Below the pieces are notes generated by a model. It ran no database searches. It was not told the origin of the DNA and worked only from the letters and a program-made list of their open reading frames with translations. The position numbers and the translations under genes were made by a program. DNA of 64,000 nt from Arcticibacter pallidicorallinus (GTDB lineage Bacteria; Bacteroidota; Bacteroidia; Sphingobacteriales; Sphingobacteriaceae), in assembly GCF_003002875.1 (NCBI RefSeq), contig NZ_PVTH01000005.1:248001-312000 (forward strand), in the 5' to 3' direction. Positions within the stretch are counted from its first letter, which is position 1; each line of letters starts with the position of its first letter. Of this stretch, positions 1 through 64,000 are shown one piece after another.

Positions 1-1422
1 TTTCAAGGCTTTTTTGGCGGCGTGGTAGCCGCACATACCGTGTACGCCACCACCAGGAGGCGTCGATGAAGAGCAGATATAGATACCCCTGGCCGAGGTG
101 GTATAGGGCGATCGCCGAAGGACCGGCCGCGTAAACAGCTGCCTCACATCCTGGATACCGCCGTTAATGTCCCCGCCAATATAGTTGGGATTATAGGCTT
201 CCATTTCCGAAGCATTCATGGTGTGTTTTGCCAGGATGCGATCTTTGAAGCCTGGAGCAAAACGCTCCACCTGATTCTCGATCGCGGCAGTCATATCGAC
301 GTTGGAACCATGCGGTACGTGGCAATACGCCCAGACCGTATGCTTGCCTTCGGGTGCCCTGCTGGGGTCGAAAAGACTTTGCTGGGCCATCAGTACGAAG
401 GGTTTGTCTACAATTTTACCTTCATGGCTTCGCTTCTCTCCTGCCGCTATCTCTTCGATGGTATTGCCAAGATGAATCGTTCCGGCACGACGGCATTCCT
501 CCGCTGTGAAAGGAACCGGACCATCCAGGGCCCAGTCGATCTTAAATACGCCCATGCCATAGCGATAGCGCTCCATCTGCCATTTGTAAATGGAGGAGAA
601 TTTGTGACCGGCGATCTTCAAAAGCTGCCTGGGGGTAACATCAAAGAGAACCGTACGGGCGCTGGGGAGTTGTTCCAGCGAGCTTACCTGAAAATCGGTC
701 TGGATCTCTCCACCCAGCGAAAGGTAGTAGGAAGTCATGGCATTTGCGATGGCAACAGAACCACCCACAGGAATAGGCCACCCGCCGAGATGCCCGTTAG
801 CCATCAGAACCAGTCCGATCGCGGAAGTGCTGAGGTTTGTAAGAGGCTGGATACTGTGTGCCGCCATGCCGCCCCAAAGTCCCCGCGCCTCCTTTTGCGA
901 GAACATCTTCGCCAGGCTCCATGCAGAGGGCAGTGCCTTGATCCCAAAGCCGGCCATGGTAAAAGGCCTGGAGGGGAAATGAAGCGGACCCAGCGCGTCT
1001 TTGGCAATCAGCGGCCAGGCTTCGCAGACCGAGTTCATCAATCGGGTATAGGCCGGTCCGTCTTTTCCCAGGGTAGCGGCGGTCTTTTCAATAGACGTGT
1101 GAAGCGCTGCCGCGTGTCCCTCATCAAAGGGATGAGCCGCCGCCACTTCGGGAGTAACGAAGCTAAGCCCGTGATCAGCCAGCGGGATCGACCTGAAGAA
1201 GGGAGAACGGGCAGCCATCGGATGAACGGCAGAGCAGATATCGTGTAAGAATCCGGGTAAGGTGAGTTCAGCGGAGCGCATCCCTCCTCCTATCTCTGAT
1301 TTCCCTTCAATTAAAAGGACAGATAAGCCCGATTGCCTGAGTGTAATCGCTGCTGCCAGGCCATTGGGACCGGCGCCTACCACTACTGCATCATAATCCC
1401 GGCTACTCGCTTTTTCTGTCAT
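1..1422 (-). CDS. FAD-dependent oxidoreductase (phytoene-desaturase-like), C-terminus cut by window edge
   Basis: Read directly from the minus strand: 474 codons without a stop, beginning at the ATG at 1420-1422 and still open at base 1. Residues 11-42 form a classic FAD-binding Rossmann entry (VVVGAGPNGLAAA at about 13-25, then an acidic residue after a second strand and IGGGM). Near the edge is the C-terminal family signature PGGGVHGMCGYHAA. Family members (NAD(P)/FAD-dependent oxidoreductases of the CrtI/phytoene desaturase type) are usually about 480-530 residues, so only a short tail is missing. It is the last visible gene of the susC-led operon, 52 bases after the DoxX-like gene, so it may act on the same substrate or with the DoxX proteins in a membrane redox step (inference). 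The substrate cannot be read from the sequence. Confidence 0.85.
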   Translation of the reverse strand, partial: MTEKASSRDYDAVVVGAGPNGLAAAITLRQSGLSVLLIEGKSEIGGGMRSAELTLPGFLHDICSAVHPMAARSPFFRSIPLADHGLSFVTPEVAAAHPFDEGHAAALHTSIEKTAATLGKDGPAYTRLMNSVCEAWPLIAKDALGPLHFPSRPFTMAGFGIKALPSAWSLAKMFSQKEARGLWGGMAAHSIQPLTNLSTSAIGLVLMANGHLGGWPIPVGGSVAIANAMTSYYLSLGGEIQTDFQVSSLEQLPSARTVLFDVTPRQLLKIAGHKFSSIYKWQMERYRYGMGVFKIDWALDGPVPFTAEECRRAGTIHLGNTIEEIAAGEKRSHEGKIVDKPFVLMAQQSLFDPSRAPEGKHTVWAYCHVPHGSNVDMTAAIENQVERFAPGFKDRILAKHTMNASEMEAYNPNYIGGDINGGIQDVRQLFTRPVLRRSPYTTSARGIYICSSSTPPGGGVHGMCGYHAAKKALK

Positions 1423-1474
1423 ACTTTTGAATAAATTCGAGCTTCATCTCGTTTGCTAAATTATTGATTTTGTG

Positions 1475-3028
1475 CTAATATTTACCTGCTTCGAGTTTGC
1501 CTTCCGATAAGGCGTATTTGCGGTCGATCCGGTTCAGAACCATGTGGATTTTATTTTTGTTCTCATCAGCTCCTTCGAGGATAACCTTAGCGCCGTCGGT
1601 AGTAGAATAGCGTAGGATCATCCGGTTTCTTTTGGGATCCTTAGCTTTTTCGGCTGGAATTCCGCGGGTTCGTCTGCTTGTCAACGCCAGTGGCTCAATC
1701 TTCAGGTTTTCGTCGCCTATATTAGCGAGTGCCTCCTTCGGGATCCAGTTATCCACTTGTTTCGGCTTCTTAGCTTCGGAAGCAGCGGCAGGTTCCTGCC
1801 GCACCCTGGGAACATTCTTATCCTGCAGATAAAGTACCTTGTTTTCTGTGTCGGCTTCGTAATAGAAGACCCGCCTGCCCCCTGCTACACCGGTCAGTTC
1901 GAAAGTCCGGTTGATATCCCGCATCGGGGAACCGCCGCCATTGGAAAGGTCCAGCTTCACGGGTTTGTTAACGTTGTAGGTTAAGGTCGACCACTTTTCA
2001 AAAGTCACCTGCTGCCATCTTAAAGAATCATTCGGCGACTCTGGAATAAGCCTGTCATTGATCCTGAACTCTGCCACATGGTAAAGACCACGAAGCTCCT
2101 TCAGCCCGCTCATGGCCGGTTGCTTGTAGGGATCGTAGAGGAAGTTGAGCGTTTGCACATAGAACAGCAAGCCCAGGAAGACAGCAATAACCAGCGTCTT
2201 CAGTCCGATGCGCAGATACTTCTGCCAGGGCTGTGCGAAATAAGGATAGTAGTTTCGCGGAATAGTAAGGCGCTCGAGGATCAGCAGATTGTAAAGCTTC
2301 GGTATATCGTGGATGATCAGGAAGGCGCCGTAAAGCGCAAAGTACGAACTGTAGACATGCACGCCGCCATCATAGGCGAAGTTCACGTAGACGATATCGC
2401 CCAGGGCGCCGAAAAGCAGAATAGCACCCAGCAGGGTGGTCTTCCGAAAGAACAGCATCATTCCGGCGGCGACTTCAACGACGCCGGCGAACACTTGATA
2501 CCAGGGAACAATACCGATGGAAAGCCAATAGATTTTTTGCAGGGTCAGGTCGCTGAAATCGGTATTGAGCAATCCGACCGAAGGGTAAGGCATCTGCACA
2601 GGAAGCAGCTTGGTAAAACCAAAGCCGATGATCCCGATGCCTGCCCGATACCTCACGATCACTCTTAACCAGTAATTTAACTTGGTGTATTCTTTACGTT
2701 GTTTATCAAACAGATACCAAATAACGGAACCGATAATAGAAACACCCAGGATAACCAACCATTCCCCATATCCATAGAGGATTCTTCCCGCTCCACGCAG
2801 AAAAGCAGGCTGAAAGCGGGCGATATCGTAGAGGTCGCGGTAATGCACACTCGTCCAGTCGATGCCGAAAAAGCCTTTGTACCAGCTGGCTGATCCGGGG
2901 ATGGACATGATGATAAAAAAGATAAAGGCTACCCGGAAGAGAAAGATCTGATACGGCTTCCAGGCCTTCTCAGTTGCAAGAACCGGCTTTCGCTGTTCCG
3001 GTGTGCTGATGTCTGTGTTTGTTTGCAT
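1475..3028 (-). CDS. DoxX-like membrane protein with C-terminal beta-rich domain (paralogue 2)
   Basis: 517 residues. The N-terminal 300 residues carry about six hydrophobic segments (about 27-45, 90-107, 130-146, 190-215, 225-245, 280-297) with a DoxX-type layout, including a VVEVAAGMMLFF segment typical of DoxX/SURF4-like proteins. Residues about 315-517 are soluble and predicted beta-rich (GLYHVAEFRINDRLIP, then a late HMVLNRIDRKY). The same domain ends the adjacent 448-residue paralogue. Relative to that copy it has an extra lysine- and alanine-rich insertion at about 405-462. It lies 18 bases downstream of the paralogue in the susC operon. DoxX proteins are linked to membrane redox complexes in some organisms; here the role is unknown. 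Confidence 0.75.
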   Translation of the reverse strand: MQTNTDISTPEQRKPVLATEKAWKPYQIFLFRVAFIFFIIMSIPGSASWYKGFFGIDWTSVHYRDLYDIARFQPAFLRGAGRILYGYGEWLVILGVSIIGSVIWYLFDKQRKEYTKLNYWLRVIVRYRAGIGIIGFGFTKLLPVQMPYPSVGLLNTDFSDLTLQKIYWLSIGIVPWYQVFAGVVEVAAGMMLFFRKTTLLGAILLFGALGDIVYVNFAYDGGVHVYSSYFALYGAFLIIHDIPKLYNLLILERLTIPRNYYPYFAQPWQKYLRIGLKTLVIAVFLGLLFYVQTLNFLYDPYKQPAMSGLKELRGLYHVAEFRINDRLIPESPNDSLRWQQVTFEKWSTLTYNVNKPVKLDLSNGGGSPMRDINRTFELTGVAGGRRVFYYEADTENKVLYLQDKNVPRVRQEPAAASEAKKPKQVDNWIPKEALANIGDENLKIEPLALTSRRTRGIPAEKAKDPKRNRMILRYSTTDGAKVILEGADENKNKIHMVLNRIDRKYALSEGKLEAGKY

Positions 3029-3046
3029 CTTCTTGTTGATTTGGAC

Positions 3047-4393
3047 CTATAATTCGAGTGCTTTACCTCTACCCTGCTTGGCAGCCTCTTCAAAGAGGTA
3101 CTTCTTGTCTTTCTTATTCAGGACTACATAAATCGCTTCCGTCCGGCTGTTGCGACCAGAAAGAATAATCTGGCGATCATTGGGGCGGGTAAAATTCATC
3201 TCGATTTTGTCGTCGGGGTAATTTTTATTTTTGTTTTGCAGGCGAAGGACGTTGCGGACAGCGTCAATCTCGTACGAATAGTAATGCCTTCCTGCGGCTC
3301 CGGAAATCTCATAAAGCCGTTCGTTGTCGGCTACACGGATCGTCTCTATGTTTGTCGAGTCGAGGATTACGGGACGGTTGGAACGAATGCTGAGGGTAGC
3401 CCATTTTTCAAAGACCACGTCTTTCCATCGGAGGCTATCGACAGCCGAATAAGGAATCACGCTGTCATTGAGCCGAAACTCCGCAACTTCATAGATCCCA
3501 CTTGCATCAGGCAACCCAGCCGTCTTGGGGTATTGATAGGGATCTGTCCGGAATCCCCTTTGAGTAGCGAAACCATAAATCAACAGAAAAATCAACACGA
3601 ACGCAGATTTCAATGCCAGGCGGATGCTCTTCTGATTTCCTTGAAAACGAGGCTTGAATACATTTGGAGCAGTTGGTCTTTCGAGCCCAAACAAGGTGTA
3701 AAGTCTGAGCGCATCATAAGCAAGGATAAAAAGCGCGATAGCAATCAGGTAAAACGCGTACACGTACTCGCCCCCTTCGTACGCCAGGTTTGCCAGGAAT
3801 ACATTCCCGGTATAAACAATCACCAGGAATGCACCGATGGTGGCCGTCTGCCTGTATAACAGCAGCAGTCCCGCGAGGATTTCCACCCAGCCCAGGAAGG
3901 ATTCGTAGCCCGGTACGATCCCCAGGGTCATGGAGAAGATTTTCCAGGCACTCAGGTCGCCGTAGTTGGTATTGAGATTGCTGAGCGATGGGAAAGGTGA
4001 CTGCATCGGGTAGACCTTGATAAAGCCGTAACCGATTACCGCAAGAGCAAGCCGGTAGCGCAGGATCACCCGCAGCCAGTAATACAGGGCGTGGTATTCC
4101 TTGCGGCTCTTGTCCAGCGCGCTCCATATTGCCGTCCCCGACAGCGCTATCACCGCAATAACTGCCCAGTTCAAAAACGATTCTTGCCCGGTGTAAAAGT
4201 GCGGTGCGTAGCGTGAGATGTTGAAGATATATCCATAGAGCGGATAATCGTCTTCAGCGTTTAACAGCTCAGCATAGAACCCCGGATCGAGAGGCAGGAC
4301 CTGTAGGAGGAAGTAAATGAAAAAGAAACGAAAGAGTACTTTTTCGTAAGACTTCCAGGGCGATAGCGCTTCGGCGGATTTTAGAGTCGTCAT
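3047..4393 (-). CDS. DoxX-like membrane protein with C-terminal beta-rich domain (paralogue 1)
   Basis: 448 residues with the same architecture as the next gene: about six transmembrane helices in the first 265 residues (including GWVEILAGLLLLY) followed by a soluble domain that starts GIYEVAEFRLNDSVIP and ends YVVLNKKDKKY. Both paralogues share the FEKW and DSLRW positions, so the C-terminal domain is a conserved unit and not a random tail. It starts 11 bases after the cyanophycinase stop codon, which implies one transcript. No catalytic motif is recognised in the C-terminal domain. Two tandem copies suggest a heterodimer or divergence to two partners (inference). Confidence 0.75.
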   Translation of the reverse strand: MTTLKSAEALSPWKSYEKVLFRFFFIYFLLQVLPLDPGFYAELLNAEDDYPLYGYIFNISRYAPHFYTGQESFLNWAVIAVIALSGTAIWSALDKSRKEYHALYYWLRVILRYRLALAVIGYGFIKVYPMQSPFPSLSNLNTNYGDLSAWKIFSMTLGIVPGYESFLGWVEILAGLLLLYRQTATIGAFLVIVYTGNVFLANLAYEGGEYVYAFYLIAIALFILAYDALRLYTLFGLERPTAPNVFKPRFQGNQKSIRLALKSAFVLIFLLIYGFATQRGFRTDPYQYPKTAGLPDASGIYEVAEFRLNDSVIPYSAVDSLRWKDVVFEKWATLSIRSNRPVILDSTNIETIRVADNERLYEISGAAGRHYYSYEIDAVRNVLRLQNKNKNYPDDKIEMNFTRPNDRQIILSGRNSRTEAIYVVLNKKDKKYLFEEAAKQGRGKALEL

Positions 4394-4404
4394 CTCTTTA
4401 AGAT

Positions 4405-5271
4405 TTATTTGCTTACCAGGGTGTTTGTTTTTGTCTCGGTGGCGATTACCTTGCGGTTTTTCAGGTCGTACTTTTGTCCCCGGCCCAGAAAAATGAAGGG
4501 TGCGGGACTATCCAGTTTACTGCGTTCATAAACAGCGGCGTAAGACGTTCCGAGCACTTCGAAGCTATCTTTCTGCACCATAATTGCGGTGCTTTCGTCT
4601 ATACCGATCCCCAAAAGTTCAGGTTTGCTGCGGATGACTTCAATCAGGTCAAACTGGCGGTTCCTTTTAAGGATATGCTGGTCGATGGCCACATTATGAA
4701 TGAAATCCAGGCCTTGCAGATGATCACCTACCAGGATGGAGTTCCCCTTCGTGTCGCCACGCAACAGGAAGGAACCCTGAATGGTGGCCCCGGCAGAAGT
4801 TCCGGCGATAACGCCACCGCGGTTCAATAAGTTCTTCAGCTCGCGGTGTGTACGGGTGTTGAGTATCGCGTCTGCGATCTTCCACTGACGGCCGCCGACA
4901 AACCAGATGCCGGTTGCCTTTTTGATCGGCGCGGCGAATTGCTCCGTTTCAGCCACTTTTGGATCCCGGGTATGAAGGATGGATACGGTCTGGACGCCCA
5001 GCGACTCCAGCAGTTCCTTCTCTTTGAAGATGCCCCGGTTGATGGTGGAATCGTCGCCCGCCGTGGGGATAATAATGATATTGGCAGACTCGCCCCCGGC
5101 CAGCTCAATGAACCTGGACCAGATCTCCGGTCCGACTTTTCCACCACCGACGATCAGGAGAGCGCCCTTTTCCGGGCCGACTGTCTGTACAGCCGGGGTC
5201 TTCTGACTAAAGCCCGTTTGGGCAGCAAGCAACAGGAGCGTTGCGAGCAATAATCTTTTCGTAGTCTTCAT
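4405..5271 (-). CDS. secreted cyanophycinase-like serine peptidase (family S51)
   Basis: 288 residues with a signal peptide (about 1-22, ending GFSQ). The S51 fold is visible: GALLIVGGG at 36-44, IIIIPTAG at 65-72, WFVGGRQ at 123-129 with the glutamine conserved in cyanophycinases, the nucleophile elbow GTSAGA with Ser159, the DQH/RNR segment at 197-205 with His199, and GIGIDESTAI with Glu226. The Ser-His-Glu set and the arginines match true cyanophycinases better than peptidase E, so cleavage of cyanophycin to beta-aspartyl-arginine dipeptides is plausible (family knowledge; specificity not proven). It follows susD by 15 bases and precedes the DoxX pair by 11, a secreted enzyme beside an outer-membrane importer. 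Confidence 0.85.
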   Translation of the reverse strand: MKTTKRLLLATLLLLAAQTGFSQKTPAVQTVGPEKGALLIVGGGKVGPEIWSRFIELAGGESANIIIIPTAGDDSTINRGIFKEKELLESLGVQTVSILHTRDPKVAETEQFAAPIKKATGIWFVGGRQWKIADAILNTRTHRELKNLLNRGGVIAGTSAGATIQGSFLLRGDTKGNSILVGDHLQGLDFIHNVAIDQHILKRNRQFDLIEVIRSKPELLGIGIDESTAIMVQKDSFEVLGTSYAAVYERSKLDSPAPFIFLGRGQKYDLKNRKVIATETKTNTLVSK

Positions 5272-5286
5272 TGTCGTTATTTCTTA

Positions 5287-6630
5287 TTAGTAGTCGTTGT
5301 TTTGAATAATGGCGTTGTTTGCTACAATCTCCGCGGTAGGAATTGGAAAGAGATACTTGTTCGGATTGGTAATTCCGAGAACCTCGCCAGCCTTGCCGGT
5401 CCGCACCAGGTCAAACCAGCGGTCCGCCTCAAATGCGAACTCCAGCCGCCTTTCCTGTGCCAGAGCATTCAGAATCGCCGTTTTATCTGTTGTGATGAGA
5501 GCAGCCAGACCAGCGCGGTCGCGCACCGCATTGAGGTCGCTCAGCGCAGCACCGAGGTTATTCTGCTGCGCCCGTGCTTCCGCACGGATCAGGTAGAGCT
5601 CCGCAGTACGGATAAGGTATGCAGGATCGGTGCCCGTTGGAGAACGGTAGTAGAGCTTGCCGTACCAGAGGTTGCCGGGGGCAGCAGTTTGTCCGAGGAG
5701 TTCCTTACGTCCACCACCCGTTTCCGCACTCGTTAAGAGCGTTACCAGCTGAGGAGTAGGCGACCATTCCCTCCGGCCACCAAGAGCAGGAGGCAGCCAC
5801 CAGTTACTGTGGTTATTCGTAGCAGAAATTGTATAAGAAAGCTCAAAAACAGATTCCGAAGTACCAACCGCATTGCTGGCAAAGAAGGCAGCATAGGGTT
5901 TCAAAAGCGAATAGTTAGCCTTATCATTGATCACTTTGGTGGCATACGATTCCGCCTGCTCCCACTCCGAGCGGTACAGGTGATAGCGCGAGCGCAGCGC
6001 CCAAACGGTTTTGCGGGTGGCCCTCTGGCGATTGGTCGTCTCCGGCAGCAGGCTTTCCGCCAGCTCCAGGTCTTTTAGTACCTGAGCATAAGTCTCCGCC
6101 AGGGTACTCTTTTCGACGTTCGCGTTCTCGCTCGACTCACGAGTAGGCGTCAGGATGATGGGCACTCCGCCCCAGCCGCGCGCCAGATCGAAATACGCCA
6201 AAGAACGAATAAAGTAGGCCTGCCCCAGGACCTCATTCCTCTGCGTCTCGGTAAACAGAGGGTCCACAACCTGGGGCACTGCCTGGATGATGTAATTTGC
6301 AGAGAGGATCGTCTGATAGATGGCCGTCCAGGCTGAACCTACATAGCCGTTATCCGCAGTAAGGCGATGAAGGACGACCTCCTGAGGAGCCGACTGGGAG
6401 CCCGACCACTGAACATCTCCGCCGGAAAGGTAAGAGAGCGCAGGAAAGTTAGAACCATAATAGCTGTTCGCACTCAGGCGGTTATAAAGACCGTTAAGCG
6501 CCGTAGTAGCAGAGGAGGCGTTGGTGATCGCCTTGGACTCATCGACCTGCAGTTGCGGGTCGACTTCCAGAAAATTCTCGCAGGACGTAAACAGAAGCAA
6601 GAAAGGAAATATATAGGCTAAGCGTTTCAT
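5287..6630 (-). CDS. SusD/RagB-family outer-membrane lipoprotein
   Basis: 447 residues from the ATG at 6628-6630. The longer open frame to 6705 would add 25 residues that overlap susC, whereas the chosen start gives a clean lipoprotein signal: MKRLAYIFPFLLLFTSC with the lipidated Cys17. Typical SusD features follow: YFIRSLAYFDLARGWGGVPII in the helical TPR-like core, RSRYHLYRSEWEQA, and the C-terminal SusD motif AQERRLEFAFEADRWFDLVR with a terminal IPTAEI block. It forms the substrate-capturing lid on the SusC transporter. It lies 13 bases after susC and 15 before the cyanophycinase gene, so the pair is part of that operon. Confidence 0.93.
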   Translation of the reverse strand: MKRLAYIFPFLLLFTSCENFLEVDPQLQVDESKAITNASSATTALNGLYNRLSANSYYGSNFPALSYLSGGDVQWSGSQSAPQEVVLHRLTADNGYVGSAWTAIYQTILSANYIIQAVPQVVDPLFTETQRNEVLGQAYFIRSLAYFDLARGWGGVPIILTPTRESSENANVEKSTLAETYAQVLKDLELAESLLPETTNRQRATRKTVWALRSRYHLYRSEWEQAESYATKVINDKANYSLLKPYAAFFASNAVGTSESVFELSYTISATNNHSNWWLPPALGGRREWSPTPQLVTLLTSAETGGGRKELLGQTAAPGNLWYGKLYYRSPTGTDPAYLIRTAELYLIRAEARAQQNNLGAALSDLNAVRDRAGLAALITTDKTAILNALAQERRLEFAFEADRWFDLVRTGKAGEVLGITNPNKYLFPIPTAEIVANNAIIQNNDY

Positions 6631-6643
6631 TGTAGCTATTAAT

Positions 6644-9600
6644 TTAAAGTGTGACATTAAGACCCAGTTGAACAGTACGCGGAACAGGCGGGGTACCGAG
6701 ATCATAACCCTGAACCAGCGGGTTGGAAGTCACATTGATCTCCGGATCCGGACCGCTATACTTCGTCCACAGTGCCAGATTCGTTCCCGTTACATAGACA
6801 CGGATGGTGGATGCCTTAACCTTGCGGCTTAAATCCTTTGGCAAGGTATAACCCAGATTGACAATACTCAGGCGCAGGAAAGATCCATCCTCTACAAAGC
6901 GGCTGCTCGGACTTAGCGTGTAGTTTGTTCCCTGGGTTGTTAGGCGGGGCACGTCTGTAATATCGCCCGGCTTCTGCCAGCGGTTGAGCTGGTTCTTATT
7001 AATGGCGCGGCGGTCGTCGCGGGTACCACCCGATTCCAGGAAGAAGCGGTTGTTGTTATAGATCTTATTTCCGTAGGAGAAGTTGAAAAAGACAGACAAA
7101 TCAATGCCCTTAAAGGAGAAAGCGTTATTCAACCCTCCAAACAATTTAGGAGAGGCATTACCAATCACCTGCTTATCCGCAACGGTAAGCTGACCATCCT
7201 GGTTCAGGTCTTCATATACCGCATCACCCGTCTGAGGATCGACATACAGTTGCTTGTAGACAAAGAACGAATACAGGGGATAGCCTTCGATCATGCGGAT
7301 GGTGTTGTACGATGCATCGATAGGGGTTGGCAGCTTTTCAATCTTATTGACATTTCGGCCCAGATTCAGGTTGGTTTGCCATTTGAAATGCTCAGCAGCG
7401 ATGTTGGTGCTGTTGATGCTCAACTCAATTCCCTTGTTGCTGATCTCACCGGTATTTTTAGTGATGGAAGAAAATCCGGTACTCGGTGCCAGGGGATCGT
7501 TCAGGAGAAGGTCTTCCGTGTACTTGTGGTAAACGTTGAATTCGATACCCAGTCGGTCTTTAAAGAGACCCAGGTCGATACCCAGGTTCGTCTGACGGGT
7601 AGACTCCCAACCCAGGTTGGCATTAGCCAGCTGAACCGGGATAGATCCCGGATTGTCGAGGTAGTTATACCCACCCTGCCAAAGACCAAGGGCAGCATAA
7701 TTATCGATACCGTTCTGGTTACCGGTCAAGCCTATACTGGCGCGGATCTTCAGATCGCTGATGGTCTGAGAGTTGAGCAGGAAAGACTCCTCCTTTACAC
7801 GCCAGGACAGACCTGCGGAAGGGAAATATCCCCATTTCTTATCCGCACCGAAGCGGGATGAGCCGTCGGCACGAAGGCTCGCCTCCAGGAAGTATTTCCC
7901 TGCATAGTTGTAGTCTATTCTAGAAAAAAATGAGGAAAGCTTGTTTTCCGCCAGGTTAGAGGAAGAGGTGGTAGTCGCAGCTGAGGCAATCTGCTTCAGA
8001 TCGTCAGACGGGAAGTTGGTACCCTGCGCAAAAGTCTGCCTGGCCGTATTTCCCTGAATAGAATTTCCGAGTAGTACACCAATGGTATGATTCTCGTTGA
8101 AGGTATTGCGATAGGTCAAAGTCTGCTCACTGCTCCAGATCAGGTTCTGGCTAATGCTGGAGGCAGCCAGACCCTTGTTGGCGCTACCTCGGTTGGTGAG
8201 GGAATTCCAGTATTCAAACTCATCGTAGTTATTGTAATCGAGACTCCAGCTGCTGCGTAATTTCAGGCCTTTTGCAATCTCTGCCTCTCCGTATATATTA
8301 CCCATATAACGGCTGCTGACCGACTGCATATCCGTGTTATCAATCAGGACATCGAGGTTATCAAAACCAGCCCATTTCGCATACGTGCCATCGGCATTAA
8401 ACTTAGGGAGGTAAGTGGGCGTATGAAGACCCGCCTGAAGGATTCCCCCCTGAGGGCCATCCCCTACACGGGCATTTGCGCGTTGAGATCTGGCCAGGGT
8501 ATTGCTGGTTCCGACCTTCAGAAAAGAATTGATGGTCTGGTCCAGGTTGATCTTAAAACTGGCACGACTGTAGTCGTTGGTCTTGAGCGTCGCGTCCTGG
8601 GAGGCATATCCCCCACCGATATAATAGCGGGTTTTATCATTACCACCCGATACGGAAAGATCATAGTTCTGCAGGCGACCTGTGCGGAAGACATCATTCA
8701 GGCGATCGTAGGTCTGCTGCTCCTCCGGAAGACCGCGTCCCCCTTCAGAAACCGGACGAAAGGGACGGGTAGCGAAAGGCTTTCCGTCATTTGTCCAGGT
8801 TTCGTTGATAATGGTCGCATGTTCCGGACCAGTCAGCAGATCCCAAAGTTCAGGCGCCCATGAGGCACCCTGGTATGTGTTCAGGGAGATCTTCGGCCTT
8901 GAATTATAAGTACCCCTCTTTGTTGTGATGAGTACCACACCATTCGCTGCCCTGGCTCCGTAGATCGCAGTCGCTTCTGCATCCTTCAGGATCGAAATCG
9001 ATTCGATATCAGCAGGATTGATATCCGCGAGAGGATTGTTAGCCTGTCCCTGGGTCGTGATCTTTTGAAGCGACTGGTTATTGATAAACACCCCGTCTAT
9101 GATATAGAGCGGGTCGCTGCTCGCGTTGATAGACGTCGTTCCGCGGATTCGGAAGAACAGTCCGTCGCCCGGAACACCGGTATTAGAGCCGACCTGCACA
9201 CCCGCCGCCCTGCCCTGGATCTGCTGATCAAAGCTCGCAGAAGGCTGGTTAGCGATTTCAGAAGTCTTGATAGTAGATACAGCACCGATAACAGAACGCT
9301 TGCTCTGCGTGCCGTAGCCGACTACGACCACTTCGTTGAGGGTTTTGATATCCTCCTTCAGGAGCACTTCGATGGGGCTGCCGTTAGCGGTGATCTCCCT
9401 CTTCTCGTATCCGATATAGCTGACGATGATATTATAGGGAAATTTCTGTCCCGTTATAAACTGAAAGCGCCCTTTTGAATCAGTGTACGACGAGTGGGTC
9501 GTACCTTTTAACTGAATGGACACCCCGATAAGCGGTTCCCTGGTCTTCGCGTCCAGTATGGTACCTTCCAGGGTCGAGTTGATGAGGGGTTTTGGGTTAT

Positions 9601-9691
9601 CCTGAGATTTTAGCAGTACGGGTGTGGACAGGGCGAGTAACAATGCGCATAGAAACCTGACCGAATAGGGACTTCGGGTATTAAATTTCAT
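6644..9691 (-). CDS. SusC/RagA-family TonB-dependent outer-membrane transporter
   Basis: 1015 residues. A signal peptide (about 1-29) is followed by a carboxypeptidase-regulatory-like domain (about 40-115, LEGTILDAKTREPLIGVSI), a TonB-box-like segment EVVVVGYGTQ (about 120-129), the plug domain (about 130-235, with LYIIDGVFI and SISILKDAEATAIYGARAANGV) and a beta-barrel to the C-terminus (ending VPRTVQLGLNVTL). There is no STN domain, so no direct sigma/anti-sigma signalling is expected. It is the first gene of the operon and imports the ligand bound by the adjacent SusD. Because the third gene is a peptidase and not a glycosidase, a peptide-like cargo is likelier than a glycan (inference). 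Confidence 0.95.
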   Translation of the reverse strand: MKFNTRSPYSVRFLCALLLALSTPVLLKSQDNPKPLINSTLEGTILDAKTREPLIGVSIQLKGTTHSSYTDSKGRFQFITGQKFPYNIIVSYIGYEKREITANGSPIEVLLKEDIKTLNEVVVVGYGTQSKRSVIGAVSTIKTSEIANQPSASFDQQIQGRAAGVQVGSNTGVPGDGLFFRIRGTTSINASSDPLYIIDGVFINNQSLQKITTQGQANNPLADINPADIESISILKDAEATAIYGARAANGVVLITTKRGTYNSRPKISLNTYQGASWAPELWDLLTGPEHATIINETWTNDGKPFATRPFRPVSEGGRGLPEEQQTYDRLNDVFRTGRLQNYDLSVSGGNDKTRYYIGGGYASQDATLKTNDYSRASFKINLDQTINSFLKVGTSNTLARSQRANARVGDGPQGGILQAGLHTPTYLPKFNADGTYAKWAGFDNLDVLIDNTDMQSVSSRYMGNIYGEAEIAKGLKLRSSWSLDYNNYDEFEYWNSLTNRGSANKGLAASSISQNLIWSSEQTLTYRNTFNENHTIGVLLGNSIQGNTARQTFAQGTNFPSDDLKQIASAATTTSSSNLAENKLSSFFSRIDYNYAGKYFLEASLRADGSSRFGADKKWGYFPSAGLSWRVKEESFLLNSQTISDLKIRASIGLTGNQNGIDNYAALGLWQGGYNYLDNPGSIPVQLANANLGWESTRQTNLGIDLGLFKDRLGIEFNVYHKYTEDLLLNDPLAPSTGFSSITKNTGEISNKGIELSINSTNIAAEHFKWQTNLNLGRNVNKIEKLPTPIDASYNTIRMIEGYPLYSFFVYKQLYVDPQTGDAVYEDLNQDGQLTVADKQVIGNASPKLFGGLNNAFSFKGIDLSVFFNFSYGNKIYNNNRFFLESGGTRDDRRAINKNQLNRWQKPGDITDVPRLTTQGTNYTLSPSSRFVEDGSFLRLSIVNLGYTLPKDLSRKVKASTIRVYVTGTNLALWTKYSGPDPEINVTSNPLVQGYDLGTPPVPRTVQLGLNVTL

Positions 9692-9783
9692 ACCTTTGAA
9701 TGTTTTTATTAATGAGAAATCGATTGATAAGAACAGGATAAAATCAGTGGCAATTGGCGTTACTTTCTGGTTTTATCTGCATG

Positions 9784-9810
9784 AAGCCGGGAGATCTACT
9801 CTCCTGGCTT
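9784..9810 (-). other. hairpin in the susC 5' leader
   Basis: Arms 9784-9794 and 9800-9810 pair over 11 positions with one G-T wobble around a 5-base loop. If the susC transcript starts near 9950, this hairpin lies in the 5' leader about 95 bases ahead of the start codon. It could be an mRNA-stabilising or regulatory structure. A terminator is less likely for the minus-strand transcript, because the T-rich stretch lies on the wrong side of the hairpin. Confidence 0.45.
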
Positions 9811-9957
9811 TATTTATTTCCTACCCTCAACAACACATTCGCGCATTCCCTGCATGGCGTACATTTTGATTTTTCGTGGTCTGATGAGACTGAGAATTCT
9901 GCGTCTTCATTTTCTTTTCAGTAGTTTGAGTTGAGAAGTGTTTGATTTTTGTTACGA

Positions 9958-9965
9958 CAAATATA
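9958..9965 (-). promoter_or_regulatory. candidate susC promoter (-7 element TATATTTG)
   Basis: The minus-strand octamer TATATTTG is a perfect match to the Bacteroidota -7 consensus TAnnTTTG. No convincing TTG lies 19-21 bases upstream, so the -33 box is weak, which would fit an activated or growth-controlled promoter. Predicted initiation near 9950 gives a leader of roughly 260 bases. Confidence 0.45.
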
Positions 9966-10026
9966 GGGGAAAATATATAAGTACATAATTAATCTATAGA
10001 TTTAGTAGACTTATTTTTTAACGGGA

Positions 10027-10046
10027 AATGTTAATTTGACATTAAT
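10027..10046. promoter_or_regulatory. candidate AraR operator upstream of araR
   Basis: The core TGTTAATTTGACA is an imperfect palindrome of form TGTnAAnTTnACA. The same motif recurs in front of araB at 10874-10893, with 16 of 20 aligned bases identical. Shared presence in the two promoters expected for an autoregulated arabinose repressor is the argument. Binding is inferred, not shown. Confidence 0.5.
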
Positions 10047-10078
10047 TGCATCCGCAGCAGTAAAATCTCTTATCTTTC
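10046..10078 (+). promoter_or_regulatory. candidate araR promoter
   Basis: A TTG at 10046-10048 is followed after 22 bases by TATCTTTC at 10071-10078, one base off the TAnnTTTG -7 consensus. The candidate operator overlaps the -33 box, as expected for repression. Initiation near 10085 would give a leader of about 35 bases. Confidence 0.4.
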
Positions 10079-10121
10079 GCTCCTATTTAACCAATAACAG
10101 ATTTATCGAAAAAACCTATAC

Positions 10122-10829
10122 ATGAACAGGTATTCCAAGCAAGCCCGTCTCCTTATCGCTATTGACTGCATTATATTTGGATTCGACGGAGAGAATCTGA
10201 AACTGCTGCTGATCCACCGCGCCTTTGAGCCAGAGATGGGAAAATGGAGCGTAGTGGGAGGATTTCTTCAGCCGGACGAGAGTCCGGAAAACGCCGCAGC
10301 CCGCATCCTGAAGCAGCTGACCGGACTGGAAGGCGTCTACATGGAGCAGCTGGAAGCATTTGGGAACCCCTCCAGGGATCCTATCGAGCGGGTCATCAGC
10401 CTCACCTACTTCGCCCTTATTGACATCAATAAATATACCGAGCAGCTAAGCGAAGAATACCGCCCCGAGTGGTTTTTATTAAAAGAGCGGCCGGAGCTGA
10501 TCTTCGACCATAATGAAATGGTAGAAGCGGCGCTGAAGAAACTGCGTTATAAAGCCGCGCTGCATCCTGTGCTGTTTGAGTTGCTGCCGGAGAAATTCAC
10601 ATTACCGCAATTGCAGGCGCTCTACACGGCTGTTTACGATGCCCAGTTCGACAAGCGGAATTTCAGCAGGAAAGTCTTATCCGCAGAGCTTTTAGTAAAA
10701 CAGACGGAAAAAGACAAAGAAGGCTCGAAGAAGGGCGCCTTTTATTATATGCTCGATAAAACGCAGTACAAGGACAAACTGCAGACCTTTGTAAACTTTG
10801 TACCGACACCCGATAATTTTCTTTTATAA
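10122..10829 (+). CDS. araR: Nudix-fold transcriptional regulator of arabinose utilisation (AraR-type)
   Basis: 235 residues. The N-terminal 140 residues are a Nudix domain, but the Nudix box is degenerate: G47, E53 and R61 remain while the REUxEE glutamates are replaced (R61-I-L-K-Q-L66), so hydrolase activity is not expected. The C-terminal part (about 150-235, with KRNFSRKVL and KKGAFYYMLD) is the winged-helix DNA-binding domain of the NrtR/AraR class. A Nudix-derived AraR controlling arabinose genes is known from Bacteroides thetaiotaomicron. Its position 71 bases upstream of araB and the shared palindromes in both promoters support the same role here, with L-arabinose as probable effector. 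Confidence 0.85.
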   Translation: MNRYSKQARLLIAIDCIIFGFDGENLKLLLIHRAFEPEMGKWSVVGGFLQPDESPENAAARILKQLTGLEGVYMEQLEAFGNPSRDPIERVISLTYFALIDINKYTEQLSEEYRPEWFLLKERPELIFDHNEMVEAALKKLRYKAALHPVLFELLPEKFTLPQLQALYTAVYDAQFDKRNFSRKVLSAELLVKQTEKDKEGSKKGAFYYMLDKTQYKDKLQTFVNFVPTPDNFLL

Positions 10830-10856
10830 AAGTCGTACTTATTGAAGAGTAATTTC

Positions 10857-10864
10857 TATTTTTG
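10857..10864 (+). promoter_or_regulatory. araBDA promoter, -7 element
   Basis: TATTTTTG matches TAnnTTTG exactly. No TTG sits at the ideal 19-21 base spacing (the nearest, 10842-10844, is 12 bases away). The candidate AraR operator at 10874-10893 would cover the start site and early leader, a position suited to repression. Confidence 0.5.
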
Positions 10865-10873
10865 ATGCTATTA

Positions 10874-10893
10874 AGTGTTAATTAGACACGAAT
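10874..10893. promoter_or_regulatory. candidate AraR operator upstream of araB
   Basis: The core TGTTAATTAGACA aligns with the copy at 10027-10046. It lies just downstream of the -7 element and 7 bases before the araB start codon, so a bound repressor would block initiation. Confidence 0.5.
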
Positions 10894-10900
10894 ACCAATT

Positions 10901-12589
10901 ATGTCTTCAGAAAAATTTGTTATTGGAGTAGATTACGGGACGGACTCGGTACGCTCAGTAATCGTAAACGCGAACAGCGGAGAGGAATTAGCTGCCTCAG
11001 TATTTTATTATCCTCAATGGAAAAAAGGTGCATTCTGCGATCCTGAGAAGAATCAGTTCCGCCAGCATCCCGAAGATTACGTTGCAGGTTTGGAAAGCAC
11101 GATCAAGGAATGTCTGGAGAAGGCAGGTCCAGAAGTTGCTGCGCAAGTGAAAGCCATCTCTGTGGACACAACAGGATCAACACCCGTTGCAGTAAACAAA
11201 GAAGGAACTCCCTTAGCCCTGTTGCCTGAATTCAAGGACAACCCGAACGCGATGTTCGTGCTTTGGAAAGACCACACGGCTGTAAAAGAAGCTGCGGAGA
11301 TCAATGAGCATGCGACGAAGTTTGATATCAACTACCTGAAATATGTAGGTGGAATCTATTCGTCAGAGTGGTTCTGGTCGAAGTTGCTGCGCATCCTTCG
11401 TGCGGATGAAACCGTCCGTGAAGCTTGCTATACCTGGGTTGAGCATTGCGACTGGATTCCGTTCCTGTTAACAGGCGGAAACAATGTCGATGAGATCAAG
11501 CGCAGCGTATGTTCAGCAGGACATAAATCACTGTGGAATGCAGAGTTCGGTGGATTCCCGCCGGAAGAGTTCTTCGTTTCCCTTGATCCATTATTAAAAG
11601 GATTCCCTTCCAGACTCTCCAGCAAAACATATACATCAGCAGAGAAGGCCGGTGTTATCAGTGCCGAATGGGCAGAGCGCCTTGGACTGAATAACGACGT
11701 TGTAATCGGGATCGGTGCGTTTGACGCGCATATGGGTGCGGTAGGCGGACAGATTGAGCCCTACTACCTGAGCAAGGTAATGGGAACATCAACCTGTGAT
11801 ATGCTCGTTGCCCCTGCTAACGAAGTAGAAGGCATTCTGGTAGACGGAATATGCGGACAAGTAGACGGATCTATCATCCCGGGAATGATCGGTATGGAAG
11901 CCGGACAATCTGCTTTCGGAGATGCTTACGCATGGTTTAAGAACGTACTTATTGGTCCGTTTAAACAACTGGCAGCTCAGTCTTCTGTCATTGACGCAGA
12001 AACTGCAGCACGCCTTGTAGAAGAAGTTGAAGGAAAGATTATCCCTGAACTTAGCAAGCAGGCAGCATTGCTACCAGTAGAAGAATTCGGCGAGTATGCT
12101 ATCGAGTGGTTAAACGGCAGACGTACCCCAGACGCGAACCAGGCTTTAAAAGGTGCGTTCCTTGGACTTGACCTGGGAAGTGACGCCGTGAAGATGTTCC
12201 GTTCCCTGGTAGAGTCGACCTGTTTCGGTGCCAAGAAGATCGTAGACCGTTTCAATGAGCAGGGCGTCCCAGTAAAAGGACTTATCGGTTTAGGCGGCGT
12301 TGCAAAGAAATCACCATTTATCATGCAGATGATGGCCGACGTGATGAACATGCCTATCCGTATCCATAAGTCAGAGCAAACCTGCGCAATAGGTGCAGCC
12401 ATGTTCGCCGCTACGGCAGCAGGCATCTACCCACGTGTGGAAGACGCCATGGCAGCAATGGGTCAGGGTTTCGACGCGGAATACCATCCGAACCCGGAGC
12501 GGGTAGCTATCTACGCGAAACGCTACGCACATTATTCAGAAGCCGGACACGCGATTGAAGGTTTATTATCCGAAGAAGTACACGCTTAA
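10901..12589 (+). CDS. araB: ribulokinase
   Basis: 562 residues, the normal length for AraB. The FGGY-kinase start is clear (VIGVDYGTDSVRSVIVN at 7-23). Family landmarks continue with DTTGSTPV near 90, the GIGAFDAHMGAVG substrate/ATPase block near 273-285, MGTSTCDM, and the C-terminal FGGY signature region GLIGLGGVAKKSPFIMQMMADVM near 462-484. It phosphorylates L-ribulose to L-ribulose 5-phosphate in the cytoplasm. It is the first structural gene of araBDA; araD follows 25 bases later and araA completes the pathway. Confidence 0.97.
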   Translation: MSSEKFVIGVDYGTDSVRSVIVNANSGEELAASVFYYPQWKKGAFCDPEKNQFRQHPEDYVAGLESTIKECLEKAGPEVAAQVKAISVDTTGSTPVAVNKEGTPLALLPEFKDNPNAMFVLWKDHTAVKEAAEINEHATKFDINYLKYVGGIYSSEWFWSKLLRILRADETVREACYTWVEHCDWIPFLLTGGNNVDEIKRSVCSAGHKSLWNAEFGGFPPEEFFVSLDPLLKGFPSRLSSKTYTSAEKAGVISAEWAERLGLNNDVVIGIGAFDAHMGAVGGQIEPYYLSKVMGTSTCDMLVAPANEVEGILVDGICGQVDGSIIPGMIGMEAGQSAFGDAYAWFKNVLIGPFKQLAAQSSVIDAETAARLVEEVEGKIIPELSKQAALLPVEEFGEYAIEWLNGRRTPDANQALKGAFLGLDLGSDAVKMFRSLVESTCFGAKKIVDRFNEQGVPVKGLIGLGGVAKKSPFIMQMMADVMNMPIRIHKSEQTCAIGAAMFAATAAGIYPRVEDAMAAMGQGFDAEYHPNPERVAIYAKRYAHYSEAGHAIEGLLSEEVHA

Positions 12590-12614
12590 ACCTGTTTTAG
12601 CACAGATATACAAG

Positions 12615-13313
12615 ATGAGTAAATACGATCACATCAAACAAGCTGCATACGAAGCCAATATGCAGTTACCCAAACTGGGACTGGTACTCTTTACCTTCGG
12701 GAATGTAAGTGCCGTAGACAGGGAATTAGGCGTATTCGCCATTAAACCCAGCGGCGTTCCTTACGAAGATCTGACACCAGAAAAAATGGTCATCGTTGAC
12801 CTGGACGGTAATACAGTAGAAGGCGACCTTCGCCCCTCTTCTGATACGCTGACCCACGCGGTGTTATACAAGCACTGGACGGAAATAGGCGGAATCGTAC
12901 ATACCCATTCCACTTACGGAACCGCCTGGGCACAGAGCCAGCGCGACATCCCGATTTTCGGAACCACGCATGCAGATCATAATACCGTAGATATCCCTTG
13001 CGCACCACCGATGGAAGATGCGATGATTGAAGGAAACTACGAGTATGAGACCGGTTTCCAGATCATGAACTGCTTTAAAGACAAGGGACTTGACTACAAA
13101 GAAGTAGAAATGGTATTGGTGGGTAACCATGCCCCTTTCACCTGGGGAAAAGACGCTGCAAAAGCCGTTTACAACAGTGCGGTTCTGGAAACAGTAGCAC
13201 AGATGGCTTATTTAACAGAGCAGATCAGTCCCGTTGCCCCCCGACTGAAAGATTCCATCATTAAGAAGCATTACGACCGCAAGCACGGAGCAAACGCCTA
13301 TTACGGACAATAA
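12615..13313 (+). CDS. araD: L-ribulose-5-phosphate 4-epimerase
   Basis: 232 residues from the ATG at 12615. The open frame reaches back to 12555 inside araB, but the family N-terminus (MSKYDHIKQAAYEANMQLPK) begins at 12615. Class II aldolase-like zinc ligands are present: His96 and His98 in IVHTHST and His172 in GNHAPFTWG. The Asp77 (PSSDT) and Asp121 positions seen in characterised AraD are also kept. It converts L-ribulose 5-phosphate to D-xylulose 5-phosphate, the entry into the pentose phosphate pathway. It lies between araB and araA. Confidence 0.97.
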   Translation: MSKYDHIKQAAYEANMQLPKLGLVLFTFGNVSAVDRELGVFAIKPSGVPYEDLTPEKMVIVDLDGNTVEGDLRPSSDTLTHAVLYKHWTEIGGIVHTHSTYGTAWAQSQRDIPIFGTTHADHNTVDIPCAPPMEDAMIEGNYEYETGFQIMNCFKDKGLDYKEVEMVLVGNHAPFTWGKDAAKAVYNSAVLETVAQMAYLTEQISPVAPRLKDSIIKKHYDRKHGANAYYGQ

Positions 13314-13333
13314 CAATATCCCGATAAAACATT

Positions 13334-14824
13334 ATGTTAGATTTAAAAAAATTCGAAGTCTGGTTTGTAACCGGCAGCCAGGATCTCTACGGAGAAGATA
13401 CCCTAAAGCAAGTAGCGGCACACTCTGAAGAGATTGCCAAATCATTGAACGGCGCTTCACAGATTCCTGTGCAGGTGGTATTCAAACCTACTGTAAAAAG
13501 TACAGACGAGATCTATCAGATCTGTCAGCAGGCCAACGTAGCAGAGAACTGTATTGGTATCATCACCTGGATGCATACCTTCTCCCCTGCCAAGATGTGG
13601 ATCAACGGATTGAAGATCCTTCGCAAGCCATTATTGCACCTGCACACCCAGTTCAACCGTGACATTCCATGGAGCACCATCGACATGGATTTCATGAACC
13701 TGAACCAGAGTGCACACGGAGACCGTGAGTTTGGATTCATCGTGTCCCGTTTACGCATGGAGCGCAAAGTGGTTGTAGGCCATTGGAAAGACGAAGAAGT
13801 ACTGGATCAGATCAATGCGTGGAGCCGTGCGGCTGCAGGTTGGTACGACTGGCAAGGTGCGAAGTTCTGCCGTTTCGGTGATAACATGCGTTTTGTAGCG
13901 GTAACCGACGGAGATAAAGTTGAAGCAGAGTTAAAATTTGGTTTCTCTGTGAACACCTATGGTATCGGTGACTTAGTTGCCGTGATCAACCAGGTGAGCG
14001 ACGGAGAAGTAGATAAATTAACTGCAGAATACGCAGAGCGTTATGCCGTGGTAGAAGCTTTGAGAAAAGGCGGAGCACAGCATTCATCACTGCGTGATGC
14101 AGCGAAGATCGAGATCGGTATGCGTCAGTTCCTTACAGACGGAGGTTTCAAAGGATTCTCTGATACATTCGAAGATCTTCATGGAATGAAACAACTTCCA
14201 GGAATCGCTTCACAGCGTCTGATGGCTGACGGATTTGGATTCGCAGGAGAAGGCGACTGGAAGACAGCAGCTTTGGTACGTGCGATGAAGGTTATGGGTA
14301 GCGGACTGAAAGGCGGAAACGCGTTCATGGAAGACTATACTTACCACTTTGATCCGTCTAATCCATTGGTATTGGGTTCACACATGCTGGAGATCTGCGA
14401 GTCTATCGCTGACGGCAAGCCATCTTGTGAGATCCACCCATTAGGAATTGGTGGTAAAGAAGACCCGGTTCGTTTGGTATTCAACGTTGCAGCAGGACCA
14501 GCTCTTAATGCATCTATCGTTGATATGGGTAACCGTTTCCGTATGTTGGTGAACGAAGTAGAGGCAGTAGCTCCAGAGCATGACCTTCCGAAGCTTCCGG
14601 TAGCACGAGTATTGTGGAAGCCATATCCGGACATGAAGACAGGCCTAGCGGCATGGATCCTTGCAGGTGGTGCACACCATACCGGATACAGCCAGAACTT
14701 AACTTCTGAGCACATGCAGGATTTCGCTGAAATGGCGGATATCGAGTTTGTGAAGATTGGTAAGGAGACTAACTTGTACCAGTTCAAGAACGAACTGCGT
14801 TGGAGTGAGGTTGCTTACAAATAG
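13334..14824 (+). CDS. araA: L-arabinose isomerase
   Basis: 496 residues, full length. The manganese ligands fall at the same numbers as in the E. coli enzyme: Glu306 (GFAGEGDW), Glu333 (FMEDYTYHF) and His350 (GSHMLEIC), with a histidine pair at 448-449 (GGAHHTGYS). It isomerises L-arabinose to L-ribulose, the first step of the pathway, although it is the last gene of the operon. Start 20 bases after araD. Codon use looks like that of a well-expressed gene, and a strong hairpin terminator follows. Confidence 0.98.
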
Positions 14825-14851
14825 GCTGATATTTAGCTTAGTTTAATAAAG

Positions 14852-14908
14852 AAAGGGCTTTATTGTGATTCGGTGTGAACCAATCATGATAAAGCCCTTT
14901 TCTATTTT
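14852..14908 (+). terminator. rho-independent terminator of araBDA
   Basis: Arms AAAGGGCTTTAT (14852-14863) and ATAAAGCCCTTT (14889-14900) pair perfectly over 12 bases. The 25-base loop contains a further inner stem (TGATT/AATCA plus GGT/ACC). A T-rich run follows (TTCTATTTT). Confidence 0.85.
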
Positions 14909-14977
14909 CCTTGATTTGCTTACAAGCTTCAGGGGTTTGCATACATGCTCGCGCTCTGGCTTACCGACCTTTGGAAT

Positions 14978-15982
14978 ATGGAAATAAAACAAATCGCATT
15001 GGGCAGTCAAGGTTTGATTGTGCCGGTAATTGGTCTGGGCTGTATGGGCATGACCGGTTTTGAAGAAGGACATATGTATGGTCCGGCGGATGAGCAGGAA
15101 GCCATCGCGACGATTCAGCGCTCGCTCGAGCTAGGTGGTAACTTTCTAGACACAGCCGATCTGTACGGACCGCTGAAGAACGAGCAATTGATCGCTAAAG
15201 CCATCAAAGGTAAACGCGATCAGTATATTTTAGCGACCAAGTTTGGTTGGGAGATCAATGATCAGAATAAGGTTACCTGGGCCATTAATGGGAAGAAAGA
15301 TTATGTAAAAAAATCTTTAGAGCGTTCACTCAAAAATTTGAATACCGATTACATTGATCTCTATTACCTGCATCGCCTGGATAAAAACACGCCGATAGAC
15401 GAAACCGTTGAGGCAATGGCTGAGCTGGTTCAAGAAGGCAAAGTGGGTTATATCGGTTTGTCGGAAGTTTCGTCTGAAACGGTTAAACGAGCACATGCTG
15501 TGCACCCGATCACAGCTGTGCAAAGCGAATATTCGTTATTCGAGCGGACAGTGGAAGAACGTGGGGTTCTAGCCACCTTAAAAGAATTAGGTATTGGCTT
15601 CGTTGCCTACTCACCGTTAGGGCGTGGATTTCTTTCCGGACAGATTAAAAGCATTGATGATCTGCCTGAGAACGATTTCCGCCGAGGAATACCGCGTTTC
15701 CAAGGAGAACAGTTCGAGAAGAATATGGAACTGGTAAAAGCTATAGAAGCTATGGCTGAAGCGAAGCAAGTCACCTCATCGCAGCTGGCTTTGGCATGGA
15801 TAATAAGCAAAGGCATTCTGCCGATCCCGGGAACGAAGCGCCGGAAGTATCTGGAGCAAAACATTGCGGCTACCACTATTGTACTCACAGAGAGGGATCT
15901 ATCACAACTTGAAAGCATTGTGCCATTAGGTACCGATACGGGCGCGCCTTATGATGAATTTAGTATGGGCTTAATTGATTAA
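14978..15982 (+). CDS. aldo/keto reductase
   Basis: 334 residues from the ATG at 14978; the track-length frame to 14945 adds 11 residues that do not resemble the family. The AKR catalytic tetrad is visible: Asp58 and Tyr63 in NFLDTADLYG, Lys88 in ILATKFG and His132 in YYLHRLD. Late motifs LGRGFLSG and LALAWIISKGILPIPGTKR (NADP binding) fit the AKR group that includes YhdN-like general aldehyde reductases. The substrate is not inferable. An AraC-type regulator starts 9 bases downstream, presumably co-transcribed. Confidence 0.92.
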   Translation: MEIKQIALGSQGLIVPVIGLGCMGMTGFEEGHMYGPADEQEAIATIQRSLELGGNFLDTADLYGPLKNEQLIAKAIKGKRDQYILATKFGWEINDQNKVTWAINGKKDYVKKSLERSLKNLNTDYIDLYYLHRLDKNTPIDETVEAMAELVQEGKVGYIGLSEVSSETVKRAHAVHPITAVQSEYSLFERTVEERGVLATLKELGIGFVAYSPLGRGFLSGQIKSIDDLPENDFRRGIPRFQGEQFEKNMELVKAIEAMAEAKQVTSSQLALAWIISKGILPIPGTKRRKYLEQNIAATTIVLTERDLSQLESIVPLGTDTGAPYDEFSMGLID

Positions 15983-15991
15983 ATTAGCTCT

Positions 15992-16879
15992 ATGAACGCC
16001 ATTAACTCCATATCGGAATTTCACCGTCTGCTGTCTTTAGCCGAACCGCGCCACCCGCTGGTGAGTGTGATCAATCTGGCAGAAAGTGTTTTTTTAGAAG
16101 ATGAGATCTGGAAAGGTTTCGTTAACCGTTTCTATTGCGTGGCGCTAAAACGCGATGCCAAGGGCAAGATCAAGTACGGACAGCAGCATTATGATTATGA
16201 TAAAGGAGTCTTGAGTTTTACCGCCCCTAATCAAGTGCAACAACTGGATCTGCAGAATATGGAATGCGGATCGGGCTATCTCCTGATTTTCCACCCGGAC
16301 TTCCTTTTGCAGCATAATCTGGCGAACAGCATTCACCAATACGGCTTCTTCGACTACGCCGTTAACGAAGCATTACACCTATCTGCCGAAGAAGAAGAAG
16401 ACCTGATCACGATTCTCCATAGAGTTGACAAGGAGTGCCAGCATATCGACAAGCATACCCAAGAGATCATTCTCACGCAAATAGAAAGCCTGCTCAAATA
16501 CTCCAACCGATTTTATGAGCGCCAGTTTTTGACTAGAAAGAACAACAACTCGGCACTGCTAAGCCGGTTCGAGCAGCTGGTGGACGACTATTTCAAAAAC
16601 GACGTACCAGGTTTACTCACGGTGCAATATCTTGCTGAGAAGATGAACTTGTCTCCAAACTACCTAAGTGACCTGCTTCGCGTGCATACCGGACAAAACA
16701 CCCAGCAGCATATTCATGAAAAACTAATCGCAAAAGCCAAAGAGAAACTTTCCACGACCAGTCTTTCGGTCAGTGAGATTGCCTATGCCCTGGGCTTCGA
16801 GCACACGCAGTCCTTCAGCACACTGTTTAAAAAGAAGACGAATTTATCACCATTGGAGTTTCGTCAGTCTTTTAACTGA
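15992..16879 (+). CDS. AraC-family transcriptional regulator
   Basis: 295 residues. The C-terminal 100 residues hold the two AraC helix-turn-helix motifs: LTVQYLAEKMNLSPNYLSDLLR at about 209-230 and SVSEIAYALGFEHTQSFSTLFKKK at about 257-280, followed by the usual SPLEFR. The N-terminal part is a cupin-like sensing domain without recognisable ligand residues. It follows the aldo/keto reductase by 9 bases and probably controls that gene, perhaps in response to an aldehyde or phenolic compound (inference). It is not an arabinose AraC; arabinose control here is assigned to the Nudix regulator. Confidence 0.92.
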   Translation: MNAINSISEFHRLLSLAEPRHPLVSVINLAESVFLEDEIWKGFVNRFYCVALKRDAKGKIKYGQQHYDYDKGVLSFTAPNQVQQLDLQNMECGSGYLLIFHPDFLLQHNLANSIHQYGFFDYAVNEALHLSAEEEEDLITILHRVDKECQHIDKHTQEIILTQIESLLKYSNRFYERQFLTRKNNNSALLSRFEQLVDDYFKNDVPGLLTVQYLAEKMNLSPNYLSDLLRVHTGQNTQQHIHEKLIAKAKEKLSTTSLSVSEIAYALGFEHTQSFSTLFKKKTNLSPLEFRQSFN

Positions 16880-16968
16880 TAGGAGAAACAGACCTTTAGA
16901 GGAGATCAAGGCCGATACCGCCCCTTAAATGAGCGACCGCCTATCAGCCAGCGACGAACGGCCTCTGT

Positions 16969-17619
16969 TTATATCAGCTCCAGAATGTAGGGGTCGTTAA
17001 AGTCTTCGATAAACTTCAGGATGTTGGGTAAGCCTTCAAATTCATGCTCTTCATGCATGGTGGTGATGACGATGGCTTTCATCCCTCCCTTTAGCGCCGC
17101 TTCGACACCCTTGGGGTTATCTTCGAAAACGATGCAGTCTTCAGGCTTTACGTTGAGCAGCTGTGCAGCCTTTACGAAGGTTTCCGGATCGGGTTTGCTG
17201 TAAACGACATCATCAGCACTGACCGTAACCGGGAAATAGTGACGGAGGTTGAGATTATCCAATACAAAGTCGATATTAAAAGGGATAGCCGCAGAGCCGA
17301 TGGCCATTTTGATGCCTTGCTGATGGGCTTTTTCCAATAGGTTTCGGAGTCCGTCGATGAGCTTTAAATGAGGCTTGAAGGCAGACTGGTAGCGTCTCTC
17401 CTTTTCCCTGGACAGTTCATCCATTCTTTCCTGAGTAAAGTGGCCTTTGCCAAACACCCGCTCTAAGAGTTCGGAGTTTTTACCATACATCTGAAGTTTG
17501 GTTTCTTCCATGGAGATCTCCTTGCCCAGGTCCTCCGTGAGGATGCCGTGCCAGGCTCTGTTGTGGAAGTCCATATCATCTATCATCGTACCGTTCAGGT
17601 CGAACAAAAATGCTTTCAT
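16969..17619 (-). CDS. HAD-superfamily phosphatase/phosphomutase-like protein
   Basis: 216 residues, with the beta-phosphoglucomutase-like subfamily layout: motif I FDLNGTMIDD (5-14), a helical cap (15-85), motif II GSAA near 108, motif III Lys in SKPDPETF near 140 and motif IV VFEDNPKGVEAA near 158. Motif I carries Asn where the second Asp (general acid/base) of DxDGT normally stands. This DLNGT variant may mean altered catalysis. It is the last gene of the surE-lpxB cluster, 26 bases after lpxB. Confidence 0.85.
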   Translation of the reverse strand: MKAFLFDLNGTMIDDMDFHNRAWHGILTEDLGKEISMEETKLQMYGKNSELLERVFGKGHFTQERMDELSREKERRYQSAFKPHLKLIDGLRNLLEKAHQQGIKMAIGSAAIPFNIDFVLDNLNLRHYFPVTVSADDVVYSKPDPETFVKAAQLLNVKPEDCIVFEDNPKGVEAALKGGMKAIVITTMHEEHEFEGLPNILKFIEDFNDPYILELI

Positions 17620-17645
17620 ATTCTTATTTTGTTTTTTGGGAAGCT

Positions 17646-18752
17646 TTATTGAAGCTCCTTTTGTATCAGTTCGGCGGTTCTCTTCGAAGCGCCGGGCTCT
17701 CCCATCTTGTCAGACAGTTCCTGGTAATCCTGCAGCATTTTGCCACGGTAGGTTTTGTCGTGGAGAAGAGCGTTTAACTCTTTCATGATCTTCGTGGGGT
17801 GACAATCCTCCTGGATCAGCTCTTTCACCACCTCACGATCCATGATCAGGTTCACCAGAGAGATGAAGCGGATCTTGATGACCAACCTGGCTATGGCGAT
17901 GGAAATCTTGTTTCCCTTGTAGACCACAATCTGCGGAACATGGAACAAGGCCGTTTCGAGAGTAGCCGTACCGGAGGTAACGATTGCCGCTTCAGCGTTT
18001 CTGAGCAGATCATACGTTTGGCCGAATACCACCTTCAGTTTCTGGCTGCCCATCAGGTTGTCGTAATATTCCTGCTTGAAGGTTGGAGCACCGGCGATGA
18101 CAAACTCGTAATCGGGGAAATGTTCCACCACATCCAGCATATCCCGTAAGATAGAAGAAACCTCCTGGCGGCGGCTTCCCGGTAGCAGGGCAACGATCTT
18201 TTTATCGCCAAGTTGGTTGTGACCACGGAAGTTGTCGTTCGGTATGCTGGACGCAATTTCATCCAGGAGTGGATTTCCGACGTAGTCGACCTCCATTCCC
18301 CAGGAGCGGAAGAACTCGACTTCGAAGGGCAGGATACAGTAGAGATGATCCACTACCTTTTTGATCTTAAGCACGCGCTTCTGGTTCCATGCCCAGACTT
18401 TGGGAGAAATATAGTAGAACACCTTGATGCCGTTCGCTTTGGCGAACTCGGCGATCTTCAGGTTAAAGCCGGGGAAATCGATCAGGATGAGGGCATCCGG
18501 TCTGTTCTTTAGCAGATCCTGCTTCACCATTTTGATATTGCGCAGGACGGTCCGCAGGTTCATCACCACTTCAACAAAGCCCATAAAGGCCATGTCGCTG
18601 TAATGCTTCACGATATGTCCGCCTTCAGCCAGCATCAGATCACCGCCCAGGAAACGGAAGTTTGCCTGAGGATCGCTCTGTTTGATCGCCTTCATCAGAT
18701 TAGCTCCGTGCAGGTCGCCCGAGGCCTCTCCTGAAATAAGATAGTAGTTCAT
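17646..18752 (-). CDS. lpxB: lipid-A-disaccharide synthase
   Basis: 368 residues from the ATG at 18750-18752. The longer open frame to 18911 overlaps the upstream gene and its extra 53 residues are not family-like. The N-terminus YYLISGEASGDLHGANL carries the LpxB GEASGD signature. PKVWAWNQKR, LPFEVEFF, GNPLLDE, LLPGSRRQEV and SGTATLETALF are the glycosyltransferase GT19 landmarks. It joins UDP-2,3-diacylglucosamine and lipid X to form the lipid A disaccharide at the inner membrane. It sits 10 bases after the small membrane-protein gene in the surE cluster. Confidence 0.97.
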   Translation of the reverse strand: MNYYLISGEASGDLHGANLMKAIKQSDPQANFRFLGGDLMLAEGGHIVKHYSDMAFMGFVEVVMNLRTVLRNIKMVKQDLLKNRPDALILIDFPGFNLKIAEFAKANGIKVFYYISPKVWAWNQKRVLKIKKVVDHLYCILPFEVEFFRSWGMEVDYVGNPLLDEIASSIPNDNFRGHNQLGDKKIVALLPGSRRQEVSSILRDMLDVVEHFPDYEFVIAGAPTFKQEYYDNLMGSQKLKVVFGQTYDLLRNAEAAIVTSGTATLETALFHVPQIVVYKGNKISIAIARLVIKIRFISLVNLIMDREVVKELIQEDCHPTKIMKELNALLHDKTYRGKMLQDYQELSDKMGEPGASKRTAELIQKELQ

Positions 18753-18762
18753 TGGAATGCTG

Positions 18763-19026
18763 TTATTGGCGTACCTTGTACATAAAGAACACAAAGGCAC
18801 AGATAAATGTTGAAGCAACGATTCCTCTGGCAGTGTTCTCGCTATTGCTTTTGAAGAAGTAGCGGACCAGGAAAAGGTTGATCGCCACACAACCGATGTA
18901 GAGCAGGTCATCCTTTTCCAGAATTCTGATGTTCTTTTTCAGCACCTCTACGATTACATAGGCAATGCCGGGGAAAATAAGTCCTACGGCAAGTCCCAGC
19001 CAGATGTTGTCTTTCTTAAACATCAA
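18763..19026 (-). CDS. small membrane protein between surE and lpxB
   Basis: 87 residues with three hydrophobic segments (about 10-27, 40-57, 64-84). No catalytic motif is seen. Its start overlaps the surE stop region by 11 bases and lpxB begins 10 bases after its end, so translational coupling is likely. The function is unknown; the tight fit in an envelope-lipid operon makes it a real gene rather than a chance frame. Confidence 0.75.
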   Translation of the reverse strand: MMFKKDNIWLGLAVGLIFPGIAYVIVEVLKKNIRILEKDDLLYIGCVAINLFLVRYFFKSNSENTARGIVASTFICAFVFFMYKVRQ

Positions 19027-19792
19027 GCTGCCAGTTATTTAAAATAGGGATCGCATGGTGAGCCGTGAAATCGAACTGTACAGGGACTATCGATGCATAA
19101 TCGTTGTTTAATGCCCAGACATCGGTGTCTTCACCCTTATCGTTTAGCTGGAAGACGCCCGTTAACCAGTAGTAGTTACGTTTATGCGGATCTTTACGTT
19201 CATCGAATTCTTCGGCCCATTTCGCGTTCGCCTGACGGCATATCTTCAGACCTTTGATCTTTTCTACTCTCGGGAAGTTGACGTTCAGCAGGGTGCCTAA
19301 AGGCAATCCGTGTTCGAGGACTTGCTGTGCGACTACCTTGATAAAGGGAACGCATTTGGAGAAGTCTGCGTCGTAAGAGAAGTCATCATAAGAGAAGCCG
19401 ACTGAAGGGATGCTTTCGATAGCACCTTCCATGGCTGCTGACATGGTTCCTGAATAGATCACGTTGATGGAGTGATTTAGTCCGTGGTTGATACCGGAAA
19501 CGCAGAGGTCTGGTTTCTTACCCTGGAAAACTTTGTTTACAGCGAGTTTTACGCAGTCTACGGGAGTTCCGGAGCATTTATACATTTCTACATCAGGATA
19601 GATGTGCGTGCGGTCTAAACGAAGGGGTTTTGCTATAGTTATGGCGTGTCCGGTTGCCGACTGAGGGCTATCAGGAGCTACGACCACTACCCTACCGAGT
19701 CCTTTCATGGCGTCAATCAGTACTTTTATGCCTGGAGCATCGATACCGTCGTCATTGACCACCAATATGGTTGGAGTTGCTTTCTTTGTCAT
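19016..19792 (-). CDS. surE: 5'/3'-nucleotidase SurE
   Basis: 258 residues. The SurE signature ILVVNDDGIDAPGIKVL (9-25) supplies the metal-binding Asp14-Asp15. It is followed by APDSPQSATGHAIT, GTPVDCVKLA and the metal-binding Asn in SGINHGLN, then SGTMSAAMEG. It dephosphorylates nucleoside monophosphates and short polyphosphates in the cytoplasm. It is the first gene of a surE, membrane protein, lpxB, HAD cluster transcribed leftward. Confidence 0.97.
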   Translation of the reverse strand: MTKKATPTILVVNDDGIDAPGIKVLIDAMKGLGRVVVVAPDSPQSATGHAITIAKPLRLDRTHIYPDVEMYKCSGTPVDCVKLAVNKVFQGKKPDLCVSGINHGLNHSINVIYSGTMSAAMEGAIESIPSVGFSYDDFSYDADFSKCVPFIKVVAQQVLEHGLPLGTLLNVNFPRVEKIKGLKICRQANAKWAEEFDERKDPHKRNYYWLTGVFQLNDKGEDTDVWALNNDYASIVPVQFDFTAHHAIPILNNWQLDV

Positions 19793-19941
19793 CCTTGCGA
19801 AATTACGAAATGGATTATAAAGTAAAGAGCGGATGTAGTTGTAGATGACTGATTGATGGGTTTACTGGCTTGGCAGTGTGATTTTTTGGGACTGATTTTG
19901 AAGAGCTTATACTAAAGTGACGAAAAAAGAGTTGTAAATAG

Positions 19942-19972
19942 TTGCACTGAAAGGCTTGTAGGCGTATCTTTG
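19942..19972 (+). promoter_or_regulatory. tRNA-Lys promoter (TTG-N20-TATCTTTG)
   Basis: TTG at 19942-19944, exactly 20 bases, then TATCTTTG at 19965-19972: a full match to the Bacteroidota -33/-7 consensus. Predicted initiation near 19980 leaves a leader of about 50 bases before the mature tRNA. This site is a good internal standard for the organism's housekeeping promoter. Confidence 0.8.
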
Positions 19973-20029
19973 CGTCACTTTAACGGAAACGAGGTAGGCA
20001 GAAATGCTGAAACGAAGAAGAAAAAGTAA

Positions 20030-20102
20030 GATTCCGTAGCTCAGCTGGTAGAGCATTACACTTTTAATGTAGTGGTCCTGGGTTCGAATCCCAGCGGGAT
20101 CA
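20030..20102 (+). tRNA. tRNA-Lys (anticodon TTT)
   Basis: A 73-base cloverleaf folds cleanly: acceptor GATTCCG paired with CGGGATC (one T-G), D arm GCTC/GAGC, anticodon stem TTACA/TGTAG with loop CTTTTAA giving anticodon TTT, variable loop TGGTC, and T arm CTGGG/CCCAG with TTCGAAT. The discriminator is A and CCA is not encoded. A terminator hairpin follows immediately. The region beyond it has IS and toxin-antitoxin remnants. Confidence 0.97.
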
Positions 20103-20103
20103 C

Positions 20104-20130
20104 AAAAAGGCGCTCAAAAGGCGCCTTTTT
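20104..20130 (+). terminator. terminator of tRNA-Lys
   Basis: Arms AAAAAGGCGC (20104-20113) and GCGCCTTTTT (20121-20130) pair perfectly around a 7-base loop and end in a T run, starting two bases after the tRNA. Confidence 0.9.
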
Positions 20131-20141
20131 GCGTTTTGTTC

Positions 20142-20207
20142 GGATCAATCCGTAAAGTTGTGGACTAAGCGTATATTTTGGATCAAGTCAAAAACTTGTG
20201 GACTAAG
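20142..20207. repeat. two tandem IS-end-like 28-base repeats
   Basis: GGATCAAtcc...TGGACTAAG at 20142-20169 and GGATCAAgtc...TGGACTAAG at 20180-20207 are imperfect direct repeats with a 38-base period. They share 5' GGATCAA and 3' TTGTGGACTAAG. They lie just past the end of the transposase relic, where ISAon1-type elements carry their terminal inverted repeat, so they are probably duplicated or nested element ends. The partner repeat on the other side of the relic was not found. Confidence 0.55.
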
Positions 20208-20214
20208 ATTCTTT

Positions 20215-20531
20215 TCAAGCATAAAGTTGTGTAAGGCGGTACAAGAAAAACTCGGTGCATCCTACTCTTCTAAACTGGTTCTGAATGCTTTTATTTTGGC
20301 ATTGAACGACTCTGCTGAGGCATTGGTAGATCTAGTATTGAAGTAGTTTAGGATTGTTTGTTAGTGGTATTGAATGGATCTTGAGATCATATTGAAGGAC
20401 TTAAAGCCTGATTGTCTTACAGACTCATGCAATTTGGCAAGCCTTGCCAGACCATAAAGCTTGTCGTGGGTTTTCTCAAAGATGTTGCTCAGGCCAAGAC
20501 TTAAGCTGTAAGCCTGTTTAAGATTAGGGCA
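20215..20531 (-). pseudogene. C-terminal relic of an ISAon1-like transposase
   Basis: Minus-strand conceptual translation gives the tail of a Bacteroidota ISAon1-like transposase: PNLKQAYSLSLGLSNIFEK, then GFKSFNMIS, then STNASAESFNAKIKAFRTS, and after a frameshift FFLYRLTQLYA and a stop at 20215-20217. At least two in-frame stops and one frameshift break it. Everything N-terminal to about 20531 is missing. The remnant abuts the end of the HipT-like gene, so the element was truncated when, or before, that module arrived (inference). Confidence 0.75.
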
Positions 20532-20552
20532 TTTTCAAACAAGAGATCTGAT

Positions 20553-21481
20553 TTAAATCAGCTTTGTAAGCTTTTGCTGCCATATTCTCTTGTACTCTTC
20601 CTTATAGGGATCCGACAGGAAGGATCTGTCAATCAAATCTTTCACCTTTTCAGTACTAACTGTGTATTTCTGCATTATGCGCTCAAAAACTATCTCGCGT
20701 ATACCCAACACCTCTGAGAGTTTCTGAAAGTCATCGCGATTGATATTCTTCTTCCTCCCATTCAACAACAAAGCCATATCCTCTTTATCGGCCGGGTTTA
20801 TCAGATTGCTATTAATGAGATCATATGCAGGGCTAAGTACAATTTGACCGTCTTGATGCAGCACGGCAAAGTTTTTCATATGCATATCGTTATTACCGCT
20901 TAAAAATGAAAACACCAGAAGTTCAAAGTAACTCAGGACGTCCAGGCCTTTATTAGTACAGTATTTGAGGATCAGCTTTCCACAGCGCTCATAAGTGCTC
21001 ATGTATTTCTGCTCCGTCTGGAACTCTCCGAGCTGACAAAGATCTTCCATGTGTATCTTCAGATCACCTTGACGGTCAAAACGTTTTACGAGATATACCA
21101 GCTGACCTGCTGTCGTAGGGATGAGACAATGTGCGCTTGTATGTATTTTGAATACTGAAGCCAGATGCATGGTGAGATCTTCCGTTTCAGGCATCTGAGG
21201 AATCTCGGCATGCTGGGGCTTTAAGATGTAGGCACCCCATAGGCCTACAATGGTTAAACGTTCGCTTTGCCCCGGAACCCTGTCTAAATTAACCGAAAGT
21301 TTGGGCTGCACTCCAGTTATGGAGATACGTTATTGATAGTCTCTTTTGCAAGTTCCTCCAATAACTCCTTATTCAGCTCAAGAACGGGAAGGCTGTCTGT
21401 ACCAAAGAATTTCTTACAGCAACTTTTGTGATAATGCTGCCCTTGAGGTACCTGTCGATAGCAGAAGTAGCATCTATTCAT
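20553..21481 (-). pseudogene. hipT: HipA/HipT-like serine/threonine kinase toxin, frameshifted
   Basis: The family N-terminus MNRCYFCYRQVPQG, with a CxxC...CC zinc-ribbon-like segment, starts at 21481 and runs in one frame to the stop at 21317. The kinase continues in another frame from about 21321 as ITGVQPKLSVNLDR. A one-base deletion near 21320 separates them. The kinase part (to 20553) keeps VKRFDR (ATP lysine region), the catalytic GNNDMHMKN and the metal-binding SPAYDL. HipA-type kinases phosphorylate glutamyl-tRNA synthetase or related targets and cause growth arrest. Restart at the GTG at 21309-21311 would give a 252-residue protein lacking the N-terminus, so loss of function, reinitiation or a sequencing error are all possible. 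Confidence 0.75.
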
Positions 21482-21809
21482 CTGCATCCTCCCCATCTGG
21501 CACAACTGTTACTGCCCCGAGCGTATCCCTGCAAAGGGTGACCAGCAGTTCGAAACGATCTGTTTCTTTGAGATTCAGGTTTTGCCTTGCAATATTCAAC
21601 AACCATCCTTTTGGTATGAGGCCATCAAAAAAAGGGAACAAGATCCGGCTGGTATAAGAATATTCTAAAAGCGGTAGTGTCAGGCTCACCGGTCTGGCTT
21701 CTGCTTCTCGCAGATAAGCTTTCTCATATGAAAACCGGTATCCGGCCTCATATCTCTCCAGATATCCCGCCAGGCGGTTTCGATAAAAGATCTTAGCTTT
21801 CTGTGTCAT
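21474..21809 (-). CDS. hipS: HipA N-terminal-domain protein (HipS-like)
   Basis: 111 residues from the ATG at 21807-21809; the frame to 21821 uses a TTG and is less likely. It matches the separate N-subdomain-1 of HipA (IFYRNRLAGYLERYEAGYRFSYEKAYL...PVSLTLPLLEYSYTS...LFPFFDGLIPKGWLLNIARQNLNL). In HipBST systems this small protein is the antitoxin that holds the kinase inactive. Its start overlaps the hipB end by 17 bases and its stop overlaps the hipT start by 8 bases, a translationally coupled order hipB-hipS-hipT. Confidence 0.85.
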   Translation of the reverse strand: MTQKAKIFYRNRLAGYLERYEAGYRFSYEKAYLREAEARPVSLTLPLLEYSYTSRILFPFFDGLIPKGWLLNIARQNLNLKETDRFELLVTLCRDTLGAVTVVPDGEDADE

Positions 21810-22023
21810 AATTTTGTTCAAGATCAGTTATGCCCACCTGCTTTCCAAAAAGTTCCAGCACCTGGTTTACTTTATCGAGACGCAGGGTTGTTTTGCCCCT
21901 TTCGAGCTCCCTAAGGAAACGAAGACCTACACCAGACTTAAATGCGAGCTCTTCCTGAGAGAACTTTAGACTTTTTCTCTTCGCGCGAACATATGCCGCC
22001 AACGGATTAATATTTGTACCCAT
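21793..22023 (-). CDS. hipB: HipB-like XRE-family antitoxin/repressor
   Basis: 76 residues with a Cro/C1-type helix-turn-helix: LAAYVRAKRKSLKFSQEELAFKSGVGLRFLRELERGK (about 8-44). It is the first gene of the hipB-hipS-hipT cluster. Two palindromes TACCC-N4-GGGTA lie upstream and a GGGTA half-site overlaps the first codons, consistent with autorepression by a HipB dimer. Confidence 0.88.
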   Translation of the reverse strand: MGTNINPLAAYVRAKRKSLKFSQEELAFKSGVGLRFLRELERGKTTLRLDKVNQVLELFGKQVGITDLEQNYDTES

Positions 22024-22056
22024 TCGGGTATAAATATAATAAATTTTTGCATTTCA

Positions 22057-22111
22057 TACCCTAACGGGTACAAGACAAAGATGTATCAGGTAAATATACC
22101 CGATAGGGTAT
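22057..22111. promoter_or_regulatory. paired HipB operators around the hipB promoter
   Basis: Palindromes TACCCTAACGGGTA (22057-22070) and ATACCCGATAGGGTAT (22096-22111) share TACCC-N4-GGGTA with centres 40 bases apart. The minus-strand -7-like CATCTTTG (22077-22084) lies between them. A third half-site GGGTA is at 22026-22030. The 40-base spacing, about four helical turns, suits cooperative binding of two dimers. Confidence 0.7.
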
Positions 22112-22116
22112 AGCAC

Positions 22117-22474
22117 TCAACAAGGTACGCTGCTTGCGCTTATGACTCTCCAGTCGCTGTTGAATAGCTTCCAGACTCTGGTAAATTTAACGCGGCTTTC
22201 AAATGGTTGGTTCAGATAATTGCCGCTGATCGCTTTGGTGACCACGACCACGCAGGTATCCCCAACTATGTGCAACTGCTGCTCTGAGGTAACTAGTTCG
22301 TCATCTTTAAATCACCGCTGATATAAGGGGCCAAATCTTCCTTTTGGAAAGCACCATTCCCGTGTGATTAACAAATATCAGCTCATCGTGAAGCAACTGA
22401 TCCAGTAGTTTTATATCACTGTTTAAGATGGCTGCAATTAGTTTTGCTTCAAGGTCTAGAATTTGGCTCTCCAT
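22117..22474 (-). pseudogene. NTF2-like/DUF4440 protein, broken by two frameshifts
   Basis: The ATG at 22472-22474 opens MESQILDLEAKLIAAILNSD, then LLDQLLHDELIFVNHTGMVLSK. A frameshift near 22335 leads to DLAPYISGDLK in another frame. A second near 22305 leads to DELVTSEQQLHIVGDTCVVVV...FTRVWKLFNSDWRVISASSV and a stop at 22117-22119. Together they make a normal-length (about 118 residue) SnoaL/DUF4440 protein, but no single frame spans it. It is therefore a decayed gene. Function in this family ranges from small-molecule binding to isomerase activity. Confidence 0.7.
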
Positions 22475-22523
22475 AGCTGTTTGTGTCCAGCATTCAATCT
22501 TGTAAAGATATAAAAATGAATTC

Positions 22524-22789
22524 TTAAAACACATACAACAATGACCGGATCTTTGGGCAGCCGATCCTCGTATGAATTGTATCTTCGAACACCAGCTCCA
22601 GCGATGAATTGGCAGAACAGGTGAAGGACGTTTCAAACCCTTGGAGGGGTGTTGCAGAAACCGGTTAAAACCACAGGAGCGTTCCTTCGACTGGGCAGCT
22701 GCAATAGAATCAGCTTTTTCTGACAGCGACGCAGTTTGTCTCATGCAGAAACTTAATAATACAGCCACAGATAAGGTTAGTATTTTCAA
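22524..22789 (-). pseudogene. possible decayed short secreted protein
   Basis: An ATG at 22787-22789 opens a signal-peptide-like segment (MKILTLSVAVLLSFC) followed by SEKADSIAAAQSKERSCGFNRFL. After about 50 residues a more protein-like reading (GFETSFTCSANSSLELVFEDTIHTRIG) continues in another frame to a stop at 22524-22526. No family is recognised. The frame change and the neighbouring pseudogenes suggest decay, but a chance frame cannot be excluded. Confidence 0.3.
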
Positions 22790-22804
22790 GGCGTAAGGGT
22801 TAAT

Positions 22805-23038
22805 TTGAAATTGGAAGTAATATTAATGAAATTCTGGAGATGTCCGTAGCTCAAGAACCGGTCTCTTTGAAGAGTTCCCTGCGAAAGGCTAGATCTAAAG
22901 ATAATGGAACGTCAATGGGCACAATACAAGCCGAAGCGTCAACCGCGGATACTCATATCTACCGCAGCTCGCCATCAATTCTTGAAGTTTTGGCTATGGA
23001 GCTATTATTTTTTCATGACCGCTAAAGTATCCGTATAA
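22805..23038 (+). pseudogene. diverged partial copy of the small membrane-protein gene at 23829-24152
   Basis: DNA from about 22863 to 23038 aligns with about 23955-24130. Shared runs include GAGTTCCCTG, AATGGAACG, TTGAAGTTTTGGCT and TTTCATGACCGCTA. In the copy the reading frame is interrupted: a stop follows the FEEFPAKG-like segment, and a shift precedes the TTCTTGAAG block. Similarity fades toward 22805. The intact and broken copies flank the GNAT gene in the same orientation, so this looks like an old tandem duplication. Confidence 0.65.
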
Positions 23039-23089
23039 CAGCGAGAACAGTGTAATCTCTATATTTGATATTTGCAATTGCTATCCTTT

Positions 23090-23590
23090 ATGGCCGACAA
23101 TTCTCTTTTCATATCGAAGTACACTCCTAATGATTTTCACGCTTACCATTCTTTGGTGATGGATGACGATGTTATGAGATACATTTCCGGAACAGGGCTG
23201 TCCGAAGAAGATGCGCAAGCCAAATTCAACTCTATCTTGAGCATCAATGCTCAGCAAGGATCACTTGGATATTTTAAAGTTTATAACCACCAAAATACGT
23301 TCATCGGCGACTGTAAATTAGAAAGATCAAAAGACTCCTGTCCTGCTCTTGAAATTGGCTACATTCTTAAAAAGGATTTCTGGGGCCAGGGTTATGGAAC
23401 GGAAATCTGCACACGCTTACTAGCCCTGGCTCACCAGGTAGCTCCCACCCTGGATGTGGTCGCCATTATTGATCCGGAGAACACGGCTTCAAAGAAGCTA
23501 CTTAAAAAATGTGGGTTCAGGAGCTTTTTCATTGGAGTAGAGAATGGGTTGGCTACCGAGAAACTTATCCATAGTAAAATTTCGAAGTAG
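23090..23590 (+). CDS. GNAT-family N-acetyltransferase (RimJ/RimL-like)
   Basis: 166 residues from the ATG at 23090; an upstream in-frame ATG at 23072 would add six residues. It has the GNAT fold of the Acetyltransf_3 type: LEIGYILKKDFWGQGYGTEICTRLLALA, with the acetyl-CoA pyrophosphate loop Q/GxGxG/A as GQGYGT near 110-115, followed by DVVAIIDPENTASKKLLKKCGF, the usual motif B. A perfect -7 element TATATTTG is at 23060-23067. The substrate is unknown. The gene stands between the two copies of a small membrane-protein gene. Confidence 0.9.
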   Translation: MADNSLFISKYTPNDFHAYHSLVMDDDVMRYISGTGLSEEDAQAKFNSILSINAQQGSLGYFKVYNHQNTFIGDCKLERSKDSCPALEIGYILKKDFWGQGYGTEICTRLLALAHQVAPTLDVVAIIDPENTASKKLLKKCGFRSFFIGVENGLATEKLIHSKISK

Positions 23591-23636
23591 ATACATTCTG
23601 TTTGTTATATTTGAGATCTAACCTTATAGCCGTATT

Positions 23637-23735
23637 ATGAACTTATTTTGGCTAAACCATCCGGTTTTGCTTATGGGATTACCAGTTCTGGTTCAGATAG
23701 TCGCCACATGTTCGCTGTCGGAGCGATGGGCATAG
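23637..23735 (+). CDS. possible 32-residue hydrophobic peptide
   Basis: A short frame starting MNLFWLNHPVLLMGLPVLVQIV and ending at TAG 23733-23735. It begins 24 bases after a perfect -7 element TATATTTG (23606-23613) without a clear -33 box. It could be a small membrane peptide or the leader of the transcript for the next gene. There is no family evidence. Confidence 0.25.
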   Translation: MNLFWLNHPVLLMGLPVLVQIVATCSLSERWA

Positions 23736-23828
23736 CTGAACTCTATGAGTTCGTCCCGCAGTTTTGTAAAAAAGCGCAAGCTCCGTCTCCGAAGAAATTT
23801 CTCTTACCAACGTCAAACCAACAGTTAT

Positions 23829-24152
23829 ATGAACAAGAAGCAAAAAAGTAGATTGATTATTTTCATGCTTGTCATTTTGGTTGCTAGCAATTACTCACCT
23901 TTTAGAAGTTGGAAGTGGTACTACTATAGCTCTGCAGATGGTAATTTTACTTTTGGAGAGTTCCCTGAGAAAGGGCTAAATCTTAAAATAATGGAACGCG
24001 AATGGGCGCAATACAGGCTAGAGCAGCGACCGGCGGATTCCAGTATTTACCGAAGCTTCGCCATCAATCCCTTGAAGTTTTGGCTTTGGAAGGATTATCT
24101 TTTCATGACCGCTACAAGTATCCGCACAAAGTTTGGCCAGATAGCCTATTGA
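23829..24152 (+). CDS. small single-pass membrane protein of unknown function
   Basis: 107 residues from the ATG at 23829; the open frame to 23745 adds a basic stretch without support. Residues 7-24 (RLIIFMLVILVASNY) form one membrane anchor. The outside part is aromatic-rich (SWKWYYYSSADGNFTFGEFPEKGL, NPLKFWLWKDYLF). No family is recognised. A broken copy of its 3' half lies at 22805-23038, so the locus has duplicated. Confidence 0.6.
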   Translation: MNKKQKSRLIIFMLVILVASNYSPFRSWKWYYYSSADGNFTFGEFPEKGLNLKIMEREWAQYRLEQRPADSSIYRSFAINPLKFWLWKDYLFMTATSIRTKFGQIAY

Positions 24153-24193
24153 ATTGATCAGAAAAAATCCTGGCGTGCTATAATTGCTGAAAC

Positions 24194-24520
24194 TTATTCG
24201 CGAATATTTTTAGGTGCAACCTCTCTATATGCCGTTGTTAAAGCGTCGGCAAATAAACCTTTATGTACTTTTTCCATTTCTATTATTGTCCATCCCTGCT
24301 TTCCCCATTTATTATCTACGGGATAGATGATTGTTCTGTCTGCTGACGCAAAGACGTCCCGGTCTATTTCAGAGAGCTTGATACAGGCTCTCTTGTTCTT
24401 TTCATCGTACGTTGCAAATATTTTCTTTTTCACTCTGAAAGAAGTCTTTTCAAAATGAGGTTCTTCCGTAGCTTGAGGGAATGAGAGCGCCAGTTTCCGC
24501 ATGGTGTCGATAGTGACCAT
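24194..24520 (-). CDS. MmcQ/YjbR-family protein
   Basis: 108 residues, typical length. The family pattern is seen: a start MRKLALSFPQATEEPHFEKTSFRVKKKIFATYDE, then KLSEIDRDVF and a late NKWGKQGWTIIEME and LLxxAYREVAPK-like end. These proteins have a double-wing DNA-binding-like fold; the cellular role is mostly undefined. An internal ATG six codons downstream is an alternative start. Confidence 0.85.
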   Translation of the reverse strand: MVTIDTMRKLALSFPQATEEPHFEKTSFRVKKKIFATYDEKNKRACIKLSEIDRDVFASADRTIIYPVDNKWGKQGWTIIEMEKVHKGLFADALTTAYREVAPKNIRE

Positions 24521-24605
24521 ATTTTCAATCTTATTAATTACATGGACATTAGTTAATTCTAGACCGAGATACTAATATACGTTGATCAACGCGACGTTTA
24601 TTTAT

Positions 24606-24953
24606 TTAATTTTCATGGAACCCCTCACCGGTCTGAGCCTCTTTTGAAGCTTGTCGTAATATGTAACGGTCTATGTAAAATGTGCCAAATGGAATAATAC
24701 AGGCCACTAAAATCTTGGAAGTCGTCTGCCATCTCCACTGCCTTTCTACTCCAACGCTTAGCGTGCTGAGAATAAACCACAGGAATAACATGCCATGCAC
24801 CGGCCCAATAGTTTTAACCATGGTTGGATCTGAGGCGAAATACTTAAGTGGAACGGCAATTCCGAGCAGTACGAGAAGGGATATGCCTTCCAGGTAGCTC
24901 ACCAGCCTTAAGCGCCCCAATGGTGTTGTAAATAGTTGTTTCATTTTATTCAT
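24606..24953 (-). CDS. DUF3817 integral membrane protein
   Basis: 115 residues; the family start MKQLFTTPLGRLRLVSYLEGISLLVLLGIAVPLKYF begins at the second ATG (24942-24944), which is the likelier start. The GPVHGMLFLWF segment and the end block PFGTFYIDRYILR are characteristic of DUF3817 (YdzA-like). Three membrane helices are predicted. The next gene upstream, at 24981-25442, is also membrane-bound and is probably co-transcribed. Function unknown. Confidence 0.82.
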   Translation of the reverse strand: MNKMKQLFTTPLGRLRLVSYLEGISLLVLLGIAVPLKYFASDPTMVKTIGPVHGMLFLWFILSTLSVGVERQWRWQTTSKILVACIIPFGTFYIDRYILRQASKEAQTGEGFHEN

Positions 24954-24980
24954 CTGATTATCGAAATGTTTAGCAGGGAT

Positions 24981-25442
24981 TTAAAAATGTCTGAACAATG
25001 GCCTGCTTGCGAATGGGGAGAAAGGCCATGGGATAGCGAAAAAAATAATAAGCAATGCCAGGATAAACCATCGTAATATGGTCCGGTATTTGGCCTGATC
25101 ATCTGCTCGGCGCTTGGCTTTAGCTGATCCGATGGTGATCATCACAACTGCCGAGATCATTAGGGATATATGCACATAACGATAAAAGTTATGCTCAGTC
25201 CAGAGTCTACCGTTGGATTCAAACATCTCGAACATAACGATGGGACTCTGGAAATAAAGAGTCATACCAATGAGCAGTTGGATATGCGCAATAGTTGCGG
25301 TCCAGTGACGCAAACGATCTGCTATCGGTGTAAAAACGCTCTGTCGTAACAAGCTCCTATAGGAAAAAATGATTGAACAAAGAAGACTGCCTAGTAGTAA
25401 CCATCTGAATAGCGAATGGAGAGATAGTAAGAATATATACAT
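24981..25442 (-). CDS. four-helix membrane protein, unknown function
   Basis: 153 residues with four hydrophobic segments (about 10-27, 47-65, 88-106, 121-138). Histidines sit near membrane edges (LHSLFRW, RHWTATIAHIQ, YVHISLM), a layout often seen in Bacteroidota cytochrome-b-like small proteins, but haem binding is only a guess. It lies between DUF3817 and a broken TetR gene, all on the minus strand. Confidence 0.7.
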   Translation of the reverse strand: MYIFLLSLHSLFRWLLLGSLLCSIIFSYRSLLRQSVFTPIADRLRHWTATIAHIQLLIGMTLYFQSPIVMFEMFESNGRLWTEHNFYRYVHISLMISAVVMITIGSAKAKRRADDQAKYRTILRWFILALLIIFFAIPWPFSPFASRPLFRHF

Positions 25443-25488
25443 GACAATTGAGGGTTGTATACATAGTATGTTATTTATTAAAAAAAGT

Positions 25489-26101
25489 TCAGTTAAGACA
25501 GTCTAAATATTTCTTGAACTCTTGAAGAAATGTTTTGTAGGACTATTTCCCCAAGACCTTACCGAGGTAACGAACACCACCATAGTTAGCGATAACATAT
25601 TGCGAAATCTGCTTGGGATCATGCTCCTTTGCAATTTGCCCTTCGTCCTGAGCCAATGACAGTGCGGACTCGATTTCCGTTTGCCAGGCAACGAGCACAC
25701 GTCTAAGCAGTTTTTTTAAACGCTTGGTTATGAGCGGACATTTCTTCAATCAAATTTACCAGAGGGCATCCATACTCAACTTTAAAGAAGTCATTTTTGA
25801 GCAACAGCGCTTCCAGCATCTTGTATATATTGGTACGCACATCTCCTCCTTTTCTTAAATAAGCTGTTGAAAATTTGCTCATCCTCGGCGACATAATCTC
25901 ACTTATAACAGCAAGACCCATTTCTTCTTTGTTTTTAAAATGATAGAAGAATGCACCTTTTGTCACTTGCGTAGTTGCAATAATTTCGTCAACGCTGGTG
26001 GCCTGATAACCTTTTTGGTAGATCAGGTCAAACGACTTCTGTATTATGGAGCTTCGTGTTGTTTCGGCCTTAGACATAAGATACCAGTTAGTATTTTTCA
26101 C
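25489..26101 (-). pseudogene. TetR-family regulator, frameshifted and carrying an internal stop
   Basis: The N-terminal HTH is intact (IIQKSFDLIYQKGYQATSVDEIIATTQVTKGAFFYHFKNKEEM). The frame then breaks at a run of seven A residues (minus strand, about 25711-25717) after NQAFKK. One base fewer restores LLRRVLVAWQTEIESALSLAQDEGQI...YVIANYGGVRYLGKVLGK, which then meets an amber codon. Past that stop the same frame reads SYKTFLQEFKKYLDCLN to TGA at 25489-25491, a typical TetR tail. The start could also be the ATG at 26075-26077. Two independent lesions make a real pseudogene likely. It is divergent from the oxidoreductase at 26227 and probably once regulated it. Confidence 0.75.
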
Positions 26102-26226
26102 AAAAAAAAGTAAAATATCCAGCTACGCTAGTTTATTTAGTCATTACAAGGTAAAGCTCGAGTATTTGTAGTAGAACTTATTGAAACAAACTGATCAATA
26201 TTGTCTTATCAATAAAACTAGATATT

Positions 26227-26907
26227 ATGAAAGTCGGAATTATTGGCTCAGGTAACATTGGAAGCGCACTCGCACTATATCTCGTCAACCTCGGTCATGA
26301 GGTAATGATTGCGAACTCACGAGGTCCGGAGACTTTGAGTGAGGTTGCAGCAGAAACGGGCGCCACACCAGCCACAGTCGACGAGGCTGCAGGCGCGAAA
26401 GATCTGATCATCATTTCGATTCCGGAGAAAGCGATTGTAGATCTACCGGAAAATCTACTCTCCTCTTCCGAGGCCGTGATTGTTGACACTGGCAACTACT
26501 ATCCGTCGCGCGACGGTAAGAACGCGGATCTTGATGGTGGCTTAACCGATAGTGAATGGGTAGCGCGAGTGATCGGCCACCCGGTAATAAAGGCTTTTAA
26601 CAATATCTATTCGGCGAGTCTGGCTTCGAAGGCTGCTCCTGCCGGTAGCCCAAATCGGATTGCTTTGTCCGTCGCCGGCGACGAAGAGCGCGCAAAGCAG
26701 ATGGTCATGGATCTCATTGATCAGATCGGCTTCGACGCAATCGATGGTGGATCGCTGTCTGAATCATGGAGACAGCAACCGGGTACGCCTGCATATTGTC
26801 AGGATTTTGATAGAGATGCCTTGGCTTCAGCTTTGCAAAGAGCGGATCTTAACGAGAGAGCTGCCAATCTTGCACAGGCGGACGAACAAGCCCGGCCGTA
26901 TTTTTAA
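26227..26907 (+). CDS. NADPH-dependent F420 reductase-like / NAD(P)-binding oxidoreductase
   Basis: 226 residues. The Rossmann entry MKVGIIGSGNIGSALALYL carries GxGxxG at 7-12, and IANSRGPETL (about 29-38) is the NADP-specifying segment of the F420-dependent NADP oxidoreductase family. VIKAFNNIYSASL is another family block. In organisms without F420 these proteins are NADP-linked reductases of unknown substrate. Base composition is richer in GC than its neighbours (many GCG/GGC codons), which may point to acquisition. The divergent TetR gene next to it is broken. Confidence 0.85.
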   Translation: MKVGIIGSGNIGSALALYLVNLGHEVMIANSRGPETLSEVAAETGATPATVDEAAGAKDLIIISIPEKAIVDLPENLLSSSEAVIVDTGNYYPSRDGKNADLDGGLTDSEWVARVIGHPVIKAFNNIYSASLASKAAPAGSPNRIALSVAGDEERAKQMVMDLIDQIGFDAIDGGSLSESWRQQPGTPAYCQDFDRDALASALQRADLNERAANLAQADEQARPYF

Positions 26908-26992
26908 AAAGTCGGCGTGCAGAACAAGGTAATAGCGCTTTTGCCGGGTTCTGAGGAGTTATTCAAAACGTACATGAATTAAATATTCTAAT

Positions 26993-27769
26993 ATGTTCGG
27001 ATTCAAAAATATCGCGAAGACGCTCATTACTACTATTTCCTTATTCGGCTTTTTAAATGCATTTTCTCAGGTTAGCCCGGATATCAAACCTACAATTTGC
27101 CTACTGGGTGGAACACCGTCCTCTGCAAAGATCGTTGATGAAATACCTGAAGATTTAAAAGCAAAATACAATTTTATATCTTTTAACAGGCCTGGCTTTG
27201 GCGATACGCCTAACAAGACCTGGAATGAAGAAGACCTCTTTGACCTCGCGTCCAAAGCTGGTTTAAAGAGTGGAGATTTTGGAGTTATCGGCGTAAGCGG
27301 AGGTGGGCCACTAGCGATTCTTATAGCCCAAAGGTTTAAGCTGAAGTATTGTGGAGTGATTTCTGGTATGGTCCCGTCGAAAGATTATTTTCCTTTTGCG
27401 GATTCAACATTTACTAAGCCACTAATGATTAGCGTTCTGAGAGGTTTTGATGATTTCAAGAAAACTATTGAAGAATTTCCCAACGTCAATGAAATATTAA
27501 AACAAGCAGATAGCCCTGCTCCTATAGCCATTCGAGCATGCTTTGATGATCTTCACTTTATACTTAGGGGCACTACTTTCAGTAATCACACTTATGACCA
27601 AATGAAAGTTAACTGGATCCATGGGGAAAATGATAAAAATGTCGCATTAAAAAGTGCGCAATCATTTTTGGCGAAATTTAAGAATTCGAAACTAACAGTG
27701 ATTCCTGGTGCAGCACATTCCATAGATGCCCGTTTACTAGTGCGGCAGTTGGCTGATCAGTGGGATTAA
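26993..27769 (+). CDS. secreted alpha/beta hydrolase
   Basis: 258 residues with a signal peptide (about 1-25, FLNAFSQ). The catalytic triad is readable: Ser102 in the elbow GVSGGGP, Asp214 in HGENDKNV and His242 in GAAHSID, with FNRPGFGDT before the elbow. It is related to proline iminopeptidase or haloalkane-dehalogenase type hydrolases; the substrate is not inferable. It is followed by the GH43 gene after 76 bases. Confidence 0.85.
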   Translation: MFGFKNIAKTLITTISLFGFLNAFSQVSPDIKPTICLLGGTPSSAKIVDEIPEDLKAKYNFISFNRPGFGDTPNKTWNEEDLFDLASKAGLKSGDFGVIGVSGGGPLAILIAQRFKLKYCGVISGMVPSKDYFPFADSTFTKPLMISVLRGFDDFKKTIEEFPNVNEILKQADSPAPIAIRACFDDLHFILRGTTFSNHTYDQMKVNWIHGENDKNVALKSAQSFLAKFKNSKLTVIPGAAHSIDARLLVRQLADQWD

Positions 27770-27845
27770 ATCAGCTTCTCCCAGCCCTATAAACGTAACT
27801 CCTTATTGCTATATTTATATCCAACTAACAAGACCTAAGCTTTCT

Positions 27846-28976
27846 ATGCAACACTCCAACAACTTAACCACGAGGGTCAAAACATTTATAGCAGGAGCTT
27901 CTTTACTTTTATTTTCAGTCCCTGGTTTCGCGCAACACTCGAACAGCAATGTTTCCACAGGTCCAACGGGCATTGAGATTGTACCCAAAGTACAGAAACC
28001 GAAGAAGTCATCTGCTTACAACGAAAAGAAGCTAAGCGGCTACCTTCTGGTATATTTTAAAGATCAGGATCAATCGGCTTATCTGGCTATCAGTAAAGAT
28101 GGATATACTTTTACTGACATCAACAACGGAAAACCTGTTTTTATAGGGTCTCAGCTTGCGGAACAGAAGGGCGTTCGGGATCCGCACATTACCAGGGGGC
28201 CTGATGGTGCCTTTTATTTAGCGATGACCGACCTGCATATCGCTGGCAAACGCGCCGGTTTCAGGGATACGGAATGGGAACGTCCGGCCGAAAAGTATGG
28301 CTGGGGCAACAACCGTGCTTTGGTATTGATGAAATCGTATGATTTGATACATTGGACGCATTCAAATTTCAGGGTTGATAAAGCTTTTCCGGAGTTGGGC
28401 GATATTGATTGCTCCTGGGCTCCCGAAACTATTTATGATGCTGATAGAAAGAAGATGATGGTGTATTTCACGATCCGGTATAATAACAAAGACGCCAATA
28501 TTTACTATTCGTATGCAAACGACGACTTTACCAAGCTGGAGACAGTACCACAAAAAATCAATAACATCGGTGGAATTGATGCCGATATTACCAAGGTTGG
28601 CAACAAGTATCAGATGTTCTATGTCTCCCAAGCACAATTATTTCATGCTGTTTCTGACAAGATAAACCAAGGCTATGTGTCCGGCGACAAGAGGATCGAC
28701 CCTGAATCAGTCAACACAGAAGCCCCTAATGTGTTTAAACGCCTGGGAACGGGTAAATGGGTACTTATGTATGATGTTTATGGACTACGGCCAAGTAATA
28801 TGGGTTTTAGCGAAACAACTGATTTTGTTAATTATACAAACCTCGGGCATTTTAACAAGGGTGTTATGAAAACCACTAATTTTACCAGTCCGAAGCATGG
28901 TGCAGTTACTTATCTTTCCGAAGATGAGTTAAAAGCAATTATGGCCCACTGGAAAGTCGAAACAGAAGGTGACTAA
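27846..28976 (+). CDS. secreted GH43-like beta-propeller glycosidase
   Basis: 376 residues with a signal peptide (about 1-30, VPGFAQ). Five-bladed propeller landmarks are present: YLAISKDGYTFTDINNGKPV, GVRDPHITRGPDGAFYLAMTD with a candidate Asp, DIDCSWAPETIYD, and NTEAPNVFKRLGTGKWVLMYD with the Glu of EAP as candidate general acid. This fits the glycoside hydrolase 43/62/68 clan, often alpha-L-arabinofuranosidases or beta-xylosidases. Arabinose release would feed araBDA in this window (inference). No SusCD neighbour is present. Confidence 0.8.
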   Translation: MQHSNNLTTRVKTFIAGASLLLFSVPGFAQHSNSNVSTGPTGIEIVPKVQKPKKSSAYNEKKLSGYLLVYFKDQDQSAYLAISKDGYTFTDINNGKPVFIGSQLAEQKGVRDPHITRGPDGAFYLAMTDLHIAGKRAGFRDTEWERPAEKYGWGNNRALVLMKSYDLIHWTHSNFRVDKAFPELGDIDCSWAPETIYDADRKKMMVYFTIRYNNKDANIYYSYANDDFTKLETVPQKINNIGGIDADITKVGNKYQMFYVSQAQLFHAVSDKINQGYVSGDKRIDPESVNTEAPNVFKRLGTGKWVLMYDVYGLRPSNMGFSETTDFVNYTNLGHFNKGVMKTTNFTSPKHGAVTYLSEDELKAIMAHWKVETEGD

Positions 28977-29009
28977 TGGTATCTATTTCTTTTTTGGCTA
29001 TAATTATAT

Positions 29010-29978
29010 TTACCGCCAGATCATTTGTCCACCTGAAGTTTCAATCTTATTTTTACCTTTCACGAAAACGGGGATTACACCAGGAGTGTTTTGCGCAATC
29101 GGATCCACATTATAGTTCTTGCCGTCGTTGGGGATAATTTTCAGCGTCCACATCCAGCCGAATGGTCCAGTCTGTTTGTACTCGGTGCCTACAAGCAAGT
29201 ATTTTCCATCTGGAGAAAACTCGGGTACAGCTTCTTTAAAATTGCTGGTGGTAACCTGTGTCAGCTTTGATCCATCCATACCCATGGTATACACATGGTT
29301 TGCAATACGAACGGCGAGTTGATTGCCAGCTGGATTGACGGCTAAGTCACCCCAGTCTTGATAACTCATTTCTTTAAGCAAACTACCCGAGGTGTAAGGT
29401 GGGTCTAAACGTATGATATTGTTGTGATGCACGATCAACAGCGCATTGCCGGGAAGCCATAAGCGTTGATCGTTAAAACCCAGTTCTTGGCCGTTGATAT
29501 CGTGGATCCTTCCTACAAAATCACCATTTCGCTTTAGAATCGTGATACCGTCTTCCTTTTCGTTCGAAAGCACCAGAATATGACTGCTATCAAACGACAG
29601 ATAGCCCCTGCAGTAGGCATTCAGTCCCGGACTATTGTACACAAACTCCTCTATTATGCTACCAGTTGCAATGTCACTGAGGGTGAAGCGTATGGGGTAC
29701 TTTCCCAAAGTTTGCTCATTTACCACAGTAAGTTTGTATTTACCATCACGAGAGATGTCGAAATTATTAAGTTTCGAATTATCGGGAATAAAGGCAGACC
29801 CCACACCATCCGGTAAACTTACTTTAAGAATTCCCTCGGATGCCCAGTCGTAATAGATCGCGCCGTGTAACGAGGATGGATATCCGTTTTGACCGCCATC
29901 TGGCCCGTTATTTTCTTTTGAACAGGCTGATAATAGCATAAAAAACACCACAATCAGCGATATGTTTGTCTTTTTCAT
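29010..29978 (-). CDS. TolB-like beta-propeller lipoprotein
   Basis: 322 residues. A lipoprotein signal is clear (VVFFMLLSAC, Cys19). Repeated propeller strands follow, such as NNFDISRDGKYKLTVV, DLAVNPAGNQLAVRIA and VPEFSPDGKYLLVGTEY, matching the PD40/WD40-like TolB repeat. No catalytic motif. It is likely an outer-membrane-anchored binding or scaffolding protein with unknown partner. It is monocistronic with its own good promoter at 30034-30064. Confidence 0.8.
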   Translation of the reverse strand: MKKTNISLIVVFFMLLSACSKENNGPDGGQNGYPSSLHGAIYYDWASEGILKVSLPDGVGSAFIPDNSKLNNFDISRDGKYKLTVVNEQTLGKYPIRFTLSDIATGSIIEEFVYNSPGLNAYCRGYLSFDSSHILVLSNEKEDGITILKRNGDFVGRIHDINGQELGFNDQRLWLPGNALLIVHHNNIIRLDPPYTSGSLLKEMSYQDWGDLAVNPAGNQLAVRIANHVYTMGMDGSKLTQVTTSNFKEAVPEFSPDGKYLLVGTEYKQTGPFGWMWTLKIIPNDGKNYNVDPIAQNTPGVIPVFVKGKNKIETSGGQMIWR

Positions 29979-30033
29979 CGTTTTGATTTAGGAGTTTGTC
30001 TACATTATTTTCAATCTCTAAAAGATGATCTCA

Positions 30034-30064
30034 CAAACCTAAAGACAAGAAAGTTGGTCTACAA
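30034..30064 (-). promoter_or_regulatory. promoter of the TolB-like lipoprotein gene
   Basis: On the minus strand TTG (30064-30062), a 20-base spacer and TAGGTTTG (30041-30034) match the Bacteroidota consensus fully. Predicted initiation near 30027 gives a leader of about 50 bases. Confidence 0.65.
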
Positions 30065-30248
30065 TCCACGAAAACAGGGATTTTTTTGTTCTATCCTCTC
30101 CAATTTCCACATCCGTAGCAGAATGCGTTGGCAGCGCCGCGGGGCATTTACCTAGCGAAGGTTGTTACATAGGAATTTTAGTCTTATATCCTTAGATGTC
30201 ATTTAGTTAAGCATCATATCGCTCCTATTATTTTAATAGCTATCAGGC

Positions 30249-34019
<3,771 letters not shown>

Positions 34020-34200
34020 TTAGGTTATTATGTGGAGAAGACTAAAATCTATTTTCGAATTTTGACTACGATAGTGCTGTCATCGAGTCATATATCGATC
34101 GTAAGTTACTAAATTCCTTAAACTGGTAGTACCCAGTTTAACGACTCCTCTGCAACAAGCCTTTAAATCGTATCTTCGTGCACTAAAAGGAAACAACTTT

Positions 34201-35331
34201 ATGCCATTTAATTCTCTCGGTTTATCCCCTGCTTTGTTAAAAACACTGGAACAGGAAGGTTTCACAGCCCCCACTCCTATTCAGGAGCTTGCCATACCAG
34301 CTATTTTAAGCAAAAAAGACGTTTTAGGTATCGCAAAGACAGGCTCCGGAAAAACCGCCAGCTATGTATTGCCCCTGCTAACGAATTTACAAGGATCAAC
34401 AGGGTTAAAAAACCGACATGCGGATGTATTGGTTTTAGTTCCCACACGTGAATTAGCTGAACAGGTGAAAGATGTTTTCAAAGTCTTTACCGCGGCACTT
34501 CCCCAGCCTGTTAAAGTAGTGGCCGTGTATGGCGGTGTGTCCATCAATCCACAAATGATGGCTCTACAAGGCGTTAATGTGCTGGTTGCCACGCCTGGGA
34601 GATTATTGGAATTAGCTGGTTCTAATTCGGTGCACTTATCAGGTATTCAAACACTTGTGTTAGATGAGGCTGACAAAATGCTAAATCTAGGGTTCAAAGA
34701 TGAACTGGATAAGATTATAGCACTTTTGCCGGAGAAACGTCAGAATATACTATTATCAGCTACGCTGAGCGACGATATCGAGCATATCCACCAGATCATG
34801 CTTCGTGACCCTGTAGTGGTTAAGATCGCGGCAGAAGAGACTTCATTGGATTTGATCAGACAGGTTGCTTACCTTATTTCGGAAGATAAGAAAGGTCCTT
34901 TCTTGCGTTACCTGATCAATCATCACGAAATGAAACAAGTACTGGTTTTCGCGTCTTCCGTGCACCATGTCGACGCCATTGTCAACAAACTCCGGAAGAA
35001 TAATATCGATGCAAGGGCAATCCATAGCAAAAAAAGTCAGGGAGCCAGAACCGAAGCTTTAGCGCAGTTTAAATCGGGAAAGTTAAGGGTATTAGTAGCA
35101 ACAGATCTTATGGCCAGGGGAATCGACATTGACTCTCTTCCTTTTGTCATTAACTATGACTTGCCCAGATCGCCGAAAGATTATATCCACCGGATTGGCA
35201 GAACGGGCCGTGCAGATGCTGCTGGCGATGCTATCTCCCTGGTGAGTATAAACGAGCTGCATCATTTTGAAGTGATTCAGAAGAAGATGGGAAGACAGGT
35301 TGAGTTGATTAGGGATCTCCCTGTTGTATAA
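34201..35331 (+). CDS. DEAD-box RNA helicase
   Basis: 376 residues, a minimal helicase core without a basic tail. Q motif FTAPTPIQ (21-28), Walker A AKTGSGKT (45-52), PTREL (81-85), TPGR (131-134), DEAD (155-158), SAT (186-188), and HRIGRTGR near 336 are all intact. The RhlE-like class acts in RNA unwinding, ribosome assembly or mRNA turnover. A -7-like TATCTTCG lies at 34171-34178. It converges with the GH115 gene, with a shared hairpin between them. Confidence 0.96.
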   Translation: MPFNSLGLSPALLKTLEQEGFTAPTPIQELAIPAILSKKDVLGIAKTGSGKTASYVLPLLTNLQGSTGLKNRHADVLVLVPTRELAEQVKDVFKVFTAALPQPVKVVAVYGGVSINPQMMALQGVNVLVATPGRLLELAGSNSVHLSGIQTLVLDEADKMLNLGFKDELDKIIALLPEKRQNILLSATLSDDIEHIHQIMLRDPVVVKIAAEETSLDLIRQVAYLISEDKKGPFLRYLINHHEMKQVLVFASSVHHVDAIVNKLRKNNIDARAIHSKKSQGARTEALAQFKSGKLRVLVATDLMARGIDIDSLPFVINYDLPRSPKDYIHRIGRTGRADAAGDAISLVSINELHHFEVIQKKMGRQVELIRDLPVV

Positions 35332-35350
35332 CACGTTTCAATTCTAAAGA

Positions 35351-35387
35351 GAGCAAGAGCGTGAGATGAATCATGACGCTCTTGCTC
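35351..35387. terminator. bidirectional terminator between helicase and GH115 genes
   Basis: Perfect 12-base arms GAGCAAGAGCGT (35351-35362) and ACGCTCTTGCTC (35376-35387) enclose a 13-base loop. It sits between two converging stop codons. T runs are weak on both sides, so efficiency may be modest. Confidence 0.65.
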
Positions 35388-35397
35388 CTAATAAAGT

Positions 35398-38277
35398 CTA
35401 TTTGGACCCTACATATTTACTTTCGGTCGGTCCCAGATAACTTGGCTTCAGTCCTCCTGCATCAATCACGAACTTTTGAAACACGATTCCGGGGTCAACC
35501 ATCCATATCTTCAGCGTATGCTTACCTGGCTTATCGACCTTATGTTTGGTTCTTCGAATCTTTATGTGGTCAGCGACCGATTTGGACCACCATTCAGCAT
35601 ATTCGTAATCCGGTTTAATCTCGCCTTCGTTCATATTTACCAGCTGCGGTTCTTCATTGTCAATCGACATGGCAAACTTCAAACCTCCTGATTTCTTAAA
35701 ATCTTGAGTAGGTGATAAAAAGGCATGTACGGTCAGATCGCCAGGCTTCACAACAGTAAATTCGTACTCCAGACGAGGCGATTTGGATGTCAATGTTTGC
35801 CTTTCAGCTGTGACGGGCTCAACGATTACGGATGAACTTGTCCTGCCAAGGTTAGGCACTACCGTCCAGTAAACATCTTTGTTGTCAATCTTTCTGATAA
35901 AGCTCGCCGCTTCAAACGCTACAACGCCGTTATTTTCTATGTAACCTGACGCAGAGGAAATACTCTCGCGAACAGGGACGTTGACAGTATACTCCTTTCC
36001 GGCTCCTGAAATGAGGATTTTTCCGGTAGCGCCTTCTTTGGGAGCTTTGCCCCAATCGATGCTTATGTAAACTCTTTCAATATACTGCGTAACACCTTTC
36101 GGCTTAGAGACTTTTATCCAATTCTGTTGGGGCGTAATAGAATAGCTTAATTCTTCTTGTCCTCTATTGAGGATATCCACGTAATAATTTTGTTGATTGA
36201 GGTTATCAAACGCTGGTAATGACTCACTAAAAGCCCAGTCGGCCTCTACATCCAGCCAACCCCACTGCGGCCTCCTGCCATATTCCAGCAGGTAACCGAG
36301 TTCGGCGGGTTTCGGAACTTGTACATATGACACTGCGGGCATCATGTTCAATGGTGGATGGTTCCATGATGTATATCCAATGTGCGTTTGCGACATTATA
36401 TGGTTCCATTTGCCGTCTTTTAGTTCGTGGAAGGCCTTGGTGAGTTCTTCGTCTTTCTGAAACAGGTGTCTGACCCGATCTGCATAGTAGTTGGCAGCTG
36501 CAGCTCCCCGCTCGCCGTAATATTTATTCTTCCCCGCAGCAACATACATTTCGTTCACGTTCGCACTTAATTCAATAGGTGATAAGACTAGCTGAAAGAA
36601 TGCGGGTTTATATTCGTCCGACAGCTGGTTATAAAGTTTCCGACTCCTCGCTGCCAGTCCATTATATTCTTCGACAATTCTATCAGCTTCCCTGTAATTC
36701 TCCACACTATAGGTAGCGGAGGTTAGCATTTCAGGAACGCGCCTGGCATTATATTTCGTGTAAAGCGAAAGGAGCTCGGCGATTTCTCTTGGGTACTGAT
36801 TGCCAAACTGCTGACCTGCCCAATTCACGTAATATTGTGGCAGATCAGTTGCCTGTATCGAAGCAGGGTCCCAGGCGTAATCCAGGAAAAAATTGATGGG
36901 TAACTCCATTGGTTTTATGTCACCAACATTGGCTATCCAGAGATTTTTAACGCCGTGCTCATAGCTGAGCCTCATCTGCTCCCATACTCTTTCAATTTGT
37001 GTCACGTTCAGCCACCTGTATGACACCGGCGCGCCTACATAGTCGAAGTGATAGTACATACCGTATCCACCTTTGTGATTAAGATCTGCCTTTTTCGGCA
37101 GGTAGCGCAGATTCCCCCAATTATCGTCACTAAACAGAATCGTGATGTCATCATCAACCCGCAAACCTTTATCGTAATAATCCTGAACTTCTTTATAGAT
37201 AGCCCATACCTGCGGAGTTTTTTCTGCCGGTTTACCGGTCACGTCTGATATGATCTGCCGTTGATCTTTGATAATGGTTTTCAGGAGGCCTACAGACGTC
37301 TCCTCTGACATTCCTTCATCGCCATCGCCGCGCATTCCTACTGTAACAACACTTTCGTAGTTACCCATGCGTTCGATACCGCCACGCCAAAAACGTCTGA
37401 GTTGTTCTTTATTCTTTTCATAGTCCCATGCCCCTCCATTAAAGACCGACCATTCGTTATGCGCACGCATCATAGGTTCGTGATGACTGGTTGAAACCAC
37501 GATACCATATTCATCCGCGACCTTCGGATTTAGTGGATCATCGACATTGAACATAGTGGGAAGCCACATGGACGGCCAAAGGAAGTTCGCTTTGTTTCGT
37601 AACATCACCTCGAAGATCTTTTCATAGCATTGATGATTTATACCTCCGAACTTTTCGGTTGCCCAGTTTCTGAATGCCGGGGATTCGTCGTTAATAAAGA
37701 TACCCCGATATTTTACTGCCGGACCTTTAGAAATATAATGACACTTCTCCAGATAGATCTCCTTGTTTTTTTCAATTACAGCATCAGCCCACCAATACCA
37801 TGGTGATACGCCGATCTTCTCTGAAAGCGTGAAAACGCCATAGGCAGCTCCCCGTCGGTCACTTCCTACTATAACCAGGGCTTTTTTAACACCTGGAAAT
37901 GGATCGTCTACAGTTTGTATAATAAACCTCTCCCACTGACCTTTCAGGACGTCGACATTGATTTTCTTTTTCGCTACTAACTCAGCTATCAGATCATTGT
38001 TCCCCACAGTTGCCACAATGATGGGATACTTCTCTTGTGTCTTTGTTGCCGTAGAGACAGATGGCCGTTTACCGGAGACGCTTTCAATATCCCCGGCGAG
38101 AAAGTCGACTGATTTCTTTACCAGGATATTCTCTGAAGAGCTGTACACGATTGTGGCGACGTCGTTTTTCCCAACGATGGGATAGGAACTGTTGTTTTTA
38201 TTTAGCGTATGTCTGACGCTTATTTGAGAAAATGCTAAGCATGGAAGCAGCAGCAAAAGGATGTGGAGTACCTTCAT
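35398..38277 (-). CDS. GH115 alpha-glucuronidase-like enzyme
   Basis: 959 residues with a signal peptide (about 1-17, CLAFSQ). It follows GH115: an N-terminal alpha/beta domain (about 30-185), the catalytic barrel with GIFINDESPAFRNWATEKFGG near 190-210, LRNKANFLWPSMWLP, VVSTSHHEPMMRAHNEW, VTVGMRGDGDEGM, FSDDNWGNLRYLP and YYHFDYVGAPVSYRWLN, then helical and C-terminal carbohydrate-binding-like domains to 959. The family removes 4-O-methylglucuronic acid from glucuronoxylan or arabinogalactan. It complements the GH43 and GH2 enzymes nearby. Confidence 0.95.
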   Translation of the reverse strand: MKVLHILLLLLPCLAFSQISVRHTLNKNNSSYPIVGKNDVATIVYSSSENILVKKSVDFLAGDIESVSGKRPSVSTATKTQEKYPIIVATVGNNDLIAELVAKKKINVDVLKGQWERFIIQTVDDPFPGVKKALVIVGSDRRGAAYGVFTLSEKIGVSPWYWWADAVIEKNKEIYLEKCHYISKGPAVKYRGIFINDESPAFRNWATEKFGGINHQCYEKIFEVMLRNKANFLWPSMWLPTMFNVDDPLNPKVADEYGIVVSTSHHEPMMRAHNEWSVFNGGAWDYEKNKEQLRRFWRGGIERMGNYESVVTVGMRGDGDEGMSEETSVGLLKTIIKDQRQIISDVTGKPAEKTPQVWAIYKEVQDYYDKGLRVDDDITILFSDDNWGNLRYLPKKADLNHKGGYGMYYHFDYVGAPVSYRWLNVTQIERVWEQMRLSYEHGVKNLWIANVGDIKPMELPINFFLDYAWDPASIQATDLPQYYVNWAGQQFGNQYPREIAELLSLYTKYNARRVPEMLTSATYSVENYREADRIVEEYNGLAARSRKLYNQLSDEYKPAFFQLVLSPIELSANVNEMYVAAGKNKYYGERGAAAANYYADRVRHLFQKDEELTKAFHELKDGKWNHIMSQTHIGYTSWNHPPLNMMPAVSYVQVPKPAELGYLLEYGRRPQWGWLDVEADWAFSESLPAFDNLNQQNYYVDILNRGQEELSYSITPQQNWIKVSKPKGVTQYIERVYISIDWGKAPKEGATGKILISGAGKEYTVNVPVRESISSASGYIENNGVVAFEAASFIRKIDNKDVYWTVVPNLGRTSSSVIVEPVTAERQTLTSKSPRLEYEFTVVKPGDLTVHAFLSPTQDFKKSGGLKFAMSIDNEEPQLVNMNEGEIKPDYEYAEWWSKSVADHIKIRRTKHKVDKPGKHTLKIWMVDPGIVFQKFVIDAGGLKPSYLGPTESKYVGSK

Positions 38278-38521
38278 ATTGTAATCTTAGGGCATGGTTA
38301 ATCGGATCAAAGATCTGATTAAATAAACGTTGGTAATGCTACAACTAGTCGGGATAATGCAACATATGTTTTGTTTGCGGGCTAACTGCGTTCATTCAAC
38401 GTTTTTCTTGCGTTCGACAGCTTGCCAGCCCTCCGGTGTCGTTACCATTATTCGGTAGCGAGGCCTAAGGTTTGATAGGTATCAAAAAATACATTCGCGC
38501 TTGGGTTCGATGCACTCCCGG

Positions 38522-39085
38522 CTAATGATTCTTGTATTTCGTTATAGGTTTATAGTAAAGCGTTATCGCGCCACTATCGAATATTTTGCTATTTGTTAAC
38601 TTGAAAATCTTCCGGTCATTTATCTCGCCAAACAAGGGCGAACCGATACCCGCTACAACAGGGTGAATACAAAGCTGGTACTCATCAATCATATTCAATT
38701 TCATTAGCTGTATGATCAAACTACGGCTTCCAACTAAAATATCTTTACCTGGCTGTTGTTTGAGAGCTGAAACCACAGCTTCAAGGGCATCGATAGCCAA
38801 TCTTGCACTGCTCCAATCGACATCTTTCAGCGTTTGAGAAAACACAATCTTCGGAATTGCGTCTATAGCAACAGCAAAATCATTCATGGATTTTTCATCG
38901 GAAGGGCTTTCTAACACCGTTCGCCAATATTCCATCAGGTGGTATGTGATCCTTCCATACAAAATGGTGTCTGCGTTATTTAACAGGTCAGTATAATGCT
39001 CATGTAATTCATCGTCAGGGATACCTGCTGTATGGTCGCAGATTCCGTCAAGTGTCGTGTTGATTGCCGCTATTACTTTTCTCAT
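38522..39085 (-). CDS. dihydrofolate reductase-family (RibD C-terminal-like) protein
   Basis: 187 residues. It starts MRKVIAAINTTLDGICDHTAGIPD and contains ILYGRITYHLMEYW and KDILVGSRSLIIQLMKLNMIDEYQLCIHPVVAGIGSPLFGE, the usual blocks of the RibD C-terminal/YwjB group. Such proteins bind NADPH; true DHFR or riboflavin function is not implied. It is monocistronic. No regulator is adjacent. Confidence 0.87.
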   Translation of the reverse strand: MRKVIAAINTTLDGICDHTAGIPDDELHEHYTDLLNNADTILYGRITYHLMEYWRTVLESPSDEKSMNDFAVAIDAIPKIVFSQTLKDVDWSSARLAIDALEAVVSALKQQPGKDILVGSRSLIIQLMKLNMIDEYQLCIHPVVAGIGSPLFGEINDRKIFKLTNSKIFDSGAITLYYKPITKYKNH

Positions 39086-39318
39086 TCCGCCTCTTTTTGT
39101 CTGAATAAATTGAATTCAAGTTAATGATGAATATTTTATTGCCGATTGTCATATGGCAAGAATCTCCAGTCCATATCTCCTGTAACTAACGATTCCACGA
39201 CCCTTTTGATCATGATAAGATGTTTCTATATAAAGCTCATATAATTTAGTCAATATGAATCAAAAAGGTCTGTTGAACGCACAAAATTTATTATGAAGAC
39301 ATATCTATATATTTGATG

Positions 39319-39326
39319 TAGCTTTG
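39319..39326 (+). promoter_or_regulatory. -7 element before the lipoprotein pair
   Basis: TAGCTTTG is a perfect TAnnTTTG. Initiation would fall near 39333, about 11 bases before the proposed TTG start of the first lipoprotein gene. No good TTG at -33. Confidence 0.4.
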
Positions 39327-39343
39327 TACTAAACCTTATTATC

Positions 39344-40027
39344 TTGAAGCCTAAGCTAGTTTTCTTACTTCTGCTTTCTGTAGTGATTATTTCCTGCAAA
39401 AAAACAACCATCGTTGATGTGGCGCCCTCAAATAGCGGAAAGCTTATCTATAAACTGACCGATGATGCCGGAAAAGGTCTGCCTGGTGTTGCGATTTCCT
39501 TATTTGCCTATGAAGGTGTTTATTCCGACTACCAAATCCTTTTGGACAAGCAAGTGACGGATGTCAACGGCCAAATCGACTTCGGGGATCTTAATCCTGA
39601 CAAGTACCTTATTCGTGCAGACTCTGTGAAGGTTAATGATTTAACTTATGTTGTTCATGAATATGTGGAGGTTTCGGTAGCTGCCACTACACGAAGAGAG
39701 GTGAAAGCCACTGACTTTTCAGCCCAATTGACGATAACAGTTCGCTCTTATAACGATGAGAAGCCCATGAAAAGTGTAGGCGTAATGGTAGTCCCCACGA
39801 ATAAGATTTACAATGAGTATACTACGGCCAGTAATTCAAAGATAGCGGATTATAAGGGTGTTACTAATTCTTCCGGTTTAATCAAAATCAAGATTCCTTG
39901 CTACAAACAGTATAAAATATATCTATACGACTTGGTAACTAATTCAGGGTACAGAATTCATGATGTTTTTGATTTTTTCCTTGAGAAAGACGAAAAAGCC
40001 AATTCCATTATGAGAATATCACCATAA
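39344..40027 (+). CDS. lipoprotein with carboxypeptidase-regulatory-like repeats (copy 1)
   Basis: 227 residues starting at TTG; no in-frame ATG precedes the signal peptide, and the lipobox VVIISC places the lipidated Cys about residue 18. The mature part has two beta-sandwich-like units, KLTDDAGKGLPGVAISLFAYEG...VTDVNGQIDFGDLNPDKYLIRADS and LTITVRSYNDEKPMKSVGVMVVP...GVTNSSGLIKIKIPC. Each resembles the CarboxypepD-regulatory fold. The next gene is a paralogue of identical length 4 bases downstream. The role is unknown; surface adhesion or ligand binding is possible. Confidence 0.7.
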   Translation: MKPKLVFLLLLSVVIISCKKTTIVDVAPSNSGKLIYKLTDDAGKGLPGVAISLFAYEGVYSDYQILLDKQVTDVNGQIDFGDLNPDKYLIRADSVKVNDLTYVVHEYVEVSVAATTRREVKATDFSAQLTITVRSYNDEKPMKSVGVMVVPTNKIYNEYTTASNSKIADYKGVTNSSGLIKIKIPCYKQYKIYLYDLVTNSGYRIHDVFDFFLEKDEKANSIMRISP

Positions 40028-40031
40028 AAAT

Positions 40032-40715
40032 ATGAAAGTTAAATTTATAATACTTCTCGGGCTGTCTACTTTGATGATCTCATGTAAGAAGATTACTCAT
40101 GTAACACTAGTTGAACCTTCTAAGCCTGGAACGCTGAGTTATCAGCTAATTGACGACTTAGGGAGGGGTCTGTCGGGTGTTAAAATCTCCCTTTATTCTG
40201 CGATGATCAAAGGGGGAGATGCCGGAGCTTTTATTACGCCCATTGAGCTTAGCAGGACAGACCGGGAAGGATTTGTAAATTTTGCTAATCTTTTACCCGG
40301 GAATTATCGAGTAGTTTCGGATTCTGCTATGGTAAATGGGATAATCTATCCCACCAGCGAATACGTTCAGGTTATTTCAAATCTTGAAAAGAAAAAAACT
40401 GTAAAAGCTTCTGACTTCTCAGGAACTTTAAAAATCAAGCTACTTTCAAATAGCGAGCCCAAATACCCTCTAAAAAACATGGTACTCATAGCCTACCCGC
40501 ATGTGGGTCCCGAATGGAGCAACCCGAGAAGTCTTGTAGAAAGCGCTCGTCTCAAAGGCATAACCGATGAGAATGGACTGGCTGAGATAAAAGTTCCATG
40601 TAATTTCCAGTATGGCGTAATAATATATAATCCACAAAATGACGCCGTAGCAGACCGATCTGGAAATTATAGAGTTGACCAAGGCGGTCAAACCAATACC
40701 ACGGTTTATTATTAG
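40032..40715 (+). CDS. lipoprotein with carboxypeptidase-regulatory-like repeats (copy 2)
   Basis: 227 residues from an ATG. The lipobox is LMISC with Cys18, followed by KKITHV as in copy 1 (CKKTTIV). The same unit pattern recurs: QLIDDLGRGLSGVKISLYS...RTDREGFVNFANLLPGNYRVVSDSAMVNGIIYPTSEYVQV and LKIKLLSNSEPKYPLKNMVLIAYP...GITDENGLAEIKVPC. The proteins have diverged strongly in sequence but kept length and order, so the duplication is old. It ends with no downstream partner for 250 bases. Confidence 0.75.
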   Translation: MKVKFIILLGLSTLMISCKKITHVTLVEPSKPGTLSYQLIDDLGRGLSGVKISLYSAMIKGGDAGAFITPIELSRTDREGFVNFANLLPGNYRVVSDSAMVNGIIYPTSEYVQVISNLEKKKTVKASDFSGTLKIKLLSNSEPKYPLKNMVLIAYPHVGPEWSNPRSLVESARLKGITDENGLAEIKVPCNFQYGVIIYNPQNDAVADRSGNYRVDQGGQTNTTVYY

Positions 40716-40967
40716 AACCGTTATTGGAGTCGGAAACTGTTCCGTGATGCCAAACCAGTTGATGATGGAATGCCAGGCATAGCTTTCTACCCTTATCCAG
40801 AGCGCTCTTCCTGAAAGAAATTTAAACTGCTGTTTTGAGATTTGTTCAGCTCAATCTTTGCCGCTGCATTGAAACCCCGAGACCGAAATCCCTCCCTCCC
40901 CGCGCTTGACGCCTAACTTATTTTGACGAGATTTGTAGATTGATCGTTCATATTTAAGACAAGAAGC

Positions 40968-41879
40968 ATGTTTAGAAAATTAGTGGCCATCGAACCATTG
41001 AATTTGATTCCCTCGGCCGAAGAAAAGCTGCACGCCTTTGCGCGAGAGGTGATCATGTATCAGGATATCCCTTCCAATGCCGAAGAGATGGCTTTGCGTA
41101 TTGGGGACGCAGACGCCGTGTTGCTCAGCTATACATCACAACTTCGCAAAGATGCACTTGAAAAATGCCCTGATATCAAATATATCGGGATGTGCTGTTC
41201 ATTATATTCGCCGGAAAGCGCGAATGTCGATATCGTTTACGCCAATTCCAGGGAAATTGTCGTTACCGGCGTTCGGGATTATGGCGACGAAGGTGTTGTG
41301 GAATACGTGATCAGCGAGCTGGTTCGTTGCCTCCACGGTTTCGGCGAGAATAAGGATGGTACTCAGGCGCAGCCCTGGGACGGTGTGCCCAGGGAAATTA
41401 CCAGACTGAAAACTGGTATTGTGGGCCTGGGAAAATCTGGTGGCATGGTAGCCGACGCGCTTAAGTTTTTTGGCGCGGACATCGCCTATTTCTCACGTAG
41501 CGAAAAAGCGGAAGCTAAAGAAAAAGGATACCGCTTTTTACCTTTGGCAGATCTGCTTTCACAGAGTGAAGTAGTCATTACCTGCCTCAATAGAAATACG
41601 GTTCTTTTGCATGAGAAAGAGTTCGAACATTTAGGAAACCATAAAATACTGTTCAATACCGGACTTTCTCCTGCCTGGGACGAAGCCCCTTTCGCGAAAT
41701 GGATAGAGGGCGATAATCGATGTTATTGTGATACCGCGCCTGCGCTGGGCGACGAGCGATTTTTGAATCATCCTAACGTGCGCTGCATGGGCGTTTCTGT
41801 AGGCCGCACCCGCCAGGCGTTTGACCGCCTGAGCGAGAAGGTTCTGGCCAATATTACATCATACATCAAAACACAATAG
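40968..41879 (+). CDS. D-2-hydroxyacid dehydrogenase-like, NAD-binding
   Basis: 303 residues. It has the two-domain plan of D-isomer 2-hydroxyacid dehydrogenases: an N-terminal catalytic-domain half (AVLLSYTSQLRKDALEKCPDIKYIGMCCSLY) and a Rossmann fold with GIVGLGKSGGMVADALKFFG near 147-166. The usual catalytic Arg and His are not in their canonical sequence contexts, so the activity is uncertain. It converges with an aspartate-dehydrogenase-like gene, and the 3' ends overlap by 14 bases. Confidence 0.78.
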   Translation: MFRKLVAIEPLNLIPSAEEKLHAFAREVIMYQDIPSNAEEMALRIGDADAVLLSYTSQLRKDALEKCPDIKYIGMCCSLYSPESANVDIVYANSREIVVTGVRDYGDEGVVEYVISELVRCLHGFGENKDGTQAQPWDGVPREITRLKTGIVGLGKSGGMVADALKFFGADIAYFSRSEKAEAKEKGYRFLPLADLLSQSEVVITCLNRNTVLLHEKEFEHLGNHKILFNTGLSPAWDEAPFAKWIEGDNRCYCDTAPALGDERFLNHPNVRCMGVSVGRTRQAFDRLSEKVLANITSYIKTQ

Positions 41880-42666
41880 GCGATGTGATATTTCGGAGTG
41901 TATTCACCACGCTCCAACCGGCAATTTGTGCCGTCGCACTATACACATCGATCACCGCATGGACCTGGTCACTCTTGACTTCTATGCGGTGTTCATCGCC
42001 TGTAAAGCCAGGTGTCGACGTCATGGAAACTTTCATATTCTCGGGTCCTACAGATGCCAGCGACGCTGCAACAGCAACGTTTACCCTGGTTGGAAACAAC
42101 GCAATCGCCTCCTGAGCGTTCCCCTCAAAGACTTTTCGTTTCTCCGTCTGCAACGATTCTTCATAGACAGCAGTGTTCTTGAGTGAATTCGGCCCTTTTT
42201 CTGTATGAAATGTAGCTGTGCAATCACCCATTAGAGACACCGTGCGTAATACATCAAATCCTCCAATAGCACCGGATACAAGGTGTACGCGTGTGTTATT
42301 CTCCCTCGCTGTTGCTTTCACCTCCGCATAAAATTCCGTATCGGCAAACGCCCCGATAGACAAGGTAACTATTGACGAGCCATTTCTCAGAGCGGGAAGC
42401 GCCAGCGCTTTCATTGAATCAGGCGAAGCGGTTTCGATGATGTAGTCGGGTTTAAGCGCCAGCAGTTCATCAAGGGAATTGCATGTCGCACAAGTATATC
42501 CCGACTCTGCGTTTTGCACTTTGTCGGCGATATGTTTAGCTTTTTCAACTGTGCGCGAAAAGGCGCCTATAAGCTGATAGTCTGGCAGAAAACCTTCGAT
42601 TAACGCATCGGTGATAATGGTGGCAAGTTTACCACAGCCTACGATAGCAAGTGTTTTTATTGTCAT
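41866..42666 (-). CDS. L-aspartate dehydrogenase-like protein
   Basis: 266 residues. The N-terminal Rossmann segment LAIVGCGKLATIITDAL (6-22) and the central PDYIIETASPDSMKALALPAL and VHLVSGAIGGFDVLRTV blocks fit the NadX/aspartate dehydrogenase family. The late VNVAVAASLAS and TPGFTGDEHRIEV segments also fit. It would interconvert aspartate and iminoaspartate/oxaloacetate with NAD(P). A perfect -7 element TATATTTG (minus strand, 42699-42706) lies 33 bases upstream. No nadA/nadC neighbour, so an NAD-synthesis role is not supported by context. Confidence 0.78.
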   Translation of the reverse strand: MTIKTLAIVGCGKLATIITDALIEGFLPDYQLIGAFSRTVEKAKHIADKVQNAESGYTCATCNSLDELLALKPDYIIETASPDSMKALALPALRNGSSIVTLSIGAFADTEFYAEVKATARENNTRVHLVSGAIGGFDVLRTVSLMGDCTATFHTEKGPNSLKNTAVYEESLQTEKRKVFEGNAQEAIALFPTRVNVAVAASLASVGPENMKVSMTSTPGFTGDEHRIEVKSDQVHAVIDVYSATAQIAGWSVVNTLRNITSPIVF

Positions 42667-42801
42667 GTGCCCAACATAATGCTTTTTTCCACCTTAAGCA
42701 AATATAAGCCTGTACTGGACTGCTAAGCCCGCATTCCGCCTAACTACCGATACCCGTCAATATGAGCAGGATGTCATGTTGACGGGCAGCAATAGTTAGA
42801 C

Positions 42802-43608
42802 TTAGTCGCCTTTCTGTGCCAGGTTCTTTAACTTTATATTCCGAAACTCTACTGGCTGGCCCTCACTTTGCAAGGCGATATAACCCTCCTTCAATAACTT
42901 CCCATCCTGCTTTACAGAAGGATCGTATCGATTGACTACGCCCCCTCCTATTTGCGGTTTGGAATACTGCAGAACAGTGTCTCCATTAATGATGTGTTTG
43001 ATCAATGAGTCGCCCAAAACGATTAACTCTGCCTTTACCCATTGATCACCATCATAGGTCTTAGATGTGGAATTGATACAGTGATCCTCCGCGAGCTGAC
43101 CGTTGTAAACCACCTTGGTCCCAGGGGAGCACATGTTACCGGTCGGACGCGGTTTCCCATCACCTAAGCCACCAAGAAATTGCATCTCTATTGAAATAGG
43201 CCAGTCCTGCTCTTTAGGCATCGTTCGTGGGTCCTGCGAATGAAACATGACGCCACTGTTGCGGAGGGTATACTCCGGTGCGCCTTTATGCAGCTCGCCA
43301 GTAAATCGGTATTCAAGTACCAGATGGTATCGGGAGAACGGCACTTTGTAATAGAGGTGCCCAAACTGTTCATTGAAATCCTGGTACTGGTCATACCGAA
43401 CCTTAATCACACCGTCTTCTACGCGAAAAGTACTGCCAAAATTCTCACCTACGTCATGATGCTGAATCTTAACGAACCAATCGTCGAGATCTTTACCATT
43501 GAACAAGGATATCCATGACTCGTTGTTGTCCGCATTTGGTTTTTTCGCTGTACAGCTGCTGATCACGGTTAGGATAATAAGGGCGTAAATTAAGTGGGGA
43601 AGTTTCAT
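42802..43608 (-). CDS. DUF1080 (3-keto-disaccharide hydrolase-type) lipoprotein
   Basis: 268 residues. Lipobox LTVISSC with Cys19. The DUF1080 concanavalin-like domain is evident: WISLFNGKDLDDWFVKI, GVIKVRYD, YRFTGE, LRNSGVMFHSQDP, PISIEMQFLGG, and the ending GYIALQSEGQPVEFRNIKLKNL. Family members cleave or bind 3-keto-glycosides and often sit near oxidoreductases. Here a single lipoprotein precedes an SRPBCC gene in the upstream direction. Confidence 0.87.
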   Translation of the reverse strand: MKLPHLIYALIILTVISSCTAKKPNADNNESWISLFNGKDLDDWFVKIQHHDVGENFGSTFRVEDGVIKVRYDQYQDFNEQFGHLYYKVPFSRYHLVLEYRFTGELHKGAPEYTLRNSGVMFHSQDPRTMPKEQDWPISIEMQFLGGLGDGKPRPTGNMCSPGTKVVYNGQLAEDHCINSTSKTYDGDQWVKAELIVLGDSLIKHIINGDTVLQYSKPQIGGGVVNRYDPSVKQDGKLLKEGYIALQSEGQPVEFRNIKLKNLAQKGD

Positions 43609-43651
43609 ATAAGTTGGTTAGGAGTCTTTATTTTTTGATCGCGAGCGTACC

Positions 43652-44077
43652 TCACTGCTCGGACATTTCTTTGATGATTTGCAGGGCACTAGTGGTTGCA
43701 GTATTCATTTCTTCGAAATATTCTTCAGGCATATCTGAGCTTACAAACAAGGTAGTAACATCATCCTTTTCTACAAGTTCGAATTTTTCCCGCATATCTC
43801 CGAGGGTTTTACCCGCGTTTCCGGCTTCCAACTCAAAAAGATGGCGAAAGGTTACCTCCTGATTCTTTGTAACGGATTCCACATCGCTTTCCATCCCGTT
43901 ATTGCTGGGATCGAGGAACTGGATTCTACCACCGGGCTTCAGATCTCCGACATAATGAGAGCCCGGCATAAAAGCTGCCGCCCATTTCTTGTAGCTGTCG
44001 TTATTCCACATTACTTGCCAAACTTTCTCAGCGGACGCGTGAATTTCAATCTTTTGGTTAATGGTTTGTTTTTTCAT
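43652..44077 (-). CDS. SRPBCC (AHSA1/START-like) protein
   Basis: 141 residues. The Bet v1-like fold signature is present: INQKIEIHASAEKVWQVMWNNDSYKKWAAAFMPGSHYVGDLKPGGRIQFL, then SVTKNQEVTFRHL and a long C-terminal helix. It probably binds a hydrophobic ligand or acts like an Aha1-type co-chaperone. Function not specified by context; it is 43 bases upstream of the DUF1080 gene. Confidence 0.85.
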   Translation of the reverse strand: MKKQTINQKIEIHASAEKVWQVMWNNDSYKKWAAAFMPGSHYVGDLKPGGRIQFLDPSNNGMESDVESVTKNQEVTFRHLFELEAGNAGKTLGDMREKFELVEKDDVTTLFVSSDMPEEYFEEMNTATTSALQIIKEMSEQ

Positions 44078-44219
44078 GTTAGTGGTATTTAGTTATTGGT
44101 TATCTCTTAAACAATCACTTCATTGTCTAAAAGGTTTCGTTTCTAAGAACTCACCGAGGTAACAAGATAGCAATAAGTTTGCTGGTATTTTTCCTATCTT
44201 AGAACCACGCCATATATAA

Positions 44220-45341
44220 ATGATCAAAGCCTTAATCGTCGGATGTTTCTTACTTTTTAATTCACTTGCAAGCTTTTCCCAGGAGAGCAAAATTAATTTC
44301 GTGTTAGACGGATATGTAGATATCGATACCGGGAGCGTCAGCTTCGTGCTCGTAAGTGACAGTGGCTATTATCCAGACAAGATGAGAGATTTAAAAGCCA
44401 GGGTTTTAGGCGGAAAATTTCATATAGAGGCTTTTATCGAAGAGCCATTAGCGTACGAAATCTCCGTAAGTGACGGCGCCCCCAGTGGTGTTTTTGTAAT
44501 TGATACAGGCAAACAAACTATACGCATCCACAGCAAGGCCCGAAAAGCTATTCCTCAAGTTACCAACAAAATAATGGTCAGTGACTACGAATCGTATTTA
44601 AAAAGCTTTGAAAAGGTGAGGCTTAATAATCAGCTTTTTGATCGTAAGCGGGATAGTCTATCAGTAGTGTATTCGAATAATATTCCTACTGAGATACGCA
44701 CGCAATTAGATCAGGAATTAAAACTGAATTATAGAGAACATGACGCTGCCTTATTAAAATATGTGAGAGAAAACCCAACGTCGTATTATGCTCTCTGGAA
44801 GCTAATTGCGCTGACGAAATTCGGTTATGAAGAAATCTTTAGCACGATATACGATCACTTTTCAGATTCTCTGAAGAACAGCAAAATTGGATTGAAGGTA
44901 GGAAACCATTTGAGCGAGTTTAACTTAACCGCTTTGAATAGCAAACTGAAAAGTTTTTCGGCGACAGATGTTACAGCAAACAAAAACACTCATATAAATT
45001 ACAAAGCCAATAAGTACACTTTGTTAGATTTTTGGTACAGCAACTGTGCTCCTTGTATAGCCAAGTTTCCTGACCTGGCCAAAATATATGAAGATTTTCG
45101 CCTTAAAGGACTGGAGATTATCGGCATTTCTACTGACAAACTATCGAGGAAGGAGAACTGGCAAAAAGTCATCAGTGATCAAAATCTTCAATGGCCTCAG
45201 CTGTTAGATGTCAACGGGGTGGAAAGCTTGAAGTTGGGAATTAGTGTATTTCCGAGTAATTTCCTGATCAACAACAGTGGTGAAATTGTTGGCGTGAACA
45301 TGCTTCCGTCCGAATTAAGAACGTACCTAGAAAACCATTAA
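44220..45341 (+). CDS. TlpA-like thioredoxin-fold protein with N-terminal DUF4369-like domain
   Basis: 373 residues with a signal peptide (about 1-21, SLASFSQ). Residues 25-115 resemble the DUF4369 beta-sandwich found before Bacteroidota TlpA proteins. Residues 120-225 are helical. The thioredoxin domain (about 226-373) has the redox pair Cys276 and Cys279 in WYSNCAPC, and the cis-proline in VFPSNFLI. Periplasmic thiol-disulfide exchange, perhaps in cytochrome maturation, is expected. Confidence 0.88.
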   Translation: MIKALIVGCFLLFNSLASFSQESKINFVLDGYVDIDTGSVSFVLVSDSGYYPDKMRDLKARVLGGKFHIEAFIEEPLAYEISVSDGAPSGVFVIDTGKQTIRIHSKARKAIPQVTNKIMVSDYESYLKSFEKVRLNNQLFDRKRDSLSVVYSNNIPTEIRTQLDQELKLNYREHDAALLKYVRENPTSYYALWKLIALTKFGYEEIFSTIYDHFSDSLKNSKIGLKVGNHLSEFNLTALNSKLKSFSATDVTANKNTHINYKANKYTLLDFWYSNCAPCIAKFPDLAKIYEDFRLKGLEIIGISTDKLSRKENWQKVISDQNLQWPQLLDVNGVESLKLGISVFPSNFLINNSGEIVGVNMLPSELRTYLENH

Positions 45342-45409
45342 AAGATGTTCCCCCATCCTTTCACAATATGTTTAAACTCAGATTTGAACGTTTCTAAATT
45401 AGAATCAGA

Positions 45410-45441
45410 TTGCAGAGGCTGTATGCAATGTCCTACTTTTG
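45410..45441 (+). promoter_or_regulatory. promoter of the CDGSH gene
   Basis: TTG at 45410-45412, a 21-base spacer and TACTTTTG at 45434-45441 match the Bacteroidota consensus. Initiation near 45449 leaves a leader of only about 12 bases. Confidence 0.7.
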
Positions 45442-45460
45442 AGGCTTACAACAACCTCAA

Positions 45461-45685
45461 ATGGCAAAAACAAAGCTTACAATCAACAATAACGGTTCAG
45501 TGAAAATAGAAGGCGATTTTGAAATCTTTGATAAAGATGGCAATGAGTATGGTCTTCAGGGACGTACCGTTTTAAGTCTCTGCAGATGCGGGATGTCTAA
45601 AAACAAGCCTTTCTGCGACGGTGCTCACAAAGGTCATTTTGAGCATGAGGCCATAGCATTTGACCTTCCTCCAAAAAAGGCATAA
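45461..45685 (+). CDS. CDGSH-type iron-sulfur protein
   Basis: 74 residues. The 2Fe-2S motif CRCGMSKNKPFCDGAH supplies three cysteines and one histidine (Cys41, Cys43, Cys52, His56), which is the mitoNEET-type ligand set. It is a single-domain cytoplasmic redox or cluster-carrier protein. It has its own promoter and is followed by a strong hairpin. Confidence 0.93.
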   Translation: MAKTKLTINNNGSVKIEGDFEIFDKDGNEYGLQGRTVLSLCRCGMSKNKPFCDGAHKGHFEHEAIAFDLPPKKA

Positions 45686-45715
45686 CCGCGCTGAATGAAT
45701 TTTTCATATTGAAGT

Positions 45716-45874
45716 TCAACTACCGAATTTCCAGAAACGGGCATACCAACCTGAGGCCTTAAGGGTCAGGTTCGTATGCCCAATCTTTTTAGCAGCTTTC
45801 CAGGCCGTTATTTCTACCTCCCCTTTCTTGAATACTTGCCATAGGACAAGTGCAACCCGATATATTTTAGCCAT
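45716..45874 (-). CDS. possible 52-residue basic protein antisense to a hairpin
   Basis: Minus-strand frame from ATG at 45872-45874 to TGA at 45716-45718, reading MAKIYRVALVLWQVFKKGEV, then tryptophan- and lysine-rich to WYARFWKFGS. The composition (basic, aromatic, no low-complexity bias) looks protein-like. However, its middle coincides with the inverted repeat 45739-45791, which is also a good terminator for the CDGSH gene. Status unresolved. Confidence 0.3.
   Translation of the reverse strand: MAKIYRVALVLWQVFKKGEVEITAWKAAKKIGHTNLTLKASGWYARFWKFGS
45739..45791 (+). terminator. terminator after the CDGSH gene
   Basis: Inverted repeat GGGCATAC-C-AACCTGA (from 45739) against TCAGGTT-C-GTATGCCC (to 45781), with a C-C mismatch and a further inner GGCCTTAAGG. 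It is followed by AATCTTTTT. Confidence 0.75.
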
Positions 45875-45925
45875 CTTTAATCATTCGCATAGCTGAAGTC
45901 GAAAGTTTAAATCAATCTTAAACAT

Positions 45926-46381
45926 ATGGACAACTTTTCAATGAGCCTTATTTTTCAGGAGAGAGAGGATAAAATTTACGAAGGCCTAACGTCCCAGATC
46001 AATGAGTGGTGGACCGAGATGTTCGAGGGTTCTGCGCAGACTGTGGGCCAGACCTTTACTATCCGATTTGGACCACAGATTTTCAAAACGATGGTTGTCG
46101 AAGAATTGATCGGGAACAAAAAGGTAGTCTGGCGGGTACAAGACGCGTTTATAGACCTTCCGGAACTCGACAACAAAAAAGAATGGATAAACACCCGGAT
46201 CGTTTGGGAGCTTTCCATACACCCGGAAGGCACTTTATTGAGGCTAACGCATATAGGGCTAACCCCAAAAGCAGAGTGTTACGACTTATGCTCCAGCGGA
46301 TGGCAAAGTTTTCTTTACAGCTTAGACAAGTTCATCCATACGGGTGTTGGTACACCATTTACATTAGCAGAGACCGATTGA
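45926..46381 (+). CDS. SRPBCC/START-like protein
   Basis: 151 residues. It follows the AHSA1-like pattern: ISSQINEWWTEMFEGSAQTVGQTFTIRFG in the strand-helix start, KVVWRVQDA, TRIVWELSIHPEGTLLRLTHIGL, and a C-terminal long helix WQSFLYSLDKFIHTGVGTP. This group includes polyketide cyclase-like ligand binders. No partner gene is evident. Overlapping frames in other phases are shadows. Confidence 0.83.
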   Translation: MDNFSMSLIFQEREDKIYEGLTSQINEWWTEMFEGSAQTVGQTFTIRFGPQIFKTMVVEELIGNKKVVWRVQDAFIDLPELDNKKEWINTRIVWELSIHPEGTLLRLTHIGLTPKAECYDLCSSGWQSFLYSLDKFIHTGVGTPFTLAETD

Positions 46382-46465
46382 AAATCAAGACTGTAGATAA
46401 CATCGTAACAATAGATTCTTTTAAAAAATATTATTAGATTTAGTGGACCTAAAAAATAAACCCAT

Positions 46466-46819
46466 ATGAAAAAAAGAGTCTCGATTATTGCGCTTTTTGT
46501 AAGCTGCTTTGCTATTTGCCTCGCTGCATCTACTGATCTTAACGGAAAGTGGAAAGGCATTTTGAAATTCGGAGATATGGAGCTCCCCCTAACGTACACC
46601 TTCCAGGTTGAAGGAGAAAGCTTAAGCGGTGTCGTGACAAGCGACCAGGGAGATCTGCCAATCGCTGATGGCAAAATAAAAGGGAGCGACTTTACCTTCT
46701 CACTAGATATTGGTGGAAATGTGATGCCTCACGCAGGCAAGTTCTATGGTGATTCAACTATTATTACGTCGGAGTTTAACGGCATGAAGACACATCTTAA
46801 GTTGACGCGCGCTCAATAA
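46466..46819 (+). CDS. small secreted beta-barrel-like protein, unknown function
   Basis: 117 residues with a signal peptide (about 1-21, CLAASTDL). The mature part LNGKWKGILKFGDMELPLTYTFQVEGESLSGVVTSDQGDLPIADGKIKGSDFTFSLDI reads as short alternating strands, like a lipocalin-type or Bacteroidota glycosyl-hydrolase accessory domain. No active-site motif. A weak hairpin (46826-46858) follows. Confidence 0.7.
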   Translation: MKKRVSIIALFVSCFAICLAASTDLNGKWKGILKFGDMELPLTYTFQVEGESLSGVVTSDQGDLPIADGKIKGSDFTFSLDIGGNVMPHAGKFYGDSTIITSEFNGMKTHLKLTRAQ

Positions 46820-47174
46820 TCATTTTACAGTGTCTGAGGCAGCTGTCCAGGCACTGTATTCACCAATTAAACAGCCTGGTAAGGCTTTCAGGACATTCTT
46901 GAGCTACCGCTTAAATCAAGCGATTCTTGTGATGAATAACTCCTCAGATATCAACAATCCGACCCTCCCCTTTTACTTTTTAACATTTTAAATACAATAG
47001 TCTACTTAATAAATACTGTTGTAACAGATTTATTAAATAATATAGTGATACTTTTGCAGAATAATGTCCGACGACCTTTTATCATCATTCAGGCCTAAAA
47101 ACATTTATTGCAAACATTTTTACCATCAGAGCTTATATAATATAATCAGCTCGATGTCACACTTTAATTAGAAT
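46820..47174 (+). other. intergenic region with cold-shock promoter and long leader
   Basis: 355 bases without a supported gene. A hairpin TACAGTG/CACTGTA at 46826-46858 may end the upstream transcript. The centre is strongly AT-rich. From the -7 element at 47049 a leader of about 110 bases runs to the cold-shock gene, which is typical of thermoregulated csp mRNAs. Confidence 0.5.
47049..47056 (+). promoter_or_regulatory. -7 element of the cold-shock gene
   Basis: TACTTTTG matches TAnnTTTG. The nearest TTG (47019-47021) is 27 bases upstream, longer than optimal, within an AT-rich stretch. Confidence 0.45.
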
Positions 47175-47630
47175 ATGGGTAGATCAACAGAAACATTTAG
47201 TAAAAAGGAACGAGAGAAGAAAAAACTCAAAAAGCAACAAGAAAAGAGAGAAAAGTCTGACGACAGGAAATCGAATGCCGTTAAAGGCCAAAGCTTGGAC
47301 GATATGATGGCGTACGTTGACGCTGACGGCAATATCACGTCTGTACCCCAGGATCCCAAGATGAGAAGAGAAGTACTGGCAGAAAACATACAGATCAATG
47401 TTCCTAAGCAAGAGGAGATTGAAATGGAAATTGTCAGAACTGGGACTGTAGCCTTTTTTAATGACCAAAAGGGTTTCGGTTTTATAAGAGACTCGCAGAC
47501 GCAGGAAAGTATCTTCGTTCACATGAGTGCCGTTACTGAACAGATCCAGGAAAACGATAAAGTTACCTTCGAGGTGGAACAAGGCCCCAAGGGACCGACC
47601 GCAACAAAGGTTAAAAAAACAGTTAAGTAA
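47175..47630 (+). CDS. cold-shock domain protein with basic N-terminal extension
   Basis: 151 residues. The cold-shock domain occupies about 87-149 with RNP1 KGFGFI (99-104) and RNP2 IFVHM (113-117). The first 35 residues are a highly charged helix (KKEREKKKLKKQQEKREKSDD) and residues 40-80 an acidic linker. Single-domain Csp proteins are about 67 residues, so half of this protein is extension. It likely acts as an RNA chaperone, with the basic tail adding RNA or ribosome affinity (inference). The long 5' leader suggests post-transcriptional control by temperature. Confidence 0.92.
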   Translation: MGRSTETFSKKEREKKKLKKQQEKREKSDDRKSNAVKGQSLDDMMAYVDADGNITSVPQDPKMRREVLAENIQINVPKQEEIEMEIVRTGTVAFFNDQKGFGFIRDSQTQESIFVHMSAVTEQIQENDKVTFEVEQGPKGPTATKVKKTVK

Positions 47631-47673
47631 TCGCTGACTTGCCGATGCGCAATTCGCTTACTAAAAGCTTCAG

Positions 47674-47710
47674 ACGTAAAAGCACCTCATTTCCCTGGTG
47701 CTTTTTACGT
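47674..47710 (+). terminator. terminator of the cold-shock gene
   Basis: ACGTAAAAGCACC (47674-47686) pairs with GGTGCTTTTTACGT (47697-47710) around a 10-base loop, with a T run in the 3' arm. Confidence 0.8.
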
Positions 47711-47758
47711 TTCGATGAGAAGCACCAATAACAAACCTGCCTTTACTTGTAACTAACC

Positions 47759-49051
47759 ATGTATAAGCATATCCCGATTTTTCTATTGTGCCTCCAAGTT
47801 GCCGCCGTCATGGCACAACAAAAAGTTCCTGCTAAACCCAGAATTTTGATCAGCACAGATATCGGAGGGACAGATCCTGACGACAATCAGTCAATGGCAC
47901 ATTTGCTGATGTACAGCGATAAATTTAATATTGAGGGTCTTGTTTCCTCCCCTTCTTATGGAAACGGCAGCAAAGAAGAAATTCTTCGTATGATCGATCT
48001 TTACGAGAAAGATCTGCCTCACTTGAAAAAGCATCAAAAAGATTTACTGTCGCCCGAACATCTAAGGTCGGTAACAAAACAAGGCGTTCGTGGTAACGCT
48101 CCCTACCGCGGTTACCGCAGCGCAACGGAAGGATCAAACTGGATTATCCAATGTGCAAAAAAAACGAGTGATCAACCCCTTTGGATACTAGGTTGGGGTG
48201 GTCTTGAGGACTTGGCTCAGGCACTGCACGATGCACCAGAAATTCAGGATCGCATTCGCATTTACTGGATTGGGGGGCCTAATAAAAAGTGGAGTGCCAA
48301 TAGTTATGCCTATATAGCCGACAACTTTCCAGACCTCTGGTTCATAGAAGTAAACTCTTCGTATTATGGATTTTTCTCAAAAAAAGAAGCTCTGGATAGT
48401 ATAAAACCAACTAATTACTATAGTAAACACATTGAGGGTGCCGGATATCTGGGCAAGGACTTTATTAGTTATTATCAGGGAGAAGTTAAGATGGGCGATA
48501 CTCCATCACTCTTGTATATGATGGATGGAAATCCCGACGATCCTACCCGCGAAAGCTGGGGTGGCAGCTTTGAGAATTTTACGCGCAGCTCGAGGATAGT
48601 GTTCAACAGAGTGAGTAATATCACAGACTCGGTTGCTTTTTGTACTCTTGTTGAATTCAATCTGAAAGGACCTAAATTAAATATCCCCACAGACAGCGTT
48701 TGTTTTATAATGGAGACAGCTTATGGAAATTCGGTACAAAGATGGCCGGGATATTATCTGGGCGACGGGAAATACGGTCTTAAATATTCTCCCAAACAAG
48801 CAGAAACGCTAGCTTACCGATTCACATCGGCAATTCCGGATCTTAACTTTGGCGAAGGTAAACTAGTTGTCACTAACCTTTGGCCGGGGAAAGTCAACTC
48901 TACTGATTACATATTGGGTAAAAACTGGTACACAGACAGAGGAGGAGCACACTTGTATGAGGGGAAGATACAGGGCGGAAAAACGGTATCAAAATGGACG
49001 CATGAGATTTTAGCCGACTGGGGGAAACGTTGGAACTGGTTAAAAAAATAG
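47759..49051 (+). CDS. DUF1593 nucleoside-hydrolase-like secreted protein
   Basis: 430 residues with a signal peptide (about 1-20, VMAQQ). The DUF1593 N-terminal domain resembles nucleoside hydrolases: RILISTDIGGTDPDDNQSMAHLLMYSD, with an Asp cluster at the position of the calcium-binding DxDxxxDD. It is followed by GLVSSPSYGNGSKEEI and LWILGWGGLEDLAQAL. A C-terminal beta domain runs from about 335. Family members occur in plant-polysaccharide loci. It is 13 bases upstream of the pectate lyase gene, so the two are co-transcribed. Confidence 0.88.
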   Translation: MYKHIPIFLLCLQVAAVMAQQKVPAKPRILISTDIGGTDPDDNQSMAHLLMYSDKFNIEGLVSSPSYGNGSKEEILRMIDLYEKDLPHLKKHQKDLLSPEHLRSVTKQGVRGNAPYRGYRSATEGSNWIIQCAKKTSDQPLWILGWGGLEDLAQALHDAPEIQDRIRIYWIGGPNKKWSANSYAYIADNFPDLWFIEVNSSYYGFFSKKEALDSIKPTNYYSKHIEGAGYLGKDFISYYQGEVKMGDTPSLLYMMDGNPDDPTRESWGGSFENFTRSSRIVFNRVSNITDSVAFCTLVEFNLKGPKLNIPTDSVCFIMETAYGNSVQRWPGYYLGDGKYGLKYSPKQAETLAYRFTSAIPDLNFGEGKLVVTNLWPGKVNSTDYILGKNWYTDRGGAHLYEGKIQGGKTVSKWTHEILADWGKRWNWLKK

Positions 49052-49064
49052 TTAAGAAACTTTT

Positions 49065-50111
49065 ATGAATTGGATGAACCTACCAAAATTCTTGTCAGGC
49101 ACCACGTTTGTTCTGACCTTTACCCTGTTTATTGCCCAGGTCGCCGCACAGGATCTTCAAGCAGACAATATGTTGCTCTTTCAGCGGAAGTCTGGTGGTT
49201 GGTCTAAGCAATATCATGGCAAGGCGTTCAGTTATAACGTTCAGTTTTCTGACTCATTAAAGGCGGATATTGCGATCGAAGCTCGTCGCGACGATGCGAA
49301 TATTGACAACCACTCCACTACAAAAGAGATAGCTCACCTGATAAAAGCATATCATAAATTTAAGAACCCAAAATACCTCGCAGCAGCAGACAACGGAATT
49401 CGCTTCCTGTTGAAGGCGCAGTATAGGAACGGAGGATGGCCTCAATATTATCCTGATCACAGCGGATATAGGGGTCAAATTACGTTTAACGACAATGCAA
49501 TGGCTAACGTAATGAACCTCCTTCAAGACGTCGCTCTACGCAGAAATGGAATGGACGTCACAGATCCTGCCTTGGTGGCACCCAGTAGTGATGCAGTGCA
49601 AAGAGGTCTTCAGTGTATTCTTCAAACTCAGATCCGGGTAAACGGACAATTGGCCGGCTGGTGTCAGCAATATGACGAAGTAACGATGCAGCCGGCGAAA
49701 GCAAGAGCTTATGAGCTACCTTCGATAAGCGGATCAGAGACCGTTCCTCTCGTTAAATTACTGATGAGCCAGCCCAATCCTAACAAAGAAATAAAAGATG
49801 CCATTCATGGAGCCGTTAACTGGTTAAAAAAGAGCAGGATTTCCGGATACAAAGTCACTACTGTTTCTGCACCAGGCACTCCCAAAGGTATTGACAGAAA
49901 ATTGGTTGCTGACTCCTCAGCGCCCGGTATCTGGGCCAGGTATTACGAGATAGACACCAACAAGCCTTTCTTCTGCGACAGGGATGGCATCAAGAAGTAC
50001 TCCATAGAAGAGATCGGGTACGAGCGTCGGGTCGGCTACGCATGGTTCGGAAGCTGGGCGGCCAGCCTTTTGGAACGGGATTATCCGGCCTGGGTTAAAG
50101 CTGAGGGATAG
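49065..50111 (+). CDS. pectate lyase (PL10-like)
   Basis: 348 residues with a signal peptide (about 1-28, AQVAAQ). Recognisable PelA/PL10 segments: NMLLFQRKSGGWSKQYHGKA, IDNHSTTKEIAHLIKAYHKF, YRNGGWPQYYPDHSGYRGQITFNDNAMANVMNLL, WCQQYDEVTMQPAKARAYELPSISGSET and GYAWFGSWAASLL. It cleaves polygalacturonate by beta-elimination in the periplasm or outside. It follows the DUF1593 gene by 13 bases. Confidence 0.92.
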   Translation: MNWMNLPKFLSGTTFVLTFTLFIAQVAAQDLQADNMLLFQRKSGGWSKQYHGKAFSYNVQFSDSLKADIAIEARRDDANIDNHSTTKEIAHLIKAYHKFKNPKYLAAADNGIRFLLKAQYRNGGWPQYYPDHSGYRGQITFNDNAMANVMNLLQDVALRRNGMDVTDPALVAPSSDAVQRGLQCILQTQIRVNGQLAGWCQQYDEVTMQPAKARAYELPSISGSETVPLVKLLMSQPNPNKEIKDAIHGAVNWLKKSRISGYKVTTVSAPGTPKGIDRKLVADSSAPGIWARYYEIDTNKPFFCDRDGIKKYSIEEIGYERRVGYAWFGSWAASLLERDYPAWVKAEG

Positions 50112-50185
50112 GAGCTCAATCCATTCAGCGTTACATTGCAAATTAAGAACAAGGAATCGTAACTTTACTCCCGTTACCCGCTTGA

Positions 50186-52273
50186 ATGATTACATCTCAC
50201 TCCTTTCTGCGCTTAAAGCGTTTTTTCCTTTCTGAGTACTTTACCGACGCCTTCAGAATTACCCTGAGTGTATTAACACCTGTTACCGTTTTGTTCAGTC
50301 TCGGCTACCCCGAAGCGGCGATAACAGCTGCCCTGGGCGCACTAAATATCGGTGTTACAGAAGGTGCAGGCACAGCTGCCGACAAGAAAATAAGTCTGCT
50401 AATCAGTGTTCCGCTTTTATTCCTCATATCGCTGCTTGTAGCCTCTGTATGGCCCTATCCATTGCTCCTGGCAATCGTTTTTTCTGCTGTCGTCTTTTGT
50501 TGCTCTATGCTAACAGTGTATGGACTCAGGTACAGCATACTCGGAATTTCACTAATTGGACAAGCCATTTTCAGTTGGGGTTTGAAGCCCGCCGACGGTT
50601 TAGAATTCAGTCTCTGGGTTCTTGCGGGTAGTGTGTGGTACTATTTCATGAGCTATCTGTATATCCGGCTGTGGCCGCTACGATCATTGAAGCATGCCAT
50701 CGCAGAATGCCTGACCTCTACCTCTGAGTTCCTCAGTGCTAAAGCACTTTTCTATGATACGGATGTGCCTCTCGACCTCTCGTACAAAAAATTATTGTCC
50801 CTGCATATCCGTATTAATGACAAACAGGAGCTTGTCCGTAATCTGCTGATACGCGACAGACAGGCTATGAGTCCAGATAACAATGAAGGTCAAAGGCTTA
50901 TCCGAATTGCCTCCTGGTCGATAGATCTCTACGATCAGATCACCGCCATACACTATGACTATGCCTTCGTACGTGAGCATTTCCAAGTCAGCGGCGTTTT
51001 GGAGTTGGTAAACAAGATTATCAAATTGCAGGTAAAAGAGCTTCAGATCATCAGCGGTGCTCTGCAAACAAACAGGCGGCCACGGATAAATAAATATCTT
51101 AAAGAAACAAGGTTGCTGGAAGACAGACTTCAGTACATCATCGATCGGGAAAGCGGAAGCAATGCCGTTTTACTTTCCCGACTTAAGCATAACATCAGGC
51201 AGATAGATGGCTACATCAAAGCGATCAAGACAGGCGCCGGTACTGGTGATGTCCAAGTGCAATATGCCCATTTTGTATCCGTGCAAGACTTCAGCTTTGC
51301 TCCGGTTAAAAGCAATCTGAGTCTAAAATCGCCCGTATTCAGGTTTGCGTTAAGGCTGACCATCGCTTGTATGGTTGGTTTAGGTCTATCTTACGTCTTC
51401 AAGCTTGGCACTTACAACTATTGGATAGTACTGACCATCTTGATGGTTATCCGCCCGTCGTTTAACATCACACAAAAGCGAAACAAACAGCGACTTATTG
51501 GAAGTCTTACAGGTCTCGTCGGGGGCTTTGCCATTCTGTTACTCTCTCAGGCGGAGGTTCAGATCTCGTTCGCTGTCATATTCCTGGTTGGCTTTCTCGC
51601 CTTCTTACGTACCAATTACCTGATTGCCGCCGCCTTCATTACCGCAATGGTTGTTCTGTCTTTCAATGTTTATACCGGTCAGGACACCTCTATTATTTTA
51701 GAGCGGATGTATGACACCCTGCTGGGCTGTGTTATCGCATTTGCCGCCGCCTATCTCTTCCCTGTTTGGGAAGGAAAAAGATTAGATTTCCACATCAAAC
51801 AAGTGCTCGAGTCTAATATCAGATATTTGGAAAGGCTGTACGACGAGGCTACCGGTACACCTTCGGATGTAACGTCTTACAAGCTCTCCCGTAAAAGCGT
51901 CTATACCAGCCTGGCGAGTCTTTCCAGCGTATTTGCCAGTATGCAAAGTGAACCACGACGCAGCATCGAAAGAGAAAGCGGCATATATCACTTTCAAGTG
52001 CTCAATCTGAGGCTTAGCTCCATGATAACTTCGCTATTTTCGGTGTTCCGATTGAAAGACGATATGCTTCATAATCCCAGGGAAGAAATGTTACAAATAG
52101 AGATTACCCTGGCGATGCTCAAAAAAAGCTTACTTAATATGAGTAATCACCCTTCACCAGAAAGTACCGAGCCTTCATCTCCTTCACTGGCAGATATGAG
52201 TATACGGACCGAAGCAATTCCGCTGCTGAAATTAGCTAATGAAATTAAAGAATGCTGCAAACTATTCTCATAA
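50186..52273 (+). CDS. FUSC-family inner-membrane protein (YccS/YhfK-like)
   Basis: 695 residues. Two membrane blocks: about 22-165 (six segments, including LLISVPLLFLISLLVASVWPY) and about 388-525 (RFALRLTIACMVGLGLSYVF, YWIVLTILMVIRPSFNITQKRNKQRLIGSLTGLVGG, and further helices). They are separated by a soluble helical region (170-380) and followed by a C-terminal helical domain. The NYWIVLTILMVIRPSF block is the FUSC signature. These proteins are putative exporters of aromatic or toxic compounds. The 3' end overlaps the possible upstream start of the next gene but not its likely start. Confidence 0.9.
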   Translation: MITSHSFLRLKRFFLSEYFTDAFRITLSVLTPVTVLFSLGYPEAAITAALGALNIGVTEGAGTAADKKISLLISVPLLFLISLLVASVWPYPLLLAIVFSAVVFCCSMLTVYGLRYSILGISLIGQAIFSWGLKPADGLEFSLWVLAGSVWYYFMSYLYIRLWPLRSLKHAIAECLTSTSEFLSAKALFYDTDVPLDLSYKKLLSLHIRINDKQELVRNLLIRDRQAMSPDNNEGQRLIRIASWSIDLYDQITAIHYDYAFVREHFQVSGVLELVNKIIKLQVKELQIISGALQTNRRPRINKYLKETRLLEDRLQYIIDRESGSNAVLLSRLKHNIRQIDGYIKAIKTGAGTGDVQVQYAHFVSVQDFSFAPVKSNLSLKSPVFRFALRLTIACMVGLGLSYVFKLGTYNYWIVLTILMVIRPSFNITQKRNKQRLIGSLTGLVGGFAILLLSQAEVQISFAVIFLVGFLAFLRTNYLIAAAFITAMVVLSFNVYTGQDTSIILERMYDTLLGCVIAFAAAYLFPVWEGKRLDFHIKQVLESNIRYLERLYDEATGTPSDVTSYKLSRKSVYTSLASLSSVFASMQSEPRRSIERESGIYHFQVLNLRLSSMITSLFSVFRLKDDMLHNPREEMLQIEITLAMLKKSLLNMSNHPSPESTEPSSPSLADMSIRTEAIPLLKLANEIKECCKLFS

Positions 52274-52310
52274 GCAGATTCCGACAAATAAAAAACAACG
52301 CTCCATCTAC

Positions 52311-52925
52311 ATGCATAACTTTGACAATACGATTAAGCTCCTTGAAAACTCACATTTCTTTTATGTCATTATAGCCGGAATAGACGGCGATTACGATTAC
52401 GTAAATAAGAATTATGCGAATGCGTTCAAGCACATAAGCGATGATATTGTTGGTAAACCCTATTTCATGACCATGCATCGGGACGACGTAAAAGTTTGTC
52501 AACAGGTCGCTTCCATGTGCTTCAGGTTTCCCGATCAATCCTTTCCGGCTACCATCCGTAAACACGACGGAAAAGGTGGCTATATAGTAACGCAGTGGGA
52601 ATATACAGCCATGTTTGATGAAGAGGGGGCGCGTTCCGGAATTTTCTGCATGGGCCATGACATCACTGAAGTTGTGGTTGCGACACAAGAGCTGGAAGTA
52701 GTAAAGACCGAAATTGCAGAGAAAAATGATCTTTTAAATCAAATCGTCTGGGAGCAGTCACATGTCCTACGTAGGCCGCTTGCAAATATTATGGGACTGG
52801 CCAATATCCTTAATAAAATGGAAACAGATCGCAATCTTAAGAATATCTGTGATATGTTGATCGAAAGTTCTGAACAGCTAGATCAAGCCATTCGTAGTAT
52901 CGTTAGAAAAGAAGGGCGCAAGTAA
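52311..52925 (+). CDS. PAS domain protein with a histidine-kinase dimerisation helix but no ATPase domain
   Basis: 204 residues from the ATG at 52311; the frame to 52239 overlaps the FUSC gene. A PAS fold spans about 5-120 (GDYDYVNKNYANAF, GKPYFMTMHRDD, WEYTAMFDEEGARSGIFCMGHDIT). A coiled segment (125-145) leads to the H-box-like WEQSHVLRRPLANIMGLANIL with a His. The protein ends soon after the second helix, without N, G1 or G2 boxes. It is normal length for a recurring Bacteroidota type, but it cannot autophosphorylate by itself. A partner kinase or phosphotransfer role is possible. Confidence 0.8.
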   Translation: MHNFDNTIKLLENSHFFYVIIAGIDGDYDYVNKNYANAFKHISDDIVGKPYFMTMHRDDVKVCQQVASMCFRFPDQSFPATIRKHDGKGGYIVTQWEYTAMFDEEGARSGIFCMGHDITEVVVATQELEVVKTEIAEKNDLLNQIVWEQSHVLRRPLANIMGLANILNKMETDRNLKNICDMLIESSEQLDQAIRSIVRKEGRK

Positions 52926-52950
52926 TTAAAGTCAATAACTTATTGCGGGA

Positions 52951-53484
52951 TTAAATTCCAATATTTCCTTCTATAGAATCATCAAGTGTTTTGCCCATAA
53001 TGGCTCCAGCTGCCTGTTTAATCATCGACACGGCAGCGCCATGCTTTGTATCCCAGTAATACCCTTTAGAAGGCTGAACCTTAATAGCAGTGATTCTCGG
53101 GTCGTCAACTCCCTCTGTAAACCATGTTTTCAATATTGGATTCCAAAGTTCCTTTATTCTTTGTTTATCCAATACTATTTGGGCAGAACCGAACAGCGTT
53201 AAAAACTCGGAATACGATGAACCCTGAAACAACAACTGAACAGAAGGATCAACGGAAATCTCTTGATTTTTATTACTATCACTCGCGCTGAGAAACCATA
53301 AGTTTCCTTCCTCATCAATATCCTGCACGGACATCGGTCTGGTAACAAAGGCGTCACCTCTTTTAAAATCAGTACAAAAAAAGCATGAGCTATCTTTTGC
53401 CATGTCCTTTACGCGGGCTTTCGCTTCGGCACCCTGGAGGTCTTCATGGTTTTTCTCCTCTTGTTGCTTATTAATGCTATCCAT
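52951..53484 (-). CDS. pyridoxamine-5'-phosphate-oxidase-fold / general stress protein
   Basis: 177 residues. The split-barrel flavin-binding fold is shown by ARPM-like FVTRPMSVQDIDEEGNLWFLSASDSNKNQEI, VQLLFQGSSYSEFLTLFGSAQIV and RITAIKVQPSKGYYWDTKHG, all characteristic of the GSP26/Pyridox_oxase_2 group. It binds FMN or a related flavin and is probably stress-associated. It is a single gene that converges with the PAS gene. Confidence 0.88.
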   Translation of the reverse strand: MDSINKQQEEKNHEDLQGAEAKARVKDMAKDSSCFFCTDFKRGDAFVTRPMSVQDIDEEGNLWFLSASDSNKNQEISVDPSVQLLFQGSSYSEFLTLFGSAQIVLDKQRIKELWNPILKTWFTEGVDDPRITAIKVQPSKGYYWDTKHGAAVSMIKQAAGAIMGKTLDDSIEGNIGI

Positions 53485-53574
53485 GTCTTTCAGATTAGAT
53501 GGTTTGTTCTGCAGATGTAATACGCTAAGAACACAAAACTGCTCCTACTGTTTTAATCTCTGTCCCACCCTCAA

Positions 53575-54330
53575 CTAATCGTTATAGGCATCAACTGCCT
53601 GTTTTAAATGCCGCGTTCGTGATGGACCCATAAGATATCCACCGCCAGCGAGCCCCATACCGACTCCAGACAGTACCAACCCGGGAACTAATCGCGAGAA
53701 CGAAGAGTTTTTCGAGGAAAAATCCGGACGATTATTCGGCCCCCAGGATTCTTCCTTACCCTCTGACAGCATAAGAGCAAAGCCGGATATAAAAGAAAGA
53801 CCAGCTGCGACATACATAGCGACCTGAGTTCTTTTTGTCGATCTGTATTTAGCAAGGAAAGCCATACTTTGAGGATTATCCGCCAAGTCGATGCTCAGAT
53901 TCACGTAATTGGCCTTTCTGAGGGAACCATACCCCTTGTTATAATAATTTTTGCTTTCAACGACAGCTGGCTGGCGATAACCGCCCAAATCATCGTAACT
54001 ATCCCAATCAATGGTTTTAGCCTCATACAAATTTATTTTCCCCTGTCTGATACGCTCAGAAAAATGAGTGCGGCCAACCAAGTCGAAATCTTTCACATTT
54101 GCGAAGAACCCTCGATTGTTGTTAAAAAATTTCACCTGCTCGGGGTGGATACGTTTGGAATCCGCCCACAGGTAGAGAGAGCCTGTAAAATTCCTTTCGA
54201 GATCAATATGCTTCGCATAAATAATCGAATCGGAATACAGATAGATAAACTCTCTTGATTCGTCGGGCTGGGCATAGGCAAGGCTACTGCACATCGCGTA
54301 CGCGACAATGGAGGTTAATAAAGCTTTCAT
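53575..54330 (-). CDS. secreted membrane-anchored protein of unknown function
   Basis: 251 residues with a signal peptide (about 1-21, SSLAYAQ). An outside domain (25-150, SREFIYLYSDSIIYAKHIDLE...) is followed by two hydrophobic segments near 171-186 and 216-233 (LVPGLVLSGVGMGLAGGGYLMGP). No family is recognised. It is 97 bases downstream of the czcA gene on the same strand, so it may be a distal operon member. Confidence 0.65.
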   Translation of the reverse strand: MKALLTSIVAYAMCSSLAYAQPDESREFIYLYSDSIIYAKHIDLERNFTGSLYLWADSKRIHPEQVKFFNNNRGFFANVKDFDLVGRTHFSERIRQGKINLYEAKTIDWDSYDDLGGYRQPAVVESKNYYNKGYGSLRKANYVNLSIDLADNPQSMAFLAKYRSTKRTQVAMYVAAGLSFISGFALMLSEGKEESWGPNNRPDFSSKNSSFSRLVPGLVLSGVGMGLAGGGYLMGPSRTRHLKQAVDAYND

Positions 54331-54426
54331 CTAAGTGTGTATTAAGTGTATTACTAACTTAGGAAAAAATCCACGTGCCTGCGCAAACAGGTGAAGAGTC
54401 TGTGTAAAGAGGTAGTGACAGTTTTT

Positions 54427-57400
54427 CTATTTAACCTCTTTTAATTTTCCCGGGCGGTACGCCCAGTAAACAACCGTTGGATATACAAAGAGATTAAAGA
54501 GTGTATTTGTAATCAGTCCCCCAATCACCACGACAGCAAGCGGCTTAGATGCTTCAGAACCGATACCTGTAGATAAGGCAGCAGGTAATAAACCTATCGC
54601 AGCCATAAGCGCGGTCATCATAACAGGGCGTATCCTGGTTTCCAGTCCATCTCTGATAGCATCTATAAAAGTCCACTCAGGCTTCTGTTTCAAGTCTGCG
54701 ATATTGGTCTTGAACCTGGTGATGAGTATCACACCATTCTGCACGCAAATACCGAATAGCGCAATAAAACCAATTCCTGCTGATATGTTGAAGTTGATCC
54801 CCGTTGCCAGTAAGGCAAGAATCCCTCCTACCATTGCGAAAGGAACGTTGTTAAGTACAAGCAGTGAATCTTTTATATTTCCAAATAGGACAAACAAGAT
54901 TAAAAAGATAAGCAGGAGGCTGACCGGGACAGCCTGAGCTAATCTGGCGGAAGCCCTTTGCTGATTTTCAAAGTCTCCGGCCCACTCAAGCTTGTAACCA
55001 TCGTCCAACTTAATATGTTCTTTCACTTTTGCCTGCGCTTCGCCAATAACACTTCCCATATCGCGTCCACGAATGGAGAACTTTATAGCACCGTATCGCT
55101 CGTGCTTATCCCTGTAGATCATGCTAGGACCGGTAATCTTAATTATCTCTGAAATCTCGCCCAGCGGCACCTTCCCACCTGAGATCGTAGGAATCATGAG
55201 GTTACCAATAGCGTTCTCATCATTTCGGAAATCTTCCGGATAGCGGATGATAAGATCAAATTTCCTTTCTCCTTCATATATCTCCGTAGCCGCCTTTCCC
55301 CCAATCGCCATTTCAATTACTGCGTTCGCATCCGCCGTCGTGATCCCATAAAGAGCCATCTTTTTTTGGTTGAGGTTGATCTGCAGCTCCGGCTGACCAA
55401 GGTTCCTCAATATACCCAGATCTTCGATACCCTCAATATCTTTAAGGATATCGTAAATCTTCTCCTCTTCTCTCTCAATGATATTGAAGTCACTCCCAAA
55501 CATCTTAACGACTATAGATCCCTTGACTCCCGAAACAGCCTCTTCAACGTTGTCCGAGATAGGTTGTGAAAAATTAAGGCTTATCCCGGGAAAATCTTTC
55601 AAGCTTTCCTGCATACGCGCGATCAGCTGTTCCTTCGTCTGTTTCCGCTTCCATTCCTTTCTTGGGAAGATGTCGACATGAAATTCCATATTATAGAAGC
55701 CCGTAGCGTCTGTTCCATCATTTGGCCGTCCGGTCTGTGATAAGACCTGCTTTACTTCGTCAAAGCTCAAAAATACCTTCCTCATTTCATTTGAGAGCTT
55801 TTTTGTCTCGTCCAGCGAAATGCTTAACGGACCTGTAGCACGTACGTATATTGAACCCTCATCCAGTGTGGGCAAGAACTCAGTTCCAAGAAGCTTAAAG
55901 CTCAGCATCCCCGCCAGCAGGCAAAAAATTGAGAACCCGAAGACAAGCTTTCTCAGCCGGAAACAGCGATCATAGATCCTCAAGGTATGCCGAATGACAA
56001 ATTCAAGAAATACATTGTGCTTTTCGCGGACGTTCTTCCTTAAGAGCACACTCGCCATAGCAGGTACAAGGGTAAAGGTCAGCAATAACGCACCTAGCAA
56101 AGCGAAACTTAAGGTCCATGCGAGGGGCGAGAACATTTTACCTTCTACTTTTTCGAAGGTGAAAATAGGCAGCAATCCGGTTATGATAATCAGCTTGGCA
56201 AAGAAAATACCTTTACCGTTCTCTAGACAAGCTTTCTTTATAATACCCAACTTACTCATGGCGTTAAATTTCGGCATACCCACCTGCCGGGCCCTGTGGT
56301 CAAGCGCGACAAAAATGCCTTCGACCATAACAACTGCACCATCGATGATGATTCCGAAATCTATAGCACCCATCGACAATAGGTTGGCCGACATCCCCTT
56401 CAGCTTCAAACAAATAAACGCGAATAGTAACGCCAGAGGGATTATGATCGATACGATTAGCGTGGTGCGCCAGTCTGCCATAAAGAGAAACACAATAAGT
56501 GTTACAAATATGATCCCTTCGAGCATATTCCCCATAACTGTATGGGTGGCGTAGTTCACCAGATCTTCCCGATCGTAAAACGGGTTTATCTGAACATCTC
56601 CTGGTAATATAGTTGTATTAATTTCTGAAATCTTATCCTTCAGCCGCTCGATAACCTCACTTGGGTTGCCGCCCTTCCGCATGACAACTATTCCCTCCAC
56701 AACATCTGGATCATGATCTCGACCTACTTGCCCGAGCCGCGGCAGAGCTGATTCCGCAACATCAGCAACCGTCTTTACATATACAGGCGTTCCGTTGAAG
56801 TTATTCACGACAACATTCCTGATCTCATCAATATCATTTAAAATACCGATACCACGTACCACATAGGCCTGCCCGCTTTGAACAATGACATCACCGCCCA
56901 CGTTTATATTGCTTTTAGACACAGCATCGAACAGCTCGGTGGCGCTTACACCGTACTGAATAGTTTTCTGTGGGTCGACCGTAATCTGGTACGTCTTCAC
57001 CTCCCCTCCAAAACTGACTACATCCGCAATACCCGGAACGGACAAAAGTTCTCTCTGGATAACCCAGTCCTGTAATGTCTTAAGCTCTCTTACAGACTTC
57101 TGATCACTACTCAATGTATACCGAAATATCTCACCTGTCGGTCCGTATGGAGGTTGCACCTCGGGTTGGATACCCTCCGGCAAATCCGCTTCGTCCAGAT
57201 GATTATTAACCTGAACCCGCGCAAAAGCATAATCAACGTCATCGTCAAACGTCACTTTCACAATAGACAAGCCAAACAAAGAAGACGACCTGATACTCGT
57301 CCGTTTCTCCGTCGGATTCATCGCTATTTCCAATGGTCTGCTGACAAATTTCTCTACTTCTTCTGCGCTTCTGCCGGGCCATTGCGTGATGATTGTAATG

Positions 57401-57546
57401 TTGGTATTCGTCACATCCGGGAATGCTTCAATAGGCGTTTGTCTGAAGCTCAGGTAACCTGCCAGTATCATCATGAACGTGGCAAAAAACACAAAGTACT
57501 TGTTTTTCAGTGCGAAGCCAATAATGGCCTTTATGAGTTTATTCAT
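54427..57546 (-). CDS. czcA: CzcA-type heavy-metal efflux RND pump
   Basis: 1039 residues, the usual RND length with 12 membrane helices and two periplasmic loops. The HME-RND signature DFGIIIDGAVVMVEG lies in helix 4 (about 398-412) with the proton-relay Asp residues, and matches the CzcA (divalent metal: Co, Zn, Cd) rather than the CusA variant. Other landmarks: NTNITIITQWPGRSAEEVEKFVSRPLE, and NVPFAMVGGILALLATGINFNISAGIGFIALFGICVQNGVI. It is the last pump gene of the operon, 23 bases after the adaptor. Confidence 0.95.
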   Translation of the reverse strand: MNKLIKAIIGFALKNKYFVFFATFMMILAGYLSFRQTPIEAFPDVTNTNITIITQWPGRSAEEVEKFVSRPLEIAMNPTEKRTSIRSSSLFGLSIVKVTFDDDVDYAFARVQVNNHLDEADLPEGIQPEVQPPYGPTGEIFRYTLSSDQKSVRELKTLQDWVIQRELLSVPGIADVVSFGGEVKTYQITVDPQKTIQYGVSATELFDAVSKSNINVGGDVIVQSGQAYVVRGIGILNDIDEIRNVVVNNFNGTPVYVKTVADVAESALPRLGQVGRDHDPDVVEGIVVMRKGGNPSEVIERLKDKISEINTTILPGDVQINPFYDREDLVNYATHTVMGNMLEGIIFVTLIVFLFMADWRTTLIVSIIIPLALLFAFICLKLKGMSANLLSMGAIDFGIIIDGAVVMVEGIFVALDHRARQVGMPKFNAMSKLGIIKKACLENGKGIFFAKLIIITGLLPIFTFEKVEGKMFSPLAWTLSFALLGALLLTFTLVPAMASVLLRKNVREKHNVFLEFVIRHTLRIYDRCFRLRKLVFGFSIFCLLAGMLSFKLLGTEFLPTLDEGSIYVRATGPLSISLDETKKLSNEMRKVFLSFDEVKQVLSQTGRPNDGTDATGFYNMEFHVDIFPRKEWKRKQTKEQLIARMQESLKDFPGISLNFSQPISDNVEEAVSGVKGSIVVKMFGSDFNIIEREEEKIYDILKDIEGIEDLGILRNLGQPELQINLNQKKMALYGITTADANAVIEMAIGGKAATEIYEGERKFDLIIRYPEDFRNDENAIGNLMIPTISGGKVPLGEISEIIKITGPSMIYRDKHERYGAIKFSIRGRDMGSVIGEAQAKVKEHIKLDDGYKLEWAGDFENQQRASARLAQAVPVSLLLIFLILFVLFGNIKDSLLVLNNVPFAMVGGILALLATGINFNISAGIGFIALFGICVQNGVILITRFKTNIADLKQKPEWTFIDAIRDGLETRIRPVMMTALMAAIGLLPAALSTGIGSEASKPLAVVVIGGLITNTLFNLFVYPTVVYWAYRPGKLKEVK

Positions 57547-57569
57547 TGTAGTTGATATTGAGAGAGGGC

Positions 57570-58658
57570 TTAGTCTTTGAGTGTCTCATAAAGAAACACC
57601 TGCCTGGAGGCGATAATCCGGTCGCCTGCGATTAAACCCTTGCTGATGTAAGCCTTACCGGTTGCTTTGCGGTTAACTTGCACTTCTTTGATCTCAACCT
57701 TATTGGCCGCACTCAAAGTCAGAACGTAGTTTCTGTTCTCATCGAAAATTATCCCTCTTGAATTAACTACAGGGAGGTCGATTCCTGATTTAGCAGAAAT
57801 ACTTACCGTTGCCAACATACCAGGCTTCAGGAGTAATTGAGGGTTATCAATGCTTACCCTGGCATTCATTACTTTGCTTTCACCGTCCAGAACATTGTAG
57901 ATCTTATCAATTTTACCTGAAAACTCTCTGTCCGGATATGATAAGATACCGATTCTAACCTCGTCCCCCTCGCTGATCCGCGGAATATCGGATTCGTAAA
58001 TATTAACGATAGCCGACACACGCGACAAGTCAGCAATAGTAAACAAGCTGCTGTTATTATCGGCCCGGAGCTGCATATTTGAGTTTACATCCTTTTCAAT
58101 GACATACCCAGTCAAAGGCGAAGGAATTGAATAAGTGCCTTTACTGCTGCCTCCATGCAATTTCAATATCGCCCGTGCACTTTTATCTTCAGCTTGCTTT
58201 ATCAGAAACTCATTCTTCGCTTCCTCCAGCTCCCTTGCTGATGAAAGACCGCTATTAAACAATTCCTGTGCTTGCTGAAGGTTTCGCTCTGCGTTTCTCA
58301 GCTCGGCAGAAGATGTAATAACCTGTCTATCAAATTCCGCCATTTCTGCACTGGTTATGGTTGCCAGTACCTGTCCCTTAGAAACCAAATCACCCAGCTT
58401 AACAGACACGTTATTTACCCGCCCGCTTACTGTGGGGAAGATTACGGCCATCCGCTCCTCTTCCGCCGTAATTCTTGCTGAGAAAATTAAATCGCTGACT
58501 TTATTTGACTGTTGAACCGTGTCAATAAGCAACCGGTTTATCAGGGAATCGGTGATGGCAAACTTTTCCACCACAGGGGCGTCTACTGGCTCCTTGCAGC
58601 CGCTCACAGCCGCCGTGGCAAACCATAAAAAGCTAAGTGTTACAATTCGTATGTTCAT
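57570..58658 (-). CDS. czcB: RND efflux periplasmic adaptor lipoprotein
   Basis: 362 residues. Lipobox TAAVSGC with Cys21. Membrane-fusion-protein order: barrel-sandwich start (RVNNVSVKLGDLVSKGQVLATI), a helical hairpin (about 110-165, ELRNAERNLQQAQELFNSGLSSARELEEA), the second lipoyl half (SPLTGYVIEKDVN) and the beta-barrel. It links the CzcA pump to the TolC-like channel. Its start is 4 bases after the stop of the channel gene. Confidence 0.93.
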   Translation of the reverse strand: MNIRIVTLSFLWFATAAVSGCKEPVDAPVVEKFAITDSLINRLLIDTVQQSNKVSDLIFSARITAEEERMAVIFPTVSGRVNNVSVKLGDLVSKGQVLATITSAEMAEFDRQVITSSAELRNAERNLQQAQELFNSGLSSARELEEAKNEFLIKQAEDKSARAILKLHGGSSKGTYSIPSPLTGYVIEKDVNSNMQLRADNNSSLFTIADLSRVSAIVNIYESDIPRISEGDEVRIGILSYPDREFSGKIDKIYNVLDGESKVMNARVSIDNPQLLLKPGMLATVSISAKSGIDLPVVNSRGIIFDENRNYVLTLSAANKVEIKEVQVNRKATGKAYISKGLIAGDRIIASRQVFLYETLKD

Positions 58659-58662
58659 AGGA

Positions 58663-59931
58663 TTATTTGAAAATTGTCGTGCCTGTGTGATAATTGATTG
58701 TTTCTTTGGCGTTCATTAGCTCATATTTCAAGTCATTTAGCTGACTAGCAGTTTCCTTATAAGCATCATAGAAATCCAGAAATTCTACTAGACTTATAGT
58801 TCGCGTTTGAAAGCTATTCGTCACTCCAGTCATCAGCTTCTCGAAGCTTTCACTGAAGGTGGTGTCAAGACTGCTATACAGCTTCGCTGTTTTGAGCGCT
58901 GTCTGATAACTGTTGTAAAGTTCATTTTCAACAATCTCTTCCTGCCGGGTCAGCCCTAATTTCGATGCCTCAATCCCAACCTTAGCCTTCTTTATTTCTC
59001 CCTGATTCCTGTTAAAGAGAGGTATCGGCATACTGATACCTACTCCTGTGTATTTTTCCGGATAGTTTCCTTTAAGGTCATAACTCAATGATATCCCTAT
59101 GTCAGGTATAGCCATTGCCTTTTGAACGGATAAAAGATTTTCTGCGAGCTTCATCTCCGTACGTGCCAACTGCAAATCTGCCCGGTTAGCTCTAGCTGAA
59201 TCCAAAAGACCAGGAAACGAGCGCTCCTCAGGCCTGAAAGTATCAGGGTCGACTCCATCACCATTCAGAACCAACTCCCGGCTTGAACCCGAACGGATTA
59301 GCAACATTAATTCGCTCTTTAGGCTTTGAAGCTCATTCTGAACAGTCGCGTACTCACCCATCAGACTATACAGGCGCGATTTGATTCTGATAATATCTTT
59401 TAAAGCGATATTCCCTGATTCTAATTGACTTTCAGAAGCACTGAGAAGCTTTTGCAGCGATCTAACCTGTTGATCATAAACTGAAACAGACAGCTGAGTG
59501 TAGTAAGCTTTGTAAAAGGTACTTCTGAGCTCAAAACGGAGCGTTCGCATAAGGTCTGCGTAAGCACTCTCAGAGAGTTTTACTCCCGTTTTGGCTAACT
59601 GGATGTTTTTATTACGTTTACCTGCCAGCCTGATAATCTGCGTTATAGAGGCGTTATACTGTCCGGTTGCCATGGACGTCTCCAAAAATCGTCTCGTCTC
59701 ATGATTATAAAACAAGTTTTCGTAGTCCAGCTCAGGATTATCGAATAACCTGGCCGTGATTATCTCCGCCTTTGCCTGTTCTGTCTCATACCTTTGAGCG
59801 ATGAGCTGTGCGTTTTGCTGCAGAAACATCGTTTCCGCTTGCGTCATACTTAAGCTCAAAGTATCCCGGGCAGAAGCGGTATTTGCAACGCTTGTCAGAA
59901 GGATGCCGATGATTAATGATCGTATTTTCAT
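58663..59931 (-). CDS. czcC: TolC-family outer-membrane channel
   Basis: 422 residues with a signal peptide (about 1-21, NTASA). Two OEP repeats are seen: the first from about 30 (AETMFLQQNAQLIAQRYETEQAKAEI, FDNPELDYENL) and the second from about 235 (RANRADLQLARTEMKLAENLLSVQKAMAIPDIGISLSYD). They end in IPLFNRNQGEIKKAKVGIEAS and a long coil. CzcC/CusC type. Position between the kinase and adaptor genes. Confidence 0.93.
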   Translation of the reverse strand: MKIRSLIIGILLTSVANTASARDTLSLSMTQAETMFLQQNAQLIAQRYETEQAKAEIITARLFDNPELDYENLFYNHETRRFLETSMATGQYNASITQIIRLAGKRNKNIQLAKTGVKLSESAYADLMRTLRFELRSTFYKAYYTQLSVSVYDQQVRSLQKLLSASESQLESGNIALKDIIRIKSRLYSLMGEYATVQNELQSLKSELMLLIRSGSSRELVLNGDGVDPDTFRPEERSFPGLLDSARANRADLQLARTEMKLAENLLSVQKAMAIPDIGISLSYDLKGNYPEKYTGVGISMPIPLFNRNQGEIKKAKVGIEASKLGLTRQEEIVENELYNSYQTALKTAKLYSSLDTTFSESFEKLMTGVTNSFQTRTISLVEFLDFYDAYKETASQLNDLKYELMNAKETINYHTGTTIFK

Positions 59932-59989
59932 TTACGCCAAAGCTATCCTCAGCGCATTAAACGGGAATTAAAGCGAAATTAAAACCGGA

Positions 59990-61345
59990 TTAAAATTTGG
60001 GAAACCGGATAATAAAGGTGCTCCCATGGTCATGAGAGGACCGAAAGGTGATTGTACCCTTAAATAACTGAACGATCTTTCGCGCCATAAACAGTCCCAT
60101 GCCGGTTCCCTCATGTTCCGGCTTGTTTGCTGAACTGTAGAAGGGCTCGAAAATAAGCGCCTGATCCACCTCGTCAATTCCTGGCCCGTCATCATCCACC
60201 TCGATGATGACATTGTCGCTGTCCGAAGTTAATGAACATGCGACCTTACCATGATCCGAAAACTTGAATGCGTTCGAGATAATATTATTGATAGCTATCT
60301 TCAGTAAAGTCGGATTTGCAGATAGCACCACACCTGATTCCGAAATATTACCAAATACAACGTCTAAGGTCGTTGATGAAGAAGTGTTTTTCCATTCTTC
60401 AGCAATGGAGATAAGCATTTCTTTCAAATTTACATCCTGCAGCCTCGACGACCCGTATTCAACATCGGCCTGGGCAAGATTAACTAACTCCTTGATGATA
60501 CTATCCATTTTTTCGGCATCTTCCATAATGGAGTCAAGAGCTTGTTTATACTCCCCATTGCTTCTTTCCTTCGAAAGCACAATTTCCGCACCTATCATCA
60601 TACTTGTAACTGGAGTACGTAGCTCATGCGATGCATTTGCAATAAATGTCTTCTGTAGTACAAATGCCTGTTCCAGGTGCTCCATCAGCTTGTTAAAGTT
60701 GGATGCAAGGAGGTTAATCTCATCTTTGTTGTTTCCCTCCTGAACTCTGAAATGAAGATTGCTTGATTTAATTTGCTTAACCTCATCTATAAACAGATCA
60801 AGGGGTTTTAAAATTCGGTTCGCAATCCACCGGGCAGACAACAATAAACCGATAAAAATGATAACGAAGACGAACATCATAACATCTTTGAGCTTTCCGA
60901 GCCGGTAAAAGGTGCTCCTGTCCGTTGCCGAGGCTATAATCACAAAGTCGCCCTGGTTATCCTTATAGAAAATTCCCACAACCTGGTTCTCTCCATCTTT
61001 AAACTTAAGCTTTTTCGCCTTACGTACCCTCTCAATGACCTGGGCGCTCCAATATCTTTCGCCATCGCCTATAAATACAGGTCTGTTTTCTGAGTTGTAG
61101 ATCCGTATTCGTTCACCGTTAAGCGTCTCCAGATACTGACCTCTGGCCTTGGCTAATGCAGTAGATGATATCTCATCAGCCTCAAGATAGAGCTTTGCCG
61201 TTACCATGGTGCGATCCGTCAGCCGGTCGAAGAAGTCAGACTCCATAAACTTCAGAAACGTAAAGTAGATGGCAAACAGAACAACTAATAGTGTCAACGT
61301 GCTGGTAAGGGTAAAATAAAGTGCTAGCCGGTTTTTGATTTTCAT
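59990..61345 (-). CDS. sensor histidine kinase of the metal-efflux operon
   Basis: 451 residues. Two membrane helices (about 10-30 and 153-172) enclose a periplasmic sensor of 120 residues. HAMP (173-225), then the H-box IANASHELRTPVTSM with His240, N-box NAFKFSDHG, G1 VDDDGPGI, F and G2 GTGMGLFMARKI are all intact. A CusS/CzcS-like sensor, presumably of a periplasmic divalent metal. It starts 4 bases after the response regulator stop and lies 58 bases before the TolC gene. Confidence 0.93.
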   Translation of the reverse strand: MKIKNRLALYFTLTSTLTLLVVLFAIYFTFLKFMESDFFDRLTDRTMVTAKLYLEADEISSTALAKARGQYLETLNGERIRIYNSENRPVFIGDGERYWSAQVIERVRKAKKLKFKDGENQVVGIFYKDNQGDFVIIASATDRSTFYRLGKLKDVMMFVFVIIFIGLLLSARWIANRILKPLDLFIDEVKQIKSSNLHFRVQEGNNKDEINLLASNFNKLMEHLEQAFVLQKTFIANASHELRTPVTSMMIGAEIVLSKERSNGEYKQALDSIMEDAEKMDSIIKELVNLAQADVEYGSSRLQDVNLKEMLISIAEEWKNTSSSTTLDVVFGNISESGVVLSANPTLLKIAINNIISNAFKFSDHGKVACSLTSDSDNVIIEVDDDGPGIDEVDQALIFEPFYSSANKPEHEGTGMGLFMARKIVQLFKGTITFRSSHDHGSTFIIRFPKF

Positions 61346-61349
61346 GACT

Positions 61350-62027
61350 TCACTTTAGGATGTAGCCCATATTAATTCTTGTGTGAATCAGCTTCCTGCT
61401 GAACCCTTTCTCTATTTTATTACGAAGAAAATTAACATACACGTCAATGACGTTAGTTCCGGTGTCGAAGTTAATGTCCCACGCATGCTCAGCAATAAAC
61501 TGCCTTGAAAGTAGCCGATTAGGATTTTTCAGAAACAGCTCTAACAAGGAAAGCTCTTTCGCCGTGAGGTTTATTAATTTTCCGGCTCTGCAAACTTCTT
61601 TACTCACCGTATTAAGGCTGAGGTCTTCAAAGCGCAGGACTGACTCATCAGTCACGGGAAAAGCGTAACTCCTTCTTAGAAGCGCCTCAATCCTTACAAG
61701 AAGCTCTTTGAAATGAAATGGCTTTAAAAGGTAATCATCTGCACCACCATTAAACCCGGCTAACTTGTCGTCCAGTGCGCCCAATGCTGTCAGCATTAGT
61801 ATTGGAAGTTCCCGTTGACTTTCCCGCAGATGCCTGCAGACTTCAATGCCATTTAATCCCGGCATCATGACGTCGAGAATTACGAGATCGATTTGCTGAG
61901 ACTGAAATATCTGCAGCGCGTCTTCTCCATTGGAAACAGCAACCACCGTGTAGCCACTTTCTTCCAAACCTTTTTTTACAAGTCCGGCTATTTTTAAGTC
62001 GTCTTCAGCTAATCCAATTACAGCCAT
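61350..62027 (-). CDS. OmpR-family response regulator of the metal-efflux operon
   Basis: 225 residues. Receiver domain 1-120 with phospho-acceptor Asp52 (VILDVMMPGLNG), conserved Lys in LKPFHFKEL near 103, and acidic residues at 8-10. The OmpR winged helix is at 130-225 (LTAKELSLLELFLKNPNRLLSRQFIAEHAW, VDVYVNFLRNKIEKG). It is first in the operon, directly ahead of the kinase. A TACCTTTG core (minus strand, 62035-62042) lies so close to the start codon that the transcript would be nearly leaderless. Confidence 0.94.
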   Translation of the reverse strand: MAVIGLAEDDLKIAGLVKKGLEESGYTVVAVSNGEDALQIFQSQQIDLVILDVMMPGLNGIEVCRHLRESQRELPILMLTALGALDDKLAGFNGGADDYLLKPFHFKELLVRIEALLRRSYAFPVTDESVLRFEDLSLNTVSKEVCRAGKLINLTAKELSLLELFLKNPNRLLSRQFIAEHAWDINFDTGTNVIDVYVNFLRNKIEKGFSRKLIHTRINMGYILK

Positions 62028-62177
62028 AGTTTGTCAAAGGTAGTACTTAGCGATTAATTCACCGAAACCCCGATTAGGGAGATAGTTCATATTTTTTTTA
62101 TTGCTTGTATTTACTGCTGACAAACTGTTGTCACACCCCCAGTCTACCTTTACATCACAAACTTAAAACAACAAGTC

Positions 62178-62678
62178 ATGAACACGACAGCACAAGAAAT
62201 CACTCAAGAAACCAAGCAAGTAATCAGCCAGGATGAGCTACTTAATCATTGGCAAGGCCATCGTAACTTAACCCGCCGCGTGATCGAAGCGTTTCCGGAA
62301 AAGGAATTTTTTGAATTCTCCATCGGAGGTATGCGGACATTTGCAGAGCTTACAGCTGAACTCCTTGCTATAGGCGCCCCTGGCATCAAAGGCATAGTCA
62401 CTCAGGAGGTTCAGCCTTATCAGGAAGACAGTACGAAGGCTACTACAAAAGCGGAATATCTGGAGAAGTGGGATAAGGCTACTTCTGTTATTAATGACTA
62501 CTGGAGTCAGTTAAGAGTAGAAGATTTCAGTAAGACGTTTAATCTGTTCGGGGAATATGAATTTCCGGTCATCCAGAATATCCTTTATTTCATAGACAAT
62601 GAAGTTCATCATCGTGGGCAGGGTTATGTCTACCTAAGAGCATTAGGCGTCGAACCTCCCTTCTTCTGGGAAAGATAA
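62178..62678 (+). CDS. DinB-family protein
   Basis: 166 residues. Four-helix DinB/YfiT-like fold: LLNHWQGHRNLTRRVIEAFPEKEFFEFSIGGMRTFAELTAELLAI and the C-terminal NILYFIDNEVHHRGQGYVYLRALGVEPPFFWER. The metal-binding histidine HHRGQ is conserved, and a second His is in the first helix (HWQGH). These are putative thiol-dependent metalloenzymes with unclear substrate. The stop codon lies in the left arm of the shared terminator. Confidence 0.9.
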   Translation: MNTTAQEITQETKQVISQDELLNHWQGHRNLTRRVIEAFPEKEFFEFSIGGMRTFAELTAELLAIGAPGIKGIVTQEVQPYQEDSTKATTKAEYLEKWDKATSVINDYWSQLRVEDFSKTFNLFGEYEFPVIQNILYFIDNEVHHRGQGYVYLRALGVEPPFFWER

Positions 62679-62725
62679 ATATTAACAGACCATCAGGAAC
62701 TACCTCTGATGGTCTGTTAATATTT
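62677..62725. terminator. bidirectional terminator overlapping both coding ends
   Basis: Arms of 20 bases (62677-62696 and 62706-62725) pair perfectly around a 9-base loop. The left arm holds the last two bases of the DinB stop codon, and the right arm encodes the last residues of the WYL regulator. Confidence 0.85.
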
Positions 62726-63674
62726 TAGTCTGCATCTTTTCCATCAAAGCCAGAACCCTTTCTTTGAGACTTTCAGGTTCAATGATTCTGGCGTGATCTC
62801 CAAACGTTAAATACCAACGGGCAAACCCCTCGTCTATATTGCGACAGAGGAAAGTCATCTGAACAAAATCACCTTCCATTCGCTCCTCGACGAATCCATG
62901 GTACTTTTTTTCAAAGTCCATATATTTCTTGATCTTCCGGTCTGCTTCAATCCTGACTCTTGTGGTAGGAACCTTCTCTCCATCATGTTTAAGATAGGCT
63001 TCCAAAGAGAGATGCTCCTTCGTGAAGGGATCATCTGTCGTCCAAATACTATGGATCCTGTCTGTTCTGAATTGCCTGTAATCGTCCCGAAGATGGCAGA
63101 ATGCGAAGACATACCAGTTGTCATGATCGTGAAATATCCCCACAGGCTCAATAATTCGCTGGGTGGCAGCCTCCGCCTCAAAGGCCCTGTAAAGAAGCTT
63201 CGTCTGCTTCTTCTCTGCAATACTTTTAAAGAGGACTGCGAGTGCATTAGGTGCGTTTTCATTAAAAAGCGCCGCTTTCGGCTGCATCATCACACTCGAC
63301 TCAATATTCGAGACCCAATCCTTATCGGAACTCCTCAACACCGCCTTAAGCTTGAACGCCGCTGATTCATAGTGCTTCGCCATCTCCTTGTCGCTGAACT
63401 TTTGCATCAGCTTCTCCGCTGCAATAAAGCTTGCAGCTTCCTCTCTGGTAAACATAACGGGTGGCAGACGATACCCTTCCATTAGAGAATAACCCACGCC
63501 GGCCTCACTATATATAGGCACCCCGGATGCTTCCAGCGTCCTGATATCACGATAGATCGTACGCAGGCTGACCTCAAAGCGCTCAGCCAGATCCTGCGCT
63601 TTTATGATTCTGCGTGATTGGAGCTGAATAAGGATTGCTATGATCCGATCAAAACGTTTCGGCGTCTCATCCAT
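62700..63674 (-). CDS. YafY-family HTH/WYL transcriptional regulator
   Basis: 324 residues. HTH_11 at about 8-65 (FDRIIAILIQLQSRRIIKAQDLAERFEVSLRTIYRDIRTLEASGVPI), a linker helix region with REEAASFIAAEKLMQKF, then the WYL domain (about 145-225, KLLYRAFEAE...EPVGIFHDHDNWYVFAFCHLRDDYRQFRTDRI) and the C-terminal WCX extension. A TATATTTG core (minus strand, 63691-63698) lies just upstream. It may control the adjacent convergent DinB gene (inference). Confidence 0.92.
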   Translation of the reverse strand: MDETPKRFDRIIAILIQLQSRRIIKAQDLAERFEVSLRTIYRDIRTLEASGVPIYSEAGVGYSLMEGYRLPPVMFTREEAASFIAAEKLMQKFSDKEMAKHYESAAFKLKAVLRSSDKDWVSNIESSVMMQPKAALFNENAPNALAVLFKSIAEKKQTKLLYRAFEAEAATQRIIEPVGIFHDHDNWYVFAFCHLRDDYRQFRTDRIHSIWTTDDPFTKEHLSLEAYLKHDGEKVPTTRVRIEADRKIKKYMDFEKKYHGFVEERMEGDFVQMTFLCRNIDEGFARWYLTFGDHARIIEPESLKERVLALMEKMQTKILTDHQR

Positions 63675-63759
63675 CTTACAATTATTTGATCAAATATATC
63701 GATTTGATCTCTTGTAGCGCGTCTGGACGGCACAGATCAGCTACAACACATTATAATTG

Positions 63760-64000
63760 CTACGGACTAACCGTTTCCACATCACCATGCGCATCATCTC
63801 CGGCAGATTGATCTGTATCAGACTGATCATCACTCACTTCCTGCTCCGGGTCCTGACCTGCATCATCTTGCTGCTCGTTCCCTTGCTGTCTATCTTCCTG
63901 CTCATCATTAACTTGTTGCTCGCTGTCCTTGCCATCGGTATTATCAGATGCACCAGAGTTTTTATCATCCGGTCCTGATGCTTGATCCTTTTTATCCTGA
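63760..64000 (-). CDS. acidic low-complexity C-terminus of a protein leaving the window
   Basis: Minus-strand frame open from base 64000 to TAG at 63760-63762, about 80 residues. It is rich in Asp, Gln, Glu and Ser (blocks such as DKDSEQQVNDEQED and NEQQDDAGQDPEQEVSDDQSD), ending DVETVSP. No fold is expected in this tail; the rest of the gene is outside. The plus-strand frame here is its hydrophobic shadow. Confidence 0.6.
   Translation of the reverse strand, partial: QDKKDQASGPDDKNSGASDNTDGKDSEQQVNDEQEDRQQGNEQQDDAGQDPEQEVSDDQSDTDQSAGDDAHGDVETVSP

Follow-up and report, generated by a model that had tools for sequence, protein, structure and literature searches.

A SusCD operon with an S51 peptidase in Arcticibacter pallidicorallinus and its relatives: association with sulfur genes and cysteine-codon leaders

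A SusCD locus is nearly always taken for a sugar-uptake system. The window analyzed here, a stretch of 64,000 nucleotides from Arcticibacter pallidicorallinus, opens on a SusCD operon that includes a secreted S51 peptidase, two membrane proteins and a flavoprotein, and the question it raises is what such an operon captures. A first-pass annotation had proposed a dedicated locus for capturing and cleaving cyanophycin or another beta-linked aspartyl polymer. Because the related operons travel with sulfite-handling genes and frequently have a Cys-rich leader, they most likely import an organic sulfur compound, and we put at about two in three the probability that the window operon is a cysteine-controlled uptake-and-oxidation operon for such a compound.

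The operon and its family

The six genes are co-directional on the minus strand with gaps of 11-52 bases, an arrangement that had been noted before and that the open reading frame coordinates bear out. The first encodes a SusC-type TonB-dependent transporter (6644..9691, minus strand; TIGR04056, 847 bits against a cut-off of 368) and the second a SusD-type surface lipoprotein (5287..6630, minus; PF14322 and PF07980 above cut-off), so that the earlier naming of a TonB transporter and a binding lipoprotein is firm; the SusD start at ~6630 follows from a signal-peptide reading, the long open reading frame beginning at 6705. There follow the S51 peptidase (4405..5271, minus), the membrane proteins DoxA (3047..4393, minus) and DoxB (1475..3028, minus), and an FAD oxidoreductase of CrtO/PYROXD2-like type (1..1422, minus), which ends 32 bases past base 1 and measures 484 aa in full. 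The end of the operon past base 1, which had been left to be checked, holds a seventh gene, outside the window and beginning 27 bases past the flavoprotein gene. It encodes a 420-aa YeiH-family transporter (PF03601, 175.8 bits, above the cut-off of 24.5; TIGR00698, 96.8 bits, below the cut-off of 232.6), a putative sulfite/sulfate exporter of the YeiH type. On the other side, the nearest gene to susC is divergent, of NUDIX type and 430 bases away; it stands ahead of a putative arabinose operon (both names are from reading of the sequence). No carbohydrate-enzyme family was matched at 1e-3 or better in Pfam or NCBIfam by the six window genes or the YeiH gene (for the flavoprotein, among the best 25 of its 58 NCBIfam matches), and glycan uptake was set aside because no glycosidase was matched within the operon. 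A defence system was likewise rejected, as PADLOC gave one weak match only, to the flavoprotein, among five of the seven operon proteins.

The two membrane proteins are both present as first annotated, and the extra domain said to be common to them appears as a predicted lipocalin-like barrel; the label DoxX finds weak support in the sequence. DoxB is a paralogue of DoxA (41% over DoxA residues 11-390), neither protein matches a Pfam family at 1e-3, and DoxX matches 4 of 37 homologues at E<=1 (best E 0.012). AlphaFold models built from 37-row alignments show a helical domain together with the barrel (residues ~294-430; best Z 8.9). For the helical domain the top Foldseek matches were to GGCX (vitamin K carboxylase; E 0.16), and a comparison with NACHO/TMEM35A gave Z 8.0 and rmsd 3.0 over 111 aligned residues; both matches are weak, and DoxA is described here as a DoxX/GGCX-like membrane domain with a lipocalin-like domain in that sense. 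From the families matched, DoxA and DoxB possibly have a quinone-linked redox role.

At E<=1e-20, 152 of the 301 family genomes searched have a homologue of DoxA, paralogues included; none of the five other genomes of the window's genus has one at this threshold, a point against our main reading. Two sets of loci were compared: 66 from the family (the window's own included), taken as 20-kb stretches around the best-scoring DoxA matches and hence not random, and the best 80 of 295 relatives from named genomes. These sets overlap in some genomes and are not summed, and some loci are cut by contig ends. Genes were counted as one run when they lay on the same strand with gaps of <=200 bases, and were labeled by BLAST to reference proteins, with representative references scanned by HMM. 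The 66 runs contain SusC (61), SusD (63), DoxB (63), the flavoprotein (42), YeiH (42), cytochrome c (30), SoxC (29) and S51 (19); in the 80 runs the numbers are 70, 73, 79, 47, 40, 57, 54 and 28, respectively. The neighborhood check thus upheld the first-pass annotation for a SusC-SusD-DoxA-DoxB core, which is conserved across the 66 and 80 loci, but not for S51, as the last of these numbers show. The SusCD operon is missing at the loci of five weaker DoxA relatives (L038-L042), which the counts exclude; this, like the choice of loci by score, speaks against our reading. Runs bearing SoxC occur in Sphingobacteriaceae, Chitinophagaceae and several Cytophagales families. One record titled Williamsia (Actinomycetota; L213) carries the Bacteroidota operon and is probably a misnamed or mixed MAG. 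By gene content and order, the window operon is a real, conserved member of a widespread Bacteroidota family of SusCD uptake operons; the earlier view of a conserved uptake operon with a peptidase, no matched glycosidase and redox genes that matter is sustained. No description of such a SusCD locus appears in the titles and abstract openings among the literature matches listed.

Sulfur genes recur in this family. The runs of 57 of 66 and 62 of 80 loci include at least one gene for SoxC, rhodanese, MBL-rhodanese, a CDO-like protein or YeiH, and this holds for runs with S51 (18/19 and 23/28) and for those without it (39/47 and 39/52). The remaining runs (9 of 66 and 18 of 80) lack every sulfur gene tested for, which counts against our reading. 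In L033, for example, the in-operon molybdenum enzyme that serves as the SoxC reference scores 474 against 420 with the sulfite dehydrogenase model TIGR04555 and has a cytochrome c as its partner. Among operons lacking SoxC, that of L035 encodes a four-rhodanese protein, a cysteine-dioxygenase-like protein (PF05995, 23.2 against 23) and several of thioredoxin-like type. Others carry a rhodanese or an MBL-rhodanese protein; the latter scores above the cut-off of no model and, by reading, may be persulfide-dioxygenase-like. A PLP enzyme of Cys/Met metabolism occurs in two runs, one of which was HMM-scanned. SoxC and cytochrome c are missing from the window's own operon, a further point against the main reading; in the same genome they stand together on another contig, C6 (SoxC, 485 bits against 420).

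The S51 peptidase

The window S51 narrowly passes the cyanophycinase model TIGR02069 (132.5 against a curated cut-off of 126.6). The first-pass annotation had credited it with the full cyanophycinase residue set, and the four residues that it named, Gln129, Ser159, His199 and Glu226, are where it placed them; the last three correspond to the catalytic Ser132, His174 and Glu201 of CphB, and the equivalents of CphB Gln101, Asp172, Gln173, Arg178 and Arg180 are retained as well. What was overlooked is Arg183 of CphB, a substrate-pocket residue reported to be critical for cyanophycinase (PMC3235067), whose position is taken by Asp208. The window S51 belongs to a clade with the motif GGR-Q/H-W (GGRQW in the window). 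Among its 44 distinct members, three fused double-S51 proteins included, the Arg183 position is Asp in 40, Ala in 3 and Gly in 1, and Arg in none, as against Arg in 41 of 41 readable S51 sequences of other types examined. The sequences thus suggest that the clade has lost cyanophycinase activity. The clade has Arg where CphB has Asp100, however, so a swapped salt bridge with the Arg183 position is possible and the function could survive.

A search of the 301 family genomes gave 24 matches that share 51% identity or more with the window S51, 21 of which lie inside DoxX operons. The other three are L246, L247 and L248; in L246 the clade S51 stands outside the operon and adjoins a sulfite/nitrite-reductase-like gene and cysH, which are sulfate-assimilation genes. 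The next tier consists of the fused double-S51 proteins at 41-45% identity in three genomes, followed by matches of <=35%. These double-domain proteins (L249, L250 and L251) are 539-550 aa long, and those of L250 and L251 sit in SusCD-headed runs, the former adjoining an S9-type peptidase gene. In Pedobacter panaciterrae O48 (L163), an extra SusC-SusD-S51 set lies directly upstream of an S51-less SusC-SusD-DoxA-DoxB set.

On a tree of SusD proteins (136 that met the rule, 119 of them distinct), the presence of S51 between SusD and DoxA takes 2 changes, against a shuffled mean of 26.9, where S51 at another place in the run (four loci) is scored as absent. With S51 counted anywhere in the run, 6 changes are needed, against a shuffled mean of 30. 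The tree is a quick one with long-branch warnings, and the window SusD is among the long branches. Since S51 tracks the SusD phylogeny so closely, the peptidase and the receptor probably share a substrate. S51 is best read as a specificity enzyme co-inherited with SusD clades, an optional peptidase at the front end of the pathway.

Cysteine codons and hairpins upstream of susC

Between susC and its divergent neighbor, the minus strand presents a candidate promoter -7 box, TATATTTG (9958..9965), read from the sequence; the -7 consensus of Bacteroidota promoters is TAnnTTTG. Downstream of it lies a candidate leader peptide, MKTQNSQSHQTTKNQNVRHAGNARMCC (9827..9910, minus), whose final two codons are Cys (RMCC), followed by two hairpins. 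Hairpin 1 (9784..9810, minus; AAGCC..GGAGA with TCTCC..GGCTT) has an A-rich tract before it and is a candidate attenuator. Hairpin 2 (9737..9777, minus) has the conserved loop GTAACGCCAAT and scores only 9.3 bits with model R1, described below.

In the relatives these elements are more pronounced: the leader has up to six consecutive Cys codons, hairpins of differing sequence occupy the place of hairpin 1, and a subset has a pair of hairpins, of which the second displays a conserved GUAACGCCAAUCAC loop. The leader was assessed in the 400-base upstreams of susC, 119 of them distinct, with expectations from dinucleotide shuffles. A short ATG-started open reading frame with at least 3 Cys in its last 8 residues is present in 53 of the 119, against 0.85 expected. 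Among other SusC upstreams, 4 of 46 have at least 3 Cys, three belonging to second TonB genes and one (L145) apparently to a DoxX locus; none of 17 SusC upstreams at loci of the C9 type (see below) reaches 2 Cys. Fewer than 2 Cys are found in 45 of the 119 upstreams, which argues against our reading, and at least 2 Cys in the last 8 residues are expected in ~8% of shuffled upstreams (9.55 of 119), so that the window leader is insignificant by itself. The loop AACGCCAAT, ~70 bases before susC, occurs in 32 of the 119 upstreams, against 0.42 expected, and in 0 of the 46 other SusC upstreams; in 28 of these 32 the leader, too, is present with at least 2 Cys. Near the operons of L034, L101 and L103, a second TonB gene (L034:17328-20000, L101:3206-7144 and L103:15436-19372) also has a leader ending in CCC. 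In L101 this gene is followed by one for a TauE/SafE sulfite exporter, and a similar-sized gene follows in L103. A further TonB gene, L331:1-1461, has a Cys-ending leader and a GTAACGCCAATCAC hairpin.

The stem of hairpin 2 covaries in 17 relatives, with 90.6% of cells paired and double changes in 7 of 10 pairs; none of 500 shuffles was as high on four of five measures, and 15 of 500 were on the fifth. A fold of the whole leader from alignment A4 gave only 3 pairs because stem spacing differs between subgroups. For the same reason model R1 was built with a hand-set structure from the 17 of 30 sequences that have equal spacing, and its pair counts apply to those 17 alone. Searched with R1, the named loci (74 of 80, six short ones being left out) gave 30 matches, and 30 control loci gave none. 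The matches in L213 and L215 (minus strand, E ~0.1) look like chance, and outside Sphingobacteriaceae the only convincing match is that in L200, which weighs against the main reading. With default filters, the 66 sources gave 21 matches at E<=1, none of them to the window, and a search of the window's own genome returned nothing at E<=1. Nine of ten genomes searched have a match, the best in each at the DoxA operon, and the tenth (G074) is not DoxA-positive; in G146 a further TonB gene is preceded by a second match, and in G063 there is a weak, chance-like one (22 bits). Rfam gave no match near the gathering score in window 9500-10200 and, in six relatives, only a tRNA, the GUAACGCCAAUCAC-loop hairpin being without a match. 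Four Cys codons, sought in six genomes, proved too unspecific a pattern for defining a regulon. The window thus carries a weak, divergent copy of the leader and hairpins, which counts against our reading; we infer that this leader works and that expression responds to cysteine.

Candidate substrates and a possible pathway

A locus for cyanophycin or another beta-aspartyl polymer would account for a secreted enzyme that adjoins SusCD, passes TIGR02069 and keeps the catalytic Ser, His and Glu and most pocket equivalents. Yet it is improbable, and cyanophycin as the substrate does not survive the comparison: the Arg183 equivalent is absent throughout the clade, most operons examined are without S51, and the sulfur genes, which recur whether or not S51 is there, are left unexplained. 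Neither did any gene in the runs match the isoaspartyl peptidase reference of the IaaA type from the same genome (the unrelated IadA type fell outside this test). Moreover, the genome has a true cphA-cphB cluster on contig C3 (L135:6869-11380), with a cyanophycin synthetase (1240 bits against 850), the cyanophycinase CphB (217 against 126.6) and an isoaspartyl-peptidase-like (iaaA-like) gene. On contig C9 (L007:2012-11617), genes for a sigma factor and FecR, by reading, precede those for SusC, SusD, S51 and an isoaspartyl-peptidase-like protein, with a second S51 gene facing these four. The first of its S51 genes is present in 20 of 201 family genomes. Of these 20 loci (its own included), 15 have SusC and SusD of the same type alongside, 15 have the second S51 and 13 have the peptidase. 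This conserved C9 locus is a better candidate than the window operon for a SusCD locus for cyanophycin or isoaspartyl peptides. Less probable still is general peptide scavenging, in which S51 would be a dipeptidase of Asp-X or isoaspartyl type, with sulfur genes as functionally unrelated neighbors; the S51 family is reported to include Asp-dipeptidases (PMC9239234), but the recurrence of sulfur genes in S51-less runs and the Cys leaders speak against it.

A stronger, though still rather unlikely, contender keeps the sulfur and changes its purpose: an imported sulfur compound, reduced or organic (thiosulfate-, polysulfane- or sulfonate-like), would be oxidized to sulfate for energy or for sulfite removal, and not for cysteine supply. 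SusCD systems usually take up larger molecules, a whole branch of the family has a peptidase, and the Cys codons of the leaders suggest regulation by the availability of cysteine, all of which argue against it. In its favor, the SoxC, cytochrome c, YeiH and rhodanese genes form an oxidative set, and YeiH is reported as the most strongly thiosulfate-induced gene in Hyphomicrobium (PMC11582611), which favors our main reading too. Energy gain or detoxification explains the oxidation of sulfite to sulfate no less well than sulfur acquisition does.

If the window operon is, as we prefer, a cysteine-controlled system for the uptake and oxidation of organic sulfur, a shortage of cysteine would delay ribosomes at the leader's Cys codons, and the downstream hairpins would then permit expression of the operon. 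SusC and SusD would capture the compound and import it across the outer membrane, and in the S51 branch, the window's included, periplasmic S51 would cleave a peptide-like part of it. Oxidation of the sulfur-bearing product might fall to DoxA, DoxB and the flavoprotein; the resulting sulfite would be oxidized by a SoxC-type dehydrogenase with cytochrome c, encoded in the operon in many relatives and elsewhere in this genome; and YeiH would move sulfite or sulfate. More tentative is the fuller proposal of SusCD loci for organic sulfur under a possibly new cysteine-sensing leader (a poly-Cys peptide, a terminator-like hairpin and the GUAACGCCAAUCAC hairpin), in which the substrate of the S51 branch might be a peptide-linked thiol or sulfane-sulfur compound, e.g., of the glutathione/phytochelatin type.

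Known systems share parts of this arrangement. As in the polysaccharide utilization loci of Bacteroidota, a SusC/SusD pair heads an operon with a processing enzyme, but here with no matched glycosidase, with sulfur-oxidation genes and with many Cys-rich leaders. The sets for organosulfonate and thiosulfate oxidation (sulfite dehydrogenase, cytochrome c and a SuyZ/YeiH exporter) are reported to end likewise in the conversion of sulfite to sulfate and to share the exporter family (PMC11582611, PMC9594981), whereas the SusCD family has no recognized desulfonation enzyme and would have SusCD as its input and DoxA, DoxB and the flavoprotein in mid-path. The window S51 shares family, catalytic residues and most pocket residues with the cyanophycinases CphB/CphE (MEROPS S51), and differs from them in the replaced Arg183, the GGRQW motif and the sulfur-operon setting. 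Mycobacteria have Cys-rich uORFs that are likewise small, end in a cluster of Cys codons and stand upstream of sulfur genes, a mode of regulation termed speculative in PMC4633059; they are of another phylum, and here hairpins and a conserved loop are added, ahead of a SusCD operon.

"Cyanophycinase" labels on Bacteroidota S51 proteins can thus mislead, and if the substrate is indeed a sulfur peptide, this S51 clade would be a new class of enzymes for sulfur peptides. A SusCD family tied to sulfite oxidation and to leader Cys codons would extend the role of SusCD to sulfur nutrition in soil- and plant-associated Bacteroidota.
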